64,000 nt of DNA. Origin: Kangiella shandongensis. GTDB lineage: Bacteria; Pseudomonadota; Gammaproteobacteria; Enterobacterales; Kangiellaceae. The notes beneath the pieces are model-generated. The model was not told the DNA's origin, did not search any database, and saw only the letters and a program-made list of their open reading frames with translations. Made by a program: the position numbers and the translations under genes. Below, in pieces: positions 1-64,000 of this stretch; the stretch's first letter is position 1; every line of letters starts with the position of its first letter. The stretch covers positions 1-64,000 of the forward strand of contig NZ_JACNML010000002.1 in NCBI RefSeq assembly GCF_020005365.1. Direction: 5' to 3'.

Positions 1-2
1 GT

Positions 3-119
3 GATGTCAGTTACTTCCTGATGAATTATTACAACTGGGAGCGACCGCATCAATTTAATGATGGTCTACCACCGGCAAAAGCCGAGAAATTAGCTAAAAA
101 GGTGTCCGGGTTTTGTTGA
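3..119 (+). CDS. IS3-family transposase OrfB, C-terminal fragment
   Basis: The frame is open from the window edge and ends at TGA 117-119. It reads as the end of an rve-type integrase core, with the motif YYNWERPHQFNDGLPPAKAE just before the stop. IS3-family OrfB proteins usually end with a Y-N-x-x-R-P-H...L-P-P-A-E block of this kind. Only about 38 residues are visible, so it cannot be told whether the complete element upstream is active. The sequence right after the stop looks like the terminal inverted repeat of the element, so this is the right end of the insertion. Confidence 0.8.
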   Translation, partial: DVSYFLMNYYNWERPHQFNDGLPPAKAEKLAKKVSGFC

Positions 120-127
120 CCACTACA
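102..127 (+). repeat. Probable right terminal inverted repeat of the IS3-family element
   Basis: These bases overlap the transposase stop codon and end in ...CCACTACA. Read on the other strand they start TGTAGTGGTCAAC, the style of an IS3-family terminus that begins with TG. The matching left end lies outside the window, so the assignment rests on position and style only. Confidence 0.5.
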
Positions 128-305
128 GATTCTAAATATTGCATTTAAAACCAGTTGATTCATTGTGGCAATATTGAAGTCATTTAGTTGGTCGTAAAAT
201 AAAGATATTTTTGGGACAAGTTTGAAAATTATAGTCACTCATATGATCTATGATAAACTTCCCCCCCCTTACTTGTTACGTCACTTCTAAAACAAATTGT
301 ATAGC

Positions 306-929
306 ATGTTAGATACCACTTTACTTTTGCTCTTCATTCCAACGTTTCTGGTGATTTCTGCCACACCGGGAATGTGTATGACCCTATCGCTCACGCTCGG
401 TATGAGTATTGGCGTTCGACGCACCATGTATATGATGTGGGGAGAATTGATTGGTGTAGCACTGGTTTCAGTGTTGGCTGTGGTAGGCGTCGCCAGCATT
501 ATGCTGAATTACCCCTCGGCATTTTTGATTCTAAAGTATGGTGGCGGAGCTTACTTAATCTATCTTGGGATCCAGATGTGGCGCTCTAAGGGTAAAATGG
601 CCATTAATTTGGGTAGCCAGTCCACCAAAACTGTGTCCGGCAGACAGCTGGCGATGCAAGGTTTTGTCACTGCAATCGCCAACCCCAAAGGCTGGGCTTT
701 TACCGTTTCTTTATTGCCTTCATTTATCAATCCAGAGATACCGATGCCACCACAACTCGCAGCTCTGGTTGTCATCATATTGTTAAGTGAATTTACCTTT
801 TTGATGCTCTATGCCTCCGGAGGAAAGACTTTAAGACGAGTGTTGCAACGCAGTGACAACGTTCGACTAATCAACCGGCTTTCCGGTAGTTTAATGATGG
901 CAGTCGGTATCTGGTTAGCATTGGGTTAA
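306..929 (+). CDS. LysE/RhtB-family amino-acid exporter
   Basis: This is an inner-membrane translocator of about 207 residues, the usual size for LysE/RhtB proteins, with six hydrophobic segments. The N-terminal family signature is visible as a Pro-Gly pair after the first helix (SATPGMCMTLSLTLG), and a later NPKGW stretch matches the conserved N-P-K motif. Family members export small amino acids or derivatives; the substrate cannot be read from sequence. The frame also opens at a TTG (297), but the ATG at 306 is the more natural start because it puts the first helix directly at the N terminus. No strong ribosome site is visible. It stands alone, with IS debris upstream and convergent genes downstream. 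Confidence 0.85.
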   Translation: MLDTTLLLLFIPTFLVISATPGMCMTLSLTLGMSIGVRRTMYMMWGELIGVALVSVLAVVGVASIMLNYPSAFLILKYGGGAYLIYLGIQMWRSKGKMAINLGSQSTKTVSGRQLAMQGFVTAIANPKGWAFTVSLLPSFINPEIPMPPQLAALVVIILLSEFTFLMLYASGGKTLRRVLQRSDNVRLINRLSGSLMMAVGIWLALG

Positions 930-955
930 TGGTTAGAGCTTGCAACGTGCGGCTG

Positions 956-1129
956 CTATGCTCTTTTCCTTTTTCGAATACGTGTTTCCCAAAAAGCCAC
1001 TAAAAGTAAACAAGTTAGAACGATACTACCTAGAGTCAGCATATCGATTTTGAAGGCTAATAATCCTGTTATAAACAAAGCAACTAGTCCGACATTGTGG
1101 GATAAAATGCTTTTGTGTAGCTCACTTAC
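956..1129 (-). CDS. Possible small two-helix membrane protein without a clear start codon
   Basis: The frame encodes about 57 residues with two hydrophobic stretches (around GLVALFITGLLAF and GSIVLTCLLLVAF) and a basic tail, WETRIRKRKRA. It overlaps the end of the neighbouring small membrane gene by 8 bases. A ribosome-site-like GGAGG lies 4 bases before codon GTA at 1129, yet no ATG, GTG or TTG is in frame until TTG at 1078. The composition looks protein-like. Either the start codon has been lost, a rare start is used, or only the 40-residue TTG version is made. Confidence 0.35.
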   Translation of the reverse strand, partial: VSELHKSILSHNVGLVALFITGLLAFKIDMLTLGSIVLTCLLLVAFWETRIRKRKRA

Positions 1130-1376
1130 TCAACCTCCACTTGATGATGAATGCGATAATCGCTGGAACACCAAAGAGTAAAAGGAATATGGGCAACTCT
1201 TCTAGAAAAGTGTAACCTGCTTCATAAATCCCAACGGCCATATTCACCGCTGTAATGACAAACCAGACAGGGATAAAAGCGGTTAACCAGCCTTTGGTTT
1301 TTTCGGTGAAATAACCAGCTCCCCAGAAGATTAACAACAGAAGTATGCCAGAGGACATCATAATGATGGTATGCAC
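1122..1376 (-). CDS. Small inner-membrane protein, family not recognised
   Basis: It encodes 84 residues forming three hydrophobic helices, around ILLLLIFWGAGYF, FIPVWFVITAVNMAV and LFGVPAIIAFIIKW, and ends in a short basic tail (WRLSK). No catalytic motif is visible and I do not recognise the family. The start ATG has GGAG 7 bases upstream. The next small membrane frame overlaps its stop, which suggests a two-gene unit of tiny membrane proteins. Confidence 0.65.
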   Translation of the reverse strand: MHTIIMMSSGILLLLIFWGAGYFTEKTKGWLTAFIPVWFVITAVNMAVGIYEAGYTFLEELPIFLLLFGVPAIIAFIIKWRLSK

Positions 1377-1458
1377 TTTGATTTCTCCTTCGCCATTATT
1401 TGTTTATAAATTAACCATTTTTGGTGCATTACGCAAAATACTCCACGAATTGATAAAA

Positions 1459-1482
1459 AAGCCAGAGCTTATGCCCTGGCTT
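1459..1482 (-). terminator. Intrinsic terminator of the SDR gene
   Basis: AAGCCAG and CTGGCTT form a perfect 7-bp stem. On the minus strand the stem is followed by an uninterrupted T run (CTTTTTTATC). It lies a few bases after the stop codon of the short-chain dehydrogenase gene. Confidence 0.75.
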
Positions 1483-1489
1483 ATAGTGA

Positions 1490-2266
1490 CTAGCGCGTTG
1501 TATAACCTCCATTGGCGAATATGCATTGCCCGGTAATCCACCAGCCCTCTCCGGCCAGGAAGCGAACAATTGGTGCGATATCTTCAATGTGGGTTAAGCC
1601 TGTTTTGGTAAATTTACTTAGTGCCGCTGCTGATGAATGGTAGGCAACCGCTTCTTCAGATTCTTGACCATAGAAAAACGGCGTATCCATTGGACCAGGG
1701 CCGATAGCATTAACTGAAATACCTCGCTCTCCAAGTTCTTTAGATGCTGCGCGTGTAAAGTGCTCAATGGATGATTTAGCGCCGGGGTACACCGCATAAT
1801 ATCCTGTATAGGCTGCTAACAGCGATGTAACAATTGTGATGATTTTGCCCTTATCTCTGACTTTATCCCCCGCTTCTTTAAGGAAAAAGAATGCGGCTTT
1901 AGCGTTAACATCAAACATTTTGTCGTATTCTTCTTCACTAATTTCAGCAATAGGCTTCTTCAGAACCATGCCCGTTGTATTAATAGCAATATCGACGCCA
2001 CCCAATTCCCTGTTTGCTTCGTCAAAAATACGCGCATTTTCGGATGGTTTCGTTAGATCTGCTTGAATAGCAATAGCGTCAGCTCCAGCTTTTTTGACTG
2101 CCTCGACTGTATCCATGGCATCCTCATGAGAGCTGTCGCTATGGTAATGGACGACGACGGCTTTAGCACCATTTTCAGCAAAGTCGCGACTAAGCAGGCC
2201 ACCAAGGTTTTTTGCACCGCCACCAACCAAAACCACTTTGCCTTTAATTTCTTTCATAGAAGACAT
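1490..2266 (-). CDS. SDR-family NAD(P)-dependent oxidoreductase
   Basis: This is a classical short-chain dehydrogenase of 258 residues. The nucleotide-binding turn is GGGAKNLGG near residue 15, a variant of TGxxxGxG. The usual NNAG motif is replaced by NTTG. The catalytic pair is a Ser in IVTSLLAA and the Y-x-x-x-K of YPGAK, and the C terminus ends with the common GQ...NGGY signature. Substrate is unknown. GGAG lies 6 bases before the ATG. The gene is divergent from a LysR-type regulator, the arrangement in which such regulators commonly control their neighbour. Confidence 0.85.
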   Translation of the reverse strand: MSSMKEIKGKVVLVGGGAKNLGGLLSRDFAENGAKAVVVHYHSDSSHEDAMDTVEAVKKAGADAIAIQADLTKPSENARIFDEANRELGGVDIAINTTGMVLKKPIAEISEEEYDKMFDVNAKAAFFFLKEAGDKVRDKGKIITIVTSLLAAYTGYYAVYPGAKSSIEHFTRAASKELGERGISVNAIGPGPMDTPFFYGQESEEAVAYHSSAAALSKFTKTGLTHIEDIAPIVRFLAGEGWWITGQCIFANGGYTTR

Positions 2267-2307
2267 GAAACACTCCTTTATTTAACGTTGTGAGTAAATA
2301 CAAAGTG

Positions 2308-2357
2308 AGTCTATCAGTGAATCATGAGTAGATAATGCTGTTTTTTATAGATAGACT
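2308..2357. promoter_or_regulatory. Inverted repeat in the SDR/LysR divergent promoter region
   Basis: AGTCTATC at 2308-2315 recurs as its exact reverse complement, GATAGACT, at 2350-2357, with 34 bases between. The region separates the two divergent start codons. It could hold the regulator's binding sites, although the arm spacing is wider than a typical LysR T-N11-A box, so this is only a candidate. Confidence 0.3.
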
Positions 2358-2386
2358 GTACAAAAATTACGAACAATAGCAGTTCA

Positions 2387-3289
2387 ATGGATAGAATTGA
2401 CGCTTTAAAACTATTCGCATTAGTCGCAGAAACTGAGAGCTTTACCAAAGCCGCAGAGATAAGTAACAACCCAAGATCAACGGTTTCAGCTGTTGTCAAG
2501 CAGATAGAAGGCAAGTATGGGGTACGGCTACTGTATAGAACAACACGGCAAGTCACTTTGACGCATGAAGGCAAGGTACTGCTTGAAAGGAGCCAGCAGC
2601 TGATTGATGAGATGGAAGAAACAGAAAATATCTTCCGCCTTCACAACCACAATATTAGTGGCAAACTTAAAGTTGATGTACCCAGTCGAATAGGCGCCCG
2701 GATAATAGCCCCTAAGTTGTCAGGGTTCTTTGAGTTATACCCCAATATTCAGCTCGAACTGGGAGCCTCTGATCGCGCAGTGGATCTGGTGTACGAAGCT
2801 ATCGATTGTGCTATTCGAGTAGGTGACTTAAATTCAAGTAGTTTAATTGCAAGACCTCTGGGAACATTTAAAATTATTAATTGTGCCAGCCCGGATTATC
2901 TTAGAAATTACGGAAAACCACAAAGCTTAGAGGATTTACACCATCACCGTATTGTCAGCTATTCTTCACCTATTTCAGGTGATACATCACCTTTTGAATA
3001 CGTTAATGACAAGGGAGACGATAGCGAGTTTGAAATACAATCATCAATGACGGTGAATCATGCTGAAACCTATATCGCTTCAGCTATAGCAGGTTTGGGA
3101 ATTATTCAAATCCCTGCTTTTGATGTGCAAGATCATATTGCAAACCAGCAGTTGCAGGAAGTATTGCCTGATTACCGGCCCCGGCCTATGCCAGTAAATG
3201 CCGTTTATCCGCACCGAAGACATTTATCACAAAGAGTTAGAGTATTTATTGAGTGGTTTACTAGTGTTATTGAGGATAAAGTTTCTTGA
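2387..3289 (+). CDS. LysR-family transcriptional regulator
   Basis: The 300-residue length and layout are standard for LysR proteins. The N-terminal winged helix-turn-helix (residues about 1-60) contains FALVAETESFTKAAE and the motif RLLYRTTRQVTLT. The rest is the effector-binding domain, with VDLVYEAIDCAIRVGDL in the usual place. It most resembles the branch of LysR regulators that sit beside SDR or quinone reductases. It probably controls the divergent dehydrogenase gene; the co-inducer is unknown. No clear Shine-Dalgarno precedes the ATG. Confidence 0.88.
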   Translation: MDRIDALKLFALVAETESFTKAAEISNNPRSTVSAVVKQIEGKYGVRLLYRTTRQVTLTHEGKVLLERSQQLIDEMEETENIFRLHNHNISGKLKVDVPSRIGARIIAPKLSGFFELYPNIQLELGASDRAVDLVYEAIDCAIRVGDLNSSSLIARPLGTFKIINCASPDYLRNYGKPQSLEDLHHHRIVSYSSPISGDTSPFEYVNDKGDDSEFEIQSSMTVNHAETYIASAIAGLGIIQIPAFDVQDHIANQQLQEVLPDYRPRPMPVNAVYPHRRHLSQRVRVFIEWFTSVIEDKVS

Positions 3290-3330
3290 GACTTAATGCC
3301 ATTTGTAGCTTTTACTTGTTAGATGCTTTG

Positions 3331-3720
3331 TTAGGTCGAATTTAGCTCACTGACCATGACGTAATATCCATCAGGATCACGAAGTGCGAACTCCTTCGTA
3401 CTGGTGGCTGGATTTATTTGCGGTTCTGCTTCCAGTTCCGAAACAAGTTGACGAGCTCGACTGAGTGTTTCATCGAAATCATCTACTCTGAAAAATAAAA
3501 GGAGACCGTTTCCTGGAGTCGCGCTATGTGGACTTGTCAGCGAGGGGTGCTCATGGTCTCCCCATCTGTGTAGACAAATGAGAACAGTGCCATCGTCATC
3601 CAGAATTTGACCGAAATAGTCATGAGCTGGATCTGATTCAGGCTGGCCAAATAAAGACTGATACCATCTGTAACTTTTGGTAACGTCTGCAACTCCGATA
3701 ATTGTCCAAGTTCGTTTCAT
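3331..3720 (-). CDS. VOC-superfamily (glyoxalase/bleomycin-resistance-like) protein
   Basis: At 129 residues it is the size of a single-module VOC protein with paired beta-alpha-beta-beta-beta repeats. The first half holds VTKSYRWYQSLFGQP and the second ends with the typical FALRDPDGYYVMVSE strand. VOC proteins include glyoxalases, dioxygenases and drug-binding proteins; nothing here fixes the activity. GAGG lies 6 bases before the ATG. The gene converges with the LysR gene and shares no operon. Confidence 0.75.
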   Translation of the reverse strand: MKRTWTIIGVADVTKSYRWYQSLFGQPESDPAHDYFGQILDDDGTVLICLHRWGDHEHPSLTSPHSATPGNGLLLFFRVDDFDETLSRARQLVSELEAEPQINPATSTKEFALRDPDGYYVMVSELNST

Positions 3721-3961
3721 TCTCTACCTCAATGGCAAATTGCAATGCAACCTTAATACGGGGCGATTATAGTCCAATAACGGACGTGAGCTCGTCGGTA
3801 ACCGGTCTTCGGTACCCCCATTTAAGTGATTAGAGAGTTTCAGGAACAGCGTTGCAGTGACTCATTCAGACTTTTATTAAAACTCCACCAATCAAGGCCC
3901 TCACGAACTATTTGACCGACACATTAAGAGTGAAAAATAACCTAACGACCGGATTAAAAGG

Positions 3962-4456
3962 TTAGAACTTTTTGTACATGATATGTAGCCCTACAGAGCC
4001 ATACTGTTTTGAATTAAATGCACCGGGAACCGTGCCTATAACGTCAAAGCCTAACGATAACCATAAATTTACAGCAGGCTTATTACTCTCGGTAACAGCG
4101 TTGAATTGCATGCCGTGATAACCTTCATTTTTCGCCCAGTTGACAGCGAACTCTCCTAATTTTCTACCGACTCGAAACCCTCTATATGATTCTGCCACCA
4201 TAAAGCTTGCAGTGGCGATATGAGAGCCTGGCCCCATCTGATTCGGCCCCATCTTCGCTGTACCAAGGATTTCATCAGTGTCGCTTACGGCAACGACGGT
4301 ATGATCAGGAGCTGGTTTAATCCAAATAGCACGAGCAAGATCTTGCCTAATATTATTGGGGTAAGTAAAGCTTTCCTGATCGCTACACACTTTCTCAATA
4401 ATAGGCCATACGAGAGGCCAGTCTGTATCGGTAAAGGTTCTTATTTTAGTATTCAA
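3962..4456 (-). CDS. GNAT-family N-acetyltransferase
   Basis: The encoded 164 residues form one GNAT domain. The acetyl-CoA-binding segment is visible as VAESYRGFRVGRKLGEFAV (motif A with R-G-x-R-V-G), followed by AVNLWLSLGFDVIGTVPGAF, the typical C-terminal strand-helix. I chose the TTG at 4456 because AAAGGA sits about 6 bases upstream and the domain begins right there. The same frame extends to 4603 but adds a basic, hydrophobic stretch with no domain and no ribosome site. Substrate unknown. Confidence 0.75.
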   Translation of the reverse strand: MNTKIRTFTDTDWPLVWPIIEKVCSDQESFTYPNNIRQDLARAIWIKPAPDHTVVAVSDTDEILGTAKMGPNQMGPGSHIATASFMVAESYRGFRVGRKLGEFAVNWAKNEGYHGMQFNAVTESNKPAVNLWLSLGFDVIGTVPGAFNSKQYGSVGLHIMYKKF

Positions 4457-4631
4457 GATATGTCCTTTCTGGCTATACCATACAAGTTTTAGATCGTAAG
4501 TCTGTTTAAGCAGACTGTATATCCTTTTTTCATTCCTGTGGCGGCCATTCCCCCCAAAACTCTTCAAGAACCGAGGAATGCGCAAAAGCAAGAACTTGAG
4601 CAATTCGGATAATTTTCTCTTTAAATAATAG

Positions 4632-5390
4632 TTATCGAGCCAAGTAACCTCCGTCGATATCTACCGCCTGGCCAGTAATAAAACTCGATTTGGATGAACA
4701 TAACCAAAGTACGCAATCAGCGACCTCTTCCGGTTGTCCGAGTCGCTCCATTGGCTGGAGCTTTGAGAATTCTTCGAGTGTTTCAGGATCGTGATCGGTA
4801 ATGCGATCCACCATTTCAGTATGGATGACTGCTGGACAAATGGCGTTGATTCGAACTGGGCGAGTAGCGTATTCGAGCGCGGCAGTTTTGGTCAGCTGGA
4901 TGACGCCGCCTTTGGATGCACAATATGCCGGTAACTTCGGAAAGCCAACTTTACCGGCGATAGATGCCATATTAACTATGGTGCCACCATCATTTTTCAG
5001 TAACAGTGGTAGCTGGTACTTCATGCAGTGAAACACACCGGTCAGGTTTACTGCTAAGGTGCGCTCCCAGTTCTCGAAGGTACAATCGGCGGTTTCAGCC
5101 TGTTCTCCTTCTATCCCAGCATTGTTGAACGCGTAGTCGAGCCGTCCATATTGGGCATCTATTTCGCTTATCAGAAGCTTTACTGACTCATGATTAACCA
5201 CATCAGCCTTTATAAACAGCGCTTCGTTACCTTTTTCACGGATTTCTGCAGCAACTGCTTCGCCCCGCTTTTCATCGAGGTCTGTTAAAATAACGATGTC
5301 ACCTCGGGCAGCAAAAGCTTTCGCTGTGGCTTTACCTATCCCTGCACTGGCGCCCGTTACCAGTGCAATCCGTTTCGTTGTCTCGCTCAT
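4632..5390 (-). CDS. SDR-family oxidoreductase (classical)
   Basis: This 252-residue enzyme has a complete set of classical SDR motifs. These are TGASAGIG for cofactor binding near residue 13, NNAG near residue 90, the catalytic Ser in VNMASIAG, and YCASK as the Y-x-x-x-K pair. The C terminus [10 protein letters not shown] is the common signature. An Asp after the second strand (TDLDEKR) favours NAD over NADP, by the general SDR rule. The start has a strong AGGAGG. The gene stands alone and the substrate cannot be predicted. Confidence 0.87.
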
Positions 5391-5488
5391 GGCCTCCTCC
5401 TTTGCTATTAAGCATTATTAATCAGTGTAATCCAATAGGACGACAGTGCCAAGTAATCAGATACTTGCAAATCAGGCTCATTTTATGA

Positions 5489-6361
5489 CTAGTCTGTAGG
5501 GCTATCAGAGCCCTTTATATACACCTCAGGATTTGATTCAAACCGTTCTAGGCAACGCTTAGAGCAAAATGCATAACGGTGATTATTGTACTTAACAAAA
5601 TGGACAGCACGCCATTCATCGACCCGCATTCCGCATACAGGATCTTTTACCCAAACATGCTTTTCTGCTTTCCTGTCTATTAACCTGCCATCTTCTAACC
5701 ATAAAACACGATCAGCAATGTCCTCTACTCTAGGATCATGAGTGACAATAAGCACTGAAACGTTTTGCTCACGGGCAATATCATGCAGTAGCATCATGAC
5801 CTCTAAACCAGACTGTGAATCTAGGTTACCAGTCGGCTCATCAGCTAGAATTAGCTTAGGTTGGTTGATTAAGGCTCGAGCAATGGCTGTTCGTTGCTTC
5901 TCTCCTCCTGACAAGATTTTTGGTAGAGCGTTACGTCGATTAGCTAAACCTAAAGTATTTAATAGTCGATCACAGCGTTTGTTTACCTCAACAGTGTCCT
6001 CTTTTGTCAAGCTTGATGGAAATAAAATGTTATCTTCTACCGTTAGTGCTTCCAATAAATTAAAAGACTGGAATATAAAACCGATGGTATGTGCTCTTAC
6101 CTCTGACAGCTGTGTACTTTTCATTTGAGTGATATTGACTCCATCCAGCGTTATATTACCACTGTCTGGCGATAGCAAGCCGCCCAACATTGATAAGAAT
6201 GTTGTTTTACCTGAGCCAGAAGGTCCCATAATCAGCAAAATCTCTCCCCTCTCAATGACTAATGATATATTATCCACAGCTTTAACACTGGCGATGCCAG
6301 AGCCGAATGTTTTTCTAATGTTTGAGACTTTAACGAGCCTTTCTTTCATTTTATTACCCAT
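5489..6361 (-). CDS. MacB/LolD-type ABC ATPase fused to a C-terminal YHS metal-binding domain
   Basis: Residues about 1-220 are an ABC ATPase of the LolD/MacB class: Walker [11 protein letters not shown]-loop [10 protein letters not shown], signature LSGGEKQR, Walker B LILADEP and H-loop VTHDPR. After a short linker, residues about 235-280 form a YHS domain with the hallmark DPVCGM and a later CSKRCLERF, giving the Cys residues that bind metal in this family. ATPases of this class are usually about 230 residues, so the fusion is the unusual part. It overlaps the upstream permease gene by 8 bases and is the last gene of the ABC operon. A role in sensing or moving heavy metal is inferred from the YHS domain and the copper genes nearby. 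Confidence 0.88.
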
Positions 6362-7484
6362 TCTGATAAACCAAAGCTGGATCTAGATGTAATATTTTAA
6401 TTGCCGGATAGCCTGATCCAACGACTGCAGTCATAACAGCAAGTAACGCAGGTTGTAGTATTATCTTATTGGTCAGACTTAGTGATATTTGAGGAGCTAC
6501 CAGAGGTATTATTAGCTCTAGAATATACAGTAAAACGAGAGCTACTAAATAAGCGAGTAAGGAAATTAGCGCTGATTGAAGAGCTACAGTCATGAGTAGT
6601 CTTCTATTAGTCGCTCCCATAGCTTTAATAATTGCAATTTCTTTTTGTTTTCTTAGAACAAGTGAATAACTGGCATAACCGATAATTAACGTTGCCAAAC
6701 TTATACAAATTAATGTCATAATGAATATAATATCTACTCCCATTTGACTCGCCATTGCAAAGTCATTTCTTATAAATTCTTGATGAGATAAGACATTGAC
6801 TTTATTAACTTCGGCCTGAATTTTTTTCAGTAGCAACTCAATATTAGTGCCCGGAGTCGAATCAACTAATAAATAAGAATATGTGCCAAATGAGCCGAGC
6901 GACCTTTCTAGTTTAGGCTTCAAAGTGAACAATACTGGGTTTGCCGTTGAATAGGTGCCTTCTGAGAATCCAACAATACGATATTTTTGATCAATTATTT
7001 GTATCAAGTCATTAATTTTAGTGTTATAAATGGTAGCAAGTTCGGCGGGTACAATAACTTCATCATCCGATTCCAGCATTCTTCCTTCTGTTATTTCCCA
7101 AGGTCCTGCACGGCTTTCTGCAGATAACAAACCAACGATAAAGCCGAACATTTTGTTGTCGTTTAAGTGGATTATACTGTTTACATAAATGAAGGGGGTC
7201 ACCTGTTTTACCCCAGGTATTTCCTCTATTACGTCAGCCTTCCAGTCCCATACAAAGGACATTGCCATATGCATGTTAGATACCCCTTTTTGCATCACCC
7301 ATATATCAGGTTTTACTTTTTGGGGATAAGCAACTATTTGCTCGGTTTCACCTTGCCATACGCCGGCAAAAAACATTGCCAACAGGAAAGAAAAGGCAAT
7401 ACCTAAAATGCTACTTAAAGTTTGCCCCTTATGAAACCAAAGTGATTTTAGCCCCCATTGAGTAACCATTTTACAATGCCTCAT
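6354..7484 (-). CDS. FtsX/MacB-type ABC transporter permease
   Basis: This permease has one N-terminal helix, a large extracytoplasmic MacB-PCD-like domain (residues about 45-245) and three C-terminal helices (FtsX domain). The cytoplasmic coupling stretch KQKEIAIIKAMGATNRRL is clear. I take the ATG at 7484, whose ATGA overlaps the stop of the preceding permease. The frame also opens at a GTG (7520), and an ATG at 7469 has GAGG in front, so the exact start is open. With the other permease and the YHS-tagged ATPase it should form a heterodimeric exporter or mechanotransmission pump. Confidence 0.83.
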   Translation of the reverse strand: MRHCKMVTQWGLKSLWFHKGQTLSSILGIAFSFLLAMFFAGVWQGETEQIVAYPQKVKPDIWVMQKGVSNMHMAMSFVWDWKADVIEEIPGVKQVTPFIYVNSIIHLNDNKMFGFIVGLLSAESRAGPWEITEGRMLESDDEVIVPAELATIYNTKINDLIQIIDQKYRIVGFSEGTYSTANPVLFTLKPKLERSLGSFGTYSYLLVDSTPGTNIELLLKKIQAEVNKVNVLSHQEFIRNDFAMASQMGVDIIFIMTLICISLATLIIGYASYSLVLRKQKEIAIIKAMGATNRRLLMTVALQSALISLLAYLVALVLLYILELIIPLVAPQISLSLTNKIILQPALLAVMTAVVGSGYPAIKILHLDPALVYQNG

Positions 7485-8617
7485 GTATTGGCGCTCTGTA
7501 ACGCTATTACCGGATCGCACTTTCTTAGTATTAAGAAAGGTATAATTGAGCCGATGGAGGCGAATAGCAGCGTTAAACTACTGACCTTTAATAGCATTAA
7601 TAGGTCGAAAACGACAAATAGGTAAACTGGTGCTATTGATTCTATAATTGAACTGATTATAAGCGCCAGACAAAGGCTAAGTGGAAATGCAAACAGTAAT
7701 AAAAGTACAACATAGTAAACTGTATAGCTCACCAAAGCCTTCTCGCGAAAACCTAGTGCCTTAAGCACTGAAAAGTTGCGTTGGTTGCGGGCCATATTAG
7801 CGTACATTAGTAACCCTATGACCATAAGCATTAATATAAAGCCAACAAAAACCAAGACACCAATTATGGGCCCAAAAAAGTCTTTCCCCAGTTCTTGATC
7901 ATTAAGAGCCAACTGCTCAGAGCTGAATACATCAATTTCCGGCACCTTTTGTTCTAATGCTTGACGTACACTTTTTATTGATTTGTCATCAGTGACATCA
8001 ATGAGAATAAAACTCAACAAAGGAAATACGCTGAGATCGGGGGCTATTTCAGACTCAAGAAATAGATCGAGCACTCCATCGTAGGTGATAAAAGCAAATG
8101 GCATCATAAACGCTGCTTCTCTGGTAATACCGGTTATTACGAATTGGAAGTCTGAAACGATGAAGGGATCTCCCAGTTTAAGCGCGTATTTTTTTGCTAA
8201 CGCTTGATCGAGAACAATTCCATTCCCCTCAGACTCTACCCTGCCAGATAATAAGTTTGAAGGTCCTCCTGATGAGTCGAATACAATAAGATAAACTGGT
8301 GTTTGTCTGCCTTGTTTATTGTATATTATCGGTAAAGTCGTAATCGGATGAGTCGCTTTTACCCCTGGAGCGGAATCCACTTTTTGACGTACCAACTGTG
8401 GGATAACTGAGCGAGTTGCAATAAAGTTTTTTACCTCCTTTTGTACCGCAACCAGATCCGAACCACGGTTTAACACTATATTCTTTAGTTGCAGGTATTG
8501 ACCTTGCTCAAACCCTTTAAGAATAATAATAACCGCGATGGCTGCGGCTAAGGCCAAAACCGTAATAACAGTGTTAGCTTTGCCACAGGCAAGTTGGCGG
8601 TAAACCAGTTTTAGCAT
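7481..8617 (-). CDS. FtsX/MacB-type ABC transporter permease (first of pair)
   Basis: The 378 residues share the layout of the next gene: an N-terminal helix (NTVITVLALAAAIAVII), a periplasmic domain to about residue 245, then three membrane helices. The coupling motif NQRNFSVLKALGFREKAL lies between them. The two permeases are clearly distinct in sequence, which suggests a heterodimer. The order permease-permease-ATPase with overlapping ends indicates a tight operon. Transported substrate is unknown. Confidence 0.83.
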   Translation of the reverse strand: MLKLVYRQLACGKANTVITVLALAAAIAVIIILKGFEQGQYLQLKNIVLNRGSDLVAVQKEVKNFIATRSVIPQLVRQKVDSAPGVKATHPITTLPIIYNKQGRQTPVYLIVFDSSGGPSNLLSGRVESEGNGIVLDQALAKKYALKLGDPFIVSDFQFVITGITREAAFMMPFAFITYDGVLDLFLESEIAPDLSVFPLLSFILIDVTDDKSIKSVRQALEQKVPEIDVFSSEQLALNDQELGKDFFGPIIGVLVFVGFILMLMVIGLLMYANMARNQRNFSVLKALGFREKALVSYTVYYVVLLLLFAFPLSLCLALIISSIIESIAPVYLFVVFDLLMLLKVSSLTLLFASIGSIIPFLILRKCDPVIALQSANT

Positions 8618-8632
8618 ACCGAGCCCTAGCTA

Positions 8633-9091
8633 TTACATATCACTAAAGCGTTGAGCATCACGACTCATCCGCATCGCTTCGTTCTGCTCTAATTCCACCA
8701 GCTGCTCCATTAATTCCTGAGTCTCGGGAATTTGAGCCTGATTTAATAAATAACGATATAGTTCAATGATTTGATTGTTGACTCCGGTAACCAAGTGTAG
8801 GATGTCCCCTACGGACATGTTAATGAATGGTTCGTCACACACATCATGTAACTTTATAGGAGCCCTATTTACATACTCTAATACCCAGGTGTTCAAAGCT
8901 GTAATGTTTCCTTCTTCTTCAATTTTTTGGATGGTATGTTCCAGTCGCTGTTCATGTTCAGCGAGGTAATCCAATAGCATCTTTGAGCGAATACTTTCTG
9001 ACTTGTCGCTACAGTGATGTAAGCAGTCTGTCAATTGCTTGTGTGCCTGCTGGGTCCAGTGAAGTACATCTTTTATGGTTTCGGCTTGCAT
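8633..9091 (-). CDS. All-helical protein, possibly ferritin-like, heading the ABC operon
   Basis: The 152 residues are charged and helix-prone throughout, with no signal peptide. Glu/His-rich stretches such as YLAEHEQRLEHTIQKIEEE and a C-terminal MEQLVELEQNEAMRMSRDA recall ferritin-like four-helix bundles, where paired E-x-x-H motifs bind a di-metal centre. I do not recognise a named family with certainty. A good GAGGA site precedes the ATG, and only 15 bases separate it from the first permease. A metal-related cytoplasmic partner of the ABC system is an inference. Confidence 0.6.
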   Translation of the reverse strand: MQAETIKDVLHWTQQAHKQLTDCLHHCSDKSESIRSKMLLDYLAEHEQRLEHTIQKIEEEGNITALNTWVLEYVNRAPIKLHDVCDEPFINMSVGDILHLVTGVNNQIIELYRYLLNQAQIPETQELMEQLVELEQNEAMRMSRDAQRFSDM

Positions 9092-9199
9092 AAATCTATT
9101 CCTCTAGTACAAAATAATTGAGTGGTGATCGCTGACCAGATGCCAGGCATAAGCTTGACAGTTTTGAGGCACTATAATAAAAAAATTGAACTGAAAAGC

Positions 9200-9571
9200 T
9201 CATTTTTTGTTTTTCTCCTTACCGGGCGGCACCCTGTGGCAGCTCCATGGTTCGTGGGTTGCGTTGTCCTTAACGTTTTGATCGACAAACCGATAATAAC
9301 CTTCTTTAAACCGCGTCCACCAATCATGACTAACTTTTATTGCTCTCCTCTCCAATATTTCCTCAATGCCATCAATACTAATGCGCGAGGCATCATAGGC
9401 CAGATTAAGCACCAAGGAATCAGTATCAAACGAGACGTCATCAAGACCAAATAATTGAGAGATCTCCGCTATTGCATCTTCAATATTAGCTAAATGAGAC
9501 GACTCTAGCTTGAGATGGCGTACAACTAGATTCACTGCGGATACATCTGGCGGCTTTTCACTATTTCTCAT
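9200..9571 (-). CDS. HMA-like small protein lacking the CxxC metal site
   Basis: The 123 residues look like a ferredoxin-fold heavy-metal-associated (HMA) domain: strand VNLVVRHLKL, helix NIEDAIAEISQLFG, strands DVSFDTDSLVLNLAYDAS, helix IEEILERRAI. The Cys-x-x-Cys normally found in the first loop is absent (ESSHLAN instead). A Lys-rich tail with a single Cys (WSCHRVPPGKEK) follows. Its ATG overlaps the stop of the APC permease by 4 bases, so the two are translationally coupled. A regulatory or accessory role for the permease is plausible but unproven. Confidence 0.6.
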   Translation of the reverse strand: MRNSEKPPDVSAVNLVVRHLKLESSHLANIEDAIAEISQLFGLDDVSFDTDSLVLNLAYDASRISIDGIEEILERRAIKVSHDWWTRFKEGYYRFVDQNVKDNATHEPWSCHRVPPGKEKNKK

Positions 9572-10911
9572 CGCTTACCTCTATGATGCTTGTTGAATTC
9601 TGAGTTTTTCTTTGTGCGAATGAATAACCATTCGCCAATAGCTATCAGGAGCATTGCCAATGCAGCAACGTATATTACAAAAGGGTCTGTACCCAGCTTA
9701 ACCCAAACAATCCCACTTAGAGCGATAAAGTTTAAAACAATGGCCGTTGCGGGGACCCAACCTCTAGCGTTAACTTCTACCTTCAGATAGCGTAATACTC
9801 CCCAGTGAATAGCAATATCCATGATCAAATAGAAAATAATACCTAATGCCGCGATTCGGGATAGGTCAAAAAATAAGGTTAACAAAAGCCCTAGAACGAC
9901 AGTGTATACGAGAGTGTGCTTCTGAATAGATCCGGGCATGCCGAAATGACTATGGGGAACCAGTTTCATTTCTGTCAACATTGCTAACATTCTGGAGACG
10001 GCAAAAATACTTGCCAATATGCCGCCAGCTGTTGCTAGCATGGCTATGGCGACTGTAAACCATACGCCGTACTCCCCAAGAGCAGGCCGTGCGGCGGCTG
10101 CAAGCGAGTAATTTCTGGATGCGATAATTTCTTCAAGAGATAGATTACTGGCAACAGCAAACCCGACTAAGGTATAGATAACAACGCAGGAAGCAATTGA
10201 GATTATAATGGCTCGACCAATGTTTTTGTGTGGATTGATCACTTCAGAGCCGCTATTAGTAATTGTGGTGAAGCCTTTAAAAGCTAAAATACCAAGTGCG
10301 GTCGCACCAAGAAAGTTACTGGTGGCCCCTGCTTCGTCTACAGTTTCGAATTTAAAACTAAGACTGTCAGCAACCCAGACTCCGACCAAGCCAAAAATCA
10401 AAATCCCCACTATTTTTAATATCCCAATAGAGCCAGCAACGCCTTGAATCAGGCGATTACCCAAAAGGTTAATGGTGAAGGCAGATAAAATGAGAAAGGC
10501 ACCAAGCATCGGCACCCAGTATCCACTCTGATCGCCGCCAAATAACTGCATTGTGTAGGCGCCAAAGGTACGAGCCAGAAAGCTTTGCGCTATTACCATT
10601 GAAAAGTACATCAATAATGCATTGAATGCCGTCGGTAATCGGTTACCATAGGCTTTGTGGAGATACATACCAATGCCACCGGCTGATGGGTAGGCATTCG
10701 ATATTTTGATATAAGAGTAGGCACTGAAGGCGACTATAATGGCAGCAGCAAGAAACGCCAATGGGAATAATGCCCCGGTCATTTCGGCCATTTGACCGGT
10801 TAATGCAAAAATACCGGCACCAATCATGACACCAGTGCCTAACATCACTGTTCCAGCTAGAGTTAGGCTTCCTTTATCGTAATATGTTTTACGGTCCTGT
10901 TCGTTCGGCAT
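9568..10911 (-). CDS. APC-superfamily amino-acid/polyamine permease
   Basis: The 447 residues contain about 12 membrane helices. The first helix carries the APC signature GVMIGAGIFALTG, and NSGSEVINPHKNIGRAI after helix 6 matches the conserved E-x-x-N-P...N-I-G motif. Family members take up or exchange amino acids or amines; the sequence does not tell which. The link to the HMA-like gene and its place inside the metal-defence region are notable. No obvious Shine-Dalgarno precedes the ATG. Confidence 0.83.
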   Translation of the reverse strand: MPNEQDRKTYYDKGSLTLAGTVMLGTGVMIGAGIFALTGQMAEMTGALFPLAFLAAAIIVAFSAYSYIKISNAYPSAGGIGMYLHKAYGNRLPTAFNALLMYFSMVIAQSFLARTFGAYTMQLFGGDQSGYWVPMLGAFLILSAFTINLLGNRLIQGVAGSIGILKIVGILIFGLVGVWVADSLSFKFETVDEAGATSNFLGATALGILAFKGFTTITNSGSEVINPHKNIGRAIIISIASCVVIYTLVGFAVASNLSLEEIIASRNYSLAAAARPALGEYGVWFTVAIAMLATAGGILASIFAVSRMLAMLTEMKLVPHSHFGMPGSIQKHTLVYTVVLGLLLTLFFDLSRIAALGIIFYLIMDIAIHWGVLRYLKVEVNARGWVPATAIVLNFIALSGIVWVKLGTDPFVIYVAALAMLLIAIGEWLFIRTKKNSEFNKHHRGKR

Positions 10912-11007
10912 AGCTTAACTACTTTAGTTGCAATTGTTGAATAGAGACAGTATTTAGCGGAACTGTAAGTAATTAAACCAACCACTAAACACTGACAGTT
11001 GACATCA

Positions 11008-11448
11008 TCACTTCTGGTGTTTATGTCGTTGGCTTTTACTTGCTTCAGATTGATGTTCCATCATTTGCCCCATCATCATCTGCATCATACCCATTCGATT
11101 TTCCATCATTTGCATTCGCTTCTTCATATCCATATTCTCCACTTGTGATGGCTTGCCTCTACCCTCGCTCATTGACATGCCTTTATTCATCATCTGCATG
11201 CCTTGATGCATCTCTTGCATGTGCTTCTGCATCAGCTGCATATGTTGGTCAGGATCTTTTTCAGATTTGGCTTCTTTCATAGTGGCGCGCATCTTTTGCA
11301 TATGCTTGTGCATGGCCATCATTTCTTCATGGCTCATCATATGCATCATCATATTGTCTTCCATATCCATGTGTTTTTTTTCATCTTTAGCAAACACTGG
11401 GGATATGCTCATTGCAATAACACAAATAGCTATTAAAAGTGTTTTCAT
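11008..11448 (-). CDS. Met- and His-rich secreted protein, probable periplasmic copper binder
   Basis: A cleavable signal peptide (MKTLLIAICVIAMSISPVFA) is followed by a low-complexity mature part packed with Met and His, such as MMMHMMSHEEMMAMHKHM and MGMMQMMMGQMM. Met/His-rich periplasmic proteins of this type bind Cu(I) or Ag(I) with thioethers and imidazoles (compare CopK, PcoE or SilE-like proteins), but I cannot align it to one of those. The start has AAGGAG 6 bases upstream. It follows the short gene at 11516-11809, downstream of a TTGAT-N4-ATCAA box. Confidence 0.75.
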   Translation of the reverse strand: MKTLLIAICVIAMSISPVFAKDEKKHMDMEDNMMMHMMSHEEMMAMHKHMQKMRATMKEAKSEKDPDQHMQLMQKHMQEMHQGMQMMNKGMSMSEGRGKPSQVENMDMKKRMQMMENRMGMMQMMMGQMMEHQSEASKSQRHKHQK

Positions 11449-11515
11449 GATTTTCTCCTTGTAAATTTCGAATTTGAGCGATTGTTAGCTTAAATAGGTG
11501 AACATAGTTAACGCA

Positions 11516-11809
11516 CTAAGGCGCGTCTAGTTTTTGCAACCTGTAGTCTTTTCTGACTTGAACAGCAATAGACAGAGTAAAATAATAGCTTGAAAGGCGA
11601 CACCGGCTGAGGTTCGATGAGTTACTGGCCGATAAGAGAGGGAATGATCTGGGATTATTGGTTAGTACCAGTGAAAGCTTGAAATGCATTTGGTCATTTA
11701 CGCTATGAGGAGAAGTTTCAGGCCAAAATGAAACCGAGGCTATAATAGTTAATATAGCCAGACTTGTTAAAACGAACATCCAAGTTTCAAGAGCATAACT
11801 GGTATGCAC
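11516..11809 (-). CDS. Small membrane-anchored protein of unknown function
   Basis: The 97 residues begin with one hydrophobic helix (MFVLTSLAILTIIASVSFW); the remainder is Ser/Leu-rich with several Arg and one Cys and matches nothing I know. The coding call rests on the start: GTG at 11809 is preceded by AGAAGGAGG at ideal spacing, one of the best ribosome sites in the region. It sits upstream of the Met-rich gene and downstream of the FNR/Dnr-type box, and may be the first gene of that small unit. The C-terminal half could be spurious or degraded. Confidence 0.45.
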   Translation of the reverse strand: MHTSYALETWMFVLTSLAILTIIASVSFWPETSPHSVNDQMHFKLSLVLTNNPRSFPLLSASNSSNLSRCRLSSYYFTLSIAVQVRKDYRLQKLDAP

Positions 11810-11913
11810 TCTTAGCCTCCTTCTACTTCGCCTTATTTGCTTACACCTTCAGCATACGGCTTTCATATCACTAAAATGTGGTATGAATTTTAACAGATGA
11901 AGTCAACACTATT

Positions 11914-11927
11914 TTGATACAAATCAA
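11914..11927 (-). promoter_or_regulatory. Perfect FNR/Dnr-type box upstream of the Met-rich protein unit
   Basis: The bases read TTGATACAAATCAA, an exact match to TTGAT-N4-ATCAA. On the minus strand a TAAAAT hexamer at 11892-11887 lies where a class II promoter would have its -10 (start near 11879). The next genes in that direction are the 97-aa and Met-rich proteins, so the copper genes may respond to oxygen or NO. Confidence 0.6.
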
Positions 11928-12007
11928 TATCCTGATTAATACATCAAGATCACTATACATCTCCTGGTATTGTATGTAAAAATGCTAAAGCATCCCTGCC
12001 TGCGTTA

Positions 12008-12475
12008 TTATGACCAGTGAATGCGCACAACTTTCCATGCACCGCCTATCTTTTTCAAGACTAAGGTCTCGATAGAAACTTTATCAATCTTGGTATCTTT
12101 ATATTGACCTGTAACCTTCGAGCGAGAGCTTGATATGGCAATATCACCATCAACCATGATATTTCTCTCAATCAGCTTTACCTTCATGTGAGATAAAAAC
12201 TTAATATCAGATTTCATATGGTGACTGGCATACTCGGCCAGAGAACGCTCGGCACCACTGCCCTCAAAAATCAGAACGTCATCACTGAGAATAGATTTGA
12301 TAGTATCTGTATCGCCATTTGAGAGAGCCTGGTGCAGTTGTTCAACGACTTTGCCAACGGCAGAGTCTGTGCCAACGAATAGGTTTTGTTCTGTTGGCTT
12401 TTTATCACCATGAGCTATTACACTGCTGGATAAGCCTAGTAGCAATGCGATGGACAATATTTTTAATAGTTTCAT
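12008..12475 (-). CDS. Secreted SnoaL/NTF2-like (DUF4440-type) protein
   Basis: A signal peptide ending ...SSVIAHG precedes a mature domain of about 130 residues. VVEQLHQALSNGDTDTIKSIL followed by DDVLIFEGSGAERSLAEYASHH and the final WKVVRIHWS are the hallmarks of the SnoaL/DUF4440 cone fold. These small domains bind ligands or act as scaffolds; no catalytic residue can be assigned. It is the last gene of the CopC-CopD group, 10 bases after copD, with GGATCC-type purines before the ATG. A periplasmic accessory function in copper handling is inferred from position. Confidence 0.72.
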   Translation of the reverse strand: MKLLKILSIALLLGLSSSVIAHGDKKPTEQNLFVGTDSAVGKVVEQLHQALSNGDTDTIKSILSDDVLIFEGSGAERSLAEYASHHMKSDIKFLSHMKVKLIERNIMVDGDIAISSSRSKVTGQYKDTKIDKVSIETLVLKKIGGAWKVVRIHWS

Positions 12476-12485
12476 TTAAGGATCC

Positions 12486-13364
12486 TTAATGGTTAATACC
12501 GATTGTTGTTGTAAGAATTGCGGTTACTGCTAATACGATGTAACCGATAGCTTTTTCAATAATTATAGAGCGAGCAGCCTCTTGCTGACTCGCTAGCCCT
12601 CTCTTGAGTTTATGGCCAAGAATGACTTTGTGATAGGCAGCAAAACCAAGCATCATCGAGACTAAAGTTAACTTTACGATGATGGTCGTTAAGTACTCAG
12701 TCGATATCGTTTGCTCTGGCGCTATCATCAAGATATAAACCAGCCCTGCCCCGGCAATAACAAGCAAACTAACCAGTATCAGACCGAATGTTGAATAGCT
12801 CTCTAATAACGTGGCAGTGTCTTTTTTATCGGATAAGGCTACTGCCTTTGCCAGAGGTCTTAACGAACCAATCCAGGCGAAAGCAACCCATACATGAACA
12901 AACAAGGCTACTTTCCAATACCATGCCAGTTCGGCGACATGACCGATAGCAGTAAACGAAAATATGCAAAGTATGGCACCAAGCAGTAAGAGCAGGCTGC
13001 CTGGCAGTTTAAGCTTTTCAAATCTGTTATAAGGCAGCGCTAAGCTTAAGATTACTACGCTTAGGCCTACAGTTCGATAAACCAATACATCACCGTTACC
13101 CGTAGTGAGTAGCATTTGCATGATGTCGGGATTAAACATACCGGCTAAGCCCGTTTGTGTAAACGAGCCTACCTGCACAAAAAAATAAATCACAGTAGAG
13201 GTGAGGCCAATAATAAGCATAAGAAACGAATGCTTTAGATCAGCTCTAATCAATAACTTTCTACGAAACAAAGTTATAAACAAGTTTGAGAATACCGCCA
13301 TTACTCCTAAATATGCTCCAAACTTAAGCACAATGGAGGAAGCGCCCCAAATATCTATACTCAT
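12486..13364 (-). CDS. copD: CopD-family copper-resistance membrane protein
   Basis: The 292 residues form about eight membrane helices, matching the CopD/YcnJ/PcoD family. Conserved features include the helix FVHVWVAFAWIGSLRPLAKA, with the His and Trp typical of CopD. CopD works with periplasmic CopC to move copper across the inner membrane. Here copC lies directly upstream, 13 bases away, so the pair is intact. The start ATG is chosen because it begins the first helix. Confidence 0.85.
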   Translation of the reverse strand: MSIDIWGASSIVLKFGAYLGVMAVFSNLFITLFRRKLLIRADLKHSFLMLIIGLTSTVIYFFVQVGSFTQTGLAGMFNPDIMQMLLTTGNGDVLVYRTVGLSVVILSLALPYNRFEKLKLPGSLLLLLGAILCIFSFTAIGHVAELAWYWKVALFVHVWVAFAWIGSLRPLAKAVALSDKKDTATLLESYSTFGLILVSLLVIAGAGLVYILMIAPEQTISTEYLTTIIVKLTLVSMMLGFAAYHKVILGHKLKRGLASQQEAARSIIIEKAIGYIVLAVTAILTTTIGINH

Positions 13365-13377
13365 TACAGTGAGCGCT

Positions 13378-13734
13378 CTATTTGGATTTAACTGTAAAGG
13401 TCAAACTCTCAACCATTTTGTGTGCGTCACTGCCCATTGCCGTCCACTCAAAGCGGTATTCACCATCAGACAATTCTGGCAACTGGATGTTAAAGTCTGA
13501 TTCTGGAGAATAATCAGGTTTATAGTCGAGTTCGAGAGCTTTACTGTCACTATTAAATAAAGCAACTCTCACCAACCTGACGCTCTTGGAATATTGTATT
13601 TCGACAGTTCCAGGACTGGAGTCCAATGCGGCATTATTTGATGGTTCTGTATTGACCACCTTAATGTGTGCCTGTGCGGTATTGCTAATTAGCAAAGTCA
13701 GTGCGCAAAATGTCATAAACACGATTTTTTTCAT
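13378..13734 (-). CDS. copC: CopC-type periplasmic copper-binding protein
   Basis: The ATG at 13734 has AAGGTG 7 bases upstream and starts a clear signal peptide ending ...NTAQA. The mature protein of about 100 residues begins with His (HIKVVNTEPSNNAAL), the N-terminal Cu(II) ligand of CopC, and retains the GSDAHKM segment that supplies the Asp and His ligands. The frame is open further upstream (to 13797) into the end of cusA, but that extension has no ribosome site. It donates copper to CopD or sequesters it in the periplasm. Confidence 0.85.
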   Translation of the reverse strand: MKKIVFMTFCALTLLISNTAQAHIKVVNTEPSNNAALDSSPGTVEIQYSKSVRLVRVALFNSDSKALELDYKPDYSPESDFNIQLPELSDGEYRFEWTAMGSDAHKMVESLTFTVKSK

Positions 13735-13744
13735 AATATTCACC

Positions 13745-16700
13745 TTATAAATTGAGTGATTTCTTTTTCCACAAATAAAAGACTGCAGGTATAACAAGCA
13801 GCGTTAATAACACGGCGCTAACCATGCCGCCGACCATCGGCGCTGCTATACGGCTCATGACTTCAGAGCCGGTACCTGTACCGTAAAGAATGGGCAGTAG
13901 ACCAACGATAATCGCTGCTGCCGTCATCATGACCGGTCTGACGCGCTGCCCTGCTCCTTGATTTACAACCTCTTTCAGCTGTTCGAGAGTTAACGAAGCC
14001 CTATCACTTTCTGCTCTTGTCAGCATATCCTTATATGCCTGATTAAGATAAACCAGCATGATGACACCGATTTCGACAGCTACACCGGCTAACGCAATAA
14101 ATCCGACACCTACGGCTACTGAAAAATTAAAGTTCTGGATATACATCAGCCAGATACTGCCGACCATGGCCAGCGGCAAAGTACCCATGATGATGGCTAC
14201 TTCGGCGAAACTTCTAAAGTTCAGAAACAGTAGCAATACGATGATTCCTAAGGTTAACGGCACGACATACGTCAGTTTTTCTTTCGCCCTGAGCATGTAC
14301 TCATATTGCCCTGACCAGTTAATGGCATAACCCGGAGGAAGCTCGAGCTGCTCAGATACTATCTGCTGCGCCTGGCTGACATAGCTACCTAAGTCCACGC
14401 CTTCGATGTCGACTAAAGTCCAGCCGTTAAGACGCGCATTTTCACTTTTGATCCCAGGCGGACCATCTTTAATTCGAATATCAGCGATATCTCCCAAAGC
14501 TACTAATTGCTTATTCGGTGTGACGATGGGTAGCTCAGCAAGTTTTTCCGGCGAATTACGATACTCCTGTGGGTAGCGCAAATTAATCGGGTAACGCTCC
14601 AGACCTTCAACCGAATATGAAATATTCATACCACCAATAGCGGTGCCGATAACGCTCTGGATTTGCTTTATACTTAAACCAAACCTGGCAGCACTGACTC
14701 TATCAATATCGATATCAATATAGCGTCCTCCAGCTACTCGCTCCGAATAAACGGAAGATGTTCCAGGAACATCTTTTAAGATAGTTTCCAGCTGTTTCCC
14801 AATCGTTTCAATGGTCGATAACTCGGGGCCAGAAACTTTAATACCAACCGGCGTTTTAATACCTGTGGCCAACATATCGATTCTAGTTTTGATCGGCATA
14901 ACCCAGGCATTAGTAAGCCCCGGAAACTTAACTAAGTTGTTGAGCTCATCTTTGAGCGAACCGGTCGTCACGCCTTCACGCCATTCAGACTTCGGTTTAA
15001 ATTGAATAAAAGTTTCGATCATAGTCAGAGGCGCTGGGTCGGTAGCCGTTTCCGCTCGCCCAATTTTACCAAACACGGTTTTCACTTCGGGGACGGTCTT
15101 AATGAGTCTATCCGTTTTGTGCAAAATTTCTCGGGCTTCACCGATAGACAAGCTTGGATAAGTGGTTGGCATATACATCAGATCACCCTCATCCAGTGGT
15201 GGGATAAACTCGGTTCCAATTTTATTGACTGGCCATATTCCTACCAATAAGATAACTAAAGCACCCAATAGAACAGCCTTGGGGTACTTCAGGGCAGCTC
15301 TTAACGCAGGCCTATATAGATAGGTTAAAACCTTGTTTACGGGGTTATCATGTTCCGCTTTGATTTTGCCCCTTACAAAGTACCCCATCAGTACGGGGAC
15401 CAGTGTCACCGCTAATGCCGCTGAAGCCGCCATGGCATAGGTTTTTGTAAATGCCAGTGGTGAGAACATTCGCCCTTCCTGTGCTTCGAGGGTAAAGACC
15501 GGCACAAAACTCACAGTAATAATGAGCAGGCTGAAAAATAATGCAGGCCCTACTTCTTTGGCTGATTTATAGACCACTTCCCATCGGTTTTTTGAGGTTA
15601 AAGGTGTCCGCTCCATATGCTTGTGCATGTTTTCGATCATGACGATGGCGCCATCAATCATGGCTCCGATGGCTATGGCAATCCCGCCCAGCGACATAAT
15701 ATTGGCGTTTAGCCCCTGAAGTTTCATTACAATAAATGCGGCAAGAATGCCTATGGGTAAGCTTAAAATAGCCACTAGCGATGAGCGGATATGGAACAGG
15801 AAAAGCATACAAACGAGAGCCACCACAGCAAACTCTTCCAGCAGCTTATGCCACAGGTTTGTAACCGCCTCTTCAATCAAACCGGAGCGATCATAAACGG
15901 TGACCACCTCTACGCCATTGGGCAAACCTTTCTTTAATTTTGCGAGCTTCGTTTTCACTCCATCAATCGTCTCTTGTGCATTCTCACCATAACGCATGAC
16001 GACAATGCCGCCGACAACTTCACCCTGTCCATTAAGATCCGCTATGCCCCGCCTCATCTGGGGGCCGGTCGAAATCTCAGCCACATCACCTAAAAGTAAT
16101 GGCGTTCCTTGCTGATTGACGCCTAAAGGTAGGTTTCTCAGATCGTCCGTGCTCTTAATATAGCCGCTTGTTCGGACCATATACTCGGCTTCAGCGAGTT
16201 CTACGACAGATGCACCAACTTCCTGATTACCCTCCTGGATCGCTACTTTGATCAGGTTGAGCGGCAAATTAAGAGCTCTTAGCTTGTCAGGATCGACCTT
16301 TACCTGGTACTGCTTAATCATGCCGCCAACCGGAGCGACTTCCGATACTCCGGGCACCGTCTGTAGTTCATATTTCAGGAACCAGTCCTGTATCGAACGC
16401 AGCTCACTTAAATCATGCTGCCCCGTTTTATCAACCAGTGCATACAGGTAGACCCAACCAACGCCTGTTGCATCAGGTCCAAGTTGTGGCTTTGCAGTGT
16501 CGGGGAGATTCGGTGCGACTTGGCTTAAGTATTCCAGCACACGACTTCTGGCCCAATACAAGTCAGTGTCATCATCAAAAATGACATAGACATAAGAGTC
16601 GCCGAAAAACGAGAAACCTCGAACTGTCTTTGCGCCAGGTACTGAGAGCATTGCTGTGGTCAACGGATAGGTCACCTGATCTTCAACCACTTGCGGCGCT

Positions 16701-16867
16701 TGTCCGGGGTAGCTGGTTTTAACGATGACCTGAACGTCGGATAAGTCCGGTAAAGCATCCACCGGCGTATTTTTAAACGAGTAAATCCCGCCAACAGCGA
16801 TGATCGCTGTGACCATCAGCACCAGAAAGCGATTATTAATCGACCACTTGATGATTTGATTAATCAT
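13745..16867 (-). CDS. cusA: CusA-type copper/silver RND efflux pump
   Basis: The 1040 residues have the RND layout: one helix, a large periplasmic loop, a helix bundle, a second loop and a second bundle. The N terminus MINQIIKWSINNRFLVLM and the stretch VKTSYPGQAPQVVEDQVTYP are typical of heavy-metal RND (HME) pumps. Helix 4 holds AIAIGAMIDGAIVMIEN, with the Asp used for proton coupling. A Met-containing region (WVMPIKTRIDMLATGIKTP) matches the area that carries the CusA Met ligands. It exports Cu(I)/Ag(I) from periplasm or cytosol through the CusCBA channel. It overlaps cusB by 8 bases. Confidence 0.9.
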   Translation of the reverse strand: MINQIIKWSINNRFLVLMVTAIIAVGGIYSFKNTPVDALPDLSDVQVIVKTSYPGQAPQVVEDQVTYPLTTAMLSVPGAKTVRGFSFFGDSYVYVIFDDDTDLYWARSRVLEYLSQVAPNLPDTAKPQLGPDATGVGWVYLYALVDKTGQHDLSELRSIQDWFLKYELQTVPGVSEVAPVGGMIKQYQVKVDPDKLRALNLPLNLIKVAIQEGNQEVGASVVELAEAEYMVRTSGYIKSTDDLRNLPLGVNQQGTPLLLGDVAEISTGPQMRRGIADLNGQGEVVGGIVVMRYGENAQETIDGVKTKLAKLKKGLPNGVEVVTVYDRSGLIEEAVTNLWHKLLEEFAVVALVCMLFLFHIRSSLVAILSLPIGILAAFIVMKLQGLNANIMSLGGIAIAIGAMIDGAIVMIENMHKHMERTPLTSKNRWEVVYKSAKEVGPALFFSLLIITVSFVPVFTLEAQEGRMFSPLAFTKTYAMAASAALAVTLVPVLMGYFVRGKIKAEHDNPVNKVLTYLYRPALRAALKYPKAVLLGALVILLVGIWPVNKIGTEFIPPLDEGDLMYMPTTYPSLSIGEAREILHKTDRLIKTVPEVKTVFGKIGRAETATDPAPLTMIETFIQFKPKSEWREGVTTGSLKDELNNLVKFPGLTNAWVMPIKTRIDMLATGIKTPVGIKVSGPELSTIETIGKQLETILKDVPGTSSVYSERVAGGRYIDIDIDRVSAARFGLSIKQIQSVIGTAIGGMNISYSVEGLERYPINLRYPQEYRNSPEKLAELPIVTPNKQLVALGDIADIRIKDGPPGIKSENARLNGWTLVDIEGVDLGSYVSQAQQIVSEQLELPPGYAINWSGQYEYMLRAKEKLTYVVPLTLGIIVLLLFLNFRSFAEVAIIMGTLPLAMVGSIWLMYIQNFNFSVAVGVGFIALAGVAVEIGVIMLVYLNQAYKDMLTRAESDRASLTLEQLKEVVNQGAGQRVRPVMMTAAAIIVGLLPILYGTGTGSEVMSRIAAPMVGGMVSAVLLTLLVIPAVFYLWKKKSLNL

Positions 16868-18338
16868 TCTGGTGCTCCTCAGTTTCTTTATCGTGAATCA
16901 TTGTGATAAAGAATCCCTCGTCCCTGATTTCAAACATGAAGTTTATCGTTGCACCAACGGTCAAGCTCGAAACATCAATAGACTCATCCAGTTTGAAGTC
17001 CATTGTTGCAGGGCCACGGTTCCATTTTGGAATGGCATCCCTTGAAATATTTACGGTGTTATTGTCGTGATTTATCGCATTTACTACGCCATCAACCCTT
17101 GCCTTTGGCACTTCTTTTGTTTTATTTTTGGCACTGGAGAAACGCTTAAAGTCTGATTCGATACTTGATTCAGAGTCAATTAAAAATTGACCGCTCAGCA
17201 CAACCTCATCGCTTTCCTGTAAACCTTCTATTACCTCAACAGCTTGATCCGTCACACGACCGGTTTTGACATTAACGGATTTATACTTGCCCTCTTCTAA
17301 AGCTACGACAACTCTATTACTGCTTTCGGTTCTTATCAGAGCCTGATTAGGTATTTGCAGAACCGAGTTTCTCGACTGGCTATTGATGGTGACTTCAGCA
17401 AACATATTTGGTTTCAGGAATTGGTCAGGGTTCTTAAACTCCAATCGAACCTTAGCCGCACGGTTCGTTGGATTGACCATCGGGTACACATAGTCGACCG
17501 TTCCCACCCATTCCTTTTGAGGTAAATATTTCAGTGTCATTGTCGCTTTTTGTCCCTCAACAACAAAAGGAAGTTGTCGCTCGAATAACTCAACATCGAC
17601 CCAGACGGTGTCCAGATTACCTATCGTCATGAGACGAGTCCCTGGCTTGATGTAGAAGCCTTCCCGTACATTGAGATTATCAATCAGGCCATCGAACTTG
17701 GCATAAAAAGTGACATTCTGAATTGGCTGTCGAGTTTTATTCAACTTTCTTAGCTCTGTCACACTGAACTCCAGCGACTGCAAACGCTGTTTTGCGGCGT
17801 TTAACAAGCTTTGATTGTTACGTTTTTTGGCTAACAGGTACTCTTCTTGCGCATTAACCAGTGCTGGAGAATATAGCTTGTAGAGAGGTTGCCCAGCTTT
17901 GATAAACTGCCCGTTGTGGCTGACATACAGTCGCTCAACCCAACCTTCTGTCCGAGAATGAATATGGCCCAGTGTTGTTTCGTCGTAATTAATGTAACCT
18001 ACCGTTCTTATATTGCTCTTCAAAGGAGCTTTGGTAACCTTACCGGTTTTAACACTTAAGTTATTAATGATGTTTGGATGAATTTTTACGGTTCCAGGAC
18101 TATCTTCAGCATCACCGTTTTCCTCATAAACTGGCACCAGGTCCATACCCATTGGAGACTTGCCGGGCTTGTCTCGTTTGTAACTTGCATCCATTGGTGC
18201 AACCCAGTATAGAGGTTTCTTTTCAGACGGCTCTTCACTGCTGGTTGTTTCACCCTGAAGTTGTTTCATTACAACTGCAGTGATAAGAGCGCCCACCACA
18301 ATACCTATTAATACCGTAATGACAGTCTTTTTATTCAT
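16860..18338 (-). CDS. cusB: CusB-type adaptor with N-terminal metal-binding and C-terminal CusF-like domains
   Basis: After an N-terminal anchor (ITVLIGIVVGALITAVVM) comes a heavy-metal-binding segment, YWVAPMDASY...SPMGMDLVPVY, in which the Cys residues usual for this motif are missing but Met residues are kept. Barrel-sandwich hybrid and hairpin regions follow (residues about 110-370). Residues about 405-485 are a CusF-like beta barrel: VDGVVNAINHDNNTVNISR and the aromatic/Met site WNRGPATMDF, which differs from the W-P-A-M-T-M of CusF by an insertion. Fusing the chaperone to the adaptor explains why no separate cusF gene is present. Overlaps with cusA and cusC show a tight operon. Confidence 0.88.
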   Translation of the reverse strand: MNKKTVITVLIGIVVGALITAVVMKQLQGETTSSEEPSEKKPLYWVAPMDASYKRDKPGKSPMGMDLVPVYEENGDAEDSPGTVKIHPNIINNLSVKTGKVTKAPLKSNIRTVGYINYDETTLGHIHSRTEGWVERLYVSHNGQFIKAGQPLYKLYSPALVNAQEEYLLAKKRNNQSLLNAAKQRLQSLEFSVTELRKLNKTRQPIQNVTFYAKFDGLIDNLNVREGFYIKPGTRLMTIGNLDTVWVDVELFERQLPFVVEGQKATMTLKYLPQKEWVGTVDYVYPMVNPTNRAAKVRLEFKNPDQFLKPNMFAEVTINSQSRNSVLQIPNQALIRTESSNRVVVALEEGKYKSVNVKTGRVTDQAVEVIEGLQESDEVVLSGQFLIDSESSIESDFKRFSSAKNKTKEVPKARVDGVVNAINHDNNTVNISRDAIPKWNRGPATMDFKLDESIDVSSLTVGATINFMFEIRDEGFFITMIHDKETEEHQND

Positions 18339-19704
18339 TGCTATCTCCAGCTGCTTTTTTAAACGTGCTTAAGTTGGAATTGATGCCTATATGAGCGAGC
18401 AACTCTTTTGATGATTCGGCCTGATAGTAATTCGCCCTGAGTTTGGCTTTCTGGATCTCGACGGCAATATCTAACACGGTTAACTGTGCATTGACTTCAT
18501 CAATTCTGGCTCTGACTAACTCAGCAAAATCTGCTTCATTGTTACTATAAGCAGTCATTGATGCTTCCCCCTGCAGGAATATCTGGGGGAATATTTTATT
18601 TCTATACAAGTTCAGTCGTTTATTTAAACTATCAAGCCGTGAGATCTGGGTGTCGTAACCAGCCACCAGCTTGTTGATAATTAACGCCCTTTCTTCTCGT
18701 CGCGACTCTTTTTTATAGACCGCTGCTTCTACTTCTTTATCCTGTTTATTTTCCGTGAATAGTGGTATGTCAAAGCTCACCCCAAGGCTGAAAAAATCAG
18801 GTCGCTCTTCTCCACCGGGCGCATCATTCCTGAGTCCATAGCTACCGCTAAGTGTAAACTGAGGTTTATACCCCTGCTTCTTTAAATCCACCATCTTGGC
18901 TGATGATGCGATGCTATGATCCATGGCCACAACAAGGGGGTGCTTTTGTGCTGCCCCCTTTTTATTGAGCAGCTGTATGCTTGGCAGGTCTGAACTAAAG
19001 TAATTGGTTTGCGTAGTGTTCCCGTCATGACTAAGGTAACTTTGTGGCAGTGGCATATATTCGCTAAGCTTACGAATCGACCTATGCAAGTTATCTTCAT
19101 GGACGGTAATTTGGTCATCCAGCTTCGACAACTCCAAATCCGCGCGAACTAACTCCTGCTGGCTACTGCTCTGAATAGCTGTCCGGTAGTTAATTTCCGC
19201 GGCTTCTTTAAGTTCCTGAAAGAGATGTTTTTTGTTTCGGATGAGTTCGATGCTTTTCTGAGCCTTATAAGCGTCAAGCCAGATCGAGCCGACTTGCATC
19301 ATTAATTGTGTTTTGCGGTTTGCTCTCAGGTAAGGTTGAACGCCGGCCTGTAAATTTTTTATATCACCCTTTAACTCCAGCGAGTCACCTCTTGCGAAAG
19401 TCTGGCTCAGGCCTAGCTTAAACTGTGTCATTGGCTGACTATTGAAACTAAAGTCATCAACGGGCAAGTTTGCCATGCTAACTGAGGCTTTGGGATCAGG
19501 TAAACTTGATGCTGCCAGCCCCTCTGACAGTAAAGACTTTTCCTGGTACTGACTTTTCTTTAACCAGGGGTCATTCTCTATCGCCATGACTAAAGTTGAC
19601 TCCAGGCTATAACCGTAACCATTCGTACTGGCTATTGCTGTTGCCTCTTTGCTCCACTGTAAACATAATGCCGATAATAAAATGACAAAAAACTTTATAC
19701 GCAT
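18331..19704 (-). CDS. cusC: CusC/TolC-type outer-membrane efflux protein
   Basis: The 457 residues begin with a signal peptide (FFVILLSALCLQWSKEATA) and show the repeated long helices of the outer-membrane efflux protein family, including GSYGLRNDAPGGEERPDFFS near residue 290 and SFDIPLFTENKQ in the second repeat. It should form the outer-membrane duct for CusBA. It is the second gene after the Cys-rich leader protein and overlaps cusB by 8 bases. Confidence 0.85.
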   Translation of the reverse strand: MRIKFFVILLSALCLQWSKEATAIASTNGYGYSLESTLVMAIENDPWLKKSQYQEKSLLSEGLAASSLPDPKASVSMANLPVDDFSFNSQPMTQFKLGLSQTFARGDSLELKGDIKNLQAGVQPYLRANRKTQLMMQVGSIWLDAYKAQKSIELIRNKKHLFQELKEAAEINYRTAIQSSSQQELVRADLELSKLDDQITVHEDNLHRSIRKLSEYMPLPQSYLSHDGNTTQTNYFSSDLPSIQLLNKKGAAQKHPLVVAMDHSIASSAKMVDLKKQGYKPQFTLSGSYGLRNDAPGGEERPDFFSLGVSFDIPLFTENKQDKEVEAAVYKKESRREERALIINKLVAGYDTQISRLDSLNKRLNLYRNKIFPQIFLQGEASMTAYSNNEADFAELVRARIDEVNAQLTVLDIAVEIQKAKLRANYYQAESSKELLAHIGINSNLSTFKKAAGDSNE

Positions 19705-19804
19705 AATGGGTTCTCTTGAGTAATTAACTTAGTAAGCGCATGCCTACGCTCCCTAGATTCAGACAGATCGATAACGCTATTTAATCGAAAAGCCTATCTA
19801 CGAT

Positions 19805-19818
19805 GGATAGATCTATCC
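19805..19818. repeat. 14-bp perfect palindrome between the leader gene and cusC
   Basis: The bases are GGATAGATCTATCC, identical on both strands. It lies in the 118-base gap between the two genes, just after the stop of the leader gene. It could be a small operator or an RNA hairpin that separates expression levels; there is no T run, so it is not a standard terminator. Confidence 0.3.
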
Positions 19819-19822
19819 TGGG

Positions 19823-20179
19823 TTAACTCAAGATGGGGGGTTTATATAAAGTATCTACTTGAAATGAATAGAGGGGGGATTTTAGAACCCAGACGGGTTC
19901 TGATTTTTGTACAGCAGTATTTGAAGAGTCAAGTGGAGCCTGCATTAGCGCTATACAGCCAGCCATAGTGCAGCTGGAAACCATATCGCAGCACACCATG
20001 TCAGTTGTGGTAGAGCTACTGCTGTCTTGCATCGAGCCATGCGCATGGTGCTCTGAGCTAAGGACCGGCTCGCTTTCAATGAGCCCCATGCTACATGAGG
20101 CGTTATCAAAAGCCATAAGCTGCCCCGTTACCTGCAGTAACGTCAACAGCAAAATTATATGAATGACTTTTGAGCTCAT
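19823..20179 (-). CDS. Cys/His/Met-rich exported leader protein of the cus operon
   Basis: The 118 residues start with a signal peptide (IILLLTLLQVTGQLMA). The mature part has metal-ligand clusters SSEHHAHGSM, DMVCCDM and SSCTMAGC, so it can probably bind copper or silver. Short Cys/His-rich exported proteins of the DUF2946/CopL type often precede Cu-efflux genes; this one fits in size and place but I cannot align it formally. It is the first gene downstream of a strong palindromic operator candidate, so it should mark the promoter-proximal end of the cusCBA unit. Confidence 0.65.
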   Translation of the reverse strand: MSSKVIHIILLLTLLQVTGQLMAFDNASCSMGLIESEPVLSSEHHAHGSMQDSSSSTTTDMVCCDMVSSCTMAGCIALMQAPLDSSNTAVQKSEPVWVLKSPLYSFQVDTLYKPPILS

Positions 20180-20204
20180 TATTGTACTAACCTATTAATA
20201 TATC

Positions 20205-20234
20205 GCTAGTTTATTGTAGATACGATAAACTAGC
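20205..20234. promoter_or_regulatory. Long near-perfect palindrome, candidate operator of the cus operon
   Basis: GCTAGTTTAT at 20205-20214 is mirrored exactly by ATAAACTAGC at 20225-20234. The inner bases GTA-GA-TAC extend the symmetry, leaving one mismatched pair in 30 bases. It lies 26 bases upstream of the first cus-operon start and is not followed by T residues, which argues against a terminator. It does not match the CueR or CusR boxes I know. Confidence 0.55.
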
Positions 20235-20276
20235 AATTATAAAAGTCGAGATTTACGTAGCTTTACATCCAGCCCA

Positions 20277-22052
20277 TTATGAATTCTCAGTAACGATAGG
20301 CTCTGGTTTAACGGCTCTCCGATGAATCTTATCCATACCAGCCCTTAGATCACCTTTCGCCTGCTCTATTAAGCGTTCCTTATCTCTCAATCGAATATCT
20401 TTGATATGCTCGTCAGCAAGGCTCTCTGAGACTCCCAGGCCAATCAAGGTCCTTTTGCCTAGTACTAAAGCTGATTCAAAAGTTTCCCTTACCGAGTAAT
20501 CAACCTGCTTGTCATACAACTCAAGCGAATGAACCCGGTCGTAAGAGCGAGCGAATATTTTTGTTTGAGGATTCACGCTCTTAACTAAATCAACAATACT
20601 GTTGGTAGTCTCCTTTTTATCGGTACATACAATAACAGCCTCAAAGCTCTGGATACCGGCAGCTTTTAATATATCTCGGCGCGTCCCGTCTCCAAAGTGG
20701 ACTCTAAAGCCGAATGACCCGGCATCTTTCACTCTTTGCGTATCATTATCAAGAATCGTCACATCAAAGCCTTTTGAGAATAAAGGCTGGGAGATGATTT
20801 GACCAAAACGACCAAAGCCAATAATCAGTACGTGACCACTGATATCACTGAAATCTTCGTCAATAACCTCCTCCATGCTTTTTGATAAGAACAGAGGTAC
20901 CAACTTATCAGCCAATGGCGACAACGCCATTGATACTGAAACGGTAGCGACCAATATAGAGGAAAGTTCGGAGTTAAAAATCCCTGCGATGGCTGCCGCG
21001 CCGAACAGCACGAAACCAAACTCACCGAGCTGAGAGAGCCCGAGAGCAGTTTTAATGGATACATTGTGGGTATTTTTTAATAAGCGAGCGATACTATAAA
21101 CGGTTACCGCTTTTAGATGCATGACTGCAGGGGCGGCTATTAAAATAATATGCCAATTATCTGCAACAATAGTCAGGTCAAGCGACAACCCTACAGCTAT
21201 GAAGAACAGCCCTAAGAACAAGCCTCTGAAAGGCTCAATATTGGCTTCAATTTCATGCCGATAAGCCGACTCGGCCAACATCACACCAGCCAGAAAAGAG
21301 CCCATGGCGTAAGACATACCCACCGCATCCATCAGCATGGCTGCAAATATAACAACACCCAGTGCGCTGGCTGTCATGATCTCTTGTGTTCTTGTCTTCG
21401 CCAGTAGTTTAAACAGAGGGTCCAGAAGGTATTTTCCGATTAAGATCAGTATGCCTATCGCGGCTATTGCGACTCCAATATTAATCAAACTTTGTTGTGT
21501 ACCGACATCACCGGCATTCGGTGATAATACCGTGACCAGCAGCAATAGCGGAACGATAGCTAAATCTTGAAATAATAAAATACTGAAGGTTTTTCTACCA
21601 TGAACACTCCCTCGCTCGTTATTTTCATCAAGCTGACTCATGACGATAGCGGTAGAAGATAAAGCCATCCCCAGACCAATAATGATAGCTGCTGATGCAC
21701 CGTAGCCCAGACCATAACTGACGCCACCGAGAACAAGACCGCAACCTATAACCTGTAATAGACCAAGACCGAATATGTCTCCCCGCATTTTCCATAGTGA
21801 AGAAGGGTTTAATTCGAGTCCAATAACAAAAAGAAAGAGTACTACGCCAAACTCGGAAAAATGAAGTAACTCCTCCGGATGTTCGGCGAACTGGCCTGAA
21901 AAAACCAGGTTAACAATAACCCCTGAGACCAGAAAGCCCAGTATCCCGCCTAAGCCCAGTCTTTTAAAGGCAGGTACAAAAACACAAGAAACAACAATTA
22001 ACACTAACGCTTGGAGGAACATAATCTCCAGGTGACTAAAAGAAAAGTTCAC
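20277..22052 (-). CDS. CPA2-family monovalent cation/proton antiporter (KefB-like)
   Basis: Residues about 1-385 form the 12-helix Na+/H+ exchanger-type membrane domain, with FVIGLELNPSSLWKMRGD and FQDLAIVPLLLLVTVL as the conserved CPA2 stretches. Residues about 410-525 are a TrkA-N Rossmann domain (HVLIIGFGRFGQIIS, then VTILDNDTQRVKDAG), which binds NAD(H) or another nucleotide. That domain order is typical of Kef-like K+ efflux systems. The GTG start has AGAGGG in front. It is the only gene on its transcript as far as spacing shows. Confidence 0.85.
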   Translation of the reverse strand: MNFSFSHLEIMFLQALVLIVVSCVFVPAFKRLGLGGILGFLVSGVIVNLVFSGQFAEHPEELLHFSEFGVVLFLFVIGLELNPSSLWKMRGDIFGLGLLQVIGCGLVLGGVSYGLGYGASAAIIIGLGMALSSTAIVMSQLDENNERGSVHGRKTFSILLFQDLAIVPLLLLVTVLSPNAGDVGTQQSLINIGVAIAAIGILILIGKYLLDPLFKLLAKTRTQEIMTASALGVVIFAAMLMDAVGMSYAMGSFLAGVMLAESAYRHEIEANIEPFRGLFLGLFFIAVGLSLDLTIVADNWHIILIAAPAVMHLKAVTVYSIARLLKNTHNVSIKTALGLSQLGEFGFVLFGAAAIAGIFNSELSSILVATVSVSMALSPLADKLVPLFLSKSMEEVIDEDFSDISGHVLIIGFGRFGQIISQPLFSKGFDVTILDNDTQRVKDAGSFGFRVHFGDGTRRDILKAAGIQSFEAVIVCTDKKETTNSIVDLVKSVNPQTKIFARSYDRVHSLELYDKQVDYSVRETFESALVLGKRTLIGLGVSESLADEHIKDIRLRDKERLIEQAKGDLRAGMDKIHRRAVKPEPIVTENS

Positions 22053-22107
22053 TTCGCCCTCTGTTTATCAATTATAATTACAGCTTATTATAAACAGAAA
22101 AACGCCA

Positions 22108-22237
22108 ATGACTACCCTTCTGGTTCTTACCGCTTATCTTGGCATTGTTATATCTTGGGGCTGCAGGTGCCTTTATAGGCAAGGATGCTCAGCATTGGGT
22201 TCTAAGAATTTTTGTGCGATACTTTCAGCACTTATAG
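22108..22237 (+). pseudogene. Small membrane-protein frame interrupted by one base
   Basis: From ATG 22108 the frame reads MTTLLVL and then drifts into Cys-rich nonsense. The frame one base over reads on as LPLILALLYLGAAGAFIGKD and then AQHWVLRIFVRYFQHL before a stop at 22235-22237. Removing one T near 22127 would join both into a sensible single-helix protein of about 42 residues. Either this is a frameshifted small gene or a sequencing error. Translation could also begin at TTG 22139. Confidence 0.35.
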
Positions 22238-22253
22238 AAGATGATGTTAATCA

Positions 22254-23003
22254 ATGCTTACCGAACAAGAGCTCATTCATTACAGTCGCCATATCATTCT
22301 TCCTCAGATTGATGAAGCTGGTCAGAAAAAAATAAAAGAATCCAAGGTGCTGGTAATTGGAATGGGCGGACTCGGCGCACCAGTTGCCATGTACTTGGCG
22401 GCGGCAGGTGTGGGCCACCTATATATAGCCGATCACGACCAAGTGGAGCGCTCAAATCTTCAAAGGCAAATCATTCATAAACTTGAAAGCATTGGGCTTG
22501 ATAAAGTCGATTCGGCTAAGGCGACGCTAAAGGCACTTAATCCCTGGATAGAAATAACCAGCATTCCAGAAAAGCTTGAAGGTCAAGCGTTAGATAAGCA
22601 GGTTTCTCAGGTGGATCTGGTGGTTGATTGCTGCGATAACTTTAGCACCCGTTTTGCAGTCAATCGCGCCGCAGTTAAACATCATAAGCCTCTGATATCC
22701 GGTGCTGCGATTCGCTTTGAAGGACAACTGGGCGTTTTCAATTATCATCACTCTTCACCTTGTTATCAGTGCCTCTATCAGCCCGATATTCAGCTTGATG
22801 AAAACTGCTTCGATCAAGGTGTTCTGTCACCGGTTGTGGGTACTATTGGTAGCCTGCAGGCCACGGAAACGTTAAAAGTTATCACCGGTGCTGGTAATGT
22901 CGCTGATGGGAAGTTATTGGTTTATGATGCTTTAAACCTTGACTTCAGAAAGCTCAAAGTTACCAAGGATGAAAACTGTCCAGTGTGTTCAGCAAAGCTG
23001 TGA
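22254..23003 (+). CDS. moeB: MoeB/ThiF-family adenylyltransferase
   Basis: This 249-residue E1-like enzyme activates the C-terminal Gly-Gly of a ubiquitin-fold sulfur carrier (MoaD or ThiS) by adenylation. Motifs are the N-terminal RYSRHIILPQ-like stretch (HYSRHIILPQIDE), the nucleotide loop GMGGLGAPVAMYLAAAGVG, the Arg finger RSNLQRQ, and CCDN. Zn ligands are CYQCLY near residue 170 and CPVC at the C terminus. MoeB and ThiF cannot be told apart reliably without neighbours, and neither moa nor thi genes are adjacent. Confidence 0.82.
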   Translation: MLTEQELIHYSRHIILPQIDEAGQKKIKESKVLVIGMGGLGAPVAMYLAAAGVGHLYIADHDQVERSNLQRQIIHKLESIGLDKVDSAKATLKALNPWIEITSIPEKLEGQALDKQVSQVDLVVDCCDNFSTRFAVNRAAVKHHKPLISGAAIRFEGQLGVFNYHHSSPCYQCLYQPDIQLDENCFDQGVLSPVVGTIGSLQATETLKVITGAGNVADGKLLVYDALNLDFRKLKVTKDENCPVCSAKL

Positions 23004-23069
23004 ACTAGCGATTCTTAGTATATAAGGCAAGCTTGGTTGGTTTGCACGGGTAAATACTGGAGCCTTAAG

Positions 23070-24287
23070 TTATCTATTTCTGTCCTGAGGTAACAAAAGA
23101 GCAAAAATAGCCGCCATCAAAACGAAGCCTGTTGATACTACTAAGCAAGTAATCATGCCGTATGCCTGAAATATCCAGCCCGATAATACGGTTCCGATAA
23201 GTCTACCCATGGCGTTGGCCATATAATAAAAACCAACATCCAAAGATACGCCGTCTTCATTTGCCATGTGCACGATTAAAAAGCTGTGTAGCGAAGAGTT
23301 AAGCGCGAAAATAATGCCAAATAGCATTAAACCGCCAAGTAAAACAAGTTCCGGGCTTAGCTTGTAGTACAGCCCCAAAGCGATCAGAGCGGGAATAGCT
23401 GACAGCGCCAGCGCCCAGTAAAATGCGGTTGTTCCGTTTGGCGAGTGCCCGGTGTTTCGTTGAGTTACTTTAGGCGCTAGCGTTTGAATAATGCCATAGC
23501 CAATAATCCACAGGGCCAGAAACCCGCCAACATAGGTATGGTTCCAACCAAACTGCGTCGATAGATACACTGGTAATGCAACCACAAACCAGATATCTCT
23601 GGCACCAAATAGAAACAGGCGGGCCGCCGACAAATAGTTAATGGCACTGCTTTTGGAAAATAGCTGTGAAAATTTAGGCTTACTTTTGGCCTTGCCCAAA
23701 TCCGATTTAAGTTTGAATAAACTTATCATCCAAACAACCAGCAGCGTGCCCGCCATAAAGATTATGGCCCCTTTAAAACCAATCAGGGTGAGCAGTAATC
23801 CCCCCATAAAAAAGCCAACACCCTTGAGGGTATTCTTAGATCCGGTTAACAGAGCTACCCAGCGATAAAGCTGTCTCTGTGCATCCTTAGCAACCAGCAG
23901 TTTTATCGAGCTTTTGGCGCTCATCTTATTCAGATCCTTGGCGATCCCGGATAAGGCCTGGGCTGACATAACCCAAGGTACAGTAAGCATCGCGCTCGGA
24001 ACCAATAACAGGCTTAAGGCGATGACTTGCAGGGCCAGCCCTATATTCATGGTCTTATTAAGCCCCAGCCGGGCACCAAGCCACCCCCCAACTAAGTTGG
24101 TAACAACACCAAAAATTTCATAGAAAAGAAACAGCATGGCTATCTGTAACGGACTGTAACCAAGTTGGTGGAAGTAGAGAACCACCAGCATTCTTAAGGC
24201 ACCGTCGGTTAAGGTGAAAGCCCAATAGTTAGCGGTTATGACAATATACTGCCGAACGTCCTGAGATAAGCCTTGCAGCCTTTCCAT
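23070..24287 (-). CDS. arsJ: ArsJ organoarsenical efflux permease (MFS)
   Basis: The 405 residues form a 12-helix major-facilitator protein. The identification as ArsJ comes from the sequence start (VRQYIVITANYWAFTLTDGALRMLVVLYFH, here quoted as two parts: ITANYWAFTLTDGALRMLV and VLYFHQLGYSPLQIAML) and from the gene directly upstream, a glyceraldehyde-3-phosphate dehydrogenase homologue under an ArsR gene. Known function: GAPDH forms 1-arseno-3-phosphoglycerate from arsenate and ArsJ extrudes it, giving arsenate resistance without reduction. Only 3 bases separate the two genes. Confidence 0.88.
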   Translation of the reverse strand: MERLQGLSQDVRQYIVITANYWAFTLTDGALRMLVVLYFHQLGYSPLQIAMLFLFYEIFGVVTNLVGGWLGARLGLNKTMNIGLALQVIALSLLLVPSAMLTVPWVMSAQALSGIAKDLNKMSAKSSIKLLVAKDAQRQLYRWVALLTGSKNTLKGVGFFMGGLLLTLIGFKGAIIFMAGTLLVVWMISLFKLKSDLGKAKSKPKFSQLFSKSSAINYLSAARLFLFGARDIWFVVALPVYLSTQFGWNHTYVGGFLALWIIGYGIIQTLAPKVTQRNTGHSPNGTTAFYWALALSAIPALIALGLYYKLSPELVLLGGLMLFGIIFALNSSLHSFLIVHMANEDGVSLDVGFYYMANAMGRLIGTVLSGWIFQAYGMITCLVVSTGFVLMAAIFALLLPQDRNR

Positions 24288-24290
24288 GTT

Positions 24291-25301
24291 CTACTCTACC
24301 CCTTGCTCGATCACCATCTTTACAAGCTCGGCGGTTCGATTGGCATAACCCCATTCGTTGTCATACCAAAGATACAGTTTCACCTGGGTCTCGTTAACCA
24401 CCATGGTCGATAAGGCATCGACGATAGACGAGCGTGGATCAGTTTTATAATCAACCGAAACCAGTGGACGCTCTTCATAACCCAAAATATCTTTCAGCTC
24501 GTTTTCCGATGCCTGCTTAAGAAACTCATTAACCTGTTCAACAGTCGTTGGCTTTTCAACCTCAAAAACACAGTCTGTAATGGAGGCGTTGGCTAAAGGC
24601 ACTCGCACAGCATGACCATTAAGTTTACCCTTAAGCTCGGGGAAGATATGAGTAATGGCAGTGGCTGAGCCAGTCGTTGTCGGAATTAAGTTCATACCGC
24701 ATGCGCGCGCCCGACGTAAGTCTTTATGCGGTGCATCAAGAATGGTCTGGGTATTCGTGATGTCGTGGATCGTCGTCATGCTGCCATGCTTAATGCCCAG
24801 TTTTTCATGGATCACTTTAACAGCTGGCGCCAGGCAGTTGGTAGTACAGGAAGCCGCCGTAACGATGCGATAGCCATTTTTGTCATAGAGATCGTGGTTC
24901 ACTCCCATTACGATATTGAGTACGCCCTCTTCCTTAACGGGTGCCGTTACTACGACACGCTTGACGCCCTGCTCAAGATATTCCTGCAGAACAGACTTGG
25001 TTTTCATCTTGCCGGAAGCTTCGATCACTAAATCACATTGCGACCAGTCGGTTTCGGACAGTTGTGTGTGTTGCGAACAAGTAATGTTTTTACTGTCGAT
25101 AGTCATCTGATTACTGTCGCTAGTCGCTTCGTAATCCCAGCGTCCATGCACTGAGTCGAAGTTAAGCAGGTGGGCAAGTGTTTTTGCATCACCGGCTGGA
25201 TCATTGATGTGAATAATATCTACATTCGGTGTGTTCCAGAGCGCTCGCATCGTTAAACGCCCCATACGACCAAAACCATTAATACCAACTTTAATGGACA
25301 T
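24291..25301 (-). CDS. ArsJ-associated glyceraldehyde-3-phosphate dehydrogenase
   Basis: The 336 residues are a complete GAPDH: the NAD-binding start [11 protein letters not shown], the catalytic Cys in [10 protein letters not shown] (near residue 150), and [11 protein letters not shown] near the C terminus. In this operon it is expected to use arsenate in place of phosphate and deliver 1-arseno-3-phosphoglycerate to ArsJ. It differs from a glycolytic copy by its place between arsR and arsJ; the glycolytic reaction remains possible. It is separated from arsR by 33 bases. Confidence 0.87.
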
Positions 25302-25334
25302 TAAGTGACTCCTGATTATGAAATATGACGATGA

Positions 25335-25682
25335 TTAATCGCAGCAATTTGCCACGCGAACCGGGCGATCGCCCATGCAGCATAAATTATCCAGATACTG
25401 CTGAATAGAGTCTTTCTGTGCCTTTAGTGTTGTCTCCAACACCGATAAGGTCCACTCCGGAAGCTCTCTGTTCAGACGGTAATACATCCATTGGCTTTGT
25501 CTGCGCGCTTCTAACAGCGACAGGTTTTTCAATTGGGCCAGATGGCGTGAGACCTTGGGCTGCGATTCTTTTAAGGCTTCGGTCAGCTCGCATACACACA
25601 ATTCTTCTTCGTGCAGGATCAGTAAAATTGTTTTCAACCGTGTTTCATCGGAAAGACATTTAAAAAATTGAGTTGCTTGCAT
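25335..25682 (-). CDS. arsR: ArsR-family arsenic-responsive repressor
   Basis: The 115 residues form one winged-helix ArsR/SmtB domain. The metalloid site motif ELCVCEL near residue 30 is the classic Cys-x-Cys of ArsR, and additional Cys occur at the C terminus (NLCCMG, ANCCD). The recognition helix is SQPKVSRHLAQLKN. It should repress its own operon with GAPDH and arsJ until As(III) binds. The divergent hpd gene shares the intergenic region. Confidence 0.87.
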   Translation of the reverse strand: MQATQFFKCLSDETRLKTILLILHEEELCVCELTEALKESQPKVSRHLAQLKNLSLLEARRQSQWMYYRLNRELPEWTLSVLETTLKAQKDSIQQYLDNLCCMGDRPVRVANCCD

Positions 25683-25863
25683 AACTAACGAAGCCTCTAA
25701 ATATCTCTATATTCGAATTTCCATATATTGTATAACCCTCAATGTCATTGTAAAGTTAAAGTTTGATGACAGAGCAGAAATAGCTTTATTGATCCAGGTC
25801 AAGCTGTAATGACAGCTTAAACTATACCCTATACTTTTTAGGATTAACGTAGGTATAGTCATC
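25683..25863. promoter_or_regulatory. Divergent arsR / hpd promoter region with an FNR-like box
   Basis: Near the arsR start an AT-rich imperfect dyad (TATATTCGAATTTCCATATA, about 25708-25727) may be the ArsR operator. Closer to hpd, TTGATCCAGGTCAA at 25789-25802 differs from TTGAT-N4-ATCAA at one base and is 62 bases from the hpd start. The second site suggests that the aromatic pathway also answers to the Crp/Fnr-type regulator encoded 6 kb downstream. Confidence 0.45.
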
Positions 25864-26901
25864 ATGAGCGAAAACAATTACTTAGGATTAAGAGGTATCG
25901 AATTTACGGAGTTCGCAAGTCCCCAGAGTGATTTTATGGACGAGGTTTTTCGCGCTTTTGGTTTTTCTAAACTAAAAAAACATAAGCAAAAAGATATCGT
26001 CTACTACAATCAAAATGACATTCACTTTTTGCTTAATAAAGAACAACAGGGATTCTCAAAGTCCTTTGCCGAAAGCCACGGCCCGGCTATCTGCTCAATG
26101 GGCTGGCGAGTGGATGATGCTCAGCGAGCACAACAGATAGCAGTAGACCGCGGAGCTAAGGCCGCACACCCGGATGCAACCGATCTGGACTACCCCGCGA
26201 TTTACGGTATTGGTGACAGCCTGATTTACTTTATTGATGAATACGCTGATAAAGGTGCTATCTATGAGGATGATTTTGAAGTACTAGCGAATCCTGTAGT
26301 GGTCGAAGACATGGGATTCACCCGTATCGATCATTTAACCAACAATGTTTATAAAGGCACCATGCAGCAATGGGCCGACTTTTATAAGAATGTCTTTGGC
26401 TTTAGTGAAGTTCGGTATTTTGATATTAAAGGACAGGAGACTGCCTTGCTATCTTATGCCCTTCGCTCTCCCGACGGAAGCTTCTGTATTCCTATTAATG
26501 AAGGCAAAGGTGATGATAAGAACCAAATCGATGAATACCTGCGTGAATACAATGGTCCTGGGGTTCAACATATTGCCTTCGAAACCAATGACATTTTAAG
26601 CTCACTGGGTAAGCTGGATCGAACAGTTATTGACACTCTCGACATTCATGAAGACTATTACAAGAGCGTGTTCGATCGAGTGCCAAATGTTAAAGAAGAT
26701 CACCAGCGCATTGAGGAGCATCAGGTTCTCGTGGATGGTGATGAAAACTCTTATCTTTTGCAGATTTTCACCAAAAATCTGTTTGGACCTATCTTTATTG
26801 AAATTATCCAGCGAGCTAATAATCAGGGCTTTGGTGAAGGTAATTTCCAGGCACTGTTTGAATCAATCGAGCGTGATCAGAAAAAGCGCGGCGTTCTATA
26901 A
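25864..26901 (+). CDS. hpd: 4-hydroxyphenylpyruvate dioxygenase
   Basis: This Fe(II) enzyme turns 4-hydroxyphenylpyruvate and O2 into homogentisate, the committed step of tyrosine degradation. The 345 residues contain two VOC-type halves. The iron ligands are visible as His157 (RIDHLTNNV), His236 (GVQHIAFETND) and Glu313 (FIEIIQR). The C-terminal IFTKNLFGPIFIEI and GFGEGNFQALFESIE are strongly family-specific. The VOC and phhA genes follow on the same strand with short gaps, forming a Phe/Tyr catabolic operon; homogentisate dioxygenase is not in the window. Confidence 0.92.
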   Translation: MSENNYLGLRGIEFTEFASPQSDFMDEVFRAFGFSKLKKHKQKDIVYYNQNDIHFLLNKEQQGFSKSFAESHGPAICSMGWRVDDAQRAQQIAVDRGAKAAHPDATDLDYPAIYGIGDSLIYFIDEYADKGAIYEDDFEVLANPVVVEDMGFTRIDHLTNNVYKGTMQQWADFYKNVFGFSEVRYFDIKGQETALLSYALRSPDGSFCIPINEGKGDDKNQIDEYLREYNGPGVQHIAFETNDILSSLGKLDRTVIDTLDIHEDYYKSVFDRVPNVKEDHQRIEEHQVLVDGDENSYLLQIFTKNLFGPIFIEIIQRANNQGFGEGNFQALFESIERDQKKRGVL

Positions 26902-26919
26902 GGATAAGGAATTATATTT

Positions 26920-27456
26920 ATGAAAATACAACAAATACATCACGTCGCATACCGCTGTAAAGACGCTAAAGAAACCGTAGATTTCTATACCAGGGTGCTC
27001 AATATGGATTTTATTTTAGCGATTGCGGAAGATAAGGTCCCTTCAACTAAAGAGCCGGATCCTTATATGCACCTCTTCATGGATGCTGGAAATGGCAATA
27101 TCTTAGCATTTTTCGAACTGCCAAACTCGCCAGAAATGGGCAAGGATCAGAATACACCTGACTGGGTACAGCACATTGCTTTTCAGGTCGAAGATGAAGC
27201 TACGCTCCTAGAAGCCAAGGAAAACATAGAACGACATGGTGTCGAGGTTATTGGGCCAACGAACCATGAAATTATCCAATCGATATATTTCTTTGACCCT
27301 AATGGTCACCGCCTGGAGCTAACCACTATCACCGGAACTGATGAGATGTTTAAGAAGTTAGATGACGTCAAGTGGGACATGCTGGATGAGTGGTCGAAAA
27401 CCAAAAAAGCTCCGAAGCAAGCTGAGTGGCTACACAGTAAAGAGTTTAGTCAGTAA
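26920..27456 (+). CDS. VOC-superfamily protein of the Phe/Tyr operon
   Basis: The 178 residues hold one VOC module: HHVAYRCKDAKETVDFYTRVLN at the start (given here for its HHVAYRC core), HIAFQVEDEATLL in the middle and FFDPNGHRLELTTI as the final strand, which together supply the His and Glu positions of a metal site. An extra helical tail of about 40 residues follows. It sits between hpd and phhA and probably acts on a pathway intermediate or by-product, but the reaction is unknown. AGGATAAGGA lies before the ATG. Confidence 0.75.
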   Translation: MKIQQIHHVAYRCKDAKETVDFYTRVLNMDFILAIAEDKVPSTKEPDPYMHLFMDAGNGNILAFFELPNSPEMGKDQNTPDWVQHIAFQVEDEATLLEAKENIERHGVEVIGPTNHEIIQSIYFFDPNGHRLELTTITGTDEMFKKLDDVKWDMLDEWSKTKKAPKQAEWLHSKEFSQ

Positions 27457-27477
27457 CGAGTGGTACAGGGTTTAACT

Positions 27478-28287
27478 ATGACCGAATATATAGCAAAAGC
27501 TCCAACCGACGAAGGTTACATTGATTATAGCGACGTAGAAAACCAAACCTGGGAGTTTCTTTATAAACGACAAATGGCAGCGGTTAAAAATCGCGCCTGT
27601 GATGAATATTTGCGAGGTCTTGAACTACTAGGTTTGTCTGAAGATAGCGTACCTCAGCTACCGGATGTTAATAAATCCCTGCGCCAGGAAACAGGTTGGG
27701 AGGTTGCAGCCGTTCCAGCACTCATTCCTTTTGGTAGGTTCTTCGAGCTGTTGGCAAACAAACGATTCCCAGCGGCAACATTTATCCGCCGTAAAGACGA
27801 AATCGATTATTTACAGGAGCCGGATATTTTCCATGAGATCTACGGCCACTGCCCTCTTTTAACCGATCCGGTGTTTGCCAAGTTTGTACACAATTATGGC
27901 AAGCTTGGTCTTAATGCCTCGAAACAAGAACGAGTTTATCTGGCAAGGATTTTTTGGTTTACGGTAGAGTTTGGATTAATCCAACAAACCAATAGCCTGA
28001 AAATTTATGGTGCTGGAATTTTGTCATCAATCGGCGAAACTGAATACAGTCTTGAAAGCAGTAAACCCGAGCGCAAGCCGTTTGATGTCATGATAGCACT
28101 TAGAACACCATATCGCATCGATATTTATCAAACTGTGTACTTTGTCATTAAGCAGTTTGAAGACATTTATGAGGCAATGGATAGCTCAATCATCAATAAA
28201 ATTCATGAAGCTATTGAACTTGGGGACTTCTCCCCGACGTTTCCATCCAAAGAAGAAACTAAAGCCAAAGACCATCACGACTGTTAA
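27478..28287 (+). CDS. phhA: Phenylalanine 4-monooxygenase
   Basis: This pterin-dependent enzyme hydroxylates Phe to Tyr with O2. At 269 residues it is the bacterial single-domain size. The non-heme iron triad is His119 and His124 in DIFHEIYGHCPLL and Glu164 in FWFTVEFGL. I chose the ATG at 27478, which begins MTEYIAKAP; a GTG at 27460 in the same frame lacks a ribosome site. It is the third gene of the hpd unit. The pterin carbinolamine dehydratase (phhB) that usually accompanies it is not in the window. Confidence 0.92.
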   Translation: MTEYIAKAPTDEGYIDYSDVENQTWEFLYKRQMAAVKNRACDEYLRGLELLGLSEDSVPQLPDVNKSLRQETGWEVAAVPALIPFGRFFELLANKRFPAATFIRRKDEIDYLQEPDIFHEIYGHCPLLTDPVFAKFVHNYGKLGLNASKQERVYLARIFWFTVEFGLIQQTNSLKIYGAGILSSIGETEYSLESSKPERKPFDVMIALRTPYRIDIYQTVYFVIKQFEDIYEAMDSSIINKIHEAIELGDFSPTFPSKEETKAKDHHDC

Positions 28288-28290
28288 CCC

Positions 28291-29619
28291 ATGAAAAAGC
28301 CAGAATTACTCTCTCCCGCAGGTACCCTGCGTAATATGCGCTATGCCTTTGCTTATGGTGCAGATGCTGTTTATGCCGGTCAGCCGCGTTATAGTTTACG
28401 TGTCAGAAATAACGACTTCAGTTTAGACAATTTAGCTATTGGCATTGAAGAGGCGCACCGACAAAATAAAAAGTTTTATATCGCGAGTAATATTGCTCCA
28501 CATAACAGCAAAGTGAAAACTTTCCTTAAAGACATCGAAACTGTTATCGAGTTGAGACCAGATGCGTTGATTATGTCGGATCCCGGCTTAATCATGATGA
28601 TCAGAGAGAAGTTTCCTGAGCAAGAAGTTCACCTCTCGGTTCAGGCCAATGCCACTAATTACGCAACAGTCAAATTCTGGCAGCAGCAAGGCATCAGGCG
28701 GGTTATCCTTTCCCGTGAATTATCGCTCAATGAAATTGAGGAGATAAAAAACAAATGTCCTGACATGGAGCTGGAGGTTTTTGTACACGGAGCCTTATGC
28801 ATGGCCTACTCTGGCCGATGCCTTTTATCTGGTTACTTCAATCATCGCGATCCGAATCAGGGCACCTGTACCAATGCCTGTCGCTGGAAGTATGACCTGC
28901 ACGATGCCAAACAAACAGATGATGGTGATGTGGTTGCGGTAGAAGATAAGAAAACCATACAAACGTTCTCTCCGCATCAAATTGATAAAGGTAACGTTTA
29001 CCTGTTACAGGAAAAGCATCGTCCCGGTGAGTATATGCCAGTCTTTGAAGACGAGCATGGCACTTATATTATGAATTCAAAAGACCTTCGCGCTGTGCAG
29101 CACGTTAAGCGCTTTTGTGATATGGGCGTTGATTCATTAAAGATTGAAGGCAGAACCAAATCTCACTATTACGTGGCAAGAACAGCTCAGGTATACCGCA
29201 AAGCGATAGACGATGCTGCTATGGGTAAAGCTTTTGATATGACAATGATGGATGAGCTGGAAAAACTTGCTCATCGAGGCTACACGGAAGGCTTTTATCG
29301 TCGCCATGTTCATGATGAATACCAGAATTATGAAAGTGGAAACTCAATCCGTGACAAACAGTTATTTGTTGGTGAGATCGACGGTATTGTCAATGGCAAA
29401 CTGCATGTCAACGTTAAGAATAAGTTTAAGCCAGGCGATAAGTTAGAGCTAATGACTCCTGCAGGTAACCATCATTTCAAGCTCGCTCATCTTGAAAATA
29501 AACGCGGGCAATCGGTTGACTGTGCTCCGGGTTCTGGCCATAGAGTCGCTTTCGAAATCCCCCCCGAGGTTGATGCATCAAGTATCAATGAGATGTCGTT
29601 ATTGCTTAAAGCGCTATAG
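28291..29619 (+). CDS. trhP: Prephenate-dependent tRNA uridine-34 hydroxylase (YegQ/TrhP, U32 family)
   Basis: The 442 residues match the YegQ branch of the U32 'peptidase' family by length and by the segments GTLRNMRYAFAYGADAVYAG and VFVHGALCMAYSGRCLLSGY. Conserved Cys residues (CMAYSGRC and later GTCTNACRW) probably bind an iron-sulfur cluster. TrhP hydroxylates U34 of certain tRNAs on the way to cmo5U/mcmo5U, using prephenate as oxygen donor by current knowledge. It begins 3 bases after phhA. Whether co-transcription with an aromatic amino-acid operon has meaning is open. Confidence 0.87.
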   Translation: MKKPELLSPAGTLRNMRYAFAYGADAVYAGQPRYSLRVRNNDFSLDNLAIGIEEAHRQNKKFYIASNIAPHNSKVKTFLKDIETVIELRPDALIMSDPGLIMMIREKFPEQEVHLSVQANATNYATVKFWQQQGIRRVILSRELSLNEIEEIKNKCPDMELEVFVHGALCMAYSGRCLLSGYFNHRDPNQGTCTNACRWKYDLHDAKQTDDGDVVAVEDKKTIQTFSPHQIDKGNVYLLQEKHRPGEYMPVFEDEHGTYIMNSKDLRAVQHVKRFCDMGVDSLKIEGRTKSHYYVARTAQVYRKAIDDAAMGKAFDMTMMDELEKLAHRGYTEGFYRRHVHDEYQNYESGNSIRDKQLFVGEIDGIVNGKLHVNVKNKFKPGDKLELMTPAGNHHFKLAHLENKRGQSVDCAPGSGHRVAFEIPPEVDASSINEMSLLLKAL

Positions 29620-29933
29620 CCAGAAGTGTAAAAAATGTCCAGGTTGAATAAAAAGAAAACGACAATTGTCCCCAAAATCTGTGAATAACTTTGTGGGCAA
29701 ATGGCCAAACTCCATTTCTTAAAAAGCCTCTAGCTGGATCGTTGATTTTTTAGCTAGCCAAATAATGCTCAGTTCAAATGTTAAACAAATGGAGCAACCA
29801 GTTGCAGGGACGAGTTATAAGTTGAAAGGAAATATATATTTACGTAATACTTACTATAATGTTAAGGATTTGTTGTCTGAATGGATTGTTGGTAACTTAG
29901 ACAACAATAAGGTAACTATTGGAGCGTTGTGGA
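29620..29933 (+). promoter_or_regulatory. Intergenic region with a pirin promoter and inverted-repeat operator candidate
   Basis: No gene is visible in these 314 bases. A perfect -10 hexamer TATAAT lies at 29855-29860, with no good -35. Just downstream, TTGTTGTCT (29870-29878) and its exact complement AGACAACAA (29899-29907) flank a 20-base spacer. The arms cover the expected transcription start and leader, so a repressor site or a leader hairpin is likely. Confidence 0.45.
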
Positions 29934-30845
29934 ATGAGTAATTTGGTGAAAACTAAGGTATCAGCAGATTGTCAAAACAAACCTTGCAAAGCTATTGAGC
30001 AGTTAATCAGTCCCAAACAAAAAGACTTGGGGGGCTTTTCTGTCAGACGGCTATTCCCCACCATTGGCAGAAAGTCTGTCGGTCCATGGGTCTTTTTTGA
30101 TCATATGGGGCCTGCTGAATTTCCGGCTGGAGAAGGAGTTAATGTTCGCCCTCACCCGCATATTGGTATTGCGACGGTTACTTATTTATTTGAAGGTGAA
30201 ATTCTGCACAGAGATTCATTGGGAAGTAATCAGTCAATAACACCAGGCGATATTAATTTAATGATCGCTGGAAAAGGTATTGTTCACTCAGAGCGTGAAC
30301 GCCCAGAGCTTACTCGCCAATCCCGTGTGTTAAATGGTTTGCAGCTCTGGATGGCGCTTCCCAAGGAGCAGGAGGAAATCGAGCCCGAATTTCACCATTA
30401 TGGAAAACATGAACTTCCAGCAACTTCAATTAATAATATTTCGCTCAGAGTCATGATTGGCTCCGCTTATGGCGTGACCTCTCCAGTCAAAACCTTTGCT
30501 CAAACATTGTATGTCGAAGCGCAATTAGAAACTGGTCAACGACTTGATACTCCGGAGTGTGAAGAGTGTGCTGTTTATGTGGCTAGCGGTGAAATTGAAA
30601 TAGACGGTACCATTGTATCCGAATACTCAATGGCAATTCTTAATACTGACACTAAACCTGGTATTAAAGCGCTGAAAGAAAGCCGTATTGCTTTTATTGG
30701 CGGTGAAAACCTTGGTAAAAGATATATTGAGTGGAACTTTGTCTCTTCCTCTGAAGAGCGTATTGAGCAAGCCAAGAATGACTGGAAGAATAAGAAGTTC
30801 CCGCTCGTACCAGGGGATGAAGACGAGTATATTCCTCTTCCTTAA
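29934..30845 (+). CDS. Pirin-family bicupin protein
   Basis: The 303 residues form two cupin domains. The first carries the pirin motif VRPHPHIGIATVTYLFEG, with two metal-binding His, followed by GKGIVHSERER, which supplies the third His and the Glu. Bacterial pirins act as quercetinases or regulate metabolism by protein contacts; no way to choose here. I use ATG 29934 (GGAG about 10 bases upstream); a TTG at 29919 is also in frame. Cys residues near the N terminus (CQNKPCK) are unusual for the family. Confidence 0.83.
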   Translation: MSNLVKTKVSADCQNKPCKAIEQLISPKQKDLGGFSVRRLFPTIGRKSVGPWVFFDHMGPAEFPAGEGVNVRPHPHIGIATVTYLFEGEILHRDSLGSNQSITPGDINLMIAGKGIVHSERERPELTRQSRVLNGLQLWMALPKEQEEIEPEFHHYGKHELPATSINNISLRVMIGSAYGVTSPVKTFAQTLYVEAQLETGQRLDTPECEECAVYVASGEIEIDGTIVSEYSMAILNTDTKPGIKALKESRIAFIGGENLGKRYIEWNFVSSSEERIEQAKNDWKNKKFPLVPGDEDEYIPLP

Positions 30846-30904
30846 CAGCCCAAAGTGCTATAAATATATCGTCACCAATAAGAAATATTTTAAATACCGC
30901 TTAA

Positions 30905-30918
30905 TTGATATAAATCAA
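30905..30918 (+). promoter_or_regulatory. Perfect FNR/Dnr-type box upstream of the porin gene
   Basis: TTGATATAAATCAA matches TTGAT-N4-ATCAA exactly. A TAAAGT hexamer at 30940-30945 sits at the distance expected for a class II activated promoter, leaving a 5' leader of about 30 bases before the ATG at 30982. Confidence 0.7.
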
Positions 30919-30981
30919 TAATACAGGCTCTAAAGCGATTAAAGTGATAACCAGAAGCTTAAAATCACTTTGGAGCATGTT

Positions 30982-32199
30982 ATGACAAACACAAGTCCTA
31001 TTACCATCGCGGTCATTACTGCGCTACTCTCTGTAGCCCCACAAGTTTACGCTGATGAAGGTGAAAAAACGGAGGCTCAGACAGTTGAGCAGGCCTTAAA
31101 AGACACAGACGTTCAGTGGACTTTCCGCTATCGCGCAGAGTACGTCGATCAGGACAATATACTTAACGACGCGTCGGCTTCAACCCTTCTGACCAGAATT
31201 AGCTTAAATACCGCGAGCTTCAATGATTTCAGCTTTAAATTTGAAGCCGATAACGTTAGTGCAGTAAGCCATCGGGATGACTACAACAGTAAGTTAAATG
31301 GTCATATTGATCATTCGGTCGTTGCCGATCCCGAAGCCACCGAAATAAACCAGGCCGCAGTAAAGTATACCGGTTTGAGCGACACCAGCTTCACTCTCGG
31401 CAGACAGAGAATTAATCTCGGTAATCAGCGCTTTGTAGGTGGCGTTGGCTGGCGTCAAAATGAACAAACTTACGACGGTGTTTTAATTAATAACAGCTCG
31501 ATTGAAAATGGCAAAATAACCTATGCCTACGTCAACAACATCAATACCATACTCGACTCAAACCGCGATACACGCAGTCACTTTATCAACTACGACTGGA
31601 GCCTATCGGATAATATTGGACTGAACTTTTATGGTTATCTCTTAGACTTTCAGCAGTCTCCGCTTGATTCCACTCAAACTTTAGGTGCTCGATTAAACGT
31701 TAGTAGTATTGCGGATAGCCCGGCGTTCTTTAATGCGGAATATGCTAAGCAAGAAGATTATGAGGAGAACCCTAAACAGTTGGATACCGATTACATGCTG
31801 GGTGAAATTGGCTACCGCTTCAATAATTGGGCCGTTTCCGTTGGCCAGGAAATCTTAACAGGCGATGCAAATCGCTCGGGCTATGCCTTTCAGACCCCTT
31901 TAGCCACGAAACATAAGTTCCAGGGCTGGGCCGATCAATTCTTAATAACGCCAGATGCTGGTATAGAAGATAGTTTTGTGAATCTGAAGGCAACGTTTAA
32001 CCAGTCATCGTTTACCGTTCAGTACCATATCTTCGATGCTGAAGACACAAACCAGGGCTATGGTAAAGAGTTAGGCTTAAGCTACAAGCTACCGCTTAAC
32101 AAAAACGTTTCAATGGTTGCCAAACTGGCTGATTACCAGGCAGATAGCTTTTCGGTTGACACCCGGAAAGCATGGTTGATGTTTGTTGCTAAATTTTAA
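30982..32199 (+). CDS. Outer-membrane porin-like beta-barrel (alginate-export/OprD-like type)
   Basis: The 405 residues begin with a signal peptide (ITAVITALLSVAPQVYA-like, ending ...APQVYADE). The rest is a string of amphipathic strands with alternating residues, for instance SFTLGRQRINLGNQRFVGG and SFTVQYHIFDAEDTN, and the chain ends in Phe, the usual signature for outer-membrane insertion. It resembles the alginate-export porin family, in which members carry small anions or organic acids; the substrate is not known here. The ATG at 30982 has TGGAG 7 bases upstream. The FNR/Dnr box in front suggests expression at low oxygen or with NO. Confidence 0.8.
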   Translation: MTNTSPITIAVITALLSVAPQVYADEGEKTEAQTVEQALKDTDVQWTFRYRAEYVDQDNILNDASASTLLTRISLNTASFNDFSFKFEADNVSAVSHRDDYNSKLNGHIDHSVVADPEATEINQAAVKYTGLSDTSFTLGRQRINLGNQRFVGGVGWRQNEQTYDGVLINNSSIENGKITYAYVNNINTILDSNRDTRSHFINYDWSLSDNIGLNFYGYLLDFQQSPLDSTQTLGARLNVSSIADSPAFFNAEYAKQEDYEENPKQLDTDYMLGEIGYRFNNWAVSVGQEILTGDANRSGYAFQTPLATKHKFQGWADQFLITPDAGIEDSFVNLKATFNQSSFTVQYHIFDAEDTNQGYGKELGLSYKLPLNKNVSMVAKLADYQADSFSVDTRKAWLMFVAKF

Positions 32200-32233
32200 T
32201 TGATAACTTATTGAAGTAACTGGTGGGTGAATA

Positions 32234-32947
32234 ATGGAAGTGAAGCAATTGAGTAATCTTGAACCAATATTGCGTCAAAATCCTTTGTTTCGGATCTTGA
32301 GTGATAAACAACTGAATCAAATGCTACGTGGCAGCAAAGTGAGCTATTACAAAAAAGGTCGGCCCATTATCAGCCAGGGTCAACCCGCCAGAAATTTCTT
32401 TTTTGTACTTAAGGGTCAGGTGAAATTGCATCTCATATCAAGCGATGGCAATGAAAAGATCATTAAGTTTGTGAATAGCAATGATACTTTTGCAGAAGCT
32501 TTAATGTTCCTACAAAAGAAGTTTTATCCCATTAATGCATCGGCTACGGCTGAGTCACGCGTCCTATCAATACCCAGTCAAACGTTTTATAACTTACTAA
32601 AAGACGACAGTGAACTGTGTCTTCGTATGCTGGGGAATATCTGTCTCAAAATGCGAGGCCATATTAACGAAATTGAAATGCTGACGATTCTCGATGCTTC
32701 ACAGCGAGTGGCGCGATTTATTTATAATGTAATGCCCGCGGATCTTAAAGATCACGACAGCTTTCCTATCGCAATTACTAAAAAATGTATTGCCGAAAAG
32801 CTTTCAATTCGGCCGGAGACATTATCGAGAATCCTCAAAAAGTTCGAAGAGCAGGATGTGTTTTCTTTTGGTAATGGTGCCGTAGTGATCCATAATAGAA
32901 AGAAGCTCAGCGAGATTAACCTGGAACAATGTCAATCGATTGCCTAG
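32234..32947 (+). CDS. Dnr-like Crp/Fnr-family regulator
   Basis: The 237 residues comprise a cyclic-nucleotide-type sensor domain (to about 120), a dimer helix and a helix-turn-helix. The recognition helix reads IRPETLSRIL, where Glu195, Ser198 and Arg199 are the contacts that select TTGAT in FNR proteins. The four N-terminal Cys that hold the FNR iron-sulfur cluster are absent. The sensor segment NSNDTFAEALMF closely resembles Pseudomonas Dnr, a heme-based NO sensor, which makes Dnr the best match. Five units in this window carry the matching box. It has no such box in front of itself and may be read through from the porin gene. Confidence 0.85.
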   Translation: MEVKQLSNLEPILRQNPLFRILSDKQLNQMLRGSKVSYYKKGRPIISQGQPARNFFFVLKGQVKLHLISSDGNEKIIKFVNSNDTFAEALMFLQKKFYPINASATAESRVLSIPSQTFYNLLKDDSELCLRMLGNICLKMRGHINEIEMLTILDASQRVARFIYNVMPADLKDHDSFPIAITKKCIAEKLSIRPETLSRILKKFEEQDVFSFGNGAVVIHNRKKLSEINLEQCQSIA

Positions 32948-32957
32948 GCTACGAACT

Positions 32958-33671
32958 TTATTCTATCCATTGGAACTGTTCAAACATGGGTTTTATTTCC
33001 TCACATAGCTTAAGTCTTACTCCTTTAGGTACCATCGAGTAAGTGCTGGAATCGTCAATTAAGGCAGGATCCAAGGTATTTCCAGTGCGCGCTATTTGTA
33101 AATTATAGTGGGTTACTCCTGCTTGAGATAGTTGCTGTGCCAGCTGCAGTACGCGGCCAGGTGATATCAGGTCCCAATGAACAGTTGTACGGCATTGATA
33201 ATTCACACCGCTCTTCAATAAAGCTTTTAAGCTCCCCCAGTTGGCATGTCCAGCGCCCTTAACCTGTATCAGGGCATCGGCATATTGCGGTAAGTCTTTT
33301 ACATCAAATCCGACCCAGTCAACGTATTTTAAAACTTGCTCTAGACGCGAAGTCGACGAGCCTCCGGTATGCAATCCCACCTTAAACCCCATGGATTTAA
33401 CGTTTTGTATGGCTGCAACTAAATTCTTTTGCAGTAATGGCTCCCCGCCGCTGAATACTACGGCGTCTAACAACCCCTGACGTTTCAATAGAAACTGTTC
33501 GAGCTCTGAGTTACTGATAGCCTGTTCGGCTTTTACAGGAATCATCTCCGGGTTATGACAGTAACGACACTGCCAGGCACAGCCTTGGCAATAGATAACA
33601 CACGACAGATGCTCAGGGTAGTCGATGGTTGTGAGGGGCGTTAGCCCCCCTATTCTGAGATCACTTATCAT
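32958..33671 (-). CDS. nrdG: Anaerobic ribonucleotide reductase activase
   Basis: This radical SAM enzyme makes the glycyl radical of class III ribonucleotide reductase. The cluster motif CAWQCRYC (C-x3-C-x2-C) and the S-adenosylmethionine-binding GGEPLLQ are clear in the 237 residues. The opening TPLTTIDYPEHLSCVIYCQG is typical of the longer NrdG type found in Pseudomonas and relatives. It follows the glycyl-radical subunit gene by 2 bases, so activase and target are made together. It converges on the Dnr-like gene with only 10 bases between stops. Confidence 0.9.
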   Translation of the reverse strand: MISDLRIGGLTPLTTIDYPEHLSCVIYCQGCAWQCRYCHNPEMIPVKAEQAISNSELEQFLLKRQGLLDAVVFSGGEPLLQKNLVAAIQNVKSMGFKVGLHTGGSSTSRLEQVLKYVDWVGFDVKDLPQYADALIQVKGAGHANWGSLKALLKSGVNYQCRTTVHWDLISPGRVLQLAQQLSQAGVTHYNLQIARTGNTLDPALIDDSSTYSMVPKGVRLKLCEEIKPMFEQFQWIE

Positions 33672-33673
33672 GT

Positions 33674-33808
33674 TTAGCGTTCTTGAAAGTGTTGACGCTC
33701 TTTATGTTCGGACTGCTTGCCTTTGTTAAAGGCTGAGACGGGGCGATGGTAGCCCATGACTCGAGTCCATATTTCGCATTTTTGACGTTCTTGGTTATCA
33801 GGTTTCAT
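33674..33808 (-). CDS. Stand-alone glycyl-radical subunit of class III ribonucleotide reductase
   Basis: This 44-residue protein is the glycyl-radical end of NrdD as a separate gene. It reads ...CEIWTRVMGYHRPVSAFNKG..., matching the R-V-x-G-Y...R-P-V...N-x-G-K stretch at the C terminus of many NrdD proteins; Gly19 would carry the radical. The ATG at 33808 has GAGGAG 6 bases upstream, so it is translated independently and is not a frameshifted tail. The large NrdD subunit ends 77 bases upstream and lacks this stretch. nrdG follows at once. I believe such short frames occur in related bacteria, but few descriptions treat them. Confidence 0.8.
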   Translation of the reverse strand: MKPDNQERQKCEIWTRVMGYHRPVSAFNKGKQSEHKERQHFQER

Positions 33809-33885
33809 ATCGTTCTCCTCTTTTGGGTTAAATTGGTTGTGTGATAACTCGATTAGCTCTGTACATGAATAATAAAAATCAAACA

Positions 33886-35910
33886 TCAGCAGCACTCCTT
33901 CTCTTTCTGTTGAATAATGGTTTCATCACATCGCGGACAGTATTCATGTTCGCCTTGCAAGTAGCCATGCACTGGACAAATAGAGAAAGTGGGGGTAATG
34001 GTGATATAAGGCAGCTTAAAATTGGTTAGCGTCTTACTTACCATTTTTTTACAAGCTTCGGAACTCGAAATCCGCTCGCCCATATACAGATGTAATACCG
34101 TGCCGCCGGTATACTTCTCTTGTAGCTCATCCTGAAGCTCCAGCGCTTCAAAAGCATCGTCCGTGTGACCTACCGGCAGCTGTGAGGAATTCGTGTAATA
34201 AGGCGCGTCGTCATAGCCGGCCTGAAGTATATCGGGGTAACGCTTTTTATCCTCCTTGGCAAACCGATAAGTAGTGCCCTCTGCCGGTGTCGCTTCCAAG
34301 TTATATAAATGCCCTGTTTCCTCCTGGAATTGAACCATCCGCTCTCGGACGTGATCCAGCAAATCCACAGCTAACTGACGACCTTGCTTAGTGGTTATAT
34401 TATCTTTATCACTACTAAAATTACGTACCATTTCATTGACACCATTAACGCCGATGGTTGAAAAGTGGTTACGTAAAGTGCCTAAATAACGTTTCGTGTA
34501 AGGAAATAAATCGTTATCAATATAGTTCTGAATCACTTTACGCTTTAATTCTAACGAGTTTTTCGCCATTTCCATCAGCTCATCAATACGCTCAAAAAGT
34601 GCTGTCTTGTCACCAGCGTATAGATAGCCAAGTCGAGCACAGTTAATGGTCACCACACCTAGCGATCCGGTTTGCTCTGCCGAGCCAAATAAACCATTAC
34701 CTCGTTTTAATAACTCACGAAGATCGAGTTGCAGGCGACAACACATGGAGCGAATCATATTGGGTGAGAGTTCAGAGTTAATAAAGTTCTGGAAGTAAGG
34801 CAAACCATACTTTGCCGTCATTTCAAACAATAGCGTGGCATTCTCAGAGTCCCAGTCGAAGTCCGGCGTAATGTTGTACGTGGGTATAGGGAAAGTGAAT
34901 ACTCTGTTTTTAGCATCCCCCTCGCTCATGACTTCGATATAGGCTTTATTGATCATCGCCATCTCAAGAGCTAAGTCACCGTATGAGAACGGCATCTCTT
35001 CACCTGCGATAATCGGAATCTGTTCTCGAAGATCTTCCGGACAAACCCAGTCGAGAGTAATATTCGTAAACGGCGTCTGGGTTCCCCAACGCGAAGGCAC
35101 GTTAAGGTTATAAATAAACTCCTGAATGCATTGCTTAACGTCTTCATAGTTCATCTGGTCTTTACGGATATAAGGAGCTAAGTAAGTATCGAAAGAGCTG
35201 AACGCCTGTGCCCCAGCCCATTCATTTTGCAATGTACCTAAAAAGTTCACCATCTGCCCAATAGCGCTGGATAAGTGTTTTGGAGGACCGGAATCAATTT
35301 TACCGGGAATACCATTCAGACCTTCATGCAATAAAGTCCTTAAAGACCAGCCGGCACAGTAGCCCGCCAGCATATCCAGATCATGAATATGTAAATCTGC
35401 GTTGCGGTGAGCCTGCCCAATGTCGGGTTCATAAATATGGTTTAACCAATAATTGGCAATCACTTTTCCCGAAACATTAAGAATAAGTCCGCCAAGAGAA
35501 TAACCCTGGTTAGCATTGGCTTTAACCCGCCAGTCTGCCCGTGACAAGTATTCTTCAACGGAAGACGTAATATCCAGCAAAGTCTTTTTGTTCTCTCGTA
35601 TTTGCTTATGCTTTTCGCGGTATAAAATATAACTCTTCGCTGTCGCAAAATACTGATTAACAGCCAAACAGTGCTCGACGATATCTTGCACCTGTTCGAC
35701 TGTCGGCGTGGTCAGATTAGAAAATCGGAAACTGACTACATCAATAACTTGCTGTGTTAAGTGTTCTGCAATATCTGAGCCAAATTCGCCGGAAGCCTTT
35801 CCGGCATTCAAAATGGCCTGATAGATTTTTTCTCTTTCAAACTGTGCTTCACTGAGATCACGCTTTATAATCAATTTAGGTGGCGGAGCTTTCTCTACGT
35901 CAATGCCCAT
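33886..35910 (-). CDS. nrdD: Class III (anaerobic) ribonucleoside-triphosphate reductase, large subunit
   Basis: NrdD reduces ribonucleotides without oxygen. The N-terminal ATP-cone is visible (LIIKRDLSEAQFEREKIYQA), followed by the ten-strand barrel core. Catalytic Cys is probably in MIRSMCCRLQLD, and SLGVVTINCARLGYL is family-specific. The C terminus has a Zn site (CPVHGYLQGEHEYCPRC) and then stops, without the glycyl-radical segment that normally follows; that segment is the 44-aa gene downstream. I chose ATG 35910 (GGGAG 9 bases upstream): an in-frame ATG at 35979 lies ahead of the promoter start predicted from the Dnr-type box. Confidence 0.9.
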   Translation of the reverse strand: MGIDVEKAPPPKLIIKRDLSEAQFEREKIYQAILNAGKASGEFGSDIAEHLTQQVIDVVSFRFSNLTTPTVEQVQDIVEHCLAVNQYFATAKSYILYREKHKQIRENKKTLLDITSSVEEYLSRADWRVKANANQGYSLGGLILNVSGKVIANYWLNHIYEPDIGQAHRNADLHIHDLDMLAGYCAGWSLRTLLHEGLNGIPGKIDSGPPKHLSSAIGQMVNFLGTLQNEWAGAQAFSSFDTYLAPYIRKDQMNYEDVKQCIQEFIYNLNVPSRWGTQTPFTNITLDWVCPEDLREQIPIIAGEEMPFSYGDLALEMAMINKAYIEVMSEGDAKNRVFTFPIPTYNITPDFDWDSENATLLFEMTAKYGLPYFQNFINSELSPNMIRSMCCRLQLDLRELLKRGNGLFGSAEQTGSLGVVTINCARLGYLYAGDKTALFERIDELMEMAKNSLELKRKVIQNYIDNDLFPYTKRYLGTLRNHFSTIGVNGVNEMVRNFSSDKDNITTKQGRQLAVDLLDHVRERMVQFQEETGHLYNLEATPAEGTTYRFAKEDKKRYPDILQAGYDDAPYYTNSSQLPVGHTDDAFEALELQDELQEKYTGGTVLHLYMGERISSSEACKKMVSKTLTNFKLPYITITPTFSICPVHGYLQGEHEYCPRCDETIIQQKEKECC

Positions 35911-36005
35911 CTCAATCGTCTCCCTATATCTTTTGAATTTACGACCAAACAACAATATCTGGTATGGTTTTGACATCATCTAATCAATATCTTGTGTAGC
36001 TATCC

Positions 36006-36019
36006 TTGATCTAGCTCAA
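36006..36019 (-). promoter_or_regulatory. FNR/Dnr-like box (one mismatch) of nrdD
   Basis: TTGATCTAGCTCAA differs from TTGAT-N4-ATCAA at one base. Class II spacing would place the transcription start near 35971, 60 bases before the nrdD ATG at 35910. The site shares the intergenic region with the perfect box of the divergent unit. Confidence 0.5.
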
Positions 36020-36049
36020 GTCAAAACAAAGTTTTTTATTCATACCTGA

Positions 36050-36063
36050 TTGATACAGATCAA
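36050..36063 (+). promoter_or_regulatory. Perfect FNR/Dnr-type box of the DGC/radical SAM unit
   Basis: TTGATACAGATCAA is an exact match to TTGAT-N4-ATCAA. A TACAGT hexamer at 36087-36092 is in the right place for a -10, giving a start near 36098, 43 bases ahead of the ATG at 36141. Confidence 0.65.
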
Positions 36064-36140
36064 TTAGGATGCCCCGTCACTAGCGTTACAGTAGATACAT
36101 TACTTTGTCGTTAAGCACTCTTGTTCGTGGAGAGGTGTTA

Positions 36141-36515
36141 ATGTTGAAAACGGTACCATTAATCTATTCATGCTCTGGTTGTTCAAACCTGGCACAAACG
36201 GCCAATGAGATTGCCGTCACCTTAAATCAGGAGCGTGTGGCTGAAATGTCCTGCATTGCCGGTGTGGGTGGTAATGTCCGTTCACTGGTCAAAAAAGCCC
36301 AGTCAAACCGCCCTATTATTGTCGTGGATGGGTGCCAATTGGCTTGCGCAAAAGCCTGTTTATCGCAACACCAGATCAGCCCACAGGAACATATCGTACT
36401 CACCGAATACGGACATAAGAAAGTATATAATCAGGAGGTCTCTCCAAAAGTACTGGATGAACTGTTAATCGAAGTCAGGCAAATCGCAAGCGATCTGGAG
36501 GCTGTGCATGAATAA
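36141..36515 (+). CDS. DGC-domain putative zinc-binding protein
   Basis: The 124 residues match the small DGC family, annotated as putative zinc-binding: YSCSGCSNLAQTAN near the start, GVGG after the second strand, and VVDGCQLACAKACL, which contains the Asp-Gly-Cys that names the family. Conserved Cys residues are all present. The function is unknown in general. The ATG has GGAGAGG about 8 bases upstream; the frame opens earlier (36105) without such a site. It overlaps the radical SAM gene by 8 bases. Confidence 0.78.
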   Translation: MLKTVPLIYSCSGCSNLAQTANEIAVTLNQERVAEMSCIAGVGGNVRSLVKKAQSNRPIIVVDGCQLACAKACLSQHQISPQEHIVLTEYGHKKVYNQEVSPKVLDELLIEVRQIASDLEAVHE

Positions 36516-37113
36516 CACTGAACGATACTGGTACGAAATTCGAGGCAGTCTATATTTGAACATCTGTGATCGCTGTACTTTAAGATGCCAGTTCTGCCCT
36601 AAAACCCAAGGCATTAATCAAGTACATCATTACGATTTGTCACTGGCACGGCAGCCTGAAGCCGAACAGGTCATCGCAACACTGCCCGACCTAATGAATT
36701 ATAAGGAGGTTGTGTTTTGCGGCTATGGTGAACCCACCTTGCGCTTAAAGCAACTGTTAGCAATTGCTCGATATTGTAAAAAGTATGGCATACGGACTCG
36801 TTTGAACACCGATGGGTTAGGCAATGTGGTACATAAACGGGACATCATCCCGGAGCTCGCGGAGGTCGTAGACTCGGTTTCTATTTCTTTGAACGCACAA
36901 GATACCGAAACTTATACAAACCACTGCCAGCCGCAACTTAAAAGCGCCTATCTTGCCGTTCACCAGTTTATACGACGTGCCGTTGATTTTTTTGCAGAAG
37001 TCAGAGTAACAGCCATTGAAGGACTCGAAGGTGTTGATATAGAACAGTGCCGAACAATAGCTGAGCGCTATGGAGCGACTTTTGTCCCTCGGTACCTGGA
37101 TAAGGTGGGTTAA
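36508..37113 (+). CDS. Radical SAM protein of the TatD-linked type
   Basis: The 201 residues have CTLRCQFC as the C-x3-C-x2-C iron-sulfur motif at about residues 22-29 and GYGEPTLRL as the SAM-binding GxxEP segment. Length and composition match the short 'TatD-linked' radical SAM group, whose job is unknown. Here it is coupled by overlap to the DGC Zn protein and controlled by an FNR/Dnr-type box; the tatD gene of this window is 22 kb away. A small-molecule or peptide modification under low oxygen is an inference. Confidence 0.78.
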   Translation: MNNTERYWYEIRGSLYLNICDRCTLRCQFCPKTQGINQVHHYDLSLARQPEAEQVIATLPDLMNYKEVVFCGYGEPTLRLKQLLAIARYCKKYGIRTRLNTDGLGNVVHKRDIIPELAEVVDSVSISLNAQDTETYTNHCQPQLKSAYLAVHQFIRRAVDFFAEVRVTAIEGLEGVDIEQCRTIAERYGATFVPRYLDKVG

Positions 37114-37132
37114 ACCACTATTTATCATTCTA

Positions 37133-37146
37133 TTGATCCGGATCAT
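37133..37146 (+). promoter_or_regulatory. FNR/Dnr-like box (one mismatch), distal site of the decarboxylase gene
   Basis: TTGATCCGGATCAT differs from the consensus at the last base. It is the distal member of a tandem pair, 32 bases (about three turns) from the perfect box, so both regulators would bind the same helix face. Confidence 0.5.
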
Positions 37147-37164
37147 GTCCTGTTAAGCAGCGGA

Positions 37165-37178
37165 TTGATTGCGATCAA
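37165..37178 (+). promoter_or_regulatory. Perfect FNR/Dnr-type box of the decarboxylase gene
   Basis: TTGATTGCGATCAA is an exact match. A TATGCT hexamer at 37200-37205 falls at class II distance, placing the start near 37213, 19 bases before the ATG. Confidence 0.7.
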
Positions 37179-37231
37179 TAAAACACTTTCTAGAGCGGAT
37201 ATGCTGTTCTAAACAATACAGGAAGCATATT

Positions 37232-39247
37232 ATGAATTTGGAATTTCTAGCACCTTATTTCTTAGGCCCTTACGGGGAAAATAACGATATATTTGAAAAA
37301 GTCTTAACCGAACTGTTACGGGACCATATCTACTGGCGACGAAATATTCACCCAGAAGATCTGCCCTCCATATCGACTTTTGCCTCGCAGGAACCAGAAT
37401 ACCAGCAGGCAATCGCTAAATTGCGGGCCGAATTGCATAAACTGACCGCTTCTTTAAAACAGTCGGTACCCTTTTTTAGCCCACGCTATATCGGCCATAT
37501 GTGCTCCGACCTAATGATGCCCGGTTTGATCGCACAAATGATCACAACTCTGTACAACCCAAATAATGTTTCATTTGAAGCTGCAACAGTGACTGTTGAT
37601 TTAGAACTGAAAGTTGGAAAGCAATATGCAGAAATGTTTGGCTTTAATATTGATGAAGATAAAGCTCCCTGCGCCTGGGGTCATTTAACGTCCGGAGGTA
37701 CTGTTGCCAATTACGAAAGCCTGTGGAATTTCCGAGCAGCCAAATACTACCCAATTGCATTAGCCGAAGCGGCTAAACGGCTGCAACTTACATTGCCAAG
37801 TAGCAAGATTCTGAATAAGCCTTTAATTGATGCCAGTTTATGGCAGCTCAGTAACCTATCCATTGATCAGGTCTTAGCGTTAAAAGAGGAAACAGAAAGT
37901 ACGGTTAAAGAGCTGGGCACGAATCTCTTATTAGACTATAAAGACTGCGTTGATCAGGAGCGTATAGAGTCTTTAGGCCCAGCTTACTTTTTCACCAGAC
38001 ATATCGGCTTAAAACAACCTCTGGTTTTAGTACCCAGTTCAGCACATTATAGCTGGCAGAAAGCGATGCGAGTCATGGGCTTTGGCTCCGATCAACTGAT
38101 AAAAATACCGGTACACTCAAATATGCGACTGGATACTGGATCCTTAAGAACGGTTCTAGAAAGCGCTTTAAACAAAAATATGCCAATCCTTTCTTGCGTG
38201 GGAATTTTAGGGACGACTGAATTCGGTACGATAGATCCCATTCATGAAATACTTCAGTTGCGGGACGACTATCGAGCTAAAGGCCTTGAGTTCTACACCC
38301 ACGTTGATGCCGCATGGGGGGGTTATCTAGCTTCAATGTTTAGAGAAGAAGACGGCTCGGAAGTAAGTCATGATCATATTAAAGAGAAATTTAATTACTT
38401 CCCATCAGATGAGGTATATCAATCAATAACCAGTATCAAAGATGTCGACTCCGTTACTATTGACCCACACAAACTTGGCTACCTTCCCTTCGGTGCGGGC
38501 GGTTTTATCAGTCGCAACCAGGAAATCACTCAACTACTGACACAGGAAGCGCCTTATGTTTTCGAGGAAACGGAAACACTCGACCATCACCCGGCCAGCC
38601 AGCAGTTTGAAAAATTAGGTCAGTTTATCATGGAGGGCTCAAAGCCTGGTTCTGTAGCAGCTGCGGCTTATGTTACCCACCAGGTATTGCCACTCAACCA
38701 TCACCACTTTGGACGAGTCATACGACAGAGTATTAAAACAGCCGAATACTTTTATGACAAACTACTGGAGCTACAGGAACGTTTAAAAGAGCACGTGACA
38801 CTGTGCCTGCCCTACACACCGGATACCAATTTAATATGCATTGCGATTAACCCGGTCAACAATCGCTCGCTGGTTAAACTCAATGCTTTTACCCAGCAGA
38901 TTTATAGCAAATTAAAAATCTCTCGAGAAACCTCTCCCAGAGATCAGGAATTTATTGGTTCCAGTACCCACCTGATGCGAAGGAATGTGAGCGATAGTCA
39001 TGCGGAAGAGCTGTGCCATATGCTGGGAGTTATGCCTGATGACTATGTCAAAAAAGTCGAACATAAGAGCAGACAGAGTGACAGACTCATGCTGTTACGT
39101 CACACTATCATGAACCCATGGCTGGTCAGTGATAACGATGGGACTGATTACGTTACTAAATATTGCGATTATCTAGAGGAGTTAATTCTCGATAATCTTG
39201 ATAACGAATTTAACTCAGCATTGGTTAGAAAAGCTCAGGCAGTATGA
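37232..39247 (+). CDS. Tyrosine-decarboxylase-like PLP enzyme (group II)
   Basis: The 671 residues align in order and spacing with lactic-acid-bacterial tyrosine decarboxylase (about 620 residues). Shared blocks include the N-terminal RDHIYWRRNIHPEDLPSI, FFSPRYIGHM, the PLP-stacking HVDAAWGGYLAS and the catalytic Lys414 in DPHKLGYLPFGAGG. That alignment makes tyrosine (or a close aromatic amino acid) the likely substrate, giving tyramine and CO2. A glutamate or aspartate substrate is the alternative. ATG 37232 has AGGAAG upstream. Two FNR/Dnr-type boxes precede it. No amino-acid/amine antiporter is adjacent, unlike typical acid-resistance decarboxylases. Confidence 0.83.
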   Translation: MNLEFLAPYFLGPYGENNDIFEKVLTELLRDHIYWRRNIHPEDLPSISTFASQEPEYQQAIAKLRAELHKLTASLKQSVPFFSPRYIGHMCSDLMMPGLIAQMITTLYNPNNVSFEAATVTVDLELKVGKQYAEMFGFNIDEDKAPCAWGHLTSGGTVANYESLWNFRAAKYYPIALAEAAKRLQLTLPSSKILNKPLIDASLWQLSNLSIDQVLALKEETESTVKELGTNLLLDYKDCVDQERIESLGPAYFFTRHIGLKQPLVLVPSSAHYSWQKAMRVMGFGSDQLIKIPVHSNMRLDTGSLRTVLESALNKNMPILSCVGILGTTEFGTIDPIHEILQLRDDYRAKGLEFYTHVDAAWGGYLASMFREEDGSEVSHDHIKEKFNYFPSDEVYQSITSIKDVDSVTIDPHKLGYLPFGAGGFISRNQEITQLLTQEAPYVFEETETLDHHPASQQFEKLGQFIMEGSKPGSVAAAAYVTHQVLPLNHHHFGRVIRQSIKTAEYFYDKLLELQERLKEHVTLCLPYTPDTNLICIAINPVNNRSLVKLNAFTQQIYSKLKISRETSPRDQEFIGSSTHLMRRNVSDSHAEELCHMLGVMPDDYVKKVEHKSRQSDRLMLLRHTIMNPWLVSDNDGTDYVTKYCDYLEELILDNLDNEFNSALVRKAQAV

Positions 39248-39257
39248 ACTGCCTGAG
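39234..39257. terminator. Convergent terminator hairpin between the decarboxylase and purT
   Basis: CTCAGGCAGT and ACTGCCTGAG form a perfect 10-bp stem with a 4-base loop that includes the decarboxylase stop codon. On the minus strand it is followed by CTTTTC, and on the plus strand by ATCTTTG, so it can serve both convergent genes. Confidence 0.7.
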
Positions 39258-39266
39258 ATCTTTGTG

Positions 39267-40448
39267 TTAAAGAGACGTTGTCACCGAACTGGCGCATTGA
39301 CGCGCTTTCGCTCTTGCCTCGTCAATACTGTCAGCAGACGCTAACGCAACGCCCATTCTGCGCCGACCTTTTACTTCGGGTTTGCCAAACAGACGCAAAT
39401 GAGTATCTGCCTGCTTGAGAGCGTCTTCCAGATTACCAAAGGTCACCTCTGCTGATTCGCCTTCAACCAATATCACCGCTGAAGCCGATGGTCCGTTCTG
39501 TCTTATCACAGGAATAGGCAAGCCGAGAATTGCCCTGGCGTGAAGTGCAAACTCCGACAAGTCCTGTGATGCCAGAGTCACAAGGCCTGTATCATGCGGG
39601 CGTGGCGACACTTCACTGAAGATAGCAGTATCACCCTGGATAAAAATCTCAACGCCAAAGATACCGTATCCGCCTAAATCATCCGTTATCGCTTTGGCCA
39701 TATGCTCAGCTTCAGCTAAAGCTTTGTCAGACATAGGTTGCGGCTGCCATGATTCACGATAATCGCCGTCTTCCTGAATATGGCCTATAGGCTGGCAGAA
39801 AAAAGTGCCATTAACGGCCCGGACCGTCAATAATGTAATTTCATAATCAAAGTCGACAAAACCTTCTACAATAACCCGCCCCTCACCCGAGCGTCCGCCC
39901 TCTTGAGAATAGTGCCAGGCGCTATCAATATCTGCTTCCGATTTGATGGTCGACTGCCCCTTACCTGAGCTACTCATAACTGGTTTAACGACACATGGAA
40001 TACCAACATTTTGTACCGATTCTTTATATTCTTCGTAAGTATCCGCAAACTGGTATGGCGAAGTTTTCAAACCTAGCGTTTCTGCCGCTAGACGGCGAAT
40101 ACCTTCGCGATCCATCGTTAAATTGGTTGCCCGTGCTGTCGGAATAACGGTAAAGCCTTCACTTTCCAACTCCAATAATGTTTCGGTTGCGATAGCTTCA
40201 ATTTCAGGAACAATCAGATTGGGCTTTTCTTGCTCAACCAGTTCCCTCAAGGCTGCTCCGTCAAGCATGTTAATAGCATAACTTCGATGAGCAACCTGCA
40301 TGGCTGGCGCGTGATCATAACGGTCTACAGCAATGACTTCGACGCCAAATCGCTGAAGCTCAATGGCCACTTCTTTCCCCAGCTCCCCAGAGCCAAGAAG
40401 CATGACCTTTTTTGCAGTGTTTGAAAGTGGAGTTCCTATTGTAGGCAT
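39267..40448 (-). CDS. purT: Formate-dependent phosphoribosylglycinamide formyltransferase
   Basis: PurT makes formyl-GAR from GAR, formate and ATP in purine synthesis. The 393 residues show the PurT start [21 protein letters not shown], the ATP-grasp segment [12 protein letters not shown] and [21 protein letters not shown] near the metal site, all of family length. It stands alone and faces the decarboxylase gene. Formate use fits a bacterium that also runs a formate-linked class III reductase, but that link is only suggestive. Confidence 0.92.
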
Positions 40449-40583
40449 ATGTAATAAGCAGTAATGATAAAGTGCCTAAGATTAGCAGTCGTTGTCACTA
40501 AGTGCAATTACTGGCAAACTTTAGAGTTATTTGATTGGTTAGGCTTTGATCTGGGACAGATTGTTCGAGCAAGAATTTAGTTG

Positions 40584-41525
40584 TCAGTACCACTTTTTAT
40601 ATTTAAACCAAAACATCAAACCGATACCAATCAATAAACAAATACCGCTTACGATCCAGAAAGCATAGGAGTCTTCCGTTCCTGGAAGGCCAGCAACATT
40701 CATACCCAATAAGCCGGATAAAAATGTCAGCGGTAAAAATATGGCAGAAATGATCGCTAGGACATATAACCGGTTATTTTGCTCATAGCCAATTCTGGCC
40801 AACAGCTGCTCCTGTAATGCCATGGAGCGCTCTCGAGACAATTCCAGGTCTTCTAACAGTCTGGCAAACTTATCGCGATCATCTTTCATGTTTTCAAGTG
40901 CTTGAGGTGAAAATAACCGGCTATCGGTACGTTGAAGTTTATCTAAAGCTTCCTTTTGTGGAGTTAAATAACGTTTCACTGTCGCTGCCTGGCGTCTTAA
41001 GCCACCCAGGTCAACTCCAGCTTCGCGGCTATCAGCCTGCTCAATATTGTCTTCCTGGCGATCCAGCTCTTCTTCAAACTGCTCAAAAAACTCTTCGATA
41101 CGAAGGGCCAGTCGCTCAATTAAAATAGCAACGAACTCCCCTGGCGACTTTGGTCCCAACGAGTTCTGTAAGCTTTTATGGATATCCTGTAACGATAGGC
41201 TATTACGGTTGGTACTCGTAATAACTGTATCCTGATTCATCCAGAGTCTTATTGAAATCATATCTTCTGGTGCTGACTCAGGGTCTAAATTAACGCCTCT
41301 CAGACAAACCAGAATAGAGCTTTCTTCCTGATAAAAAGTCGGTCGAGTTTCTGCTTTAAGCAACTGCTCTTTAAATAAGTCGTTAATATCCTTTCGTGAA
41401 CTTAACCAGTCCCTATCCTCATCAACGGAGTAATTCATGTGATACCAGCGATAAGCTTTTTCTTCTGACTTCCCTTCAGTTAACAAGGCTCCACCATCAC
41501 TAATATCGTACCTAACGACGCTCAT
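40584..41525 (-). CDS. zntB: Zinc/magnesium CorA-family transporter (ZntB-like)
   Basis: The 313 residues have an N-terminal cytoplasmic domain with the long helix LALRIEEFFEQFEEELDRQ and two C-terminal membrane helices. The pore signature GMN is in LSGLLGMNVAGLPG between them. That combination and the N-terminal sequence favour ZntB, a Zn2+ transporter, over CorA. Which direction zinc moves is debated in the family. It is followed by a 278-base spacer that carries the prc terminator. Confidence 0.83.
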   Translation of the reverse strand: MSVVRYDISDGGALLTEGKSEEKAYRWYHMNYSVDEDRDWLSSRKDINDLFKEQLLKAETRPTFYQEESSILVCLRGVNLDPESAPEDMISIRLWMNQDTVITSTNRNSLSLQDIHKSLQNSLGPKSPGEFVAILIERLALRIEEFFEQFEEELDRQEDNIEQADSREAGVDLGGLRRQAATVKRYLTPQKEALDKLQRTDSRLFSPQALENMKDDRDKFARLLEDLELSRERSMALQEQLLARIGYEQNNRLYVLAIISAIFLPLTFLSGLLGMNVAGLPGTEDSYAFWIVSGICLLIGIGLMFWFKYKKWY

Positions 41526-41803
41526 GGCAACTACCTCTCCTATTTATGTCTGGCTGGATCTAACCTGCAACGCACTGTTTTCATATCAGCTAAATCAGGT
41601 TCCGAAAATACAGTTTATAGTAACGAAGATAAAACCACGCCAAGCTCACTATCAGTTGAGATAATAACCTTTGATGATCAACCCCGCATACAGCAGCTCT
41701 AACTGCAACTCTCCCAGCATAGACTATCAGGTTTTGGGGCATAACAAAAAGCCTTAACTAACAGCTAGTTAAGGCTTTAGGAAGAGGTTTGTAGGGTAGC
41801 TGA
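41526..41803 (-). other. Non-coding spacer between zntB and prc
   Basis: No reading frame with a ribosome site stands out on either strand. The end of this spacer holds the prc terminator; the part near the zntB start should hold its promoter, but no convincing hexamer pair is visible. Confidence 0.4.
41748..41778 (-). terminator. Intrinsic terminator of prc
   Basis: AAAGCCTTAACTA and TAGTTAAGGCTTT form a perfect 13-bp stem with a 5-base loop. On the minus strand it is followed by TTGTTAT after a run of T, just beyond the prc stop codon. Confidence 0.85.
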
Positions 41804-43993
41804 TTAAAGCTCTTTGCTTTTTTGACTCTTTTCAAATCGAGCGATAAGCTCTGGCTTAGCCTGAATCGTAATCAAATCAGACAAAATATTACCCGCCTCT
41901 TTCAGCAGAACATCGGGTTCCTCTGACTGCTCTTCGGTATCCTCTTCAGACTCTTCATCCTGCTCTTTATCAAGCTTAGCTAAAGGCTCCAAACCTTGCA
42001 TTTTGCGCTTAATATTTTCTCTTTTCAGACGTAACTTATCATTTTCCTTTTGTTTAGCCAGACGCTTTTCATAGTTTAGCGAAACAACCTCATTATCACG
42101 TTCTGTCTTGGCTCGCTCAATATCATCAACAAAGAAAGCAAACTCTTCATTCGACTCTTTGCGTTGTTCATGGCGATACTTTAAATACGGTAAGAAGTCA
42201 TGCAAGTCACCAGCTGGCTCAAAGTCTGCCGTTTTAATCGTATCCCAGGCTAATGCATTGTCATAAGAGCTTTCGCCGTATTTTTTATGGTCAAAGATTG
42301 TTGGGAATGCAATGTCTGGAGAAACGCCTCTATTTTGTGTGCTTTTACCCGTCACACGATAAAACTTCTCAACGGTTAATTTTAAGGCACCAACATTTAC
42401 CTCTGGATCACGTAGATAGCGATCTAAGTTGGCTACACTCTGAACCGTGCCCTTACCAAAAGTATTTTCACCAATGACAACACCACGTCCATAATCCTGG
42501 ATTGCACCCGCAAAGATTTCAGAAGCTGAAGCGCTAGAGCCATTCACCATAACCGCCAAAGGACCATCGTATAATGTTTTACCATCATCATCTTCCAGTA
42601 CACGTAAACGACCGCCGCTATCTTGGCCCTGAACCACGGGACCTTGGTCAATAAACAAACCAACAAGGTCAACAACCTCATTTAATGACCCGCCTCCATT
42701 ATTACGTAAGTCGATAATCAAGCCATCAATGGATTCTTTTTCCAGCTGCTTAATTAAGCGAGCAACATCTTTGGTGGTACTGGTAACCTCGCCATCAGAC
42801 TCGCCGTCGCGTGCAGCAGCTTCGGAATAGAATGATGGTAACTCTATGACGCCAAGATTATAAGCCTTGCCATCCTGTTCGACTTCCATGGTAGTTGAAT
42901 GCGCCGCCTGATCTTCGAGTTTAATCTCTTCGCGAACGATACGTACCACTTTCGGCATACCATCGCCGGCATCGGTATAAGGAATGATTTGTAGACGAAC
43001 AACCGTTCCCGCTTCGCCGCGAATCAAATCAACAACATCATCATTCCGCCAGCCGATCACATCCACCATTTCACCTTTATCGCCTTGGCCGACACCGATA
43101 ATCTTATCGTTTTTATGAATTTGCCCCGATTTTTGAGCAGGCCCTTTATTGACCACAGAAACAATTTTAGTAAATTGATCCTCCTGCGTTAAAACAGCAC
43201 CAATACCTTGTAACTTCAGACTCATGTTAATCGCAAAGTTTTCAAAGCGACGAGGCGTGTAATAAGCGGTGTGAGGATCAATCGCTGAGCTGACAGCATT
43301 CATGAAATAACCAAAAACATCTTCGCTGTTGGTTTGTGAAAGTCGACGAATGGCAGAGCGATAGCGGCTCTTCAGCTTCTCTTTAACTTCTTCATCGTTT
43401 TGCTCAGCCAGCTTTAAATTCAGCGCATCATTCTTTACTCGTTTGCGCCAGATTTCGTTCAGCTCCTCTTCTGTTGTAGCCCACTCAGCTTCGGTCCTGT
43501 CGTAAGCAAAGTCTTCATCTTCATCAAAAGATAGTGGCTTGTCGAGCAGTTTCAAAGCGTACTCATAGCGCTCACGGTAACGCTCTTCAAAAATCTCAAA
43601 AAAGGTATACGCAGGTTCTATTTTTCCGGTTCGAAGCGCATCATCAAACTTGTCTTCATACACTTTTAACTGCTCAATATCATTGGCATAAAAGTAACTG
43701 CGGTTTGGGTCAAAAGCTTTAACGTATTGCTTAAAGGTCTCTTTAGACAGTTCGTCGTTAAATTTGGGATGAGAGTAATGGCTCTGTAATAGCAAAAAAG
43801 CTACCAGGCGCCCGGTTTCCCGAAACTTTGTCTCCGGCTCCATTCCAATGCTGGCTGGTGCCGGCAAAGAGTATACTTCCTGGTGCAACTCTTTATCTAA
43901 CTTTTTAGGGCTCTTGTTGTTTGTCTTATCAGCCGCAGCACCTAACGATACTGTCAGTGCCAATAAAGCTATAAACCACTTGTTCTTTATCAT
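41804..43993 (-). CDS. prc: Tail-specific (C-terminal processing) protease Prc
   Basis: Prc trims or degrades periplasmic proteins with nonpolar C termini. The 729 residues start with a signal peptide (FIALLALTVSLGAAA). A PDZ domain (around GIGAVLTQEDQFTKIVSVV) precedes the S41 protease core, with the nucleophile Ser in MVNGSSASASEIFAG and the base Lys in NTFGKGTVQ. The C-terminal part is highly charged (EEDTEEQSEEPDVLL). Length and order match E. coli Prc/Tsp. It ends in a clear terminator and is its own unit. Confidence 0.92.
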   Translation of the reverse strand: MIKNKWFIALLALTVSLGAAADKTNNKSPKKLDKELHQEVYSLPAPASIGMEPETKFRETGRLVAFLLLQSHYSHPKFNDELSKETFKQYVKAFDPNRSYFYANDIEQLKVYEDKFDDALRTGKIEPAYTFFEIFEERYRERYEYALKLLDKPLSFDEDEDFAYDRTEAEWATTEEELNEIWRKRVKNDALNLKLAEQNDEEVKEKLKSRYRSAIRRLSQTNSEDVFGYFMNAVSSAIDPHTAYYTPRRFENFAINMSLKLQGIGAVLTQEDQFTKIVSVVNKGPAQKSGQIHKNDKIIGVGQGDKGEMVDVIGWRNDDVVDLIRGEAGTVVRLQIIPYTDAGDGMPKVVRIVREEIKLEDQAAHSTTMEVEQDGKAYNLGVIELPSFYSEAAARDGESDGEVTSTTKDVARLIKQLEKESIDGLIIDLRNNGGGSLNEVVDLVGLFIDQGPVVQGQDSGGRLRVLEDDDGKTLYDGPLAVMVNGSSASASEIFAGAIQDYGRGVVIGENTFGKGTVQSVANLDRYLRDPEVNVGALKLTVEKFYRVTGKSTQNRGVSPDIAFPTIFDHKKYGESSYDNALAWDTIKTADFEPAGDLHDFLPYLKYRHEQRKESNEEFAFFVDDIERAKTERDNEVVSLNYEKRLAKQKENDKLRLKRENIKRKMQGLEPLAKLDKEQDEESEEDTEEQSEEPDVLLKEAGNILSDLITIQAKPELIARFEKSQKSKEL

Positions 43994-44122
43994 TTAATAA
44001 CCTTCAATCGTGTCAAATCCGTCTTTAAAATAGACTGTCTATCACCCCTAAGGTTGCGTAAATTTACGTAAAATACAAGCCTTAGTCTGTTAAAAAGTGT
44101 GATTCAGCCGTTTCCATCACTA

Positions 44123-44147
44123 AAAAAGGGCCTGTCCGGCCCTTTTT
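44123..44147 (-). terminator. Intrinsic terminator of gcdH
   Basis: AAAAAGGGCC and GGCCCTTTTT form a 10-bp stem around TGTCC. Because the ends are A and T runs, it terminates in both directions; the gene that uses it is gcdH, whose stop lies 26 bases away. Confidence 0.85.
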
Positions 44148-44172
44148 CGTTTATTTATTATACAGCCTTGTA

Positions 44173-45351
44173 TCACATAAAAGCCTGCAGGCCTGTTTGT
44201 GCTCTACCTAAAATCAAAGCATGGATATCATGCGTACCTTCGTAGGTATTCACAGCCTCCAGATTCATCGCATGGCGGATCACGTGGAACTCATCACAGA
44301 TACCATTACCACCATGCATATCGCGCGCCATACGTGCAATCTCAAGCGCTTTACCACAAGAATTACGCTTAACCAGAGATATCATCTCCGGCTTAAAACG
44401 TTTCTCATCAATTAGACGCCCTACTCGCAATGCCCCCTGCAGACCTATCGTAATTTCTGTCTGCATATCAGCCAGTTTCTTCTGGAATAGCTGAGTAGAG
44501 GCCAAAGGCTTGCCAAACTGTTTTCTGTCTAAGCCATACTGGCGAGCTGCATGCCAGCAGAACTCAGCTGCACCGAGAGCTCCCCAGGAAATACCGTAAC
44601 GAGCAACATTTAAGCAGCCGAACGGTCCCTTAAGCCCTTTAACCTCAGGGAACTTGTTCTCTTCAGGAACAAAAACGTCATCCATCACGATCTCGCCAGT
44701 AGTCGAGGCTCTTAACGAGAATTTACCTTCAATCTTCGGTGCGGAAAGCCCTTCCATCCCTTTCTCAAGAATAAAACCTCGAATATCGCCCTCATCGTCT
44801 TTTGCCCAAACGACAAATACATCAGCAATAGGTGAATTGGTGATCCACATCTTGGTACCACTTAGCGAATAACCACCATCAACTTTCTTAGCACGGCTTT
44901 TCATGCTGGCTGGATCCGAACCAGAATCAGGCTCAGTCAGACCAAAACAACCTACCCATTCGCCTGTGGCCAGTTTTGGTAGATACTTTTCTTTTTGCGC
45001 GTCTGTACCGTATACATTGATGGGATGCATTACCAAACTGGATTGAACCGACAATGCCGAGCGGTAACCTGAGTCGACTCGCTCCACCTCACGAGCAACT
45101 AGCCCATAAGCAACGTAAGAAGCACCGGCACAGCCGTAACCATCAATGGTTGAGCCTAACAGACCAAGTTCACCCAGCTCATTCATAATTTCACGATGGA
45201 AGTGCTCATGACGGTTTGCTTCTAGCACACGAGGCATGAGTTTGTTCTGACAGTAATCGCGGGCAGTATCTCTGATTAAGCGCTCTTCTTCAGTTAACTG
45301 CTCATCCAGTAGCAGGATATCATCCCAATGTTCGAGTAAGGCTTTAGACAT
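44173..45351 (-). CDS. gcdH: Glutaryl-CoA dehydrogenase
   Basis: This flavoenzyme oxidises and decarboxylates glutaryl-CoA to crotonyl-CoA in lysine and tryptophan breakdown. The 392 residues show the GcdH fingerprint [20 protein letters not shown] and the acyl-CoA dehydrogenase segments [13 protein letters not shown] and [16 protein letters not shown]. The catalytic Glu is in [17 protein letters not shown], the arrangement specific to GcdH. I chose ATG 45351 ([11 protein letters not shown]); the frame opens at 45411 but the extra residues are not part of the fold. It is a single-gene unit. Confidence 0.92.
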
Positions 45352-45457
45352 ATTCGTTGTAGTTGTATAAAAATTGATGAATGGAATATACGCAATCTTA
45401 GCAAATATCACCAGTCTCTAACCACTGGTCTGATGTGATAATTAGAAACAAAGAAAA

Positions 45458-45477
45458 GCCAGCTGTCCTTAGCTGGC
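45458..45477 (-). terminator. Intrinsic terminator of the first subtilase gene
   Basis: GCCAGCT and AGCTGGC form a perfect 7-bp stem with a 6-base loop. On the minus strand it is followed by CTTTTCTTTG. It lies about 50 bases after the subtilase stop codon. Confidence 0.75.
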
Positions 45478-45525
45478 CCTGGGGTAATAAAAAGTCCGTC
45501 CCTGGATAAAGTCTCCCACTGGAGC

Positions 45526-47997
45526 CTAGAATGAGGCGAACAGGCGAGTTAGCGCTACAGCTGTTGCAGCACGACTCATCGGTTTACCTGGATCGAAGTA
45601 AGCGGTAATGGTTGGTTCTAAATCGAACGGACCTTGCTCCACTTCAAAACGTGCATTGATAATGCCAAGATCCAATGCATGTTGAACATAGTGCTTTAAG
45701 TTTTCAGGAATGTTACCAGCATCGGCAATGATGATTCGTTCATCACCATAGATGGCCGTCAAATAGCCGCTGCTATAGCTTGATTCAACACCTTCCAGCC
45801 CAAGTGACTGTACAAGTGAGTAAGCTGCATCAAGCTTAGTTACCGCAGCGCCAGGGTCGAATGTGATGTTATCGGCTTTCATTACCGGACCCTGCTCCTG
45901 AACTCTATCTTTAAGAGCCGAACCAGTGTCGGTGACCGCGTTAATAGCAGCAGCATCAGCAGCACTCACATCGATGTACTTAGAGTCAGCAGCATCGTTA
46001 GATTGGCGAATACCTGCGCCTAGCGTGAGATAATCAGCAAACTGAGCACGGGTTATCAGAACATCGGGATAAAAACCATCTGCCAACGCATCAACCAACT
46101 GTTCGCTTACCGCGTACTCAATAAATGACTGCGCAATATGACCTTGCGTGTCATCGATACCGCTAAAGCCATCAACCTGTACAAACTTGACGTCGACAGG
46201 AATAGTGTCAGGCAGTGCATAACCATTGGTTGCATCCACCGGATCAACGTCAACGCCAGAGATGCCACCGATACCTTTAACCGTAAGATTCCAGGTACCC
46301 GGCTCTCCAGGAGCGGTTACAGCGACATTCTGACCTAATACTGGCAAAGCAATACTCGAGCCATAACGCTTGCCTGTTGGGCTCGTTAGTACTAGAGCAA
46401 CTGTATTATCAGAGATATTAGCTCGCGCCATAATAAGAGAGATGTCCTGACCAACGGTAAAGTTTTCACCTGGGTTATCACCTGCTGGTGCGAAATCCAC
46501 GTCTAACTGGAATTGATCGGCAACGGAAGTATTCGCGCTGGCATTAAACTCACGGTTAACTTTTGTTGTTTCACCGAAATCTTTTGCTTCATCCAGTGCC
46601 GCCTGTACCGCCGCATAGGCGTTGATGTAACCAGCACCGGCTTCCCATGGCTCAAGACCAGGCATATTAGTCGCAGTATCCTGCAGGATACGCTTTACAT
46701 CTTTCCAGTTCAGCGACGGATTAGCTTCCAGCATTAAAGCAACGATACCTGAGGTATGAGGGGCAGCCATCGAAGTACCACTCATAATAGTGTAGTAAGG
46801 CACCTGATCTGCCGGCAGAACTTCTGAATCGTCTGCTGTGCCTAATAGAGAAGTACTTCCAAGAGAAGCTCTAGCAGAAACAATGTCAACGCCTGGAGCC
46901 GTTATGGTTGGGCGATCGACCCACTCAAACGTTTCACCATCGACTTCAACTGTTCCACCGCCGTTTTTCACGCCTCGAGAACTAAAGTCAGCCAAATTAC
47001 CATCTTTATCGCCAGCAGCAACAGTTACCACCCAAGGTGCCTTTTTAAAGTTACCCGTGATAGTCGCTTCACCACTACCCGAGTTACCCGCTGAAAACAC
47101 AACGATAACACCGTTATCACTCAGCTCTTTAGTCAGAACGTTTGTCGGATGATCTGGATTAAAGTCAGAACCCGTATCGCTGGTGCTACCGAAAGAGTTA
47201 GAAATAACTCTTATATTGTAGTCGTACTGATGCGTTAAGGCGTAATCGAAACCACCCAATGTGTCCAGAATAAAAAGGCCAGCGCCAGAACCATAACCAA
47301 TAATGTCAGCTCCTGGTGCGACTCCCTCCTGTTCCCCGCTCGACATGCTACCGTTCCCGCCAATTGTGCCGGCAACGTGAGTACCGTGACCACCAGCTAA
47401 ATCCGTGTTTGGTACATCTTCCTGATAGGTGATAGGAAGCATGGTATCTACAGAGTTCAGGTTAGTTTGCGCTAAAACATTTTGTACAACGTGGTTAGGG
47501 TATTTTAGATCTGAGTGTGTACCATCAACGCCAGAGTCATTGACGACAACACCAACGCCTCGGCCAGAAACCGGTACACCGTTGATACGAATAGATTGAT
47601 CTGCACGTAAGCGATCGACGCCGGTTAACTGAGTTGCTTCCTGATTGTCATAAGTCAGCTCAGCGTTATGCCATACCGAACGTACATCGTCACGCGAGTA
47701 AATGGTTTCGATTTGCTGTTTGGTAGCAACCGTACCAATCATCGGTACATTCTGTAAGATCACACCCTTGCTGATGCCTAATTGCTCAAGTGCACTAATT
47801 TGTGACTCAGTCGCAGGACCATCACCCTCGAAAGTAATGATAACTTCAAACTGGTCAGTGTTAAGCGCATCCGGCAATGCTTCGGTCAGATGTGGACCCA
47901 AAGACTTTGCAGACAAGCCAAAAGAAGAAAGACCTATACCTGCGGCAAGCAATGCGCCCTGTACAGGTTTAGATTTAAAGAAAGATTGTGTTGTCAT
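45526..47997 (-). CDS. Secreted S8 subtilisin-like protease A with SLH-like C-terminal region
   Basis: A signal peptide (ALLAAGIGLSSFGLSA) and an inhibitor-I9-like prodomain precede the catalytic domain. The triad is Asp154 (VVNDSGVDGTH), His204 (GGHGTHVAGT) and Ser409 (SGTSMAAPH), with the oxyanion Asn in FSAGNSGSG. After residue about 480 comes a beta-rich region and then three SLH-like repeats (residues about 640-820), with ITRAQFADYLTLGAG and VTKLDAAYSLVQSLG, which may hold the enzyme at the cell surface. I chose ATG 47997 (MTTQSFF). It lies directly downstream of the response regulator gene and carries the shared 14-bp element upstream. Confidence 0.9.
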   Translation of the reverse strand: MTTQSFFKSKPVQGALLAAGIGLSSFGLSAKSLGPHLTEALPDALNTDQFEVIITFEGDGPATESQISALEQLGISKGVILQNVPMIGTVATKQQIETIYSRDDVRSVWHNAELTYDNQEATQLTGVDRLRADQSIRINGVPVSGRGVGVVVNDSGVDGTHSDLKYPNHVVQNVLAQTNLNSVDTMLPITYQEDVPNTDLAGGHGTHVAGTIGGNGSMSSGEQEGVAPGADIIGYGSGAGLFILDTLGGFDYALTHQYDYNIRVISNSFGSTSDTGSDFNPDHPTNVLTKELSDNGVIVVFSAGNSGSGEATITGNFKKAPWVVTVAAGDKDGNLADFSSRGVKNGGGTVEVDGETFEWVDRPTITAPGVDIVSARASLGSTSLLGTADDSEVLPADQVPYYTIMSGTSMAAPHTSGIVALMLEANPSLNWKDVKRILQDTATNMPGLEPWEAGAGYINAYAAVQAALDEAKDFGETTKVNREFNASANTSVADQFQLDVDFAPAGDNPGENFTVGQDISLIMARANISDNTVALVLTSPTGKRYGSSIALPVLGQNVAVTAPGEPGTWNLTVKGIGGISGVDVDPVDATNGYALPDTIPVDVKFVQVDGFSGIDDTQGHIAQSFIEYAVSEQLVDALADGFYPDVLITRAQFADYLTLGAGIRQSNDAADSKYIDVSAADAAAINAVTDTGSALKDRVQEQGPVMKADNITFDPGAAVTKLDAAYSLVQSLGLEGVESSYSSGYLTAIYGDERIIIADAGNIPENLKHYVQHALDLGIINARFEVEQGPFDLEPTITAYFDPGKPMSRAATAVALTRLFASF

Positions 47998-48061
47998 GTT
48001 TAACCCACCCATTTGGAAATTCACTTATGAGCTTGACATGTCGCAACACTTTTTATAATTA

Positions 48062-48075
48062 GGGAAATCCCCTAG
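48062..48075 (-). promoter_or_regulatory. Shared 14-bp element upstream of subtilase A
   Basis: The bases are GGGAAATCCCCTAG, identical to the element upstream of the other two subtilases. On the coding strand it reads CTAGGGGATTTCCC, a dyad of GGG and CCC around AAAT/ATTT, and starts 65 bases before the ATG. Two more CTAG tetramers follow it upstream (48079-48082, 48094-48097), possibly further half-sites of the same binding protein. Confidence 0.6.
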
Positions 48076-48107
48076 TAACTAGAGAAACAACACCTAGAGG
48101 GTATCAG

Positions 48108-48743
48108 CTATATCAATAATTTATGTTGAGCAGCGTATTTTACCAGCTCTGCCGAGTTGGCAGCACCTAATTTATCCAATACCTTGCCGCGATGATTTTC
48201 AGCTGTTTTCACGCTGATATCCAGTAAACGTGCGATTTCTTTGGTGGTTTTTCCATCAATAACCAGGTGGAACACTTCTCGTTCTCTTTTTGTTAGGTTC
48301 TTATAGGGATCGCTCCACTCTTCCGGTTGGTTATACTGATTAGCCAGTACCTGCGCCGCATACTGACTAAAATAACTTTTCCCGGAAGCTAAAGCTTTCA
48401 CGGCCTGAATCAACTCCTCACTGGCACTATCTTTTAATAAATAACCTGAAGCTCCAGCTCTAACCATATGAATTACATATTCTTCTTCTTCGTGCATGGT
48501 AAGAACCAGCACTTTGCATTGAGGCAACTTTCCTGTAATACGTTTGACCACTTCCATACCATTCAGCTCGGGCATGCTGATATCCACAACCGCGATTTGT
48601 GGCGAAAGCTCTTCTGCCTTCTCAACAGCCTCAAGCCCGTTGGCCGCTTCACCAACCACCACACAGTCCTCGTCCTTTTCCAGAATACTGACCAGTCCCT
48701 GCCGTAATATGGTGTGGTCATCAGCAATTAATACTCGAATCAT
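48108..48743 (-). CDS. NarL/LuxR-type response regulator
   Basis: The 211 residues comprise a receiver domain (phospho-acceptor Asp in IAVVDISMPELNG, near residue 53; acidic pair IADDH; conserved Lys in YLLKDSA) and a LuxR helix-turn-helix (LTKREREVFHLVIDGKTTKE, then ISVKTAENHRGKVLDKLGA). It is the natural partner of the histidine kinase whose gene it overlaps by one base. Its likely targets are the three subtilase promoters carrying the shared dyad, the first of which is the next gene. Confidence 0.88.
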   Translation of the reverse strand: MIRVLIADDHTILRQGLVSILEKDEDCVVVGEAANGLEAVEKAEELSPQIAVVDISMPELNGMEVVKRITGKLPQCKVLVLTMHEEEEYVIHMVRAGASGYLLKDSASEELIQAVKALASGKSYFSQYAAQVLANQYNQPEEWSDPYKNLTKREREVFHLVIDGKTTKEIARLLDISVKTAENHRGKVLDKLGAANSAELVKYAAQHKLLI

Positions 48744-49471
48744 TAATGTTCCCCCATTAATAGCATTTTAACTTCAGCGCCCTTCCCCTTCGCTGAGTTG
48801 ATCATCAGCTGACCACCAAATGCCGCCACCCGATCCTGCATTGCCGAAAGACCAAAACCATCCGGTCCTAAAGCTTTGTTAGTATCCATCCCCACGCCAT
48901 CATCGGTGACTTTAACTAATAAGATAGACGGTTGTGAGGCGACATCAATTTTAATGTGGTTTGCTCCGGCATGTTTTATGGCATTTGTCAGCGCCTCCTG
49001 GACAACCCTGAATACCAGAGTTTGAGTTTCTTCATCCAGCTCCTTATCAATGTGAGTTTCCAACTCAATGGTCAAATCTGTTTGCTCCTGCATGATGCGT
49101 CGTAACCATTTCAGGGCTGGCACTAAACCAAGATCATCTAATATTCGTGGTCGCATCAACCGGGAAATCTTCCTGGTATCGTTTAGTGCCTGACGCGCTA
49201 ATTCTAAACTGTCCTTAAGCGACTGCTGTAGATTTTCGTCCTTTTCCTCTTTCAATGTCTGCTCGACCTGATTGATTAACGCTGTCAACAGCTGCCCAAC
49301 CCCATCATGCAACTCTCGTGCAATATGTTTTCTTTCATCTTCCTGAACTTTCCATACGCGTTTTGCCAAACTCCGCATTTGCGTATTGCCAGCAGCGAGG
49401 CTCTCGGCAAGCTGACTTTGTTTCATACTCAGAGCATTCAACATGTCCGTTATTTCATCTTTACCTGTCAT
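48743..49471 (-). CDS. Sensor-less NarX/DegS-type histidine kinase
   Basis: The 242 residues have a short coiled-coil start, a HisKA_3 dimer/phospho-acceptor domain (RELHDGVGQLLTALI, His near residue 55) and a HATPase domain (QEALTNAIKHA, DDGVGMD, GFGLSAM). There is no membrane helix and no recognisable sensor domain, so input must come from another protein. Its gene overlaps the upstream Ser/Thr kinase gene by 4 bases (ATGA), which makes that kinase with TPRs the obvious candidate for the signal input. Confidence 0.87.
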   Translation of the reverse strand: MTGKDEITDMLNALSMKQSQLAESLAAGNTQMRSLAKRVWKVQEDERKHIARELHDGVGQLLTALINQVEQTLKEEKDENLQQSLKDSLELARQALNDTRKISRLMRPRILDDLGLVPALKWLRRIMQEQTDLTIELETHIDKELDEETQTLVFRVVQEALTNAIKHAGANHIKIDVASQPSILLVKVTDDGVGMDTNKALGPDGFGLSAMQDRVAAFGGQLMINSAKGKGAEVKMLLMGEH

Positions 49472-52400
49472 AAAAAGTTCTCCATAAAATCATCAGTAAA
49501 CGAATAACGTCCTTGCAGTGAAATAAGGTATTGCCGCTGCTCTTCTGGCAGTTGCTTTAATAATTCTTCTAATTTTGATGTGGCTATTTCTAGATACTGC
49601 TCAGCCAGTTCATGCTTATTCAGTAAGCGGTAATAATTCGCTACTAAACGCTGAGTAAAAAAGTCACTCCAGTGTACACCAATCATGCGCTGGCTTTCGG
49701 CTAACTGCTCGATGGTCACCTCGAGTTGTTCCAGGTTCTGTTGCTCAATGTAATAGGTCGCCTGTAACTGTAATAACCTTAACCGAGCAAACTGATGCAG
49801 TTCCAGATCGTAGGATTTTATAGCCCCAATCAATTGCTCTATTTGCTTATTATTGTTTGAATCAAGCAAAACCAACCTTTCCATTTCAAATAGCAGCTGT
49901 TTAATCTTTGCTCTGGAAGTAAGCCCTTTCGCTTCGAGATCTGTTAATGTCTGATACTCCTCGGCACTGTCTTGATTTTGATACAATCGCAAACGGTTAT
50001 TTAAGACATGATAAATAACTTGCTGCGATTGGTTATGCTCCTGCTTTAGTAAAGGTTGAACCGCGTTCAAGCTGTTAGCTGCAGCGGAATAATTACCCGA
50101 ATTAATTTGCCACTCCACTAGCCACAATCCAAATTCCAGCTGACCTCTAACGTCCTTACGCTCTTCCAGCAGTTGTTTAATCTCTTGGAGTTCATTCAGT
50201 GGCTCAATAAAGTTACCCTTTAGTAAAGCAATCTTAGCCAGGTACGCTTCTGCGACAATTTTCTCTTCGAACAGGTTTAGAGACTCCGACTCCTCTTTCG
50301 CCAGGGAAAAGGTCTGGAATGCTGCTTGCCAGTCACCTTTTCTCAGGTTTAACTGAGCGACATTTTCATTCACTCGTATAACGCCGACTGGATCCTGCAC
50401 TTTTTCATAATAGTTTTTGGCCTGCTCCCAATAAATTGTGGCATGCTCTTCATCCGACAATAAAAAGTAAATATAGGCGACATTATTTAAGCTTTCCGCC
50501 TTTAGCCAGTCATCATCAAGCTTCATACGAATACTGAGCGAGGCTCTGAAGTGCTCCAGGGCTTGGCCATAGGCACCTTGCTCTTCTGCAATAATGCCTA
50601 ACTCATTGTATAAATCCGCCTGCTTTGCAGCATCATTACGCGGCTTATTCACTTCCAACGCCCGGTACAGACGTTGCTCCGCTTCTTCAAACTCTCCTTT
50701 AATAGCATAGATTGATGCCAGATTCGATAAACTGGTAACAATACCTCGAGCATCGCCAATAGATTCTCTCGCGGCCAAGCCCTGTTGATAATAGTCGAGC
50801 GACAGATCAAGCTCTCCCAGCCGATGGTAGGCAACACCAAAAGCATTAAGCACATCGCCTCTTAACTGTTCATTCTTCAGCTTTTTAGCCGTAACCAAGG
50901 CCTTAACCAAATAATCATCAACTGCTTTTTCAGTTTCCCCCCGCCAGATAGCGACTTTGGATAATTCATACCAGGCGGACGGATGATTCTGATCTTCAGC
51001 GACGATACGGTTAAGCTCTGCTTCGGCTTTCTCTAATGCTTCTAACTCAATATACAGCTGCGCTAGTTCAAACCTTATATCATCGCGCCTCGGCAGACGG
51101 TCAAGCACTGTGCTATAAATTTCAGCAGCAGCACTTAAATCTCCTGCAATAAGCTGAAGCTCAGCATTAGAAAGTTGATGAAGTAACTGCTCTGGATTGG
51201 TTAAGCTTTTCACTTTATTAAATGCACCTTCTGCATCAGCCAGTGAGCCACTTTCAGCCGCTACTTTTCCCTTTAAAAACCAGCCCTGTGCAAAGTCTGG
51301 AAACTCTTCAAGAACGCTCTGTAACTGCTCCATTGCACGACTGAACTTTTGCTCATGTAACAAAAGCTCTATTTGGGTCCAGCGCTGTAATGAAAGCTCT
51401 GACGGAATCGAGTGCTGCTCTACAATCGTTGATAACTCAAAATATTGGTTAAGTTGTTCTGCAATCTGCAACAGCTCTTCCGACAGCTCCGCTTCATTCG
51501 CCTCAAAAGCCACCAGCGAATGTCGAGACAGGTTATTTCCAACAACTTCGATAATCGTTGCTTGCAAACGGTACTTTTCTGGACCAACTAAGGTAACAAC
51601 AGTATCCAGCATAGCAGGGGTTTGCAGTAATTCACTCAGGGTTAAAAGCTTCTGCTCGTTAAGTGACGATGAATAGCCTAACAGGTCCATAGTTTGCTGC
51701 GTCCTGTCTGTACCGACAACCCTTAATTGAGCCGATCTGGCAAGCTTTTGTGATAACACGGTCGGTAGTCCCTGGCTTAGCCAGAGTTGATCCGGCATTG
51801 CCTCAACTCGAAATGGAAGAACGGCCACGGCCTGATTGCCCTTCTGCTGGCTGGCAAGGCTCCGGTCATCATTCGTAACGTTTGGATTAAAGTACAAATA
51901 AGTTCCACCAGTCAAAACAAGAAGCAGGCCTAAAACAGCCAAAACAGGATATAGCTTGCTTGATGGCTTGCGATTCACATCAACTGTCTGTCGTAACAGC
52001 TCAGATAATGCCGCAAGATTGTTTGGTCTTCTGCCTGGCTCGGGAGCCAGGCAGGCATCGGTAACAGCTTTAAACAATCGGAATTTTTTAGGTAACTTGT
52101 GAAAATCTCCACGCTTTTTTTCTGCTAATAGATCGTCCAGTTTCAGCGCCTTAAAAGGCGTTTTACCCGTTAACAGCTCAAAAAGAATGACCCCAAAAGA
52201 GTAGATATCCGTGGTTTTATTGGTCTTACCAAACTCTAAATATTCAGGGCTGGCGTAAACCGGCGTACCATTTATGCTATCGACGGTTTCACTACCCAGA
52301 GCCGAGGCGACGCCAAAATCTGCAACGTAGAGGTGATCTTTTGCATCAACCAGTATATTTTCGGGTTTTAAATCACAGTGGCTAACCCCTTTCTGCTCCG

Positions 52401-52845
52401 TGATTGAAAGCGCAGACAGGATCTGCCGAGCATAATAAAGCACTTTGTCCTGACTAAGATCTTCCTGCTCAACGAGATCGGCCAGGTTTCTTCCTTCAAT
52501 CCAATCCATGGTGATAAAGTGAATATTGTTATCATGATAATATTCATGAACACGGACAATATTGGGATGTGACAACTGCCTGAGGGTTAAAATTTCGTTC
52601 TTGAAACTTTGCAGGCTATCGTCATTGATGAGGTGTGGGTGTAATACTTTTATGGCGACGAAAGTATCCAGCTGTAAATCTCTGGCCTTATAAACGCATC
52701 CGTAACGTCCGCAACCCTGCTTTGACTCTATTTCGAATCGACCAATTAATAAGGTGCCGTCGCTTAAAGTTTGAAATTGCTTTAAAACCTGTGTCTTCTT
52801 TAGAGAATTAGACTTAGTGTTGTCATCTAAGCCATCTTGACCCAT
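49468..52845 (-). CDS. Membrane Ser/Thr protein kinase with TolB-like and TPR domains
   Basis: The 1125 residues start with a complete Hanks-type kinase (residues about 35-290): glycine loop GCGRYGCVY, Lys in VAIKVLHPH, catalytic loop HCDLKPENIL, DFGVA and SPEYL. One membrane helix follows (YPVLAVLGLLLVLTGGTYLYF, about 305-325). Next is a TolB-N/FlgO-like segment (VAVLPFRVEAMPDQLWLSQG), then roughly a dozen TPR units to about residue 1090, predicted outside the cytoplasm. TPR arrays bind peptides or partner proteins. Coupled to the sensor-less histidine kinase gene, it looks like a receptor. TTGGGAG precedes the ATG at a longish distance. Confidence 0.87.
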   Translation of the reverse strand: MGQDGLDDNTKSNSLKKTQVLKQFQTLSDGTLLIGRFEIESKQGCGRYGCVYKARDLQLDTFVAIKVLHPHLINDDSLQSFKNEILTLRQLSHPNIVRVHEYYHDNNIHFITMDWIEGRNLADLVEQEDLSQDKVLYYARQILSALSITEQKGVSHCDLKPENILVDAKDHLYVADFGVASALGSETVDSINGTPVYASPEYLEFGKTNKTTDIYSFGVILFELLTGKTPFKALKLDDLLAEKKRGDFHKLPKKFRLFKAVTDACLAPEPGRRPNNLAALSELLRQTVDVNRKPSSKLYPVLAVLGLLLVLTGGTYLYFNPNVTNDDRSLASQQKGNQAVAVLPFRVEAMPDQLWLSQGLPTVLSQKLARSAQLRVVGTDRTQQTMDLLGYSSSLNEQKLLTLSELLQTPAMLDTVVTLVGPEKYRLQATIIEVVGNNLSRHSLVAFEANEAELSEELLQIAEQLNQYFELSTIVEQHSIPSELSLQRWTQIELLLHEQKFSRAMEQLQSVLEEFPDFAQGWFLKGKVAAESGSLADAEGAFNKVKSLTNPEQLLHQLSNAELQLIAGDLSAAAEIYSTVLDRLPRRDDIRFELAQLYIELEALEKAEAELNRIVAEDQNHPSAWYELSKVAIWRGETEKAVDDYLVKALVTAKKLKNEQLRGDVLNAFGVAYHRLGELDLSLDYYQQGLAARESIGDARGIVTSLSNLASIYAIKGEFEEAEQRLYRALEVNKPRNDAAKQADLYNELGIIAEEQGAYGQALEHFRASLSIRMKLDDDWLKAESLNNVAYIYFLLSDEEHATIYWEQAKNYYEKVQDPVGVIRVNENVAQLNLRKGDWQAAFQTFSLAKEESESLNLFEEKIVAEAYLAKIALLKGNFIEPLNELQEIKQLLEERKDVRGQLEFGLWLVEWQINSGNYSAAANSLNAVQPLLKQEHNQSQQVIYHVLNNRLRLYQNQDSAEEYQTLTDLEAKGLTSRAKIKQLLFEMERLVLLDSNNNKQIEQLIGAIKSYDLELHQFARLRLLQLQATYYIEQQNLEQLEVTIEQLAESQRMIGVHWSDFFTQRLVANYYRLLNKHELAEQYLEIATSKLEELLKQLPEEQRQYLISLQGRYSFTDDFMENFL

Positions 52846-52909
52846 GTATCTGCACTCCCAAGGCTTGCCGCCAATAATAGGCTCAATCAGTTAACGCCTC
52901 CATTATTTT

Positions 52910-53812
52910 TTAATGGATAGCGATGGGCACCTGCATTTTTAATAACTGTTCTTCTGCAAGTACTTTATCGGGCATATTCTCTAATATAGCAGATATTTTA
53001 TTTTGTAAAACAATAGCTTCTGAATTAATTTTGATTTGCTTAGCAATCAGATTCAAAATTTCAAGGTCCAGCTCGGTTAAAACCTTGTTAGCTTCATGGC
53101 TGTCAACATAGACCACACCAATGAGTTTGTTATCACTGATTAGTGGAATACAGGCTAAAGCAGCAATCTTTTTGCGCTGAATGCTTTCACGAGCGGCTAG
53201 ATGTTTATCCAGACTGGTATCCATAGCAATGATAGGCGAGCTATGCTGAAGTGCCTTTTGCATGGCACCAACGCTGCCTTCAAATGAACGGTGGTTAAAG
53301 TCCTGCTGAGTCATGCCTTTAACTGCACAGACAGACAGCTCCTGTGGATTATGGCCTAGCATCACCAGACCGCGCTGTGTTCCCGTTAAATTTAATAACG
53401 AAAATAACTGCTCGTCGAGAGCATGAATCAACGACTGCTCGGCAACTTTACTATAAGACTTTCTGGACTGCTCAATACGCCACTGGTTATGGGCATTAAT
53501 AGCTCGAATTTGGTTCTCGGACTTGAGTTCAAATATGCAATCGACTTCGCCTACGGTGATAATGTCATTGGCCGATAATATGCTGTCAGACACTTCTCGA
53601 CCATTAACCTTAAGACCATTAACGCTCAACTTATCATGCAACTGCCAAGCACCCTCCCGGGCGTTTAAAGTGGCATGTTCACGAGATACACTTGGGTGAT
53701 TCAATATGACATCACACCCTTCGCTTCGTCCTACACGATATTGCGAGTTCTCAAATAAGAAGCTTTCCTTAGCCGGCTCATCAGTATAACACGCTGTTAT
53801 TCTGGCTGGCAT
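52910..53812 (-). CDS. FHA-GAF domain protein
   Basis: Residues about 10-95 are an FHA domain (YRVGRSEGCDVILNHPSVSREHATL, given in two parts: YRVGRSEGCDVILNHPS and VSREHATLN, then VNGLKVNGREV), which binds phosphothreonine. Residues about 140-275 are a GAF domain (IPLISDNKLIGVVYVD), a common small-molecule or protein sensor. There is no effector domain. FHA proteins next to a Ser/Thr kinase are commonly its substrate or adaptor. AGAGG lies about 7 bases before the ATG. It precedes the kinase gene by 64 bases. Confidence 0.85.
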   Translation of the reverse strand: MPARITACYTDEPAKESFLFENSQYRVGRSEGCDVILNHPSVSREHATLNAREGAWQLHDKLSVNGLKVNGREVSDSILSANDIITVGEVDCIFELKSENQIRAINAHNQWRIEQSRKSYSKVAEQSLIHALDEQLFSLLNLTGTQRGLVMLGHNPQELSVCAVKGMTQQDFNHRSFEGSVGAMQKALQHSSPIIAMDTSLDKHLAARESIQRKKIAALACIPLISDNKLIGVVYVDSHEANKVLTELDLEILNLIAKQIKINSEAIVLQNKISAILENMPDKVLAEEQLLKMQVPIAIH

Positions 53813-53826
53813 ATCATTACCTCTTA

Positions 53827-54663
53827 CTAATTAATCAAACGCAAACTGAAACGTAATGTATTGGCAAGTGCAATCAGTTCCCCTGCGACATTATCAATAT
53901 CTCGGCTTGAACGCCATACATCAGGAATGTTATCGCCTCTGTGCTGATCCACGTAACGGCTGAACTCATCTACTTTATTACTGGCTAAAATGTAGCTCTG
54001 CTGCTGTACCAGCTGATCAATTTCATTAAGCTTCGTATTTAACTCATTGTAAGTGACCGGGTCGATCTGAGTCGAAAAACCGGACAATGTATTACTTAAC
54101 CGTGTGAATTTTGTATTGATAACCATCAATGGCGAGCGTAGATCGGCGACGATTAAGAATTGAGAAAACTTACCCGTGGTACCCCGAGCTCGATAACTAC
54201 CAGAGCCCATTGTCGCGGTAATGTCTTTAAACTGACCACCTAAAGGAGCTTTGAAGAACCTTAAAGGAGTGCCTGCTGTATATTCCAGGTTGTGAGTATG
54301 GATATCAACAGTTGCGAGGCCAGAGAAAGCAAAGCCTTTGTTGGATGGTGGCTCTACTGTAATCATCATCGGAAATGCTGATAACAGATTGATATTAAGG
54401 CTATCAGGTAAACGGTTTAACAGTGACAAATCGGTGATATCGACTAACTCAGCCGTAATACCAAGGTTATCAGCTGTTAAGCCAACAGTATTTTCAAAAG
54501 TCAACGTAAAATCAGCTTCAACGTTCCCTGTGAGGTTGATCACCGCTTCAACTTTATTACCATGCACAGTAATATCAATAGCTTGAGAGTGACTCTTAAA
54601 GCTATAACTTAATCCAAGAATCAAAAGAACTACTGTGAAAGTAAGCTTTTTCAAAGCTGACAT
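53827..54663 (-). CDS. Secreted protein of unknown function, first gene of the kinase operon
   Basis: The 278 residues begin with a signal peptide (FTVVLLILGLSYSFKSHSQA). The next 160 residues are beta-rich, and the last 90 are helical (ELNTKLNEIDQLVQQQSY). I have a weak recollection of a DUF6689-type family but cannot confirm it. It lies 14 bases upstream of the FHA gene, so it is probably co-expressed and could be an external ligand or surface partner for the TPR region of the kinase. Confidence 0.65.
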   Translation of the reverse strand: MSALKKLTFTVVLLILGLSYSFKSHSQAIDITVHGNKVEAVINLTGNVEADFTLTFENTVGLTADNLGITAELVDITDLSLLNRLPDSLNINLLSAFPMMITVEPPSNKGFAFSGLATVDIHTHNLEYTAGTPLRFFKAPLGGQFKDITATMGSGSYRARGTTGKFSQFLIVADLRSPLMVINTKFTRLSNTLSGFSTQIDPVTYNELNTKLNEIDQLVQQQSYILASNKVDEFSRYVDQHRGDNIPDVWRSSRDIDNVAGELIALANTLRFSLRLIN

Positions 54664-54762
54664 ATATAAAACCTCGCAGTGTGAGAACCCAATACAACTT
54701 ATGCTAACGCTATTTCAAAATACTTATATTTATCCATTAAAGCAAGAATGCATTGCAAAATT

Positions 54763-54797
54763 GTGTGAAAAGAAGGCCCTTAGCCAACTTTTCACAC
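54763..54797 (-). terminator. Terminator of subtilase B
   Basis: GTGTGAAAAG and CTTTTCACAC form a perfect 10-bp stem, with an inner GGC/GCC stem in the loop. On the minus strand it is followed by AATTTTG, and on the plus strand by CCTTTTT. It lies 12 bases after the subtilase B stop codon. Confidence 0.75.
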
Positions 54798-54809
54798 CCT
54801 TTTTACTAG

Positions 54810-57275
54810 TTACTGATAATAAGCATCGTACATTCTACCAATCAACACCGCATACGCTGCGCGTGTTATAGCGTCGGCAGGCTCAAAGTAAGCTGTTAAC
54901 GTAGGCTCAAGATCAAATGGCCCTTGCTCTATCTCATAACGTACGCCAAGTATGGATAGCTCCAGAGCTATTTGCACGTAACCTTTAAACTCCTCAGGAA
55001 TGGAATCCTGATCGACAACCGGTACTGTCTGACCGTTATAGTCGACTGTAACGTCTCCTGAGAATGCCTTTGCCTGCTCTTCCAGTCCAAGAGACTGCAC
55101 TAGAGCGTAAGCTATATCAAGACGAGTCACTTTGCCATTAGGATCAAACTTATCACCGTCGCTTAGCATAACAGGCTGCTGCTGTTGCACTCTGTCCTTT
55201 AAAGCACTGCCTGGAGCACCAGCAGACTCAGCGAATGCCGCCGCTTCAAATCCAACGTCGCTGAAGCTAACTACAGGCTCGTTCAATAAATCACGGTGTT
55301 GACGAATCGCTGCACCCATGACGAGATATTGTGCCAGCTCTTTACGTCTTAATTCTCTATCAGGACGGAAGAACTTATCATTGAAACTATCAACCAGACG
55401 TTCGCTTGTTGCGTACTGGATAGCCTCTTCTGCTGGGTGGCCGGCAATATCGTCCAACCCTTCATAGCCGCCAGACTTAAAGATGCTGATTTCACCGCTG
55501 ACTGACTCCGGAACACCGGGGCCATTTGTAGTACCAGTCGGATCAGCCTCAACACCAGATAAAGACGTTAAACCATAAGCAGACAACTTCCAGGTACCTA
55601 CTTTAGCAGGTGCTGAAACACGCATATCAGTCGTTAATACTGGCAGCGTTAGGTTGCCAAAATATTCGGTACCATCAGGTGCTTCTAATTTCAATTTAAT
55701 TGTATTGGCTAGCGATTCAGCCGAAGCTGTAATCCATACATCATTCTCTGAGACCTCAAACTCGTAAACATCTGGCTCGCCCGCTGGAGCATACAGAACT
55801 TCGAATGACTCAGGACTGTCATCAGCAATCACGATGGCATTACCATTAAAAGTATTCAGGTTATTAACCGTCGCTTTGTGCTCAGGGTTATAACCCAGTG
55901 CCGCAGCTACCGCAGCGTAGGCATTGACATGACCAGCTCCCACTTCCCACTTTTCATAACCAGGTATATTAGTTGCCGTTTCTTGCAACAGTCGCTTAGT
56001 TTCCAGCGGGGTAAGATTAGGATTCGCTTCCAGCATCATTGCGATAACACCAGCCACGTGCGGCGTTGCCATCGATGTACCTGAAATCATGGTGTAATAC
56101 GGTACATATTCCGTTTCAATCGCCTCTAAATCTGCTTCTCCGCCGTTAGAAACAACGTTGGTGGCCGCTCGAGTGGAGATAATATCGACACCAGGAGCAA
56201 CGATGGATACTTCATTACTATAAGTCCATTCGGTGCCATCTGGCATTATGAAATCACCACTTTCCCCCCGTTTACCACGCGAAGAAAAATCAATGAGTGT
56301 ACCCTGCTTGGTACCGGCACCAACTGACAATCCCCAAGGGATTTGTGCATATGGATTATGCGTATCCTCGCCAGGACCAGAATTACCCGCAGCAAATACA
56401 GAAATCATACCCAGTTTATAGGCTTTGTAAGACGCTACCGAAATAGGACCGTTCGGCTCATATTTACCACTCGAGCCCCATGAGTTACTCATCACACGAA
56501 TTGGAGAGTTAAATTCGAACATATGCGTTAGTGCGTAATCGTAACCACCTAATGCATCTAGAATAGACAGACCAGCTCCTGAGCCATAACCAACAAGCTC
56601 AGCTCCCGGTGCAGCCCCTTTATATTTACCGTCGGAATTAGTACCCCAGCCTGCAACCGTACCGGCGCAGTGAGTACCATGACCAACGTTTAAATCGGTA
56701 TTCAGCTGACCTTCAACCCAAACACCACTAACGCCTGCCAGCGACAAGGCTTGAGCATGAGTAATGGCCTGGACGTTTTCAACCACTTTAGAGCCATACT
56801 CCAGATCCGCATGAGTCGCATCAATACCAGAGTCATTGACCATTACAGTCACACCTTTACCGGTAAATGTCATACCGTTACGCAGTCTAAAGTCATCAGT
56901 CTGAACTTTCTCAGCGCCAGTCAGTTCTCTTGATTCGGCGTTATAATACTCAAGTTCACGGTTCGCAAAAATTGAGCGAACACCGTCCATCTGACTAAGC
57001 TGCTCAATTTGAGCCGGAGTAGCCACGACCCCAACGATCGGCAGTGATTTAAACTGAACACCGTCAGTAATACCAAGGTTCAATAAGTTTTCAAGCTGCT
57101 CAGTTTTCACTGCATCTAACTGATCATAAGTGACCACAACCATAGTGTTGTCAGTTAAACTCATTGTATCTAGTTGCTGATCGAGTTCAGAGCCTATAAC
57201 AGCCTCCGCCGCAGCATTTAAACTAAAACCAGCAAGTGCCGCTGAGAGGGCCAGCTTTTTTAGCTTTATATTCAT
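54810..57275 (-). CDS. Secreted S8 subtilisin-like protease B with SLH-like C-terminal region
   Basis: This is a close paralogue of subtilase A in layout and length (821 residues). A signal peptide (LALSAALAGFSLNAAAEA) and prodomain precede the triad Asp148 (VNDSGIDATH), His199 (GHGTHCAGT) and Ser401 (SGTSMATPH), with AAGNSGPGED for the oxyanion Asn. C-terminal SLH-like repeats are again present (ELAQYLVMGAAIRQH; VTRLDIAYALVQSLG). ATG 57275 is 7 bases from GGAG; an adjacent ATG at 57278 is equally possible. Its promoter region contains the shared 14-bp element. Confidence 0.9.
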   Translation of the reverse strand: MNIKLKKLALSAALAGFSLNAAAEAVIGSELDQQLDTMSLTDNTMVVVTYDQLDAVKTEQLENLLNLGITDGVQFKSLPIVGVVATPAQIEQLSQMDGVRSIFANRELEYYNAESRELTGAEKVQTDDFRLRNGMTFTGKGVTVMVNDSGIDATHADLEYGSKVVENVQAITHAQALSLAGVSGVWVEGQLNTDLNVGHGTHCAGTVAGWGTNSDGKYKGAAPGAELVGYGSGAGLSILDALGGYDYALTHMFEFNSPIRVMSNSWGSSGKYEPNGPISVASYKAYKLGMISVFAAGNSGPGEDTHNPYAQIPWGLSVGAGTKQGTLIDFSSRGKRGESGDFIMPDGTEWTYSNEVSIVAPGVDIISTRAATNVVSNGGEADLEAIETEYVPYYTMISGTSMATPHVAGVIAMMLEANPNLTPLETKRLLQETATNIPGYEKWEVGAGHVNAYAAVAAALGYNPEHKATVNNLNTFNGNAIVIADDSPESFEVLYAPAGEPDVYEFEVSENDVWITASAESLANTIKLKLEAPDGTEYFGNLTLPVLTTDMRVSAPAKVGTWKLSAYGLTSLSGVEADPTGTTNGPGVPESVSGEISIFKSGGYEGLDDIAGHPAEEAIQYATSERLVDSFNDKFFRPDRELRRKELAQYLVMGAAIRQHRDLLNEPVVSFSDVGFEAAAFAESAGAPGSALKDRVQQQQPVMLSDGDKFDPNGKVTRLDIAYALVQSLGLEEQAKAFSGDVTVDYNGQTVPVVDQDSIPEEFKGYVQIALELSILGVRYEIEQGPFDLEPTLTAYFEPADAITRAAYAVLIGRMYDAYYQ

Positions 57276-57370
57276 CATCTGTCTCCAAAGTTCAATAATT
57301 TTATATACCGCCTTCATTCCAAGTCATTTTTGACTTAAAGGCTACCCGGGCAAACACTCAAAAAAGCTAA

Positions 57371-57384
57371 GGGAAATCCCCTAG
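57371..57384 (-). promoter_or_regulatory. Shared 14-bp element upstream of subtilase B
   Basis: GGGAAATCCCCTAG is identical to the elements upstream of subtilases A and C. It is 96 bases before the ATG. Here it also forms the centre of a longer hairpin (arms AAAAAGCTA at 57361-57369 and TAGCTTTTT at 57382-57390), with T residues on the minus strand. So the copy may serve as part of a terminator for subtilase C as well as an operator. Confidence 0.55.
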
Positions 57385-57409
57385 CTTTTTATTGGTTTTG
57401 AATAAAAGT

Positions 57410-57425
57410 GGGCCCTTGCGGGCCC
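57410..57425 (-). terminator. Intrinsic terminator of subtilase C
   Basis: GGGCCC, a 4-base loop and GGGCCC form a short but strong stem. On the minus strand ACTTTTATT follows. It is 20 bases after the subtilase C stop codon. Confidence 0.7.
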
Positions 57426-57444
57426 TGTGTAGACGTGCTATTTG

Positions 57445-59505
57445 CTATTCAACCAAGCTGGATACAGTCGCATCGATTTGGAAGTTAGTCACAACACTTG
57501 CGTATCCATTCACACGCAACACATAATCGCCAGCTTGTTCTGGGGCATAAGATAGAACTTCTGGATTACTCAGGCTTGCGCTGCTGGCAACTTGCTCTCC
57601 CGCAGCGTTTAGCAGTTCGAAGTCAAGGTCGGCTACGCCTTCCCAGCTTAAGTTTGCTTCGATAAGTACAGCATCATCAGTAACTGAAATTGGGAAATCC
57701 TGAACCTCGAGGTTTTCTGCCGATGGTCCCATGGTACCTTCGAACATAAAGCTTTCTGTGGCAATACTTAGGCCATTATCAATCAACTGGCCATCAACTT
57801 TGACCCCGTCCAGGTTAATTTCACCTTCAAGATGCTTCAGCTCAACAGTATGAATGGTGTTACCTGCCAGACCCTTCACTGAAAAAGCTCGTGCTTCTTC
57901 ATCAGGCGAGTAGAAATCAACAACACCGTAGTTTTTGCCATCAACAAATAGTTCGGCCCGACCACCGCGCTTACTGGCAACATAGAGCAGTTGTAAACTT
58001 TCGCCCATAATATCGAACATTGCTTTCGAGCCATTTCTACGAGTTTTCAAGAAGCTACCGTCTGTGCTCAAATCAGAGTCTTTTAACTGCCATTTAGAGA
58101 CATAGTCAATCTCTTCGGTAGACTCACCAAACTGGTTCCAATTACCTTGACTTGACCAGTGAGTTTGACCATCCATAAAGTCAGAGCGGTTACCCTGAGT
58201 ATTACGCGCCAACTCAACGGCTGCTTTAACATTAATATAGCCATCGCCCACTTCGTGGAATTTATAGCCAGGCATATCATCTGCTGATTCTCGGATAACA
58301 GACTCAATTTGATCTGGTGATAGATCAGGGTTCACCTCAAGCAATAAAGCCGCCACGCCAGCAACAAAAGGCGTCGCCATCGAAGTACCGCTCATACCGG
58401 CATAATAAATGTAGTAATCAGGATAATCTTCATTCACAACCGGGCTTAAAGCTGGTAGCGCCGTATTGGCAGCTCGCGTTGAAACGATACTGACACCAGG
58501 AGCAACGATATCCACGTGCTTCCACTCGTCACCCTCAACACCACGGCTAGAAAAATCAGCCAACTCTTTATCCGGATCACCAGCACCCACATCAATCACC
58601 CAAGGCGCCAGTGCATAAGGGTTAATCGTATCGTCTGAAGGGCCATCGTTACCGGCAGCGAAAGTAACTACCAAACCTTTTTGGTAAGCATCGTAAGACG
58701 CTTCATTAATTGGATTGTTTGGATCAAAAGCACCGCCCCCAGAAGCTCCCCAACTGTTAGTGATAATGTCAATGTCTAGACGTTCGCGATTAGCGATAGC
58801 ATAATCAAAACCACCAATAGCAAACAGAATGGAAATCGCTTCGCCAGCACCTAGACCAACCAGGCTTGCGTTTGGTGCAATACCATCATGATAGTACGGA
58901 CGACGAGCATCGTTTGCTGACATAGCACCCGTACCGGCAACAGTCCCCCCTACGTGAGTACCGTGACCCGAACTTGTATCAGTATTAATGACCCCTTCAA
59001 GGTAATAATTACTACCAGTTACCAAGTCCAAATCACCAAGAATTTTAACGTTCTCAACGGTCTTAGAGCCAAACTCTAAGTCTGGATGAGAACCATCGAC
59101 TCCAGAATCCAATACAGCTACGGTAACGCCCTGCCCTGTAACGCCTTCGACATCGTGCACATAGTGACCACCAGTAATCTCACCAGATGTGTAGTTGAAG
59201 TATTGCAGCGGCTTATCGTAGTAAATACTCTTAACACGATCATCCTGAGCTAAATTCAAAATTTGTAACTTATTGAGCGTAGTACCAGCCATTGGCAACT
59301 CTTGCATCGCGATATAAGGACTCGCGACCTGCAACATGACCGAATCCAAGTCGTCTCTATTATGAGTCGTCACGATAACTTTCTTGCTATCAAGCAACGT
59401 CGGCAACATCGACTCAAGCTCTGGACCGATAATCGCATCAGCCTGTGCTCCGCCAGCTAGAGCGGTAAGAACACAAGCGGAAAGTAGTTTGTATTGAGTT
59501 TTCAT
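57445..59505 (-). CDS. Secreted S8 subtilisin-like protease C with PPC-like tail
   Basis: The 686 residues start with a signal peptide (SACVLTALAGGAQA) and a prodomain. The triad is Asp133 (AVLDSGVDGSH), His181 (SGHGTHVGGT) and Ser375 (SGTSMATPF), with oxyanion Asn in FAAGNDGPSDD. Unlike A and B it has no SLH-like repeats; it ends with a jelly-roll-like stretch and a PPC-like domain (residues about 600-680), YAPEQAGDYVLRVNGYASV. That suggests release into the medium instead of surface attachment. The gene is separated from subtilase B by terminator hairpins. The shared 14-bp element lies 67 bases upstream. Confidence 0.9.
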   Translation of the reverse strand: MKTQYKLLSACVLTALAGGAQADAIIGPELESMLPTLLDSKKVIVTTHNRDDLDSVMLQVASPYIAMQELPMAGTTLNKLQILNLAQDDRVKSIYYDKPLQYFNYTSGEITGGHYVHDVEGVTGQGVTVAVLDSGVDGSHPDLEFGSKTVENVKILGDLDLVTGSNYYLEGVINTDTSSGHGTHVGGTVAGTGAMSANDARRPYYHDGIAPNASLVGLGAGEAISILFAIGGFDYAIANRERLDIDIITNSWGASGGGAFDPNNPINEASYDAYQKGLVVTFAAGNDGPSDDTINPYALAPWVIDVGAGDPDKELADFSSRGVEGDEWKHVDIVAPGVSIVSTRAANTALPALSPVVNEDYPDYYIYYAGMSGTSMATPFVAGVAALLLEVNPDLSPDQIESVIRESADDMPGYKFHEVGDGYINVKAAVELARNTQGNRSDFMDGQTHWSSQGNWNQFGESTEEIDYVSKWQLKDSDLSTDGSFLKTRRNGSKAMFDIMGESLQLLYVASKRGGRAELFVDGKNYGVVDFYSPDEEARAFSVKGLAGNTIHTVELKHLEGEINLDGVKVDGQLIDNGLSIATESFMFEGTMGPSAENLEVQDFPISVTDDAVLIEANLSWEGVADLDFELLNAAGEQVASSASLSNPEVLSYAPEQAGDYVLRVNGYASVVTNFQIDATVSSLVE

Positions 59506-59571
59506 AGTCTGACCCTGTCGTTATTTATTTGTCAGGTTCACTATGAAAAGAAATGAGCAGAATTGGAACGG

Positions 59572-59585
59572 GGGAAATCCCCTAG
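59572..59585 (-). promoter_or_regulatory. Shared 14-bp element upstream of subtilase C
   Basis: GGGAAATCCCCTAG again, with one more G so that the dyad GGGG-AAAT-CCCC is perfect. It begins 67 bases before the ATG. A further CTAG at 59605-59608 lies 23 bases away, similar in distance to that seen upstream of subtilase A. Confidence 0.6.
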
Positions 59586-59808
59586 AAAGATAGATAGGTA
59601 TTACCTAGCCGCAAGAAACATATAAAGGAAGCGCCTTACTGAAACGAGCTTTAGCAGTAAAACCGTTTGTTACAACAATTTCGTGGTTCGAGCCTGACTG
59701 TAGTACATAATATCAAGGCACACGAATTGAGAGTTAAATTATACTATAAGCTTCTCAGACCTTGATAATCCAGATTATCAGTCCGGTTGGGAGAGATGGT
59801 ATCTACGT
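59586..59808. other. Spacer between subtilase C and tatD
   Basis: No gene is visible. TGATAATC and GATTATCA (59763-59780) form an 18-base palindrome with a 2-base centre near the tatD stop. No T run follows on either strand, so it is not a convincing terminator and its role is unknown. Confidence 0.3.
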
Positions 59809-60594
59809 CTATACTTTCGATTTTGAAAATAAGGTTTGATAATTTTTCGCTGTAATCTCGCAAAGCTTGTTGTAGCTAAGGCCATGCAGATCTGCGACAA
59901 ACTGTCCAACGTTTTTTACGAAGGCTGGCTGATTGGATTTGCCGCGGTGTGGTACGGGTGCGAGGTACGGCGAGTCTGTTTCGATGAGCAGTTTATCGAG
60001 TGGGATTTTACGACAAGTTTCGCGCAACTCTTCGGCGTTCTTAAAAGTAACGATCCCGGAGAAAGACACATAGAAACCGAGCTCCATTGCTTCTTCCGCC
60101 ATCTCGAGACTTTCGGTAAAGCAATGCAAAACGCCGCCACACTTTTCAGCATTTTCTTCTTTGAGAATGTTTAAGGTATCTTCGCGCGCATCACGCGTGT
60201 GTACGATTATCGGTAACCCCACTTCATTGGCTGCGCGGATATGCTTACGGAAGCTTTTCTGCTGCAGTTTATGGTTCTCTGGATCTTTGTGGTAAAAGTA
60301 ATCCAAACCGGTTTCGCCAATCGCGACAACTTCCGGATGTTTGGAGTTTTCTATTAGTGCATCGGTGTCTGTGTCTTTTACGCCATCGTATAACGGATGC
60401 ACTCCTACCGAACATGAAATATCGTCATGTTGCTGGGCAATGGTCAGAACGTCGTTAAATTTATCGAGAGTAATACAGACACAGAGCATATGCTTGACGC
60501 CATTCTCTCTGGCGTTATCAAGCGCCCCTTCGAGTTTTCCATCGAACGGTTCTAAATCAAGACGGTCTAGGTGGCAGTGCGAATCAATCAACAT
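59809..60594 (-). CDS. tatD: TatD-family metal-dependent hydrolase
   Basis: The 261 residues form a TIM-barrel deoxyribonuclease-type hydrolase. Metal ligands are visible as SHCHLD at the N terminus, the Glu in AIGETGLDYFY, His in IVHTRDA and VLHCFTE, and the Asp in LIETDSPYLAP. Members of this branch (YcfH/TatD) cleave DNA or other substrates; the physiological role is debated. It is the last gene in the holB neighbourhood, as in E. coli and many relatives. Confidence 0.88.
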   Translation of the reverse strand: MLIDSHCHLDRLDLEPFDGKLEGALDNARENGVKHMLCVCITLDKFNDVLTIAQQHDDISCSVGVHPLYDGVKDTDTDALIENSKHPEVVAIGETGLDYFYHKDPENHKLQQKSFRKHIRAANEVGLPIIVHTRDAREDTLNILKEENAEKCGGVLHCFTESLEMAEEAMELGFYVSFSGIVTFKNAEELRETCRKIPLDKLLIETDSPYLAPVPHRGKSNQPAFVKNVGQFVADLHGLSYNKLCEITAKNYQTLFSKSKV

Positions 60595-60676
60595 AACAAA
60601 ATGGTAAAATTACTGAGTTGGAAAGCGAGCCGTAGAGTAACACGACTCGGGGAAAATTTATACGGTAAGAACTGGC

Positions 60677-61027
60677 TTACATGGTGTGGGTAGGCTTATC
60701 AGACTCTAAACGTCCTGCCAGTATCGTTTCAATTGTGTTTCTGGCTTTACCCTTGTCCTGATCGCTGAACTGGATACCGATACCCGCTCGACGGTTGCCC
60801 TGCGCGCCGATAGGCGTTACCCAGACGACTTTACCGGCGATCGGTAGTTTTTCAGGCTCATCAACCAACGCCAATAGCATGAACACTTCATCCCCCAAGT
60901 CATACTGCTTGTTGGTTTGGATAAAAAGACCACCATTGACCACAAAAGGCATGTATGAAGCGTACAGATCATCCTTGTCTTCTACATGAATGGTCAAAAT
61001 GCCGGGGCCGGTTCTTTCAATTCGCAT
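60677..61027 (-). CDS. PilZ-domain protein
   Basis: The 116 residues form one PilZ fold: VVWVTPIGAQGNRRAGIGIQFSDQD is the conserved second half (core quoted: RRAGIGIQFSDQD). The usual RxxxR and DxSxxG c-di-GMP motifs are not both present, which matches the PilZ protein of type IV pili that works without binding c-di-GMP. Position between tmk/holB and tatD is the same as for pilZ of Pseudomonas. It is likely a cytoplasmic pilus-assembly factor. Confidence 0.8.
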   Translation of the reverse strand: MRIERTGPGILTIHVEDKDDLYASYMPFVVNGGLFIQTNKQYDLGDEVFMLLALVDEPEKLPIAGKVVWVTPIGAQGNRRAGIGIQFSDQDKGKARNTIETILAGRLESDKPTHTM

Positions 61028-61061
61028 CGATGCTTCCTTCAGTAATAAGTAAAACTTTAAG

Positions 61062-62084
61062 TTAGCTCTCTAATTTTTTGTATTTTATAGCAATTTGAGC
61101 GCTGTATATTAAAAAACTTTGCCAAGATGCCATTAGATTAGCTGGACTTTTCAGCTTAATCAACCGCTGAATCTCAATTATTTTATTCAATAATAACGTC
61201 ACACCTTTGGCATTAACAGTGGAAGCAATCTCTGCAAGAGCCTTATGTTGCTTCTGTAGCTGGATGTCGTTCTCTTTCCCACCTTGTTGTAACAACAGGA
61301 CATCATGGAACATCAGCTGGCACCAGAAAACACAATTCTCCAGCTCTTCCTGCCAACGTTGCGCAATATCCATCGGCGGCTGCGTTGCCGTAATCACGTC
61401 TGCATAATCGAAAATAAACTCGCCACTTTTAAACGCTTCGCCGTTTTCGACAAAAGCTTCTACTTTGTAGGGGGCTGTTGGGAATAGCTGTAACGCCGTT
61501 TCCATTTCTTCATCAAAGAAATCATGGCGCTGCTTTAACCATTCCCGTGTCATACTGGTATTGGTTACGCCAACTTTCAGTATTTGTGCTCGGCTTTTTA
61601 TCGTCGCCGGAACTCCTTGTAATTGTTCAGCCTGCAAGAGTAACAAAGTATTCTCTTGTGGTTCCTCTAATGTTTTCAGCAGTGCATTAAAGGAGCTGGC
61701 ATTTAGCGCATGGATATCGGTAATATTCGCCAGTTTCCAGCCAGCCTGGTGCGCGGATTCCTGCATATGCTCAATCAACTCACGAACCTGGCTGATGGCA
61801 ATCTGGGTTTTGCCTTCTTCAATCTGTAGCAAGTGGTAGTCAGGATGAGTTCCCGCTTCAAACAGCTGACAGCTTTTACATTGTCCACAGTAACCCTGGC
61901 CTTTATCCGGGGCATTACACAGCATCCATTGCGCGACAAACTGACAAAAGTCGTCGCGCCCAACGCCGTCTTCTCCTAAAACGAGAATCGAGTGCGGTAG
62001 TTGGTCCTGTGCCAGTTGCTGGGAAAGGTGGGCAAAAGGCCCTTCCTGCCACGGCGTCAGACTGTTTTCCTCGAATAAACTCAT
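61062..62084 (-). CDS. holB: DNA polymerase III delta' subunit
   Basis: HolB is part of the clamp loader. The 340 residues begin with an AAA+ domain whose Walker-A-like loop is GEDGVGRDDF, degenerate as in other delta' subunits. A Zn module follows (CNAPDKGQGYCGQCKSC, C-x8-C-x2-C-x2-C), and TLEEPQENTLLLL is the sensor region. Its ATG overlaps the tmk stop by 4 bases. Length is near that of E. coli HolB. Confidence 0.88.
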   Translation of the reverse strand: MSLFEENSLTPWQEGPFAHLSQQLAQDQLPHSILVLGEDGVGRDDFCQFVAQWMLCNAPDKGQGYCGQCKSCQLFEAGTHPDYHLLQIEEGKTQIAISQVRELIEHMQESAHQAGWKLANITDIHALNASSFNALLKTLEEPQENTLLLLQAEQLQGVPATIKSRAQILKVGVTNTSMTREWLKQRHDFFDEEMETALQLFPTAPYKVEAFVENGEAFKSGEFIFDYADVITATQPPMDIAQRWQEELENCVFWCQLMFHDVLLLQQGGKENDIQLQKQHKALAEIASTVNAKGVTLLLNKIIEIQRLIKLKSPANLMASWQSFLIYSAQIAIKYKKLES

Positions 62085-62725
62085 GGCATCATCACCTTAT
62101 GATAAAAGGCCGCCAGTGTTTTCTCGAGCTGCTCCTGCACCTGTTCGATTGAACCAGTGGCATCAATCACTTTCATACGCTCTGATTCGTCTTCAGCAAT
62201 AGCAAGATAGCCATCTCGTACACGAGTGAAAAATTCGACTTTCTCAGTCTCAAAGCGGTCGACCGGACCACGTTTTTTCGCGCGCTCCAAACCAACCTCA
62301 ACAGGCAGATCAAGTAATAGCGTCAGATCAGGCTTAAAGCCCTGTAGCGACCAGGTTTCCAGTTCTTTAAGTTTCTCAAAACCTAAGCCACGTCCCGCTC
62401 CCTGATAGGCGAAACTGGCATCGGTAAAACGGTCACAAAGCACCCAGGTGCCCTGTTCCAGTGCCGGCTGAATTTTCTGGTAAACATGTTGGCATCGTGC
62501 CGCGAACATCAGCAACAATTCGGTATGACTATCGACCATTTCTTCTCGCTTGTTGAGTAACAGCTCGCGAATTTCTTCAGCCAAAGGCGTACCGCCAGGT
62601 TCGCGCGTATGGATCACCTCATGACCCTTGGCTTCGAGCCAATTCTTAACAAAAGCCATATTGGTTGATTTACCAACACCTTCTGTGCCTTCGACGGTGA
62701 TAAACTGACCTTTTGAATTACTCAT
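62081..62725 (-). CDS. tmk: Thymidylate kinase
   Basis: Tmk phosphorylates dTMP to dTDP. Visible motifs in the 214 residues are the P-loop EGTEGVGKST, the TREPGGTPLAEEIRELLL stretch, the DR[YFH] motif DRFTDASFAYQGAGRG, and the LID region RAKKRGPVDRFE. It lies between mltG and holB, with short gaps, as in many gammaproteobacteria. Confidence 0.92.
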   Translation of the reverse strand: MSNSKGQFITVEGTEGVGKSTNMAFVKNWLEAKGHEVIHTREPGGTPLAEEIRELLLNKREEMVDSHTELLLMFAARCQHVYQKIQPALEQGTWVLCDRFTDASFAYQGAGRGLGFEKLKELETWSLQGFKPDLTLLLDLPVEVGLERAKKRGPVDRFETEKVEFFTRVRDGYLAIAEDESERMKVIDATGSIEQVQEQLEKTLAAFYHKVMMP

Positions 62726-62737
62726 ATCCTGCTCTTT

Positions 62738-63736
62738 TTATTGCTTTAACTGGTAGCGTCTGACGGCACGGTTATGCTCTGCCAGAGTTTTACTGAAATG
62801 ATGACTGCCGTCCCCTTTTGCCACAAAATACAGAGTTTCACCGGGTACCGGCTGCAGAGCCGCATGGATCGCATCACGCCCCACTATTGCAATGGGTGTT
62901 GGCGGTAAGCCTTTATGAACATAAGTATTCCACTGGTGCGGATTATGAATATCCCGGCGACGGATATTGCCATCAAAGTCCGGCAATAGACCATAAATTA
63001 TAGTGGGGTCGGTTTGTAATAACATGCCTCGCTTTAAGCGCCTGACAAATACGCCAGCGATTTCAGCTCGTTCGCTCGGTACCGCGGTTTCTTTTTCGAT
63101 AATCGACGCCATAATTAGCGCTTCATAGGGCTGCTCGTAAGGTAAATCCTTTGCGCGCTGACTCCACTCATCCACCAAAACCTGCTGCAGTTTATTGTGA
63201 GCACGTTTTAATATATCAATATCACTATCGCCTTTGGTGAACTGATAAGTGTCGGCAAAAAACAGGCCTTCGGGATAATCCTTTCCGGTGAAATTCAGCT
63301 GCTGCCAAACATCAAAATAATCCTTCGTATCAATCGTATGTACCAGATCATCATGCCTCGCCATCGCATCAAGCAATTCGTAAATGTTAGCACCTTCGAC
63401 CAGCGTAACCTGATAAGTAATCACATCTCCAGCGACCAGCTTTTGCAAAACATCAACCACGGTCATATCGGCAGTAACCCGATAATTACCCGCTTTAATA
63501 TCACGCAGCCCGGGCTTCATACGCATCAATAGCTGATAATAGTAGAAGTTATCGATACGCCCTTCTTCGTACCATTGTTGGCCCAACCCCGTCGCCGTTT
63601 CACCTGCGACCACCGTTAATTCCTGGTTTAAGCCCAGTGGTTGTTTAGCAAAGGCTTTAAAACCCTGCCAGAAATAGGCTGTAACGCCTGCAAATGCGAT
63701 CAGAATAATCAGAATGACGAGAAAGAATTTTTTCAT
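62738..63736 (-). CDS. mltG: Endolytic murein transglycosylase MltG
   Basis: MltG cleaves nascent peptidoglycan strands and sets glycan length. The 332 residues start with one membrane helix (FFLVILIILIAFAGVTAYFW), then a LysM-like region and the YceG catalytic domain. The catalytic Glu is in MASIIEKETAVPSERAEIAG and the family segment LLQTDPTIIYGL follows. Length is as expected. It is in the pabC-mltG-tmk order typical of the group. Confidence 0.92.
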   Translation of the reverse strand: MKKFFLVILIILIAFAGVTAYFWQGFKAFAKQPLGLNQELTVVAGETATGLGQQWYEEGRIDNFYYYQLLMRMKPGLRDIKAGNYRVTADMTVVDVLQKLVAGDVITYQVTLVEGANIYELLDAMARHDDLVHTIDTKDYFDVWQQLNFTGKDYPEGLFFADTYQFTKGDSDIDILKRAHNKLQQVLVDEWSQRAKDLPYEQPYEALIMASIIEKETAVPSERAEIAGVFVRRLKRGMLLQTDPTIIYGLLPDFDGNIRRRDIHNPHQWNTYVHKGLPPTPIAIVGRDAIHAALQPVPGETLYFVAKGDGSHHFSKTLAEHNRAVRRYQLKQ

Positions 63737-63763
63737 TGAAACTATAAGTGTTTAATTTTTATA

Positions 63764-64000
63764 CTAATTACTGCTTTGTTGATACTGTGTATTCAAGTCG
63801 GCAATCCCCGGATACACATCATACCGATGTTGACCAATTTTAGTAACTGGAATTAATCCATTCAGTGCGTTAGTTACCATGCAAAACTCTGCCTCACTCA
63901 AGATTTCCAGCCCGAATTGACTTGGCGCTATATTACCTTGAGTGTTCAACAACCAGCGCCGAACCGTTCCATTAACCCCCGCGCGCAACAAACTCGGCGT
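63764..64000 (-). CDS. pabC: 4-amino-4-deoxychorismate lyase, C-terminal part
   Basis: Only about 78 C-terminal residues fall inside the window; the frame is open to its end. TPSLLRAGVNGTVRRWLL and the following EAEFCMVTNALNGLIPVTKI match the second half of PLP fold type IV lyases of folate synthesis (PabC). The position upstream of mltG is the usual one. The N-terminal half with the catalytic Lys is outside the window. Confidence 0.82.
   Translation of the reverse strand, partial: TPSLLRAGVNGTVRRWLLNTQGNIAPSQFGLEILSEAEFCMVTNALNGLIPVTKIGQHRYDVYPGIADLNTQYQQSSN

What the first reader, a model, noticed from the sequence alone, without database searches (positions are those of the whole stretch)
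45526..59585. Candidate phospho-signalling circuit dedicated to three secreted subtilases
Seen: three S8 protease genes flank a five-gene operon (secreted protein, FHA-GAF, Ser/Thr kinase with external TPRs, sensor-less histidine kinase, NarL-type regulator), with overlapping ends from kinase to regulator. The histidine kinase has no sensor, the Ser/Thr kinase has a receptor-like layout, and the FHA protein can read phosphothreonine. Inference: the Ser/Thr kinase senses extracellular peptide or protein through its TPRs and passes the signal, possibly by FHA, to the histidine kinase and regulator, which switch on the proteases. I know of no described circuit with exactly this wiring.
Basis: partly seen in the sequence, partly recalled or inferred. 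Interest (0 to 1): 0.85.

Follow-up and report, generated by a model that had tools for sequence, protein, structure and literature searches.

The report
Kinase circuit wired to secreted proteases
A set of five signalling genes, found in the same order in many marine and soil bacteria, usually sits beside secreted protein-digesting enzymes that share the same short DNA element in front of them, so it very probably decides when the bacterium digests protein outside the cell.

Summary
In detail: SubA-SubB-[DUF6689, FHA-GAF, Ser/Thr kinase-TM-TPR, sensor-less histidine kinase, NarL-type regulator]-SubC, all minus strand. The five-gene cassette keeps one order and strand in all 63 distinct loci examined (two cut by contig ends), from Kangiella, Pseudoalteromonas, Colwellia and Idiomarina relatives to Tahibacter and Lysobacteraceae. 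A subtilase is its immediate neighbour in 31 of 47 non-redundant loci, in six arrangements (chance about 0.5%).

New here: a palindromic element, TAGGGG-N-TTTCCC, stands 60-80 nt before each of the three subtilases. Its exact form occurs three times in this genome. In 20 Kangiella genomes 24 of 25 hits are at cluster subtilases, none in the 8 cassette-less genomes. It recurs before cassette-linked subtilases in other genera, GC-rich ones included. It is the likely operator of the response regulator.

A threonine in the kinase's N-terminal tail (46 of 47 loci) is a candidate docking site for the FHA protein. Catalytic residues are conserved throughout.

Regulator-to-protease control is well supported. 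Kinase-to-histidine-kinase signalling and TPR sensing remain inference. 16 of 47 cassettes lack an adjacent subtilase, so proteases are the main but not the only partner. Closest known: Bacillus YbdM-DegS-DegU.

The parts
57445..59505 (-). SubA, secreted subtilase (S8), 686 aa
   Evidence: PF00082 E 1.1e-47; DSGVD, GHGTH, GTSMA motifs
54810..57317 (-). SubB, secreted subtilase with C-terminal SLH repeat, 835 aa
   Evidence: PF00082, PF00395
53827..54663 (-). DUF6689 protein with N-terminal signal-like segment; first gene of the cassette
   Evidence: PF20396 E 1.7e-105; constant member of the cassette
52910..53812 (-). FHA-GAF protein, candidate phosphothreonine reader
   Evidence: PF00498, PF01590; Arg29, Ser43, Asn65 conserved
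49468..52845 (-). Hanks Ser/Thr kinase, one TM helix, large TPR region
   Evidence: PF00069, TPR models; AlphaFold model mean pLDDT 82.8, helix 299-318, TPR helices 486-1114
52792..52794 (-). codon of Thr18 in the N-terminal tail, candidate phosphosite for FHA docking
   Evidence: Thr at -19..-17 from the kinase-domain anchor in 46 of 47 loci; residues 9-23 pLDDT below 50
48743..49471 (-). sensor-less histidine kinase (HisKA_3), HDGVGQ motif
   Evidence: PF07730, PF02518; no hydrophobic segment; closest solved chains DesK, VraS
48108..48743 (-). NarL-type response regulator, probable operator-binding protein
   Evidence: PF00072, PF00196; its HTH is the most conserved of the cassette regions compared
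45526..48024 (-). SubC, secreted subtilase with SLH repeat (likely true start 47997)
   Evidence: PF00082, PF00395
59572..59585 (-). operator CTAGGGGATTTCCC before SubA
   Evidence: exact match
57371..57384 (-). operator CTAGGGGATTTCCC before SubB
   Evidence: exact match
48062..48075 (-). operator CTAGGGGATTTCCC before SubC
   Evidence: exact match
59595..59608 (-). second dyad CTAGGTAATACCTA, 23 nt upstream of the SubA operator
   Evidence: seen by eye in the upstream alignments
48085..48097 (-). second, weaker CTAGGT half-site, 22 nt upstream of the SubC operator
   Evidence: by eye

Best explanation
A conserved five-gene signalling cassette controls extracellular proteolysis. The membrane Ser/Thr kinase has its TPR superhelix outside the cytoplasm; a signal there (inferred: a secreted ligand such as DUF6689 or a product of proteolysis) changes its activity. 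It phosphorylates itself on the conserved threonine of its N-terminal tail (inferred). The FHA domain of the FHA-GAF protein docks there (inferred) and, acting as a detached sensor module, switches the cytosolic sensor-less histidine kinase (inferred). The histidine kinase phosphorylates the NarL-type regulator (conserved residues shown; reaction inferred). The regulator dimer binds the palindrome TAGGGG-N-TTTCCC, alone or with a second dyad about 22 bp upstream, and activates the subtilase promoters (the element, its restriction to these genes and its near-constant spacing to a -10-like sequence are shown; binding and activation are inferred). In some lineages the output gene is another secreted protein or the cassette itself.
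For: Order DUF6689-FHA-STK-HK-RR on one strand in 63 of 63 loci by domain position, L127 and L213 being cut by contig ends. Subtilase as immediate neighbour in 45 of 63 loci and 31 of 47 reps below 70% identity, in six arrangements, against 401 S8 matches in about 145.5 Mb. Operator: exactly 3 in this genome, 24 of 25 Kangiella hits at cluster subtilases, 0 in 8 cassette-less genomes, 6 hits for the reversed control; 11 of 12 hits in 9 Pseudoalteromonas, Colwellia and Marinicella-type genomes at cluster subtilases; 20 of 24 cassette-linked S8 upstream regions in 16 GC-rich loci within 2 mismatches against 1.2% of random stretches. A -10-like sequence 24, 26 or 27 nt after the core in 41 of 57 sites. 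Kinase, histidine-kinase and regulator active-site residues invariant or nearly so in 62-63 loci. Tail threonine in 46 of 47 against 14.3 in shuffles. Central TPRs nearly as conserved as the kinase domain.
Against: 16 of 47 cassettes have no adjacent subtilase. The operator is not found within 260 nt before DUF6689 in Kangiella, Pseudoalteromonas, Colwellia or Marinicella-type loci (0 of 21 within 2 mismatches), so what controls the cassette there is open. No direct evidence ties the regulator to the operator; another protein could bind it. Presence and absence in Kangiella is only one or two evolutionary events. In idiomarinas the element has drifted and exact matches, where present, lie elsewhere. 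In 35 genomes of the Tahibacter/Lysobacteraceae order 5 of 10 exact hits of a looser pattern lie away from the cassette, one in a cassette-less genome, and the reversed control gave 4. Nothing shows that kinase, FHA protein and histidine kinase touch.
Confidence: 0.6

Rival explanations
1. A standard two-component system (histidine kinase plus regulator) controls the subtilases; the Ser/Thr kinase and FHA protein are co-inherited neighbours that serve another process, such as secretion or the envelope.
For: No fusion or contact evidence joins the two halves. FHA proteins and Hanks kinases also serve other systems: this genome has another Ser/Thr kinase next to a T6SS-type FHA protein, beside another subtilase group.
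Against: The five genes keep one order and strand in all 63 loci, also where the kinase has fallen to 26-27% identity. The histidine kinase has no sensor of its own. Gene ends overlap from kinase to regulator in the window.
Confidence: 0.2
2. The Ser/Thr kinase acts directly on the histidine kinase or the regulator, as YbdM does on DegS or Stk1 on VraR, and the FHA protein is a separate output or a buffer.
For: Kinase phosphorylation of a DegS serine and of the NarL-type VraR is on record (PMC3033389, abstract and introduction; PMC4601284, passages only).
Against: In the N-terminal 42 residues of the histidine kinase no position holds Ser or Thr in more than 41% of reps; the only well conserved one near it, Thr63 (91%), follows the catalytic His in a motif that I recall as common to the family. 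The conserved threonine sits in the kinase's own tail.
Confidence: 0.25
3. The TAGGGG-N-TTTCCC element belongs to a regulator encoded elsewhere; the cassette merely sits beside genes of that regulon.
For: Binding not tested; 5 of 10 exact hits in 35 genomes of the Tahibacter/Lysobacteraceae order lie away from the cassette.
Against: Element and cassette come and go together in Kangiella and the element follows the cassette into GC-rich genomes. Where the regulator's HTH has diverged, in idiomarinas, so has the element. Its palindromic core suits a NarL-type dimer (6-4-6 geometry as in ComA sites, recalled).
Confidence: 0.15
4. The cassette reached these genomes as a mobile block with its proteases and the linkage is only hitch-hiking.
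For: In cassette-less Kangiella tatD and the acyl-CoA dehydrogenase gene are neighbours, about 75-100 nt apart in 2 of 5 genomes looked at, so the eight genes behave as one block.
Against: Adjacent subtilases lie in six arrangements, and most of their upstream regions carry the element.
Confidence: 0.08

Closest known systems
Bacillus subtilis YbdM to DegS-DegU
   Same: Hanks kinase input to a cytosolic histidine kinase; NarL-family regulator (family recalled); exoprotease production among the outputs (PMC3033389, abstract and introduction read)
   Different: Kinase not encoded with degSU (recalled), no FHA partner mentioned in the parts read, the site is a serine of DegS, and the regulon is wide (135 units over two studies, same paper); here one cassette, a TPR receptor kinase, an FHA-GAF protein and an operator confined to the linked subtilases
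VraS-VraR / DesK-DesR / NarL two-component systems
   Same: Closest solved relatives of the histidine kinase (DesK, VraS) and regulator (VraR, DevR, NarL, DesR)
   Different: Those histidine kinases carry membrane sensors (recalled); this one has none
Mycobacterial PknA/PknB/PknH-EmbR
   Same: Hanks kinase whose phosphothreonine is read by an FHA protein that leads to transcription (PMC4601284, passages)
   Different: EmbR itself binds DNA; here the FHA protein has GAF instead and a histidine kinase-regulator pair stands between
T6SS threonine phosphorylation pathway (PpkA-Fha, recalled)
   Same: Kinase plus FHA protein encoded together
   Different: The FHA protein here lacks the T6SS FHA C-terminal domain; that domain is present in another FHA protein of this genome

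Membership tests
Two-component system, HisKA_3/NarL type | phosphoacceptor His and ATP-binding residues | tested here: met
   His55, Asn163, Asp190, Gly192, Gly194 62 of 62 each
Two-component system, HisKA_3/NarL type | receiver Asp, acidic pair, Thr/Ser, Lys and LuxR-type HTH | tested here: met
   Asp8, Asp9, Asp54, Lys104 62 of 62, Thr82 58 Thr + 4 Ser; PF00196 in the window protein
Two-component system, HisKA_3/NarL type | phosphotransfer between this pair | not testable with these tools
   needs purified proteins
Hanks receptor kinase | Lys, Glu, catalytic Asp, Asn, DFG | tested here: met
   63 of 63 for each
Hanks receptor kinase | single TM helix with extracytoplasmic domain | tested here: met
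   window protein: one hydrophobic 19-mer at 301, helix 299-318; outside location follows from topology, not measured
FHA phosphothreonine reader | Arg, Ser and Asn of the pThr pocket | tested here: met
   Arg29 61 of 62 (one gap, L122), Ser43 62 of 62, Asn65 58 of 62; exceptions L092, L129, L130, L181; pocket assignment recalled; binding not tested
DegS-DegU | cytosolic histidine kinase without TM plus NarL-type regulator | tested here: met
DegS-DegU | orthology to DegS and DegU | tested here: inconclusive
   best NCBIfam models are MctS/UhpB/LiaS (20 rows) and MctR/MadR/NarL (25 of 102 rows shown), all under their cut-offs; no DegS or DegU model in the rows shown
DegS-DegU | regulator controls exoproteases | tested here: inconclusive
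   shared element confined to the three subtilases; no binding or expression data
T6SS PpkA-Fha pathway | T6SS FHA C-terminal domain | tested here: not met
   no PF20232 in P0005

The most novel reading that the evidence does not exclude
A built-in Ser/Thr-to-His-to-Asp signalling line in one cassette: a TPR receptor kinase writes a phosphothreonine on its own tail, a detached FHA-GAF sensor reads it and switches a histidine kinase that has no sensor, and the regulator fires a private palindrome that in this genome exists, in exact form, only before three subtilases. Kinase, reader, relay, operator and output have been kept together across several families of Gammaproteobacteria.
Probability: 0.42. 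Interest if true: 0.85.

Novelty: new variant of a known kind. Interest (0 to 1): 0.72.

Why it matters
Cross-talk between eukaryote-like Ser/Thr kinases and two-component systems has been found case by case, with the kinases described as pleiotropic (PMC4601284, passages). Here both are locked in one cassette with a mappable operator and few targets, so the question of how a Hanks kinase commands a histidine kinase becomes directly testable with a short promoter as read-out. It also offers a handle on how these bacteria decide when to secrete proteases, and gives DUF6689, a family of unknown function, a context.

Tried and rejected
DUF6689 fold: AlphaFold model of mean pLDDT 74.1 (10 sequences) gave no PDB match with E of 0.001 or below, so no function is read from it. 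Fold search of the whole kinase returned, in the 50 rows shown, only protein kinases and says nothing on the TPR ligand. Simple promoter and terminator scans around the cluster were not above shuffled sequence. A search for conserved Ser/Thr in the histidine kinase N-terminus found none. My subtilase profile scored two PA- or I9-type subtilases in L187 and L203 only weakly (50-51 bits; 59-70 with a second profile); Pfam recognises both. They lie more than 1 kb from the cassette and count as not adjacent. Four of 24 S8 upstream regions of the GC-rich set are misses; two of them (L193, L194 S8dn1) were probably cut at a wrong start. Considered and rejected: T6SS FHA pathway (no T6SS C-terminal domain); chance clustering; an accident confined to Kangiella (contradicted by other families). 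Papers: none found for DUF6689, Kangiella plus subtilase or two combinations of the parts. Other combinations gave two, two, one and one papers, judged off the point by title and start of abstract, except that I read passages of the one (PMC4601284). The operator letters gave three, unrelated by title. Subscription papers and preprints are not in that library, so absence from print is not shown.
Full report
WHAT IS THERE. On the minus strand, between tatD and an acyl-CoA dehydrogenase gene, lie SubA, SubB, DUF6689, FHA-GAF, a 1125-residue Ser/Thr kinase with TPRs, a 242-residue histidine kinase, a NarL-type regulator and SubC. The three subtilases have the Asp, His and Ser motifs. Kinase and histidine kinase genes overlap by 4 nt, histidine kinase and regulator by 1 nt. 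By my count of the 15 matches the genome holds about 12 subtilase genes, so these are three of about twelve.

THE CASSETTE IS A UNIT. Of 20 genomes searched in the genus, 12 hold the full-length kinase, the histidine kinase and the cluster subtilases; the other 8 have no such orthologue, only distant matches to single domains (one of the 8 is only 55% complete). All 12 have the same order between tatD and the dehydrogenase gene, as far as contigs reach, except that G005 lacks SubB and G003 is cut by its contig end inside SubC; in five (G003, G006, G012, G014, G019) about 3 kb of other DNA lies between tatD and SubA. In five cassette-less genomes looked at (of 8), tatD and the dehydrogenase gene are about 75-100 nt apart in two and 1.1-3.7 kb apart in three. 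In a TatD tree of 19 genomes the 7 cassette-less ones form one clade, so within the genus this is only one or two gains or losses.

A scan of genome contigs with a DUF6689 alignment gave 23 loci: Kangiella, Pseudoalteromonas, Colwellia and Cognaticolwellia, Pleionea, Marinicella, Idiomarina-type genera, Tahibacter, a Lysobacteraceae bin and one unplaced gammaproteobacterial bin. All 23 show DUF6689-FHA-STK-HK-RR in that order, L127 ending inside the kinase and L126 having its FHA gene in two frames; 20 have a subtilase beside the cassette, the three without being two Tahibacter and the Lysobacteraceae bin. A kinase profile found 16 of 394 genomes of the window's order and 37 of 299 of the order of G405, which holds the Tahibacter, Lysobacteraceae and Marinicella records ('Xanthomonadales-type' elsewhere is my label). 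I looked at all 16 and at 31 of the 37; G783, G827, G938, G959, G1009 and G1028 were not fetched. After dropping duplicate records (L091, L112-L117, L123, L124, L134) 63 loci remained; by domain position all 63 keep one order and one strand, with HK and RR missing from L127 and DUF6689 and FHA from L213, both cut by contig ends. DUF6689 itself was found in 3 of 369 genomes of the class, each time in this cassette.

SUBTILASE LINKAGE. 47 of the 63 loci are below 70% kinase identity to each other. A subtilase is the immediate neighbour (600 nt or less) in 45 of 63 and 31 of 47, in six arrangements: both sides same strand 13, upstream divergent 8, downstream same strand only 5, upstream same with downstream opposite 2, upstream same only 2, divergent plus downstream 1. 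With 401 S8 matches in 35 genomes of 145.5 Mb (some genes give two matches) and one gene per kb assumed, an adjacent subtilase is expected in about 0.5% of loci. 16 of 47 have none adjacent; L213 among them has no flank to judge. All 35 genomes searched have subtilases somewhere. In several of the 16 the neighbours are other secreted-looking proteins: FG-GAP-like proteins (L187, L189, L201, L202, L204, L207; Pfam run and met on L202, L204, L207) or a protein beginning with a signal sequence and a TREFSSSWYDP-like stretch (L205, L207, L211; Pfam run on L205 and L211, no family).

THE OPERATOR. Aligning upstream regions of the Kangiella genes showed by eye a shared CTAGGGG-W-TTTCCC. In the 64 kb window CTAGGGGNTTTCCC has three matches even at up to 2 mismatches, all exact, before SubA, SubB and SubC (0.57 expected; 1 of 100 shuffles reached 3). 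TAGGGGDTTTCCC occurs three times in the whole genome, at the same places; 25 times in the 12 cassette-bearing Kangiella genomes, 24 at cluster subtilases by coordinates; and in none of the 8 cassette-less ones. The pattern read backwards gave 6 scattered hits. In 9 Pseudoalteromonas, Colwellia and Marinicella-type genomes 11 of 12 exact hits are at cluster subtilases; in the other 9 genomes of that call there were 4 hits, none at the cassette. Upstream of cluster subtilases the element is within one mismatch in 29 of 34 (Kangiella), 4 of 4 (Pseudoalteromonas), 8 of 10 (Colwellia), 3 of 3 (Marinicella-type), 3 of 8 (idiomarinas with the unnamed L092), 0 of 1 (Pleionea, 2 mismatches) and 0 of 2 (L183); in the first four groups it is never within two upstream of DUF6689 (0 of 21). 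Of random stretches of those loci, true sites included, 339 of 20000 are within one.

In 16 GC-rich loci with adjacent subtilases, not used to define the pattern, 20 of 24 subtilase upstream regions are within two mismatches, against 1.2% of random stretches; upstream of DUF6689 there 2 of 16 are. A search of 35 genomes (28 with the cassette, 7 without) with a looser pattern gave 10 hits in 9 genomes, 5 at cassette subtilases and one in a cassette-less genome; the reversed control gave 4. A position matrix trained on 52 sites, these included, placed one or more of its three best hits upstream of DUF6689 or of the neighbouring secreted gene in L188, L205, L207, L210 and L211 and before DUF6689 and the more distant subtilase in L203, above all ten strand shuffles of the locus; the top hits of L205 and L210 and that of L201 lie elsewhere. 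Hits for L132, L133, L181, L182, L184, L187 and L204 were only slightly above shuffles, and L186, L189, L202 had none above them. In idiomarinas the element has drifted to TAGGGGATCTCCC or TTCGGGGATYTCCC, and there the regulator's HTH has also diverged.

The core is palindromic (best centre with 69% self-complementary pairs over 47 sites, which were picked by the pattern). A -10-like word, from a list I made by eye, follows at 26 nt in 22 sites, 24 in 15 and 27 in 4, of 57 sites; in 13 none was found, and the window's own SubC gave 21. SubA and SubC often have a second CTAGGT dyad or half-site about 22 bp upstream. This is the position of an activator just upstream of or over -35; that is inference.

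THE SIGNALLING PROTEINS. Kinase Lys66, Glu84, Asp158, Asn163, DFG: 63 of 63. FHA Arg29 61 of 62 (one gap), Ser43 62 of 62, Asn65 58 of 62. Histidine kinase His55 62 of 62 and the DxxxQ glutamine 60 of 62. Regulator Asp54 and Lys104 62 of 62. Mean pairwise identity over 45 reps: kinase 0.42, central TPRs 0.35-0.40, membrane-proximal region 0.19, C-terminus 0.21, regulator HTH 0.66; the TPR centre is thus nearly as constrained as the kinase domain, which fits a conserved ligand. The kinase N-terminal tail varies in length and sequence, yet a threonine stands 17-19 residues before the kinase-domain anchor in 46 of 47 reps (shuffles mean 14.3, maximum 26 in 5000); the exception is Pleionea (L180), whose FHA also departs at several positions. 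In the window kinase this is Thr18 in KTQVL, inside a stretch of pLDDT below 50. FHA domains read pThr with a preference at +3 (recalled); TQVL and TQII fit, TGLY less plainly.

MECHANISM. Shown: five-gene unit, subtilase linkage, operator restricted to the linked subtilases in Kangiella, conserved active sites, conserved tail threonine. Inferred: that the regulator binds the operator and activates; that FHA reads the tail; that FHA-GAF switches the histidine kinase; that TPRs sense a secreted ligand. I put regulator-operator at about 0.8 and the kinase-FHA-histidine kinase line at about 0.5.

COMPARISON. The functional analogue is YbdM-DegS-DegU (PMC3033389: abstract and introduction read): Hanks kinase, cytosolic histidine kinase, exoprotease production. 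Other kinase-regulator contacts are reviewed in PMC4601284 (passages read). I found nothing in print on this cassette or operator within an open-licence library. It works like DegS-DegU with a Hanks input; it is not shown to be a member of that family.

Noticed in passing
L273 (G000:C22:238000-257900): A second group of subtilase genes in the same genome lies near another Ser/Thr kinase (715 aa) and an FHA protein with the T6SS C-terminal domain; it has no exact copy of the operator.
   Followed up: partly
L180 / L123 (Pleionea): The only one of 47 reps whose kinase lacks the tail threonine; its FHA domain also departs at four conserved positions, and its open frame begins close to the kinase domain.
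   Followed up: partly
L186, L187 (G1037) and L188, L189 (G863): Two genomes of one genus hold two diverged cassettes each; one copy in each (L186, L188) has DxxxH instead of the DxxxQ motif in the histidine kinase.
   Followed up: no
L187, L189, L201, L202, L204, L207: FG-GAP-like secreted-looking proteins next to cassettes without an immediately adjacent subtilase, a possible alternative output; Pfam confirmed for the three scanned.
   Followed up: partly
L205, L207, L211: A secreted-looking protein with a TREFSSSWYDP-like start lies divergently from DUF6689 with operator-like sites between them; no Pfam family for the two scanned.
   Followed up: partly
L126 10810-11744 (Colwellia): The FHA gene of this cassette appears in two overlapping frames, a possible frameshift or sequencing error.
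   Followed up: no
window 45526-48024 and 54810-57317: SubB and SubC carry an SLH repeat, which I recall as typical of Gram-positive S-layer proteins, in a gammaproteobacterium.
   Followed up: no
L272 (G014:C1:1344578): The only exact operator-like hit outside the cluster in 20 Kangiella genomes; no subtilase was recognised beside it by eye.
   Followed up: partly
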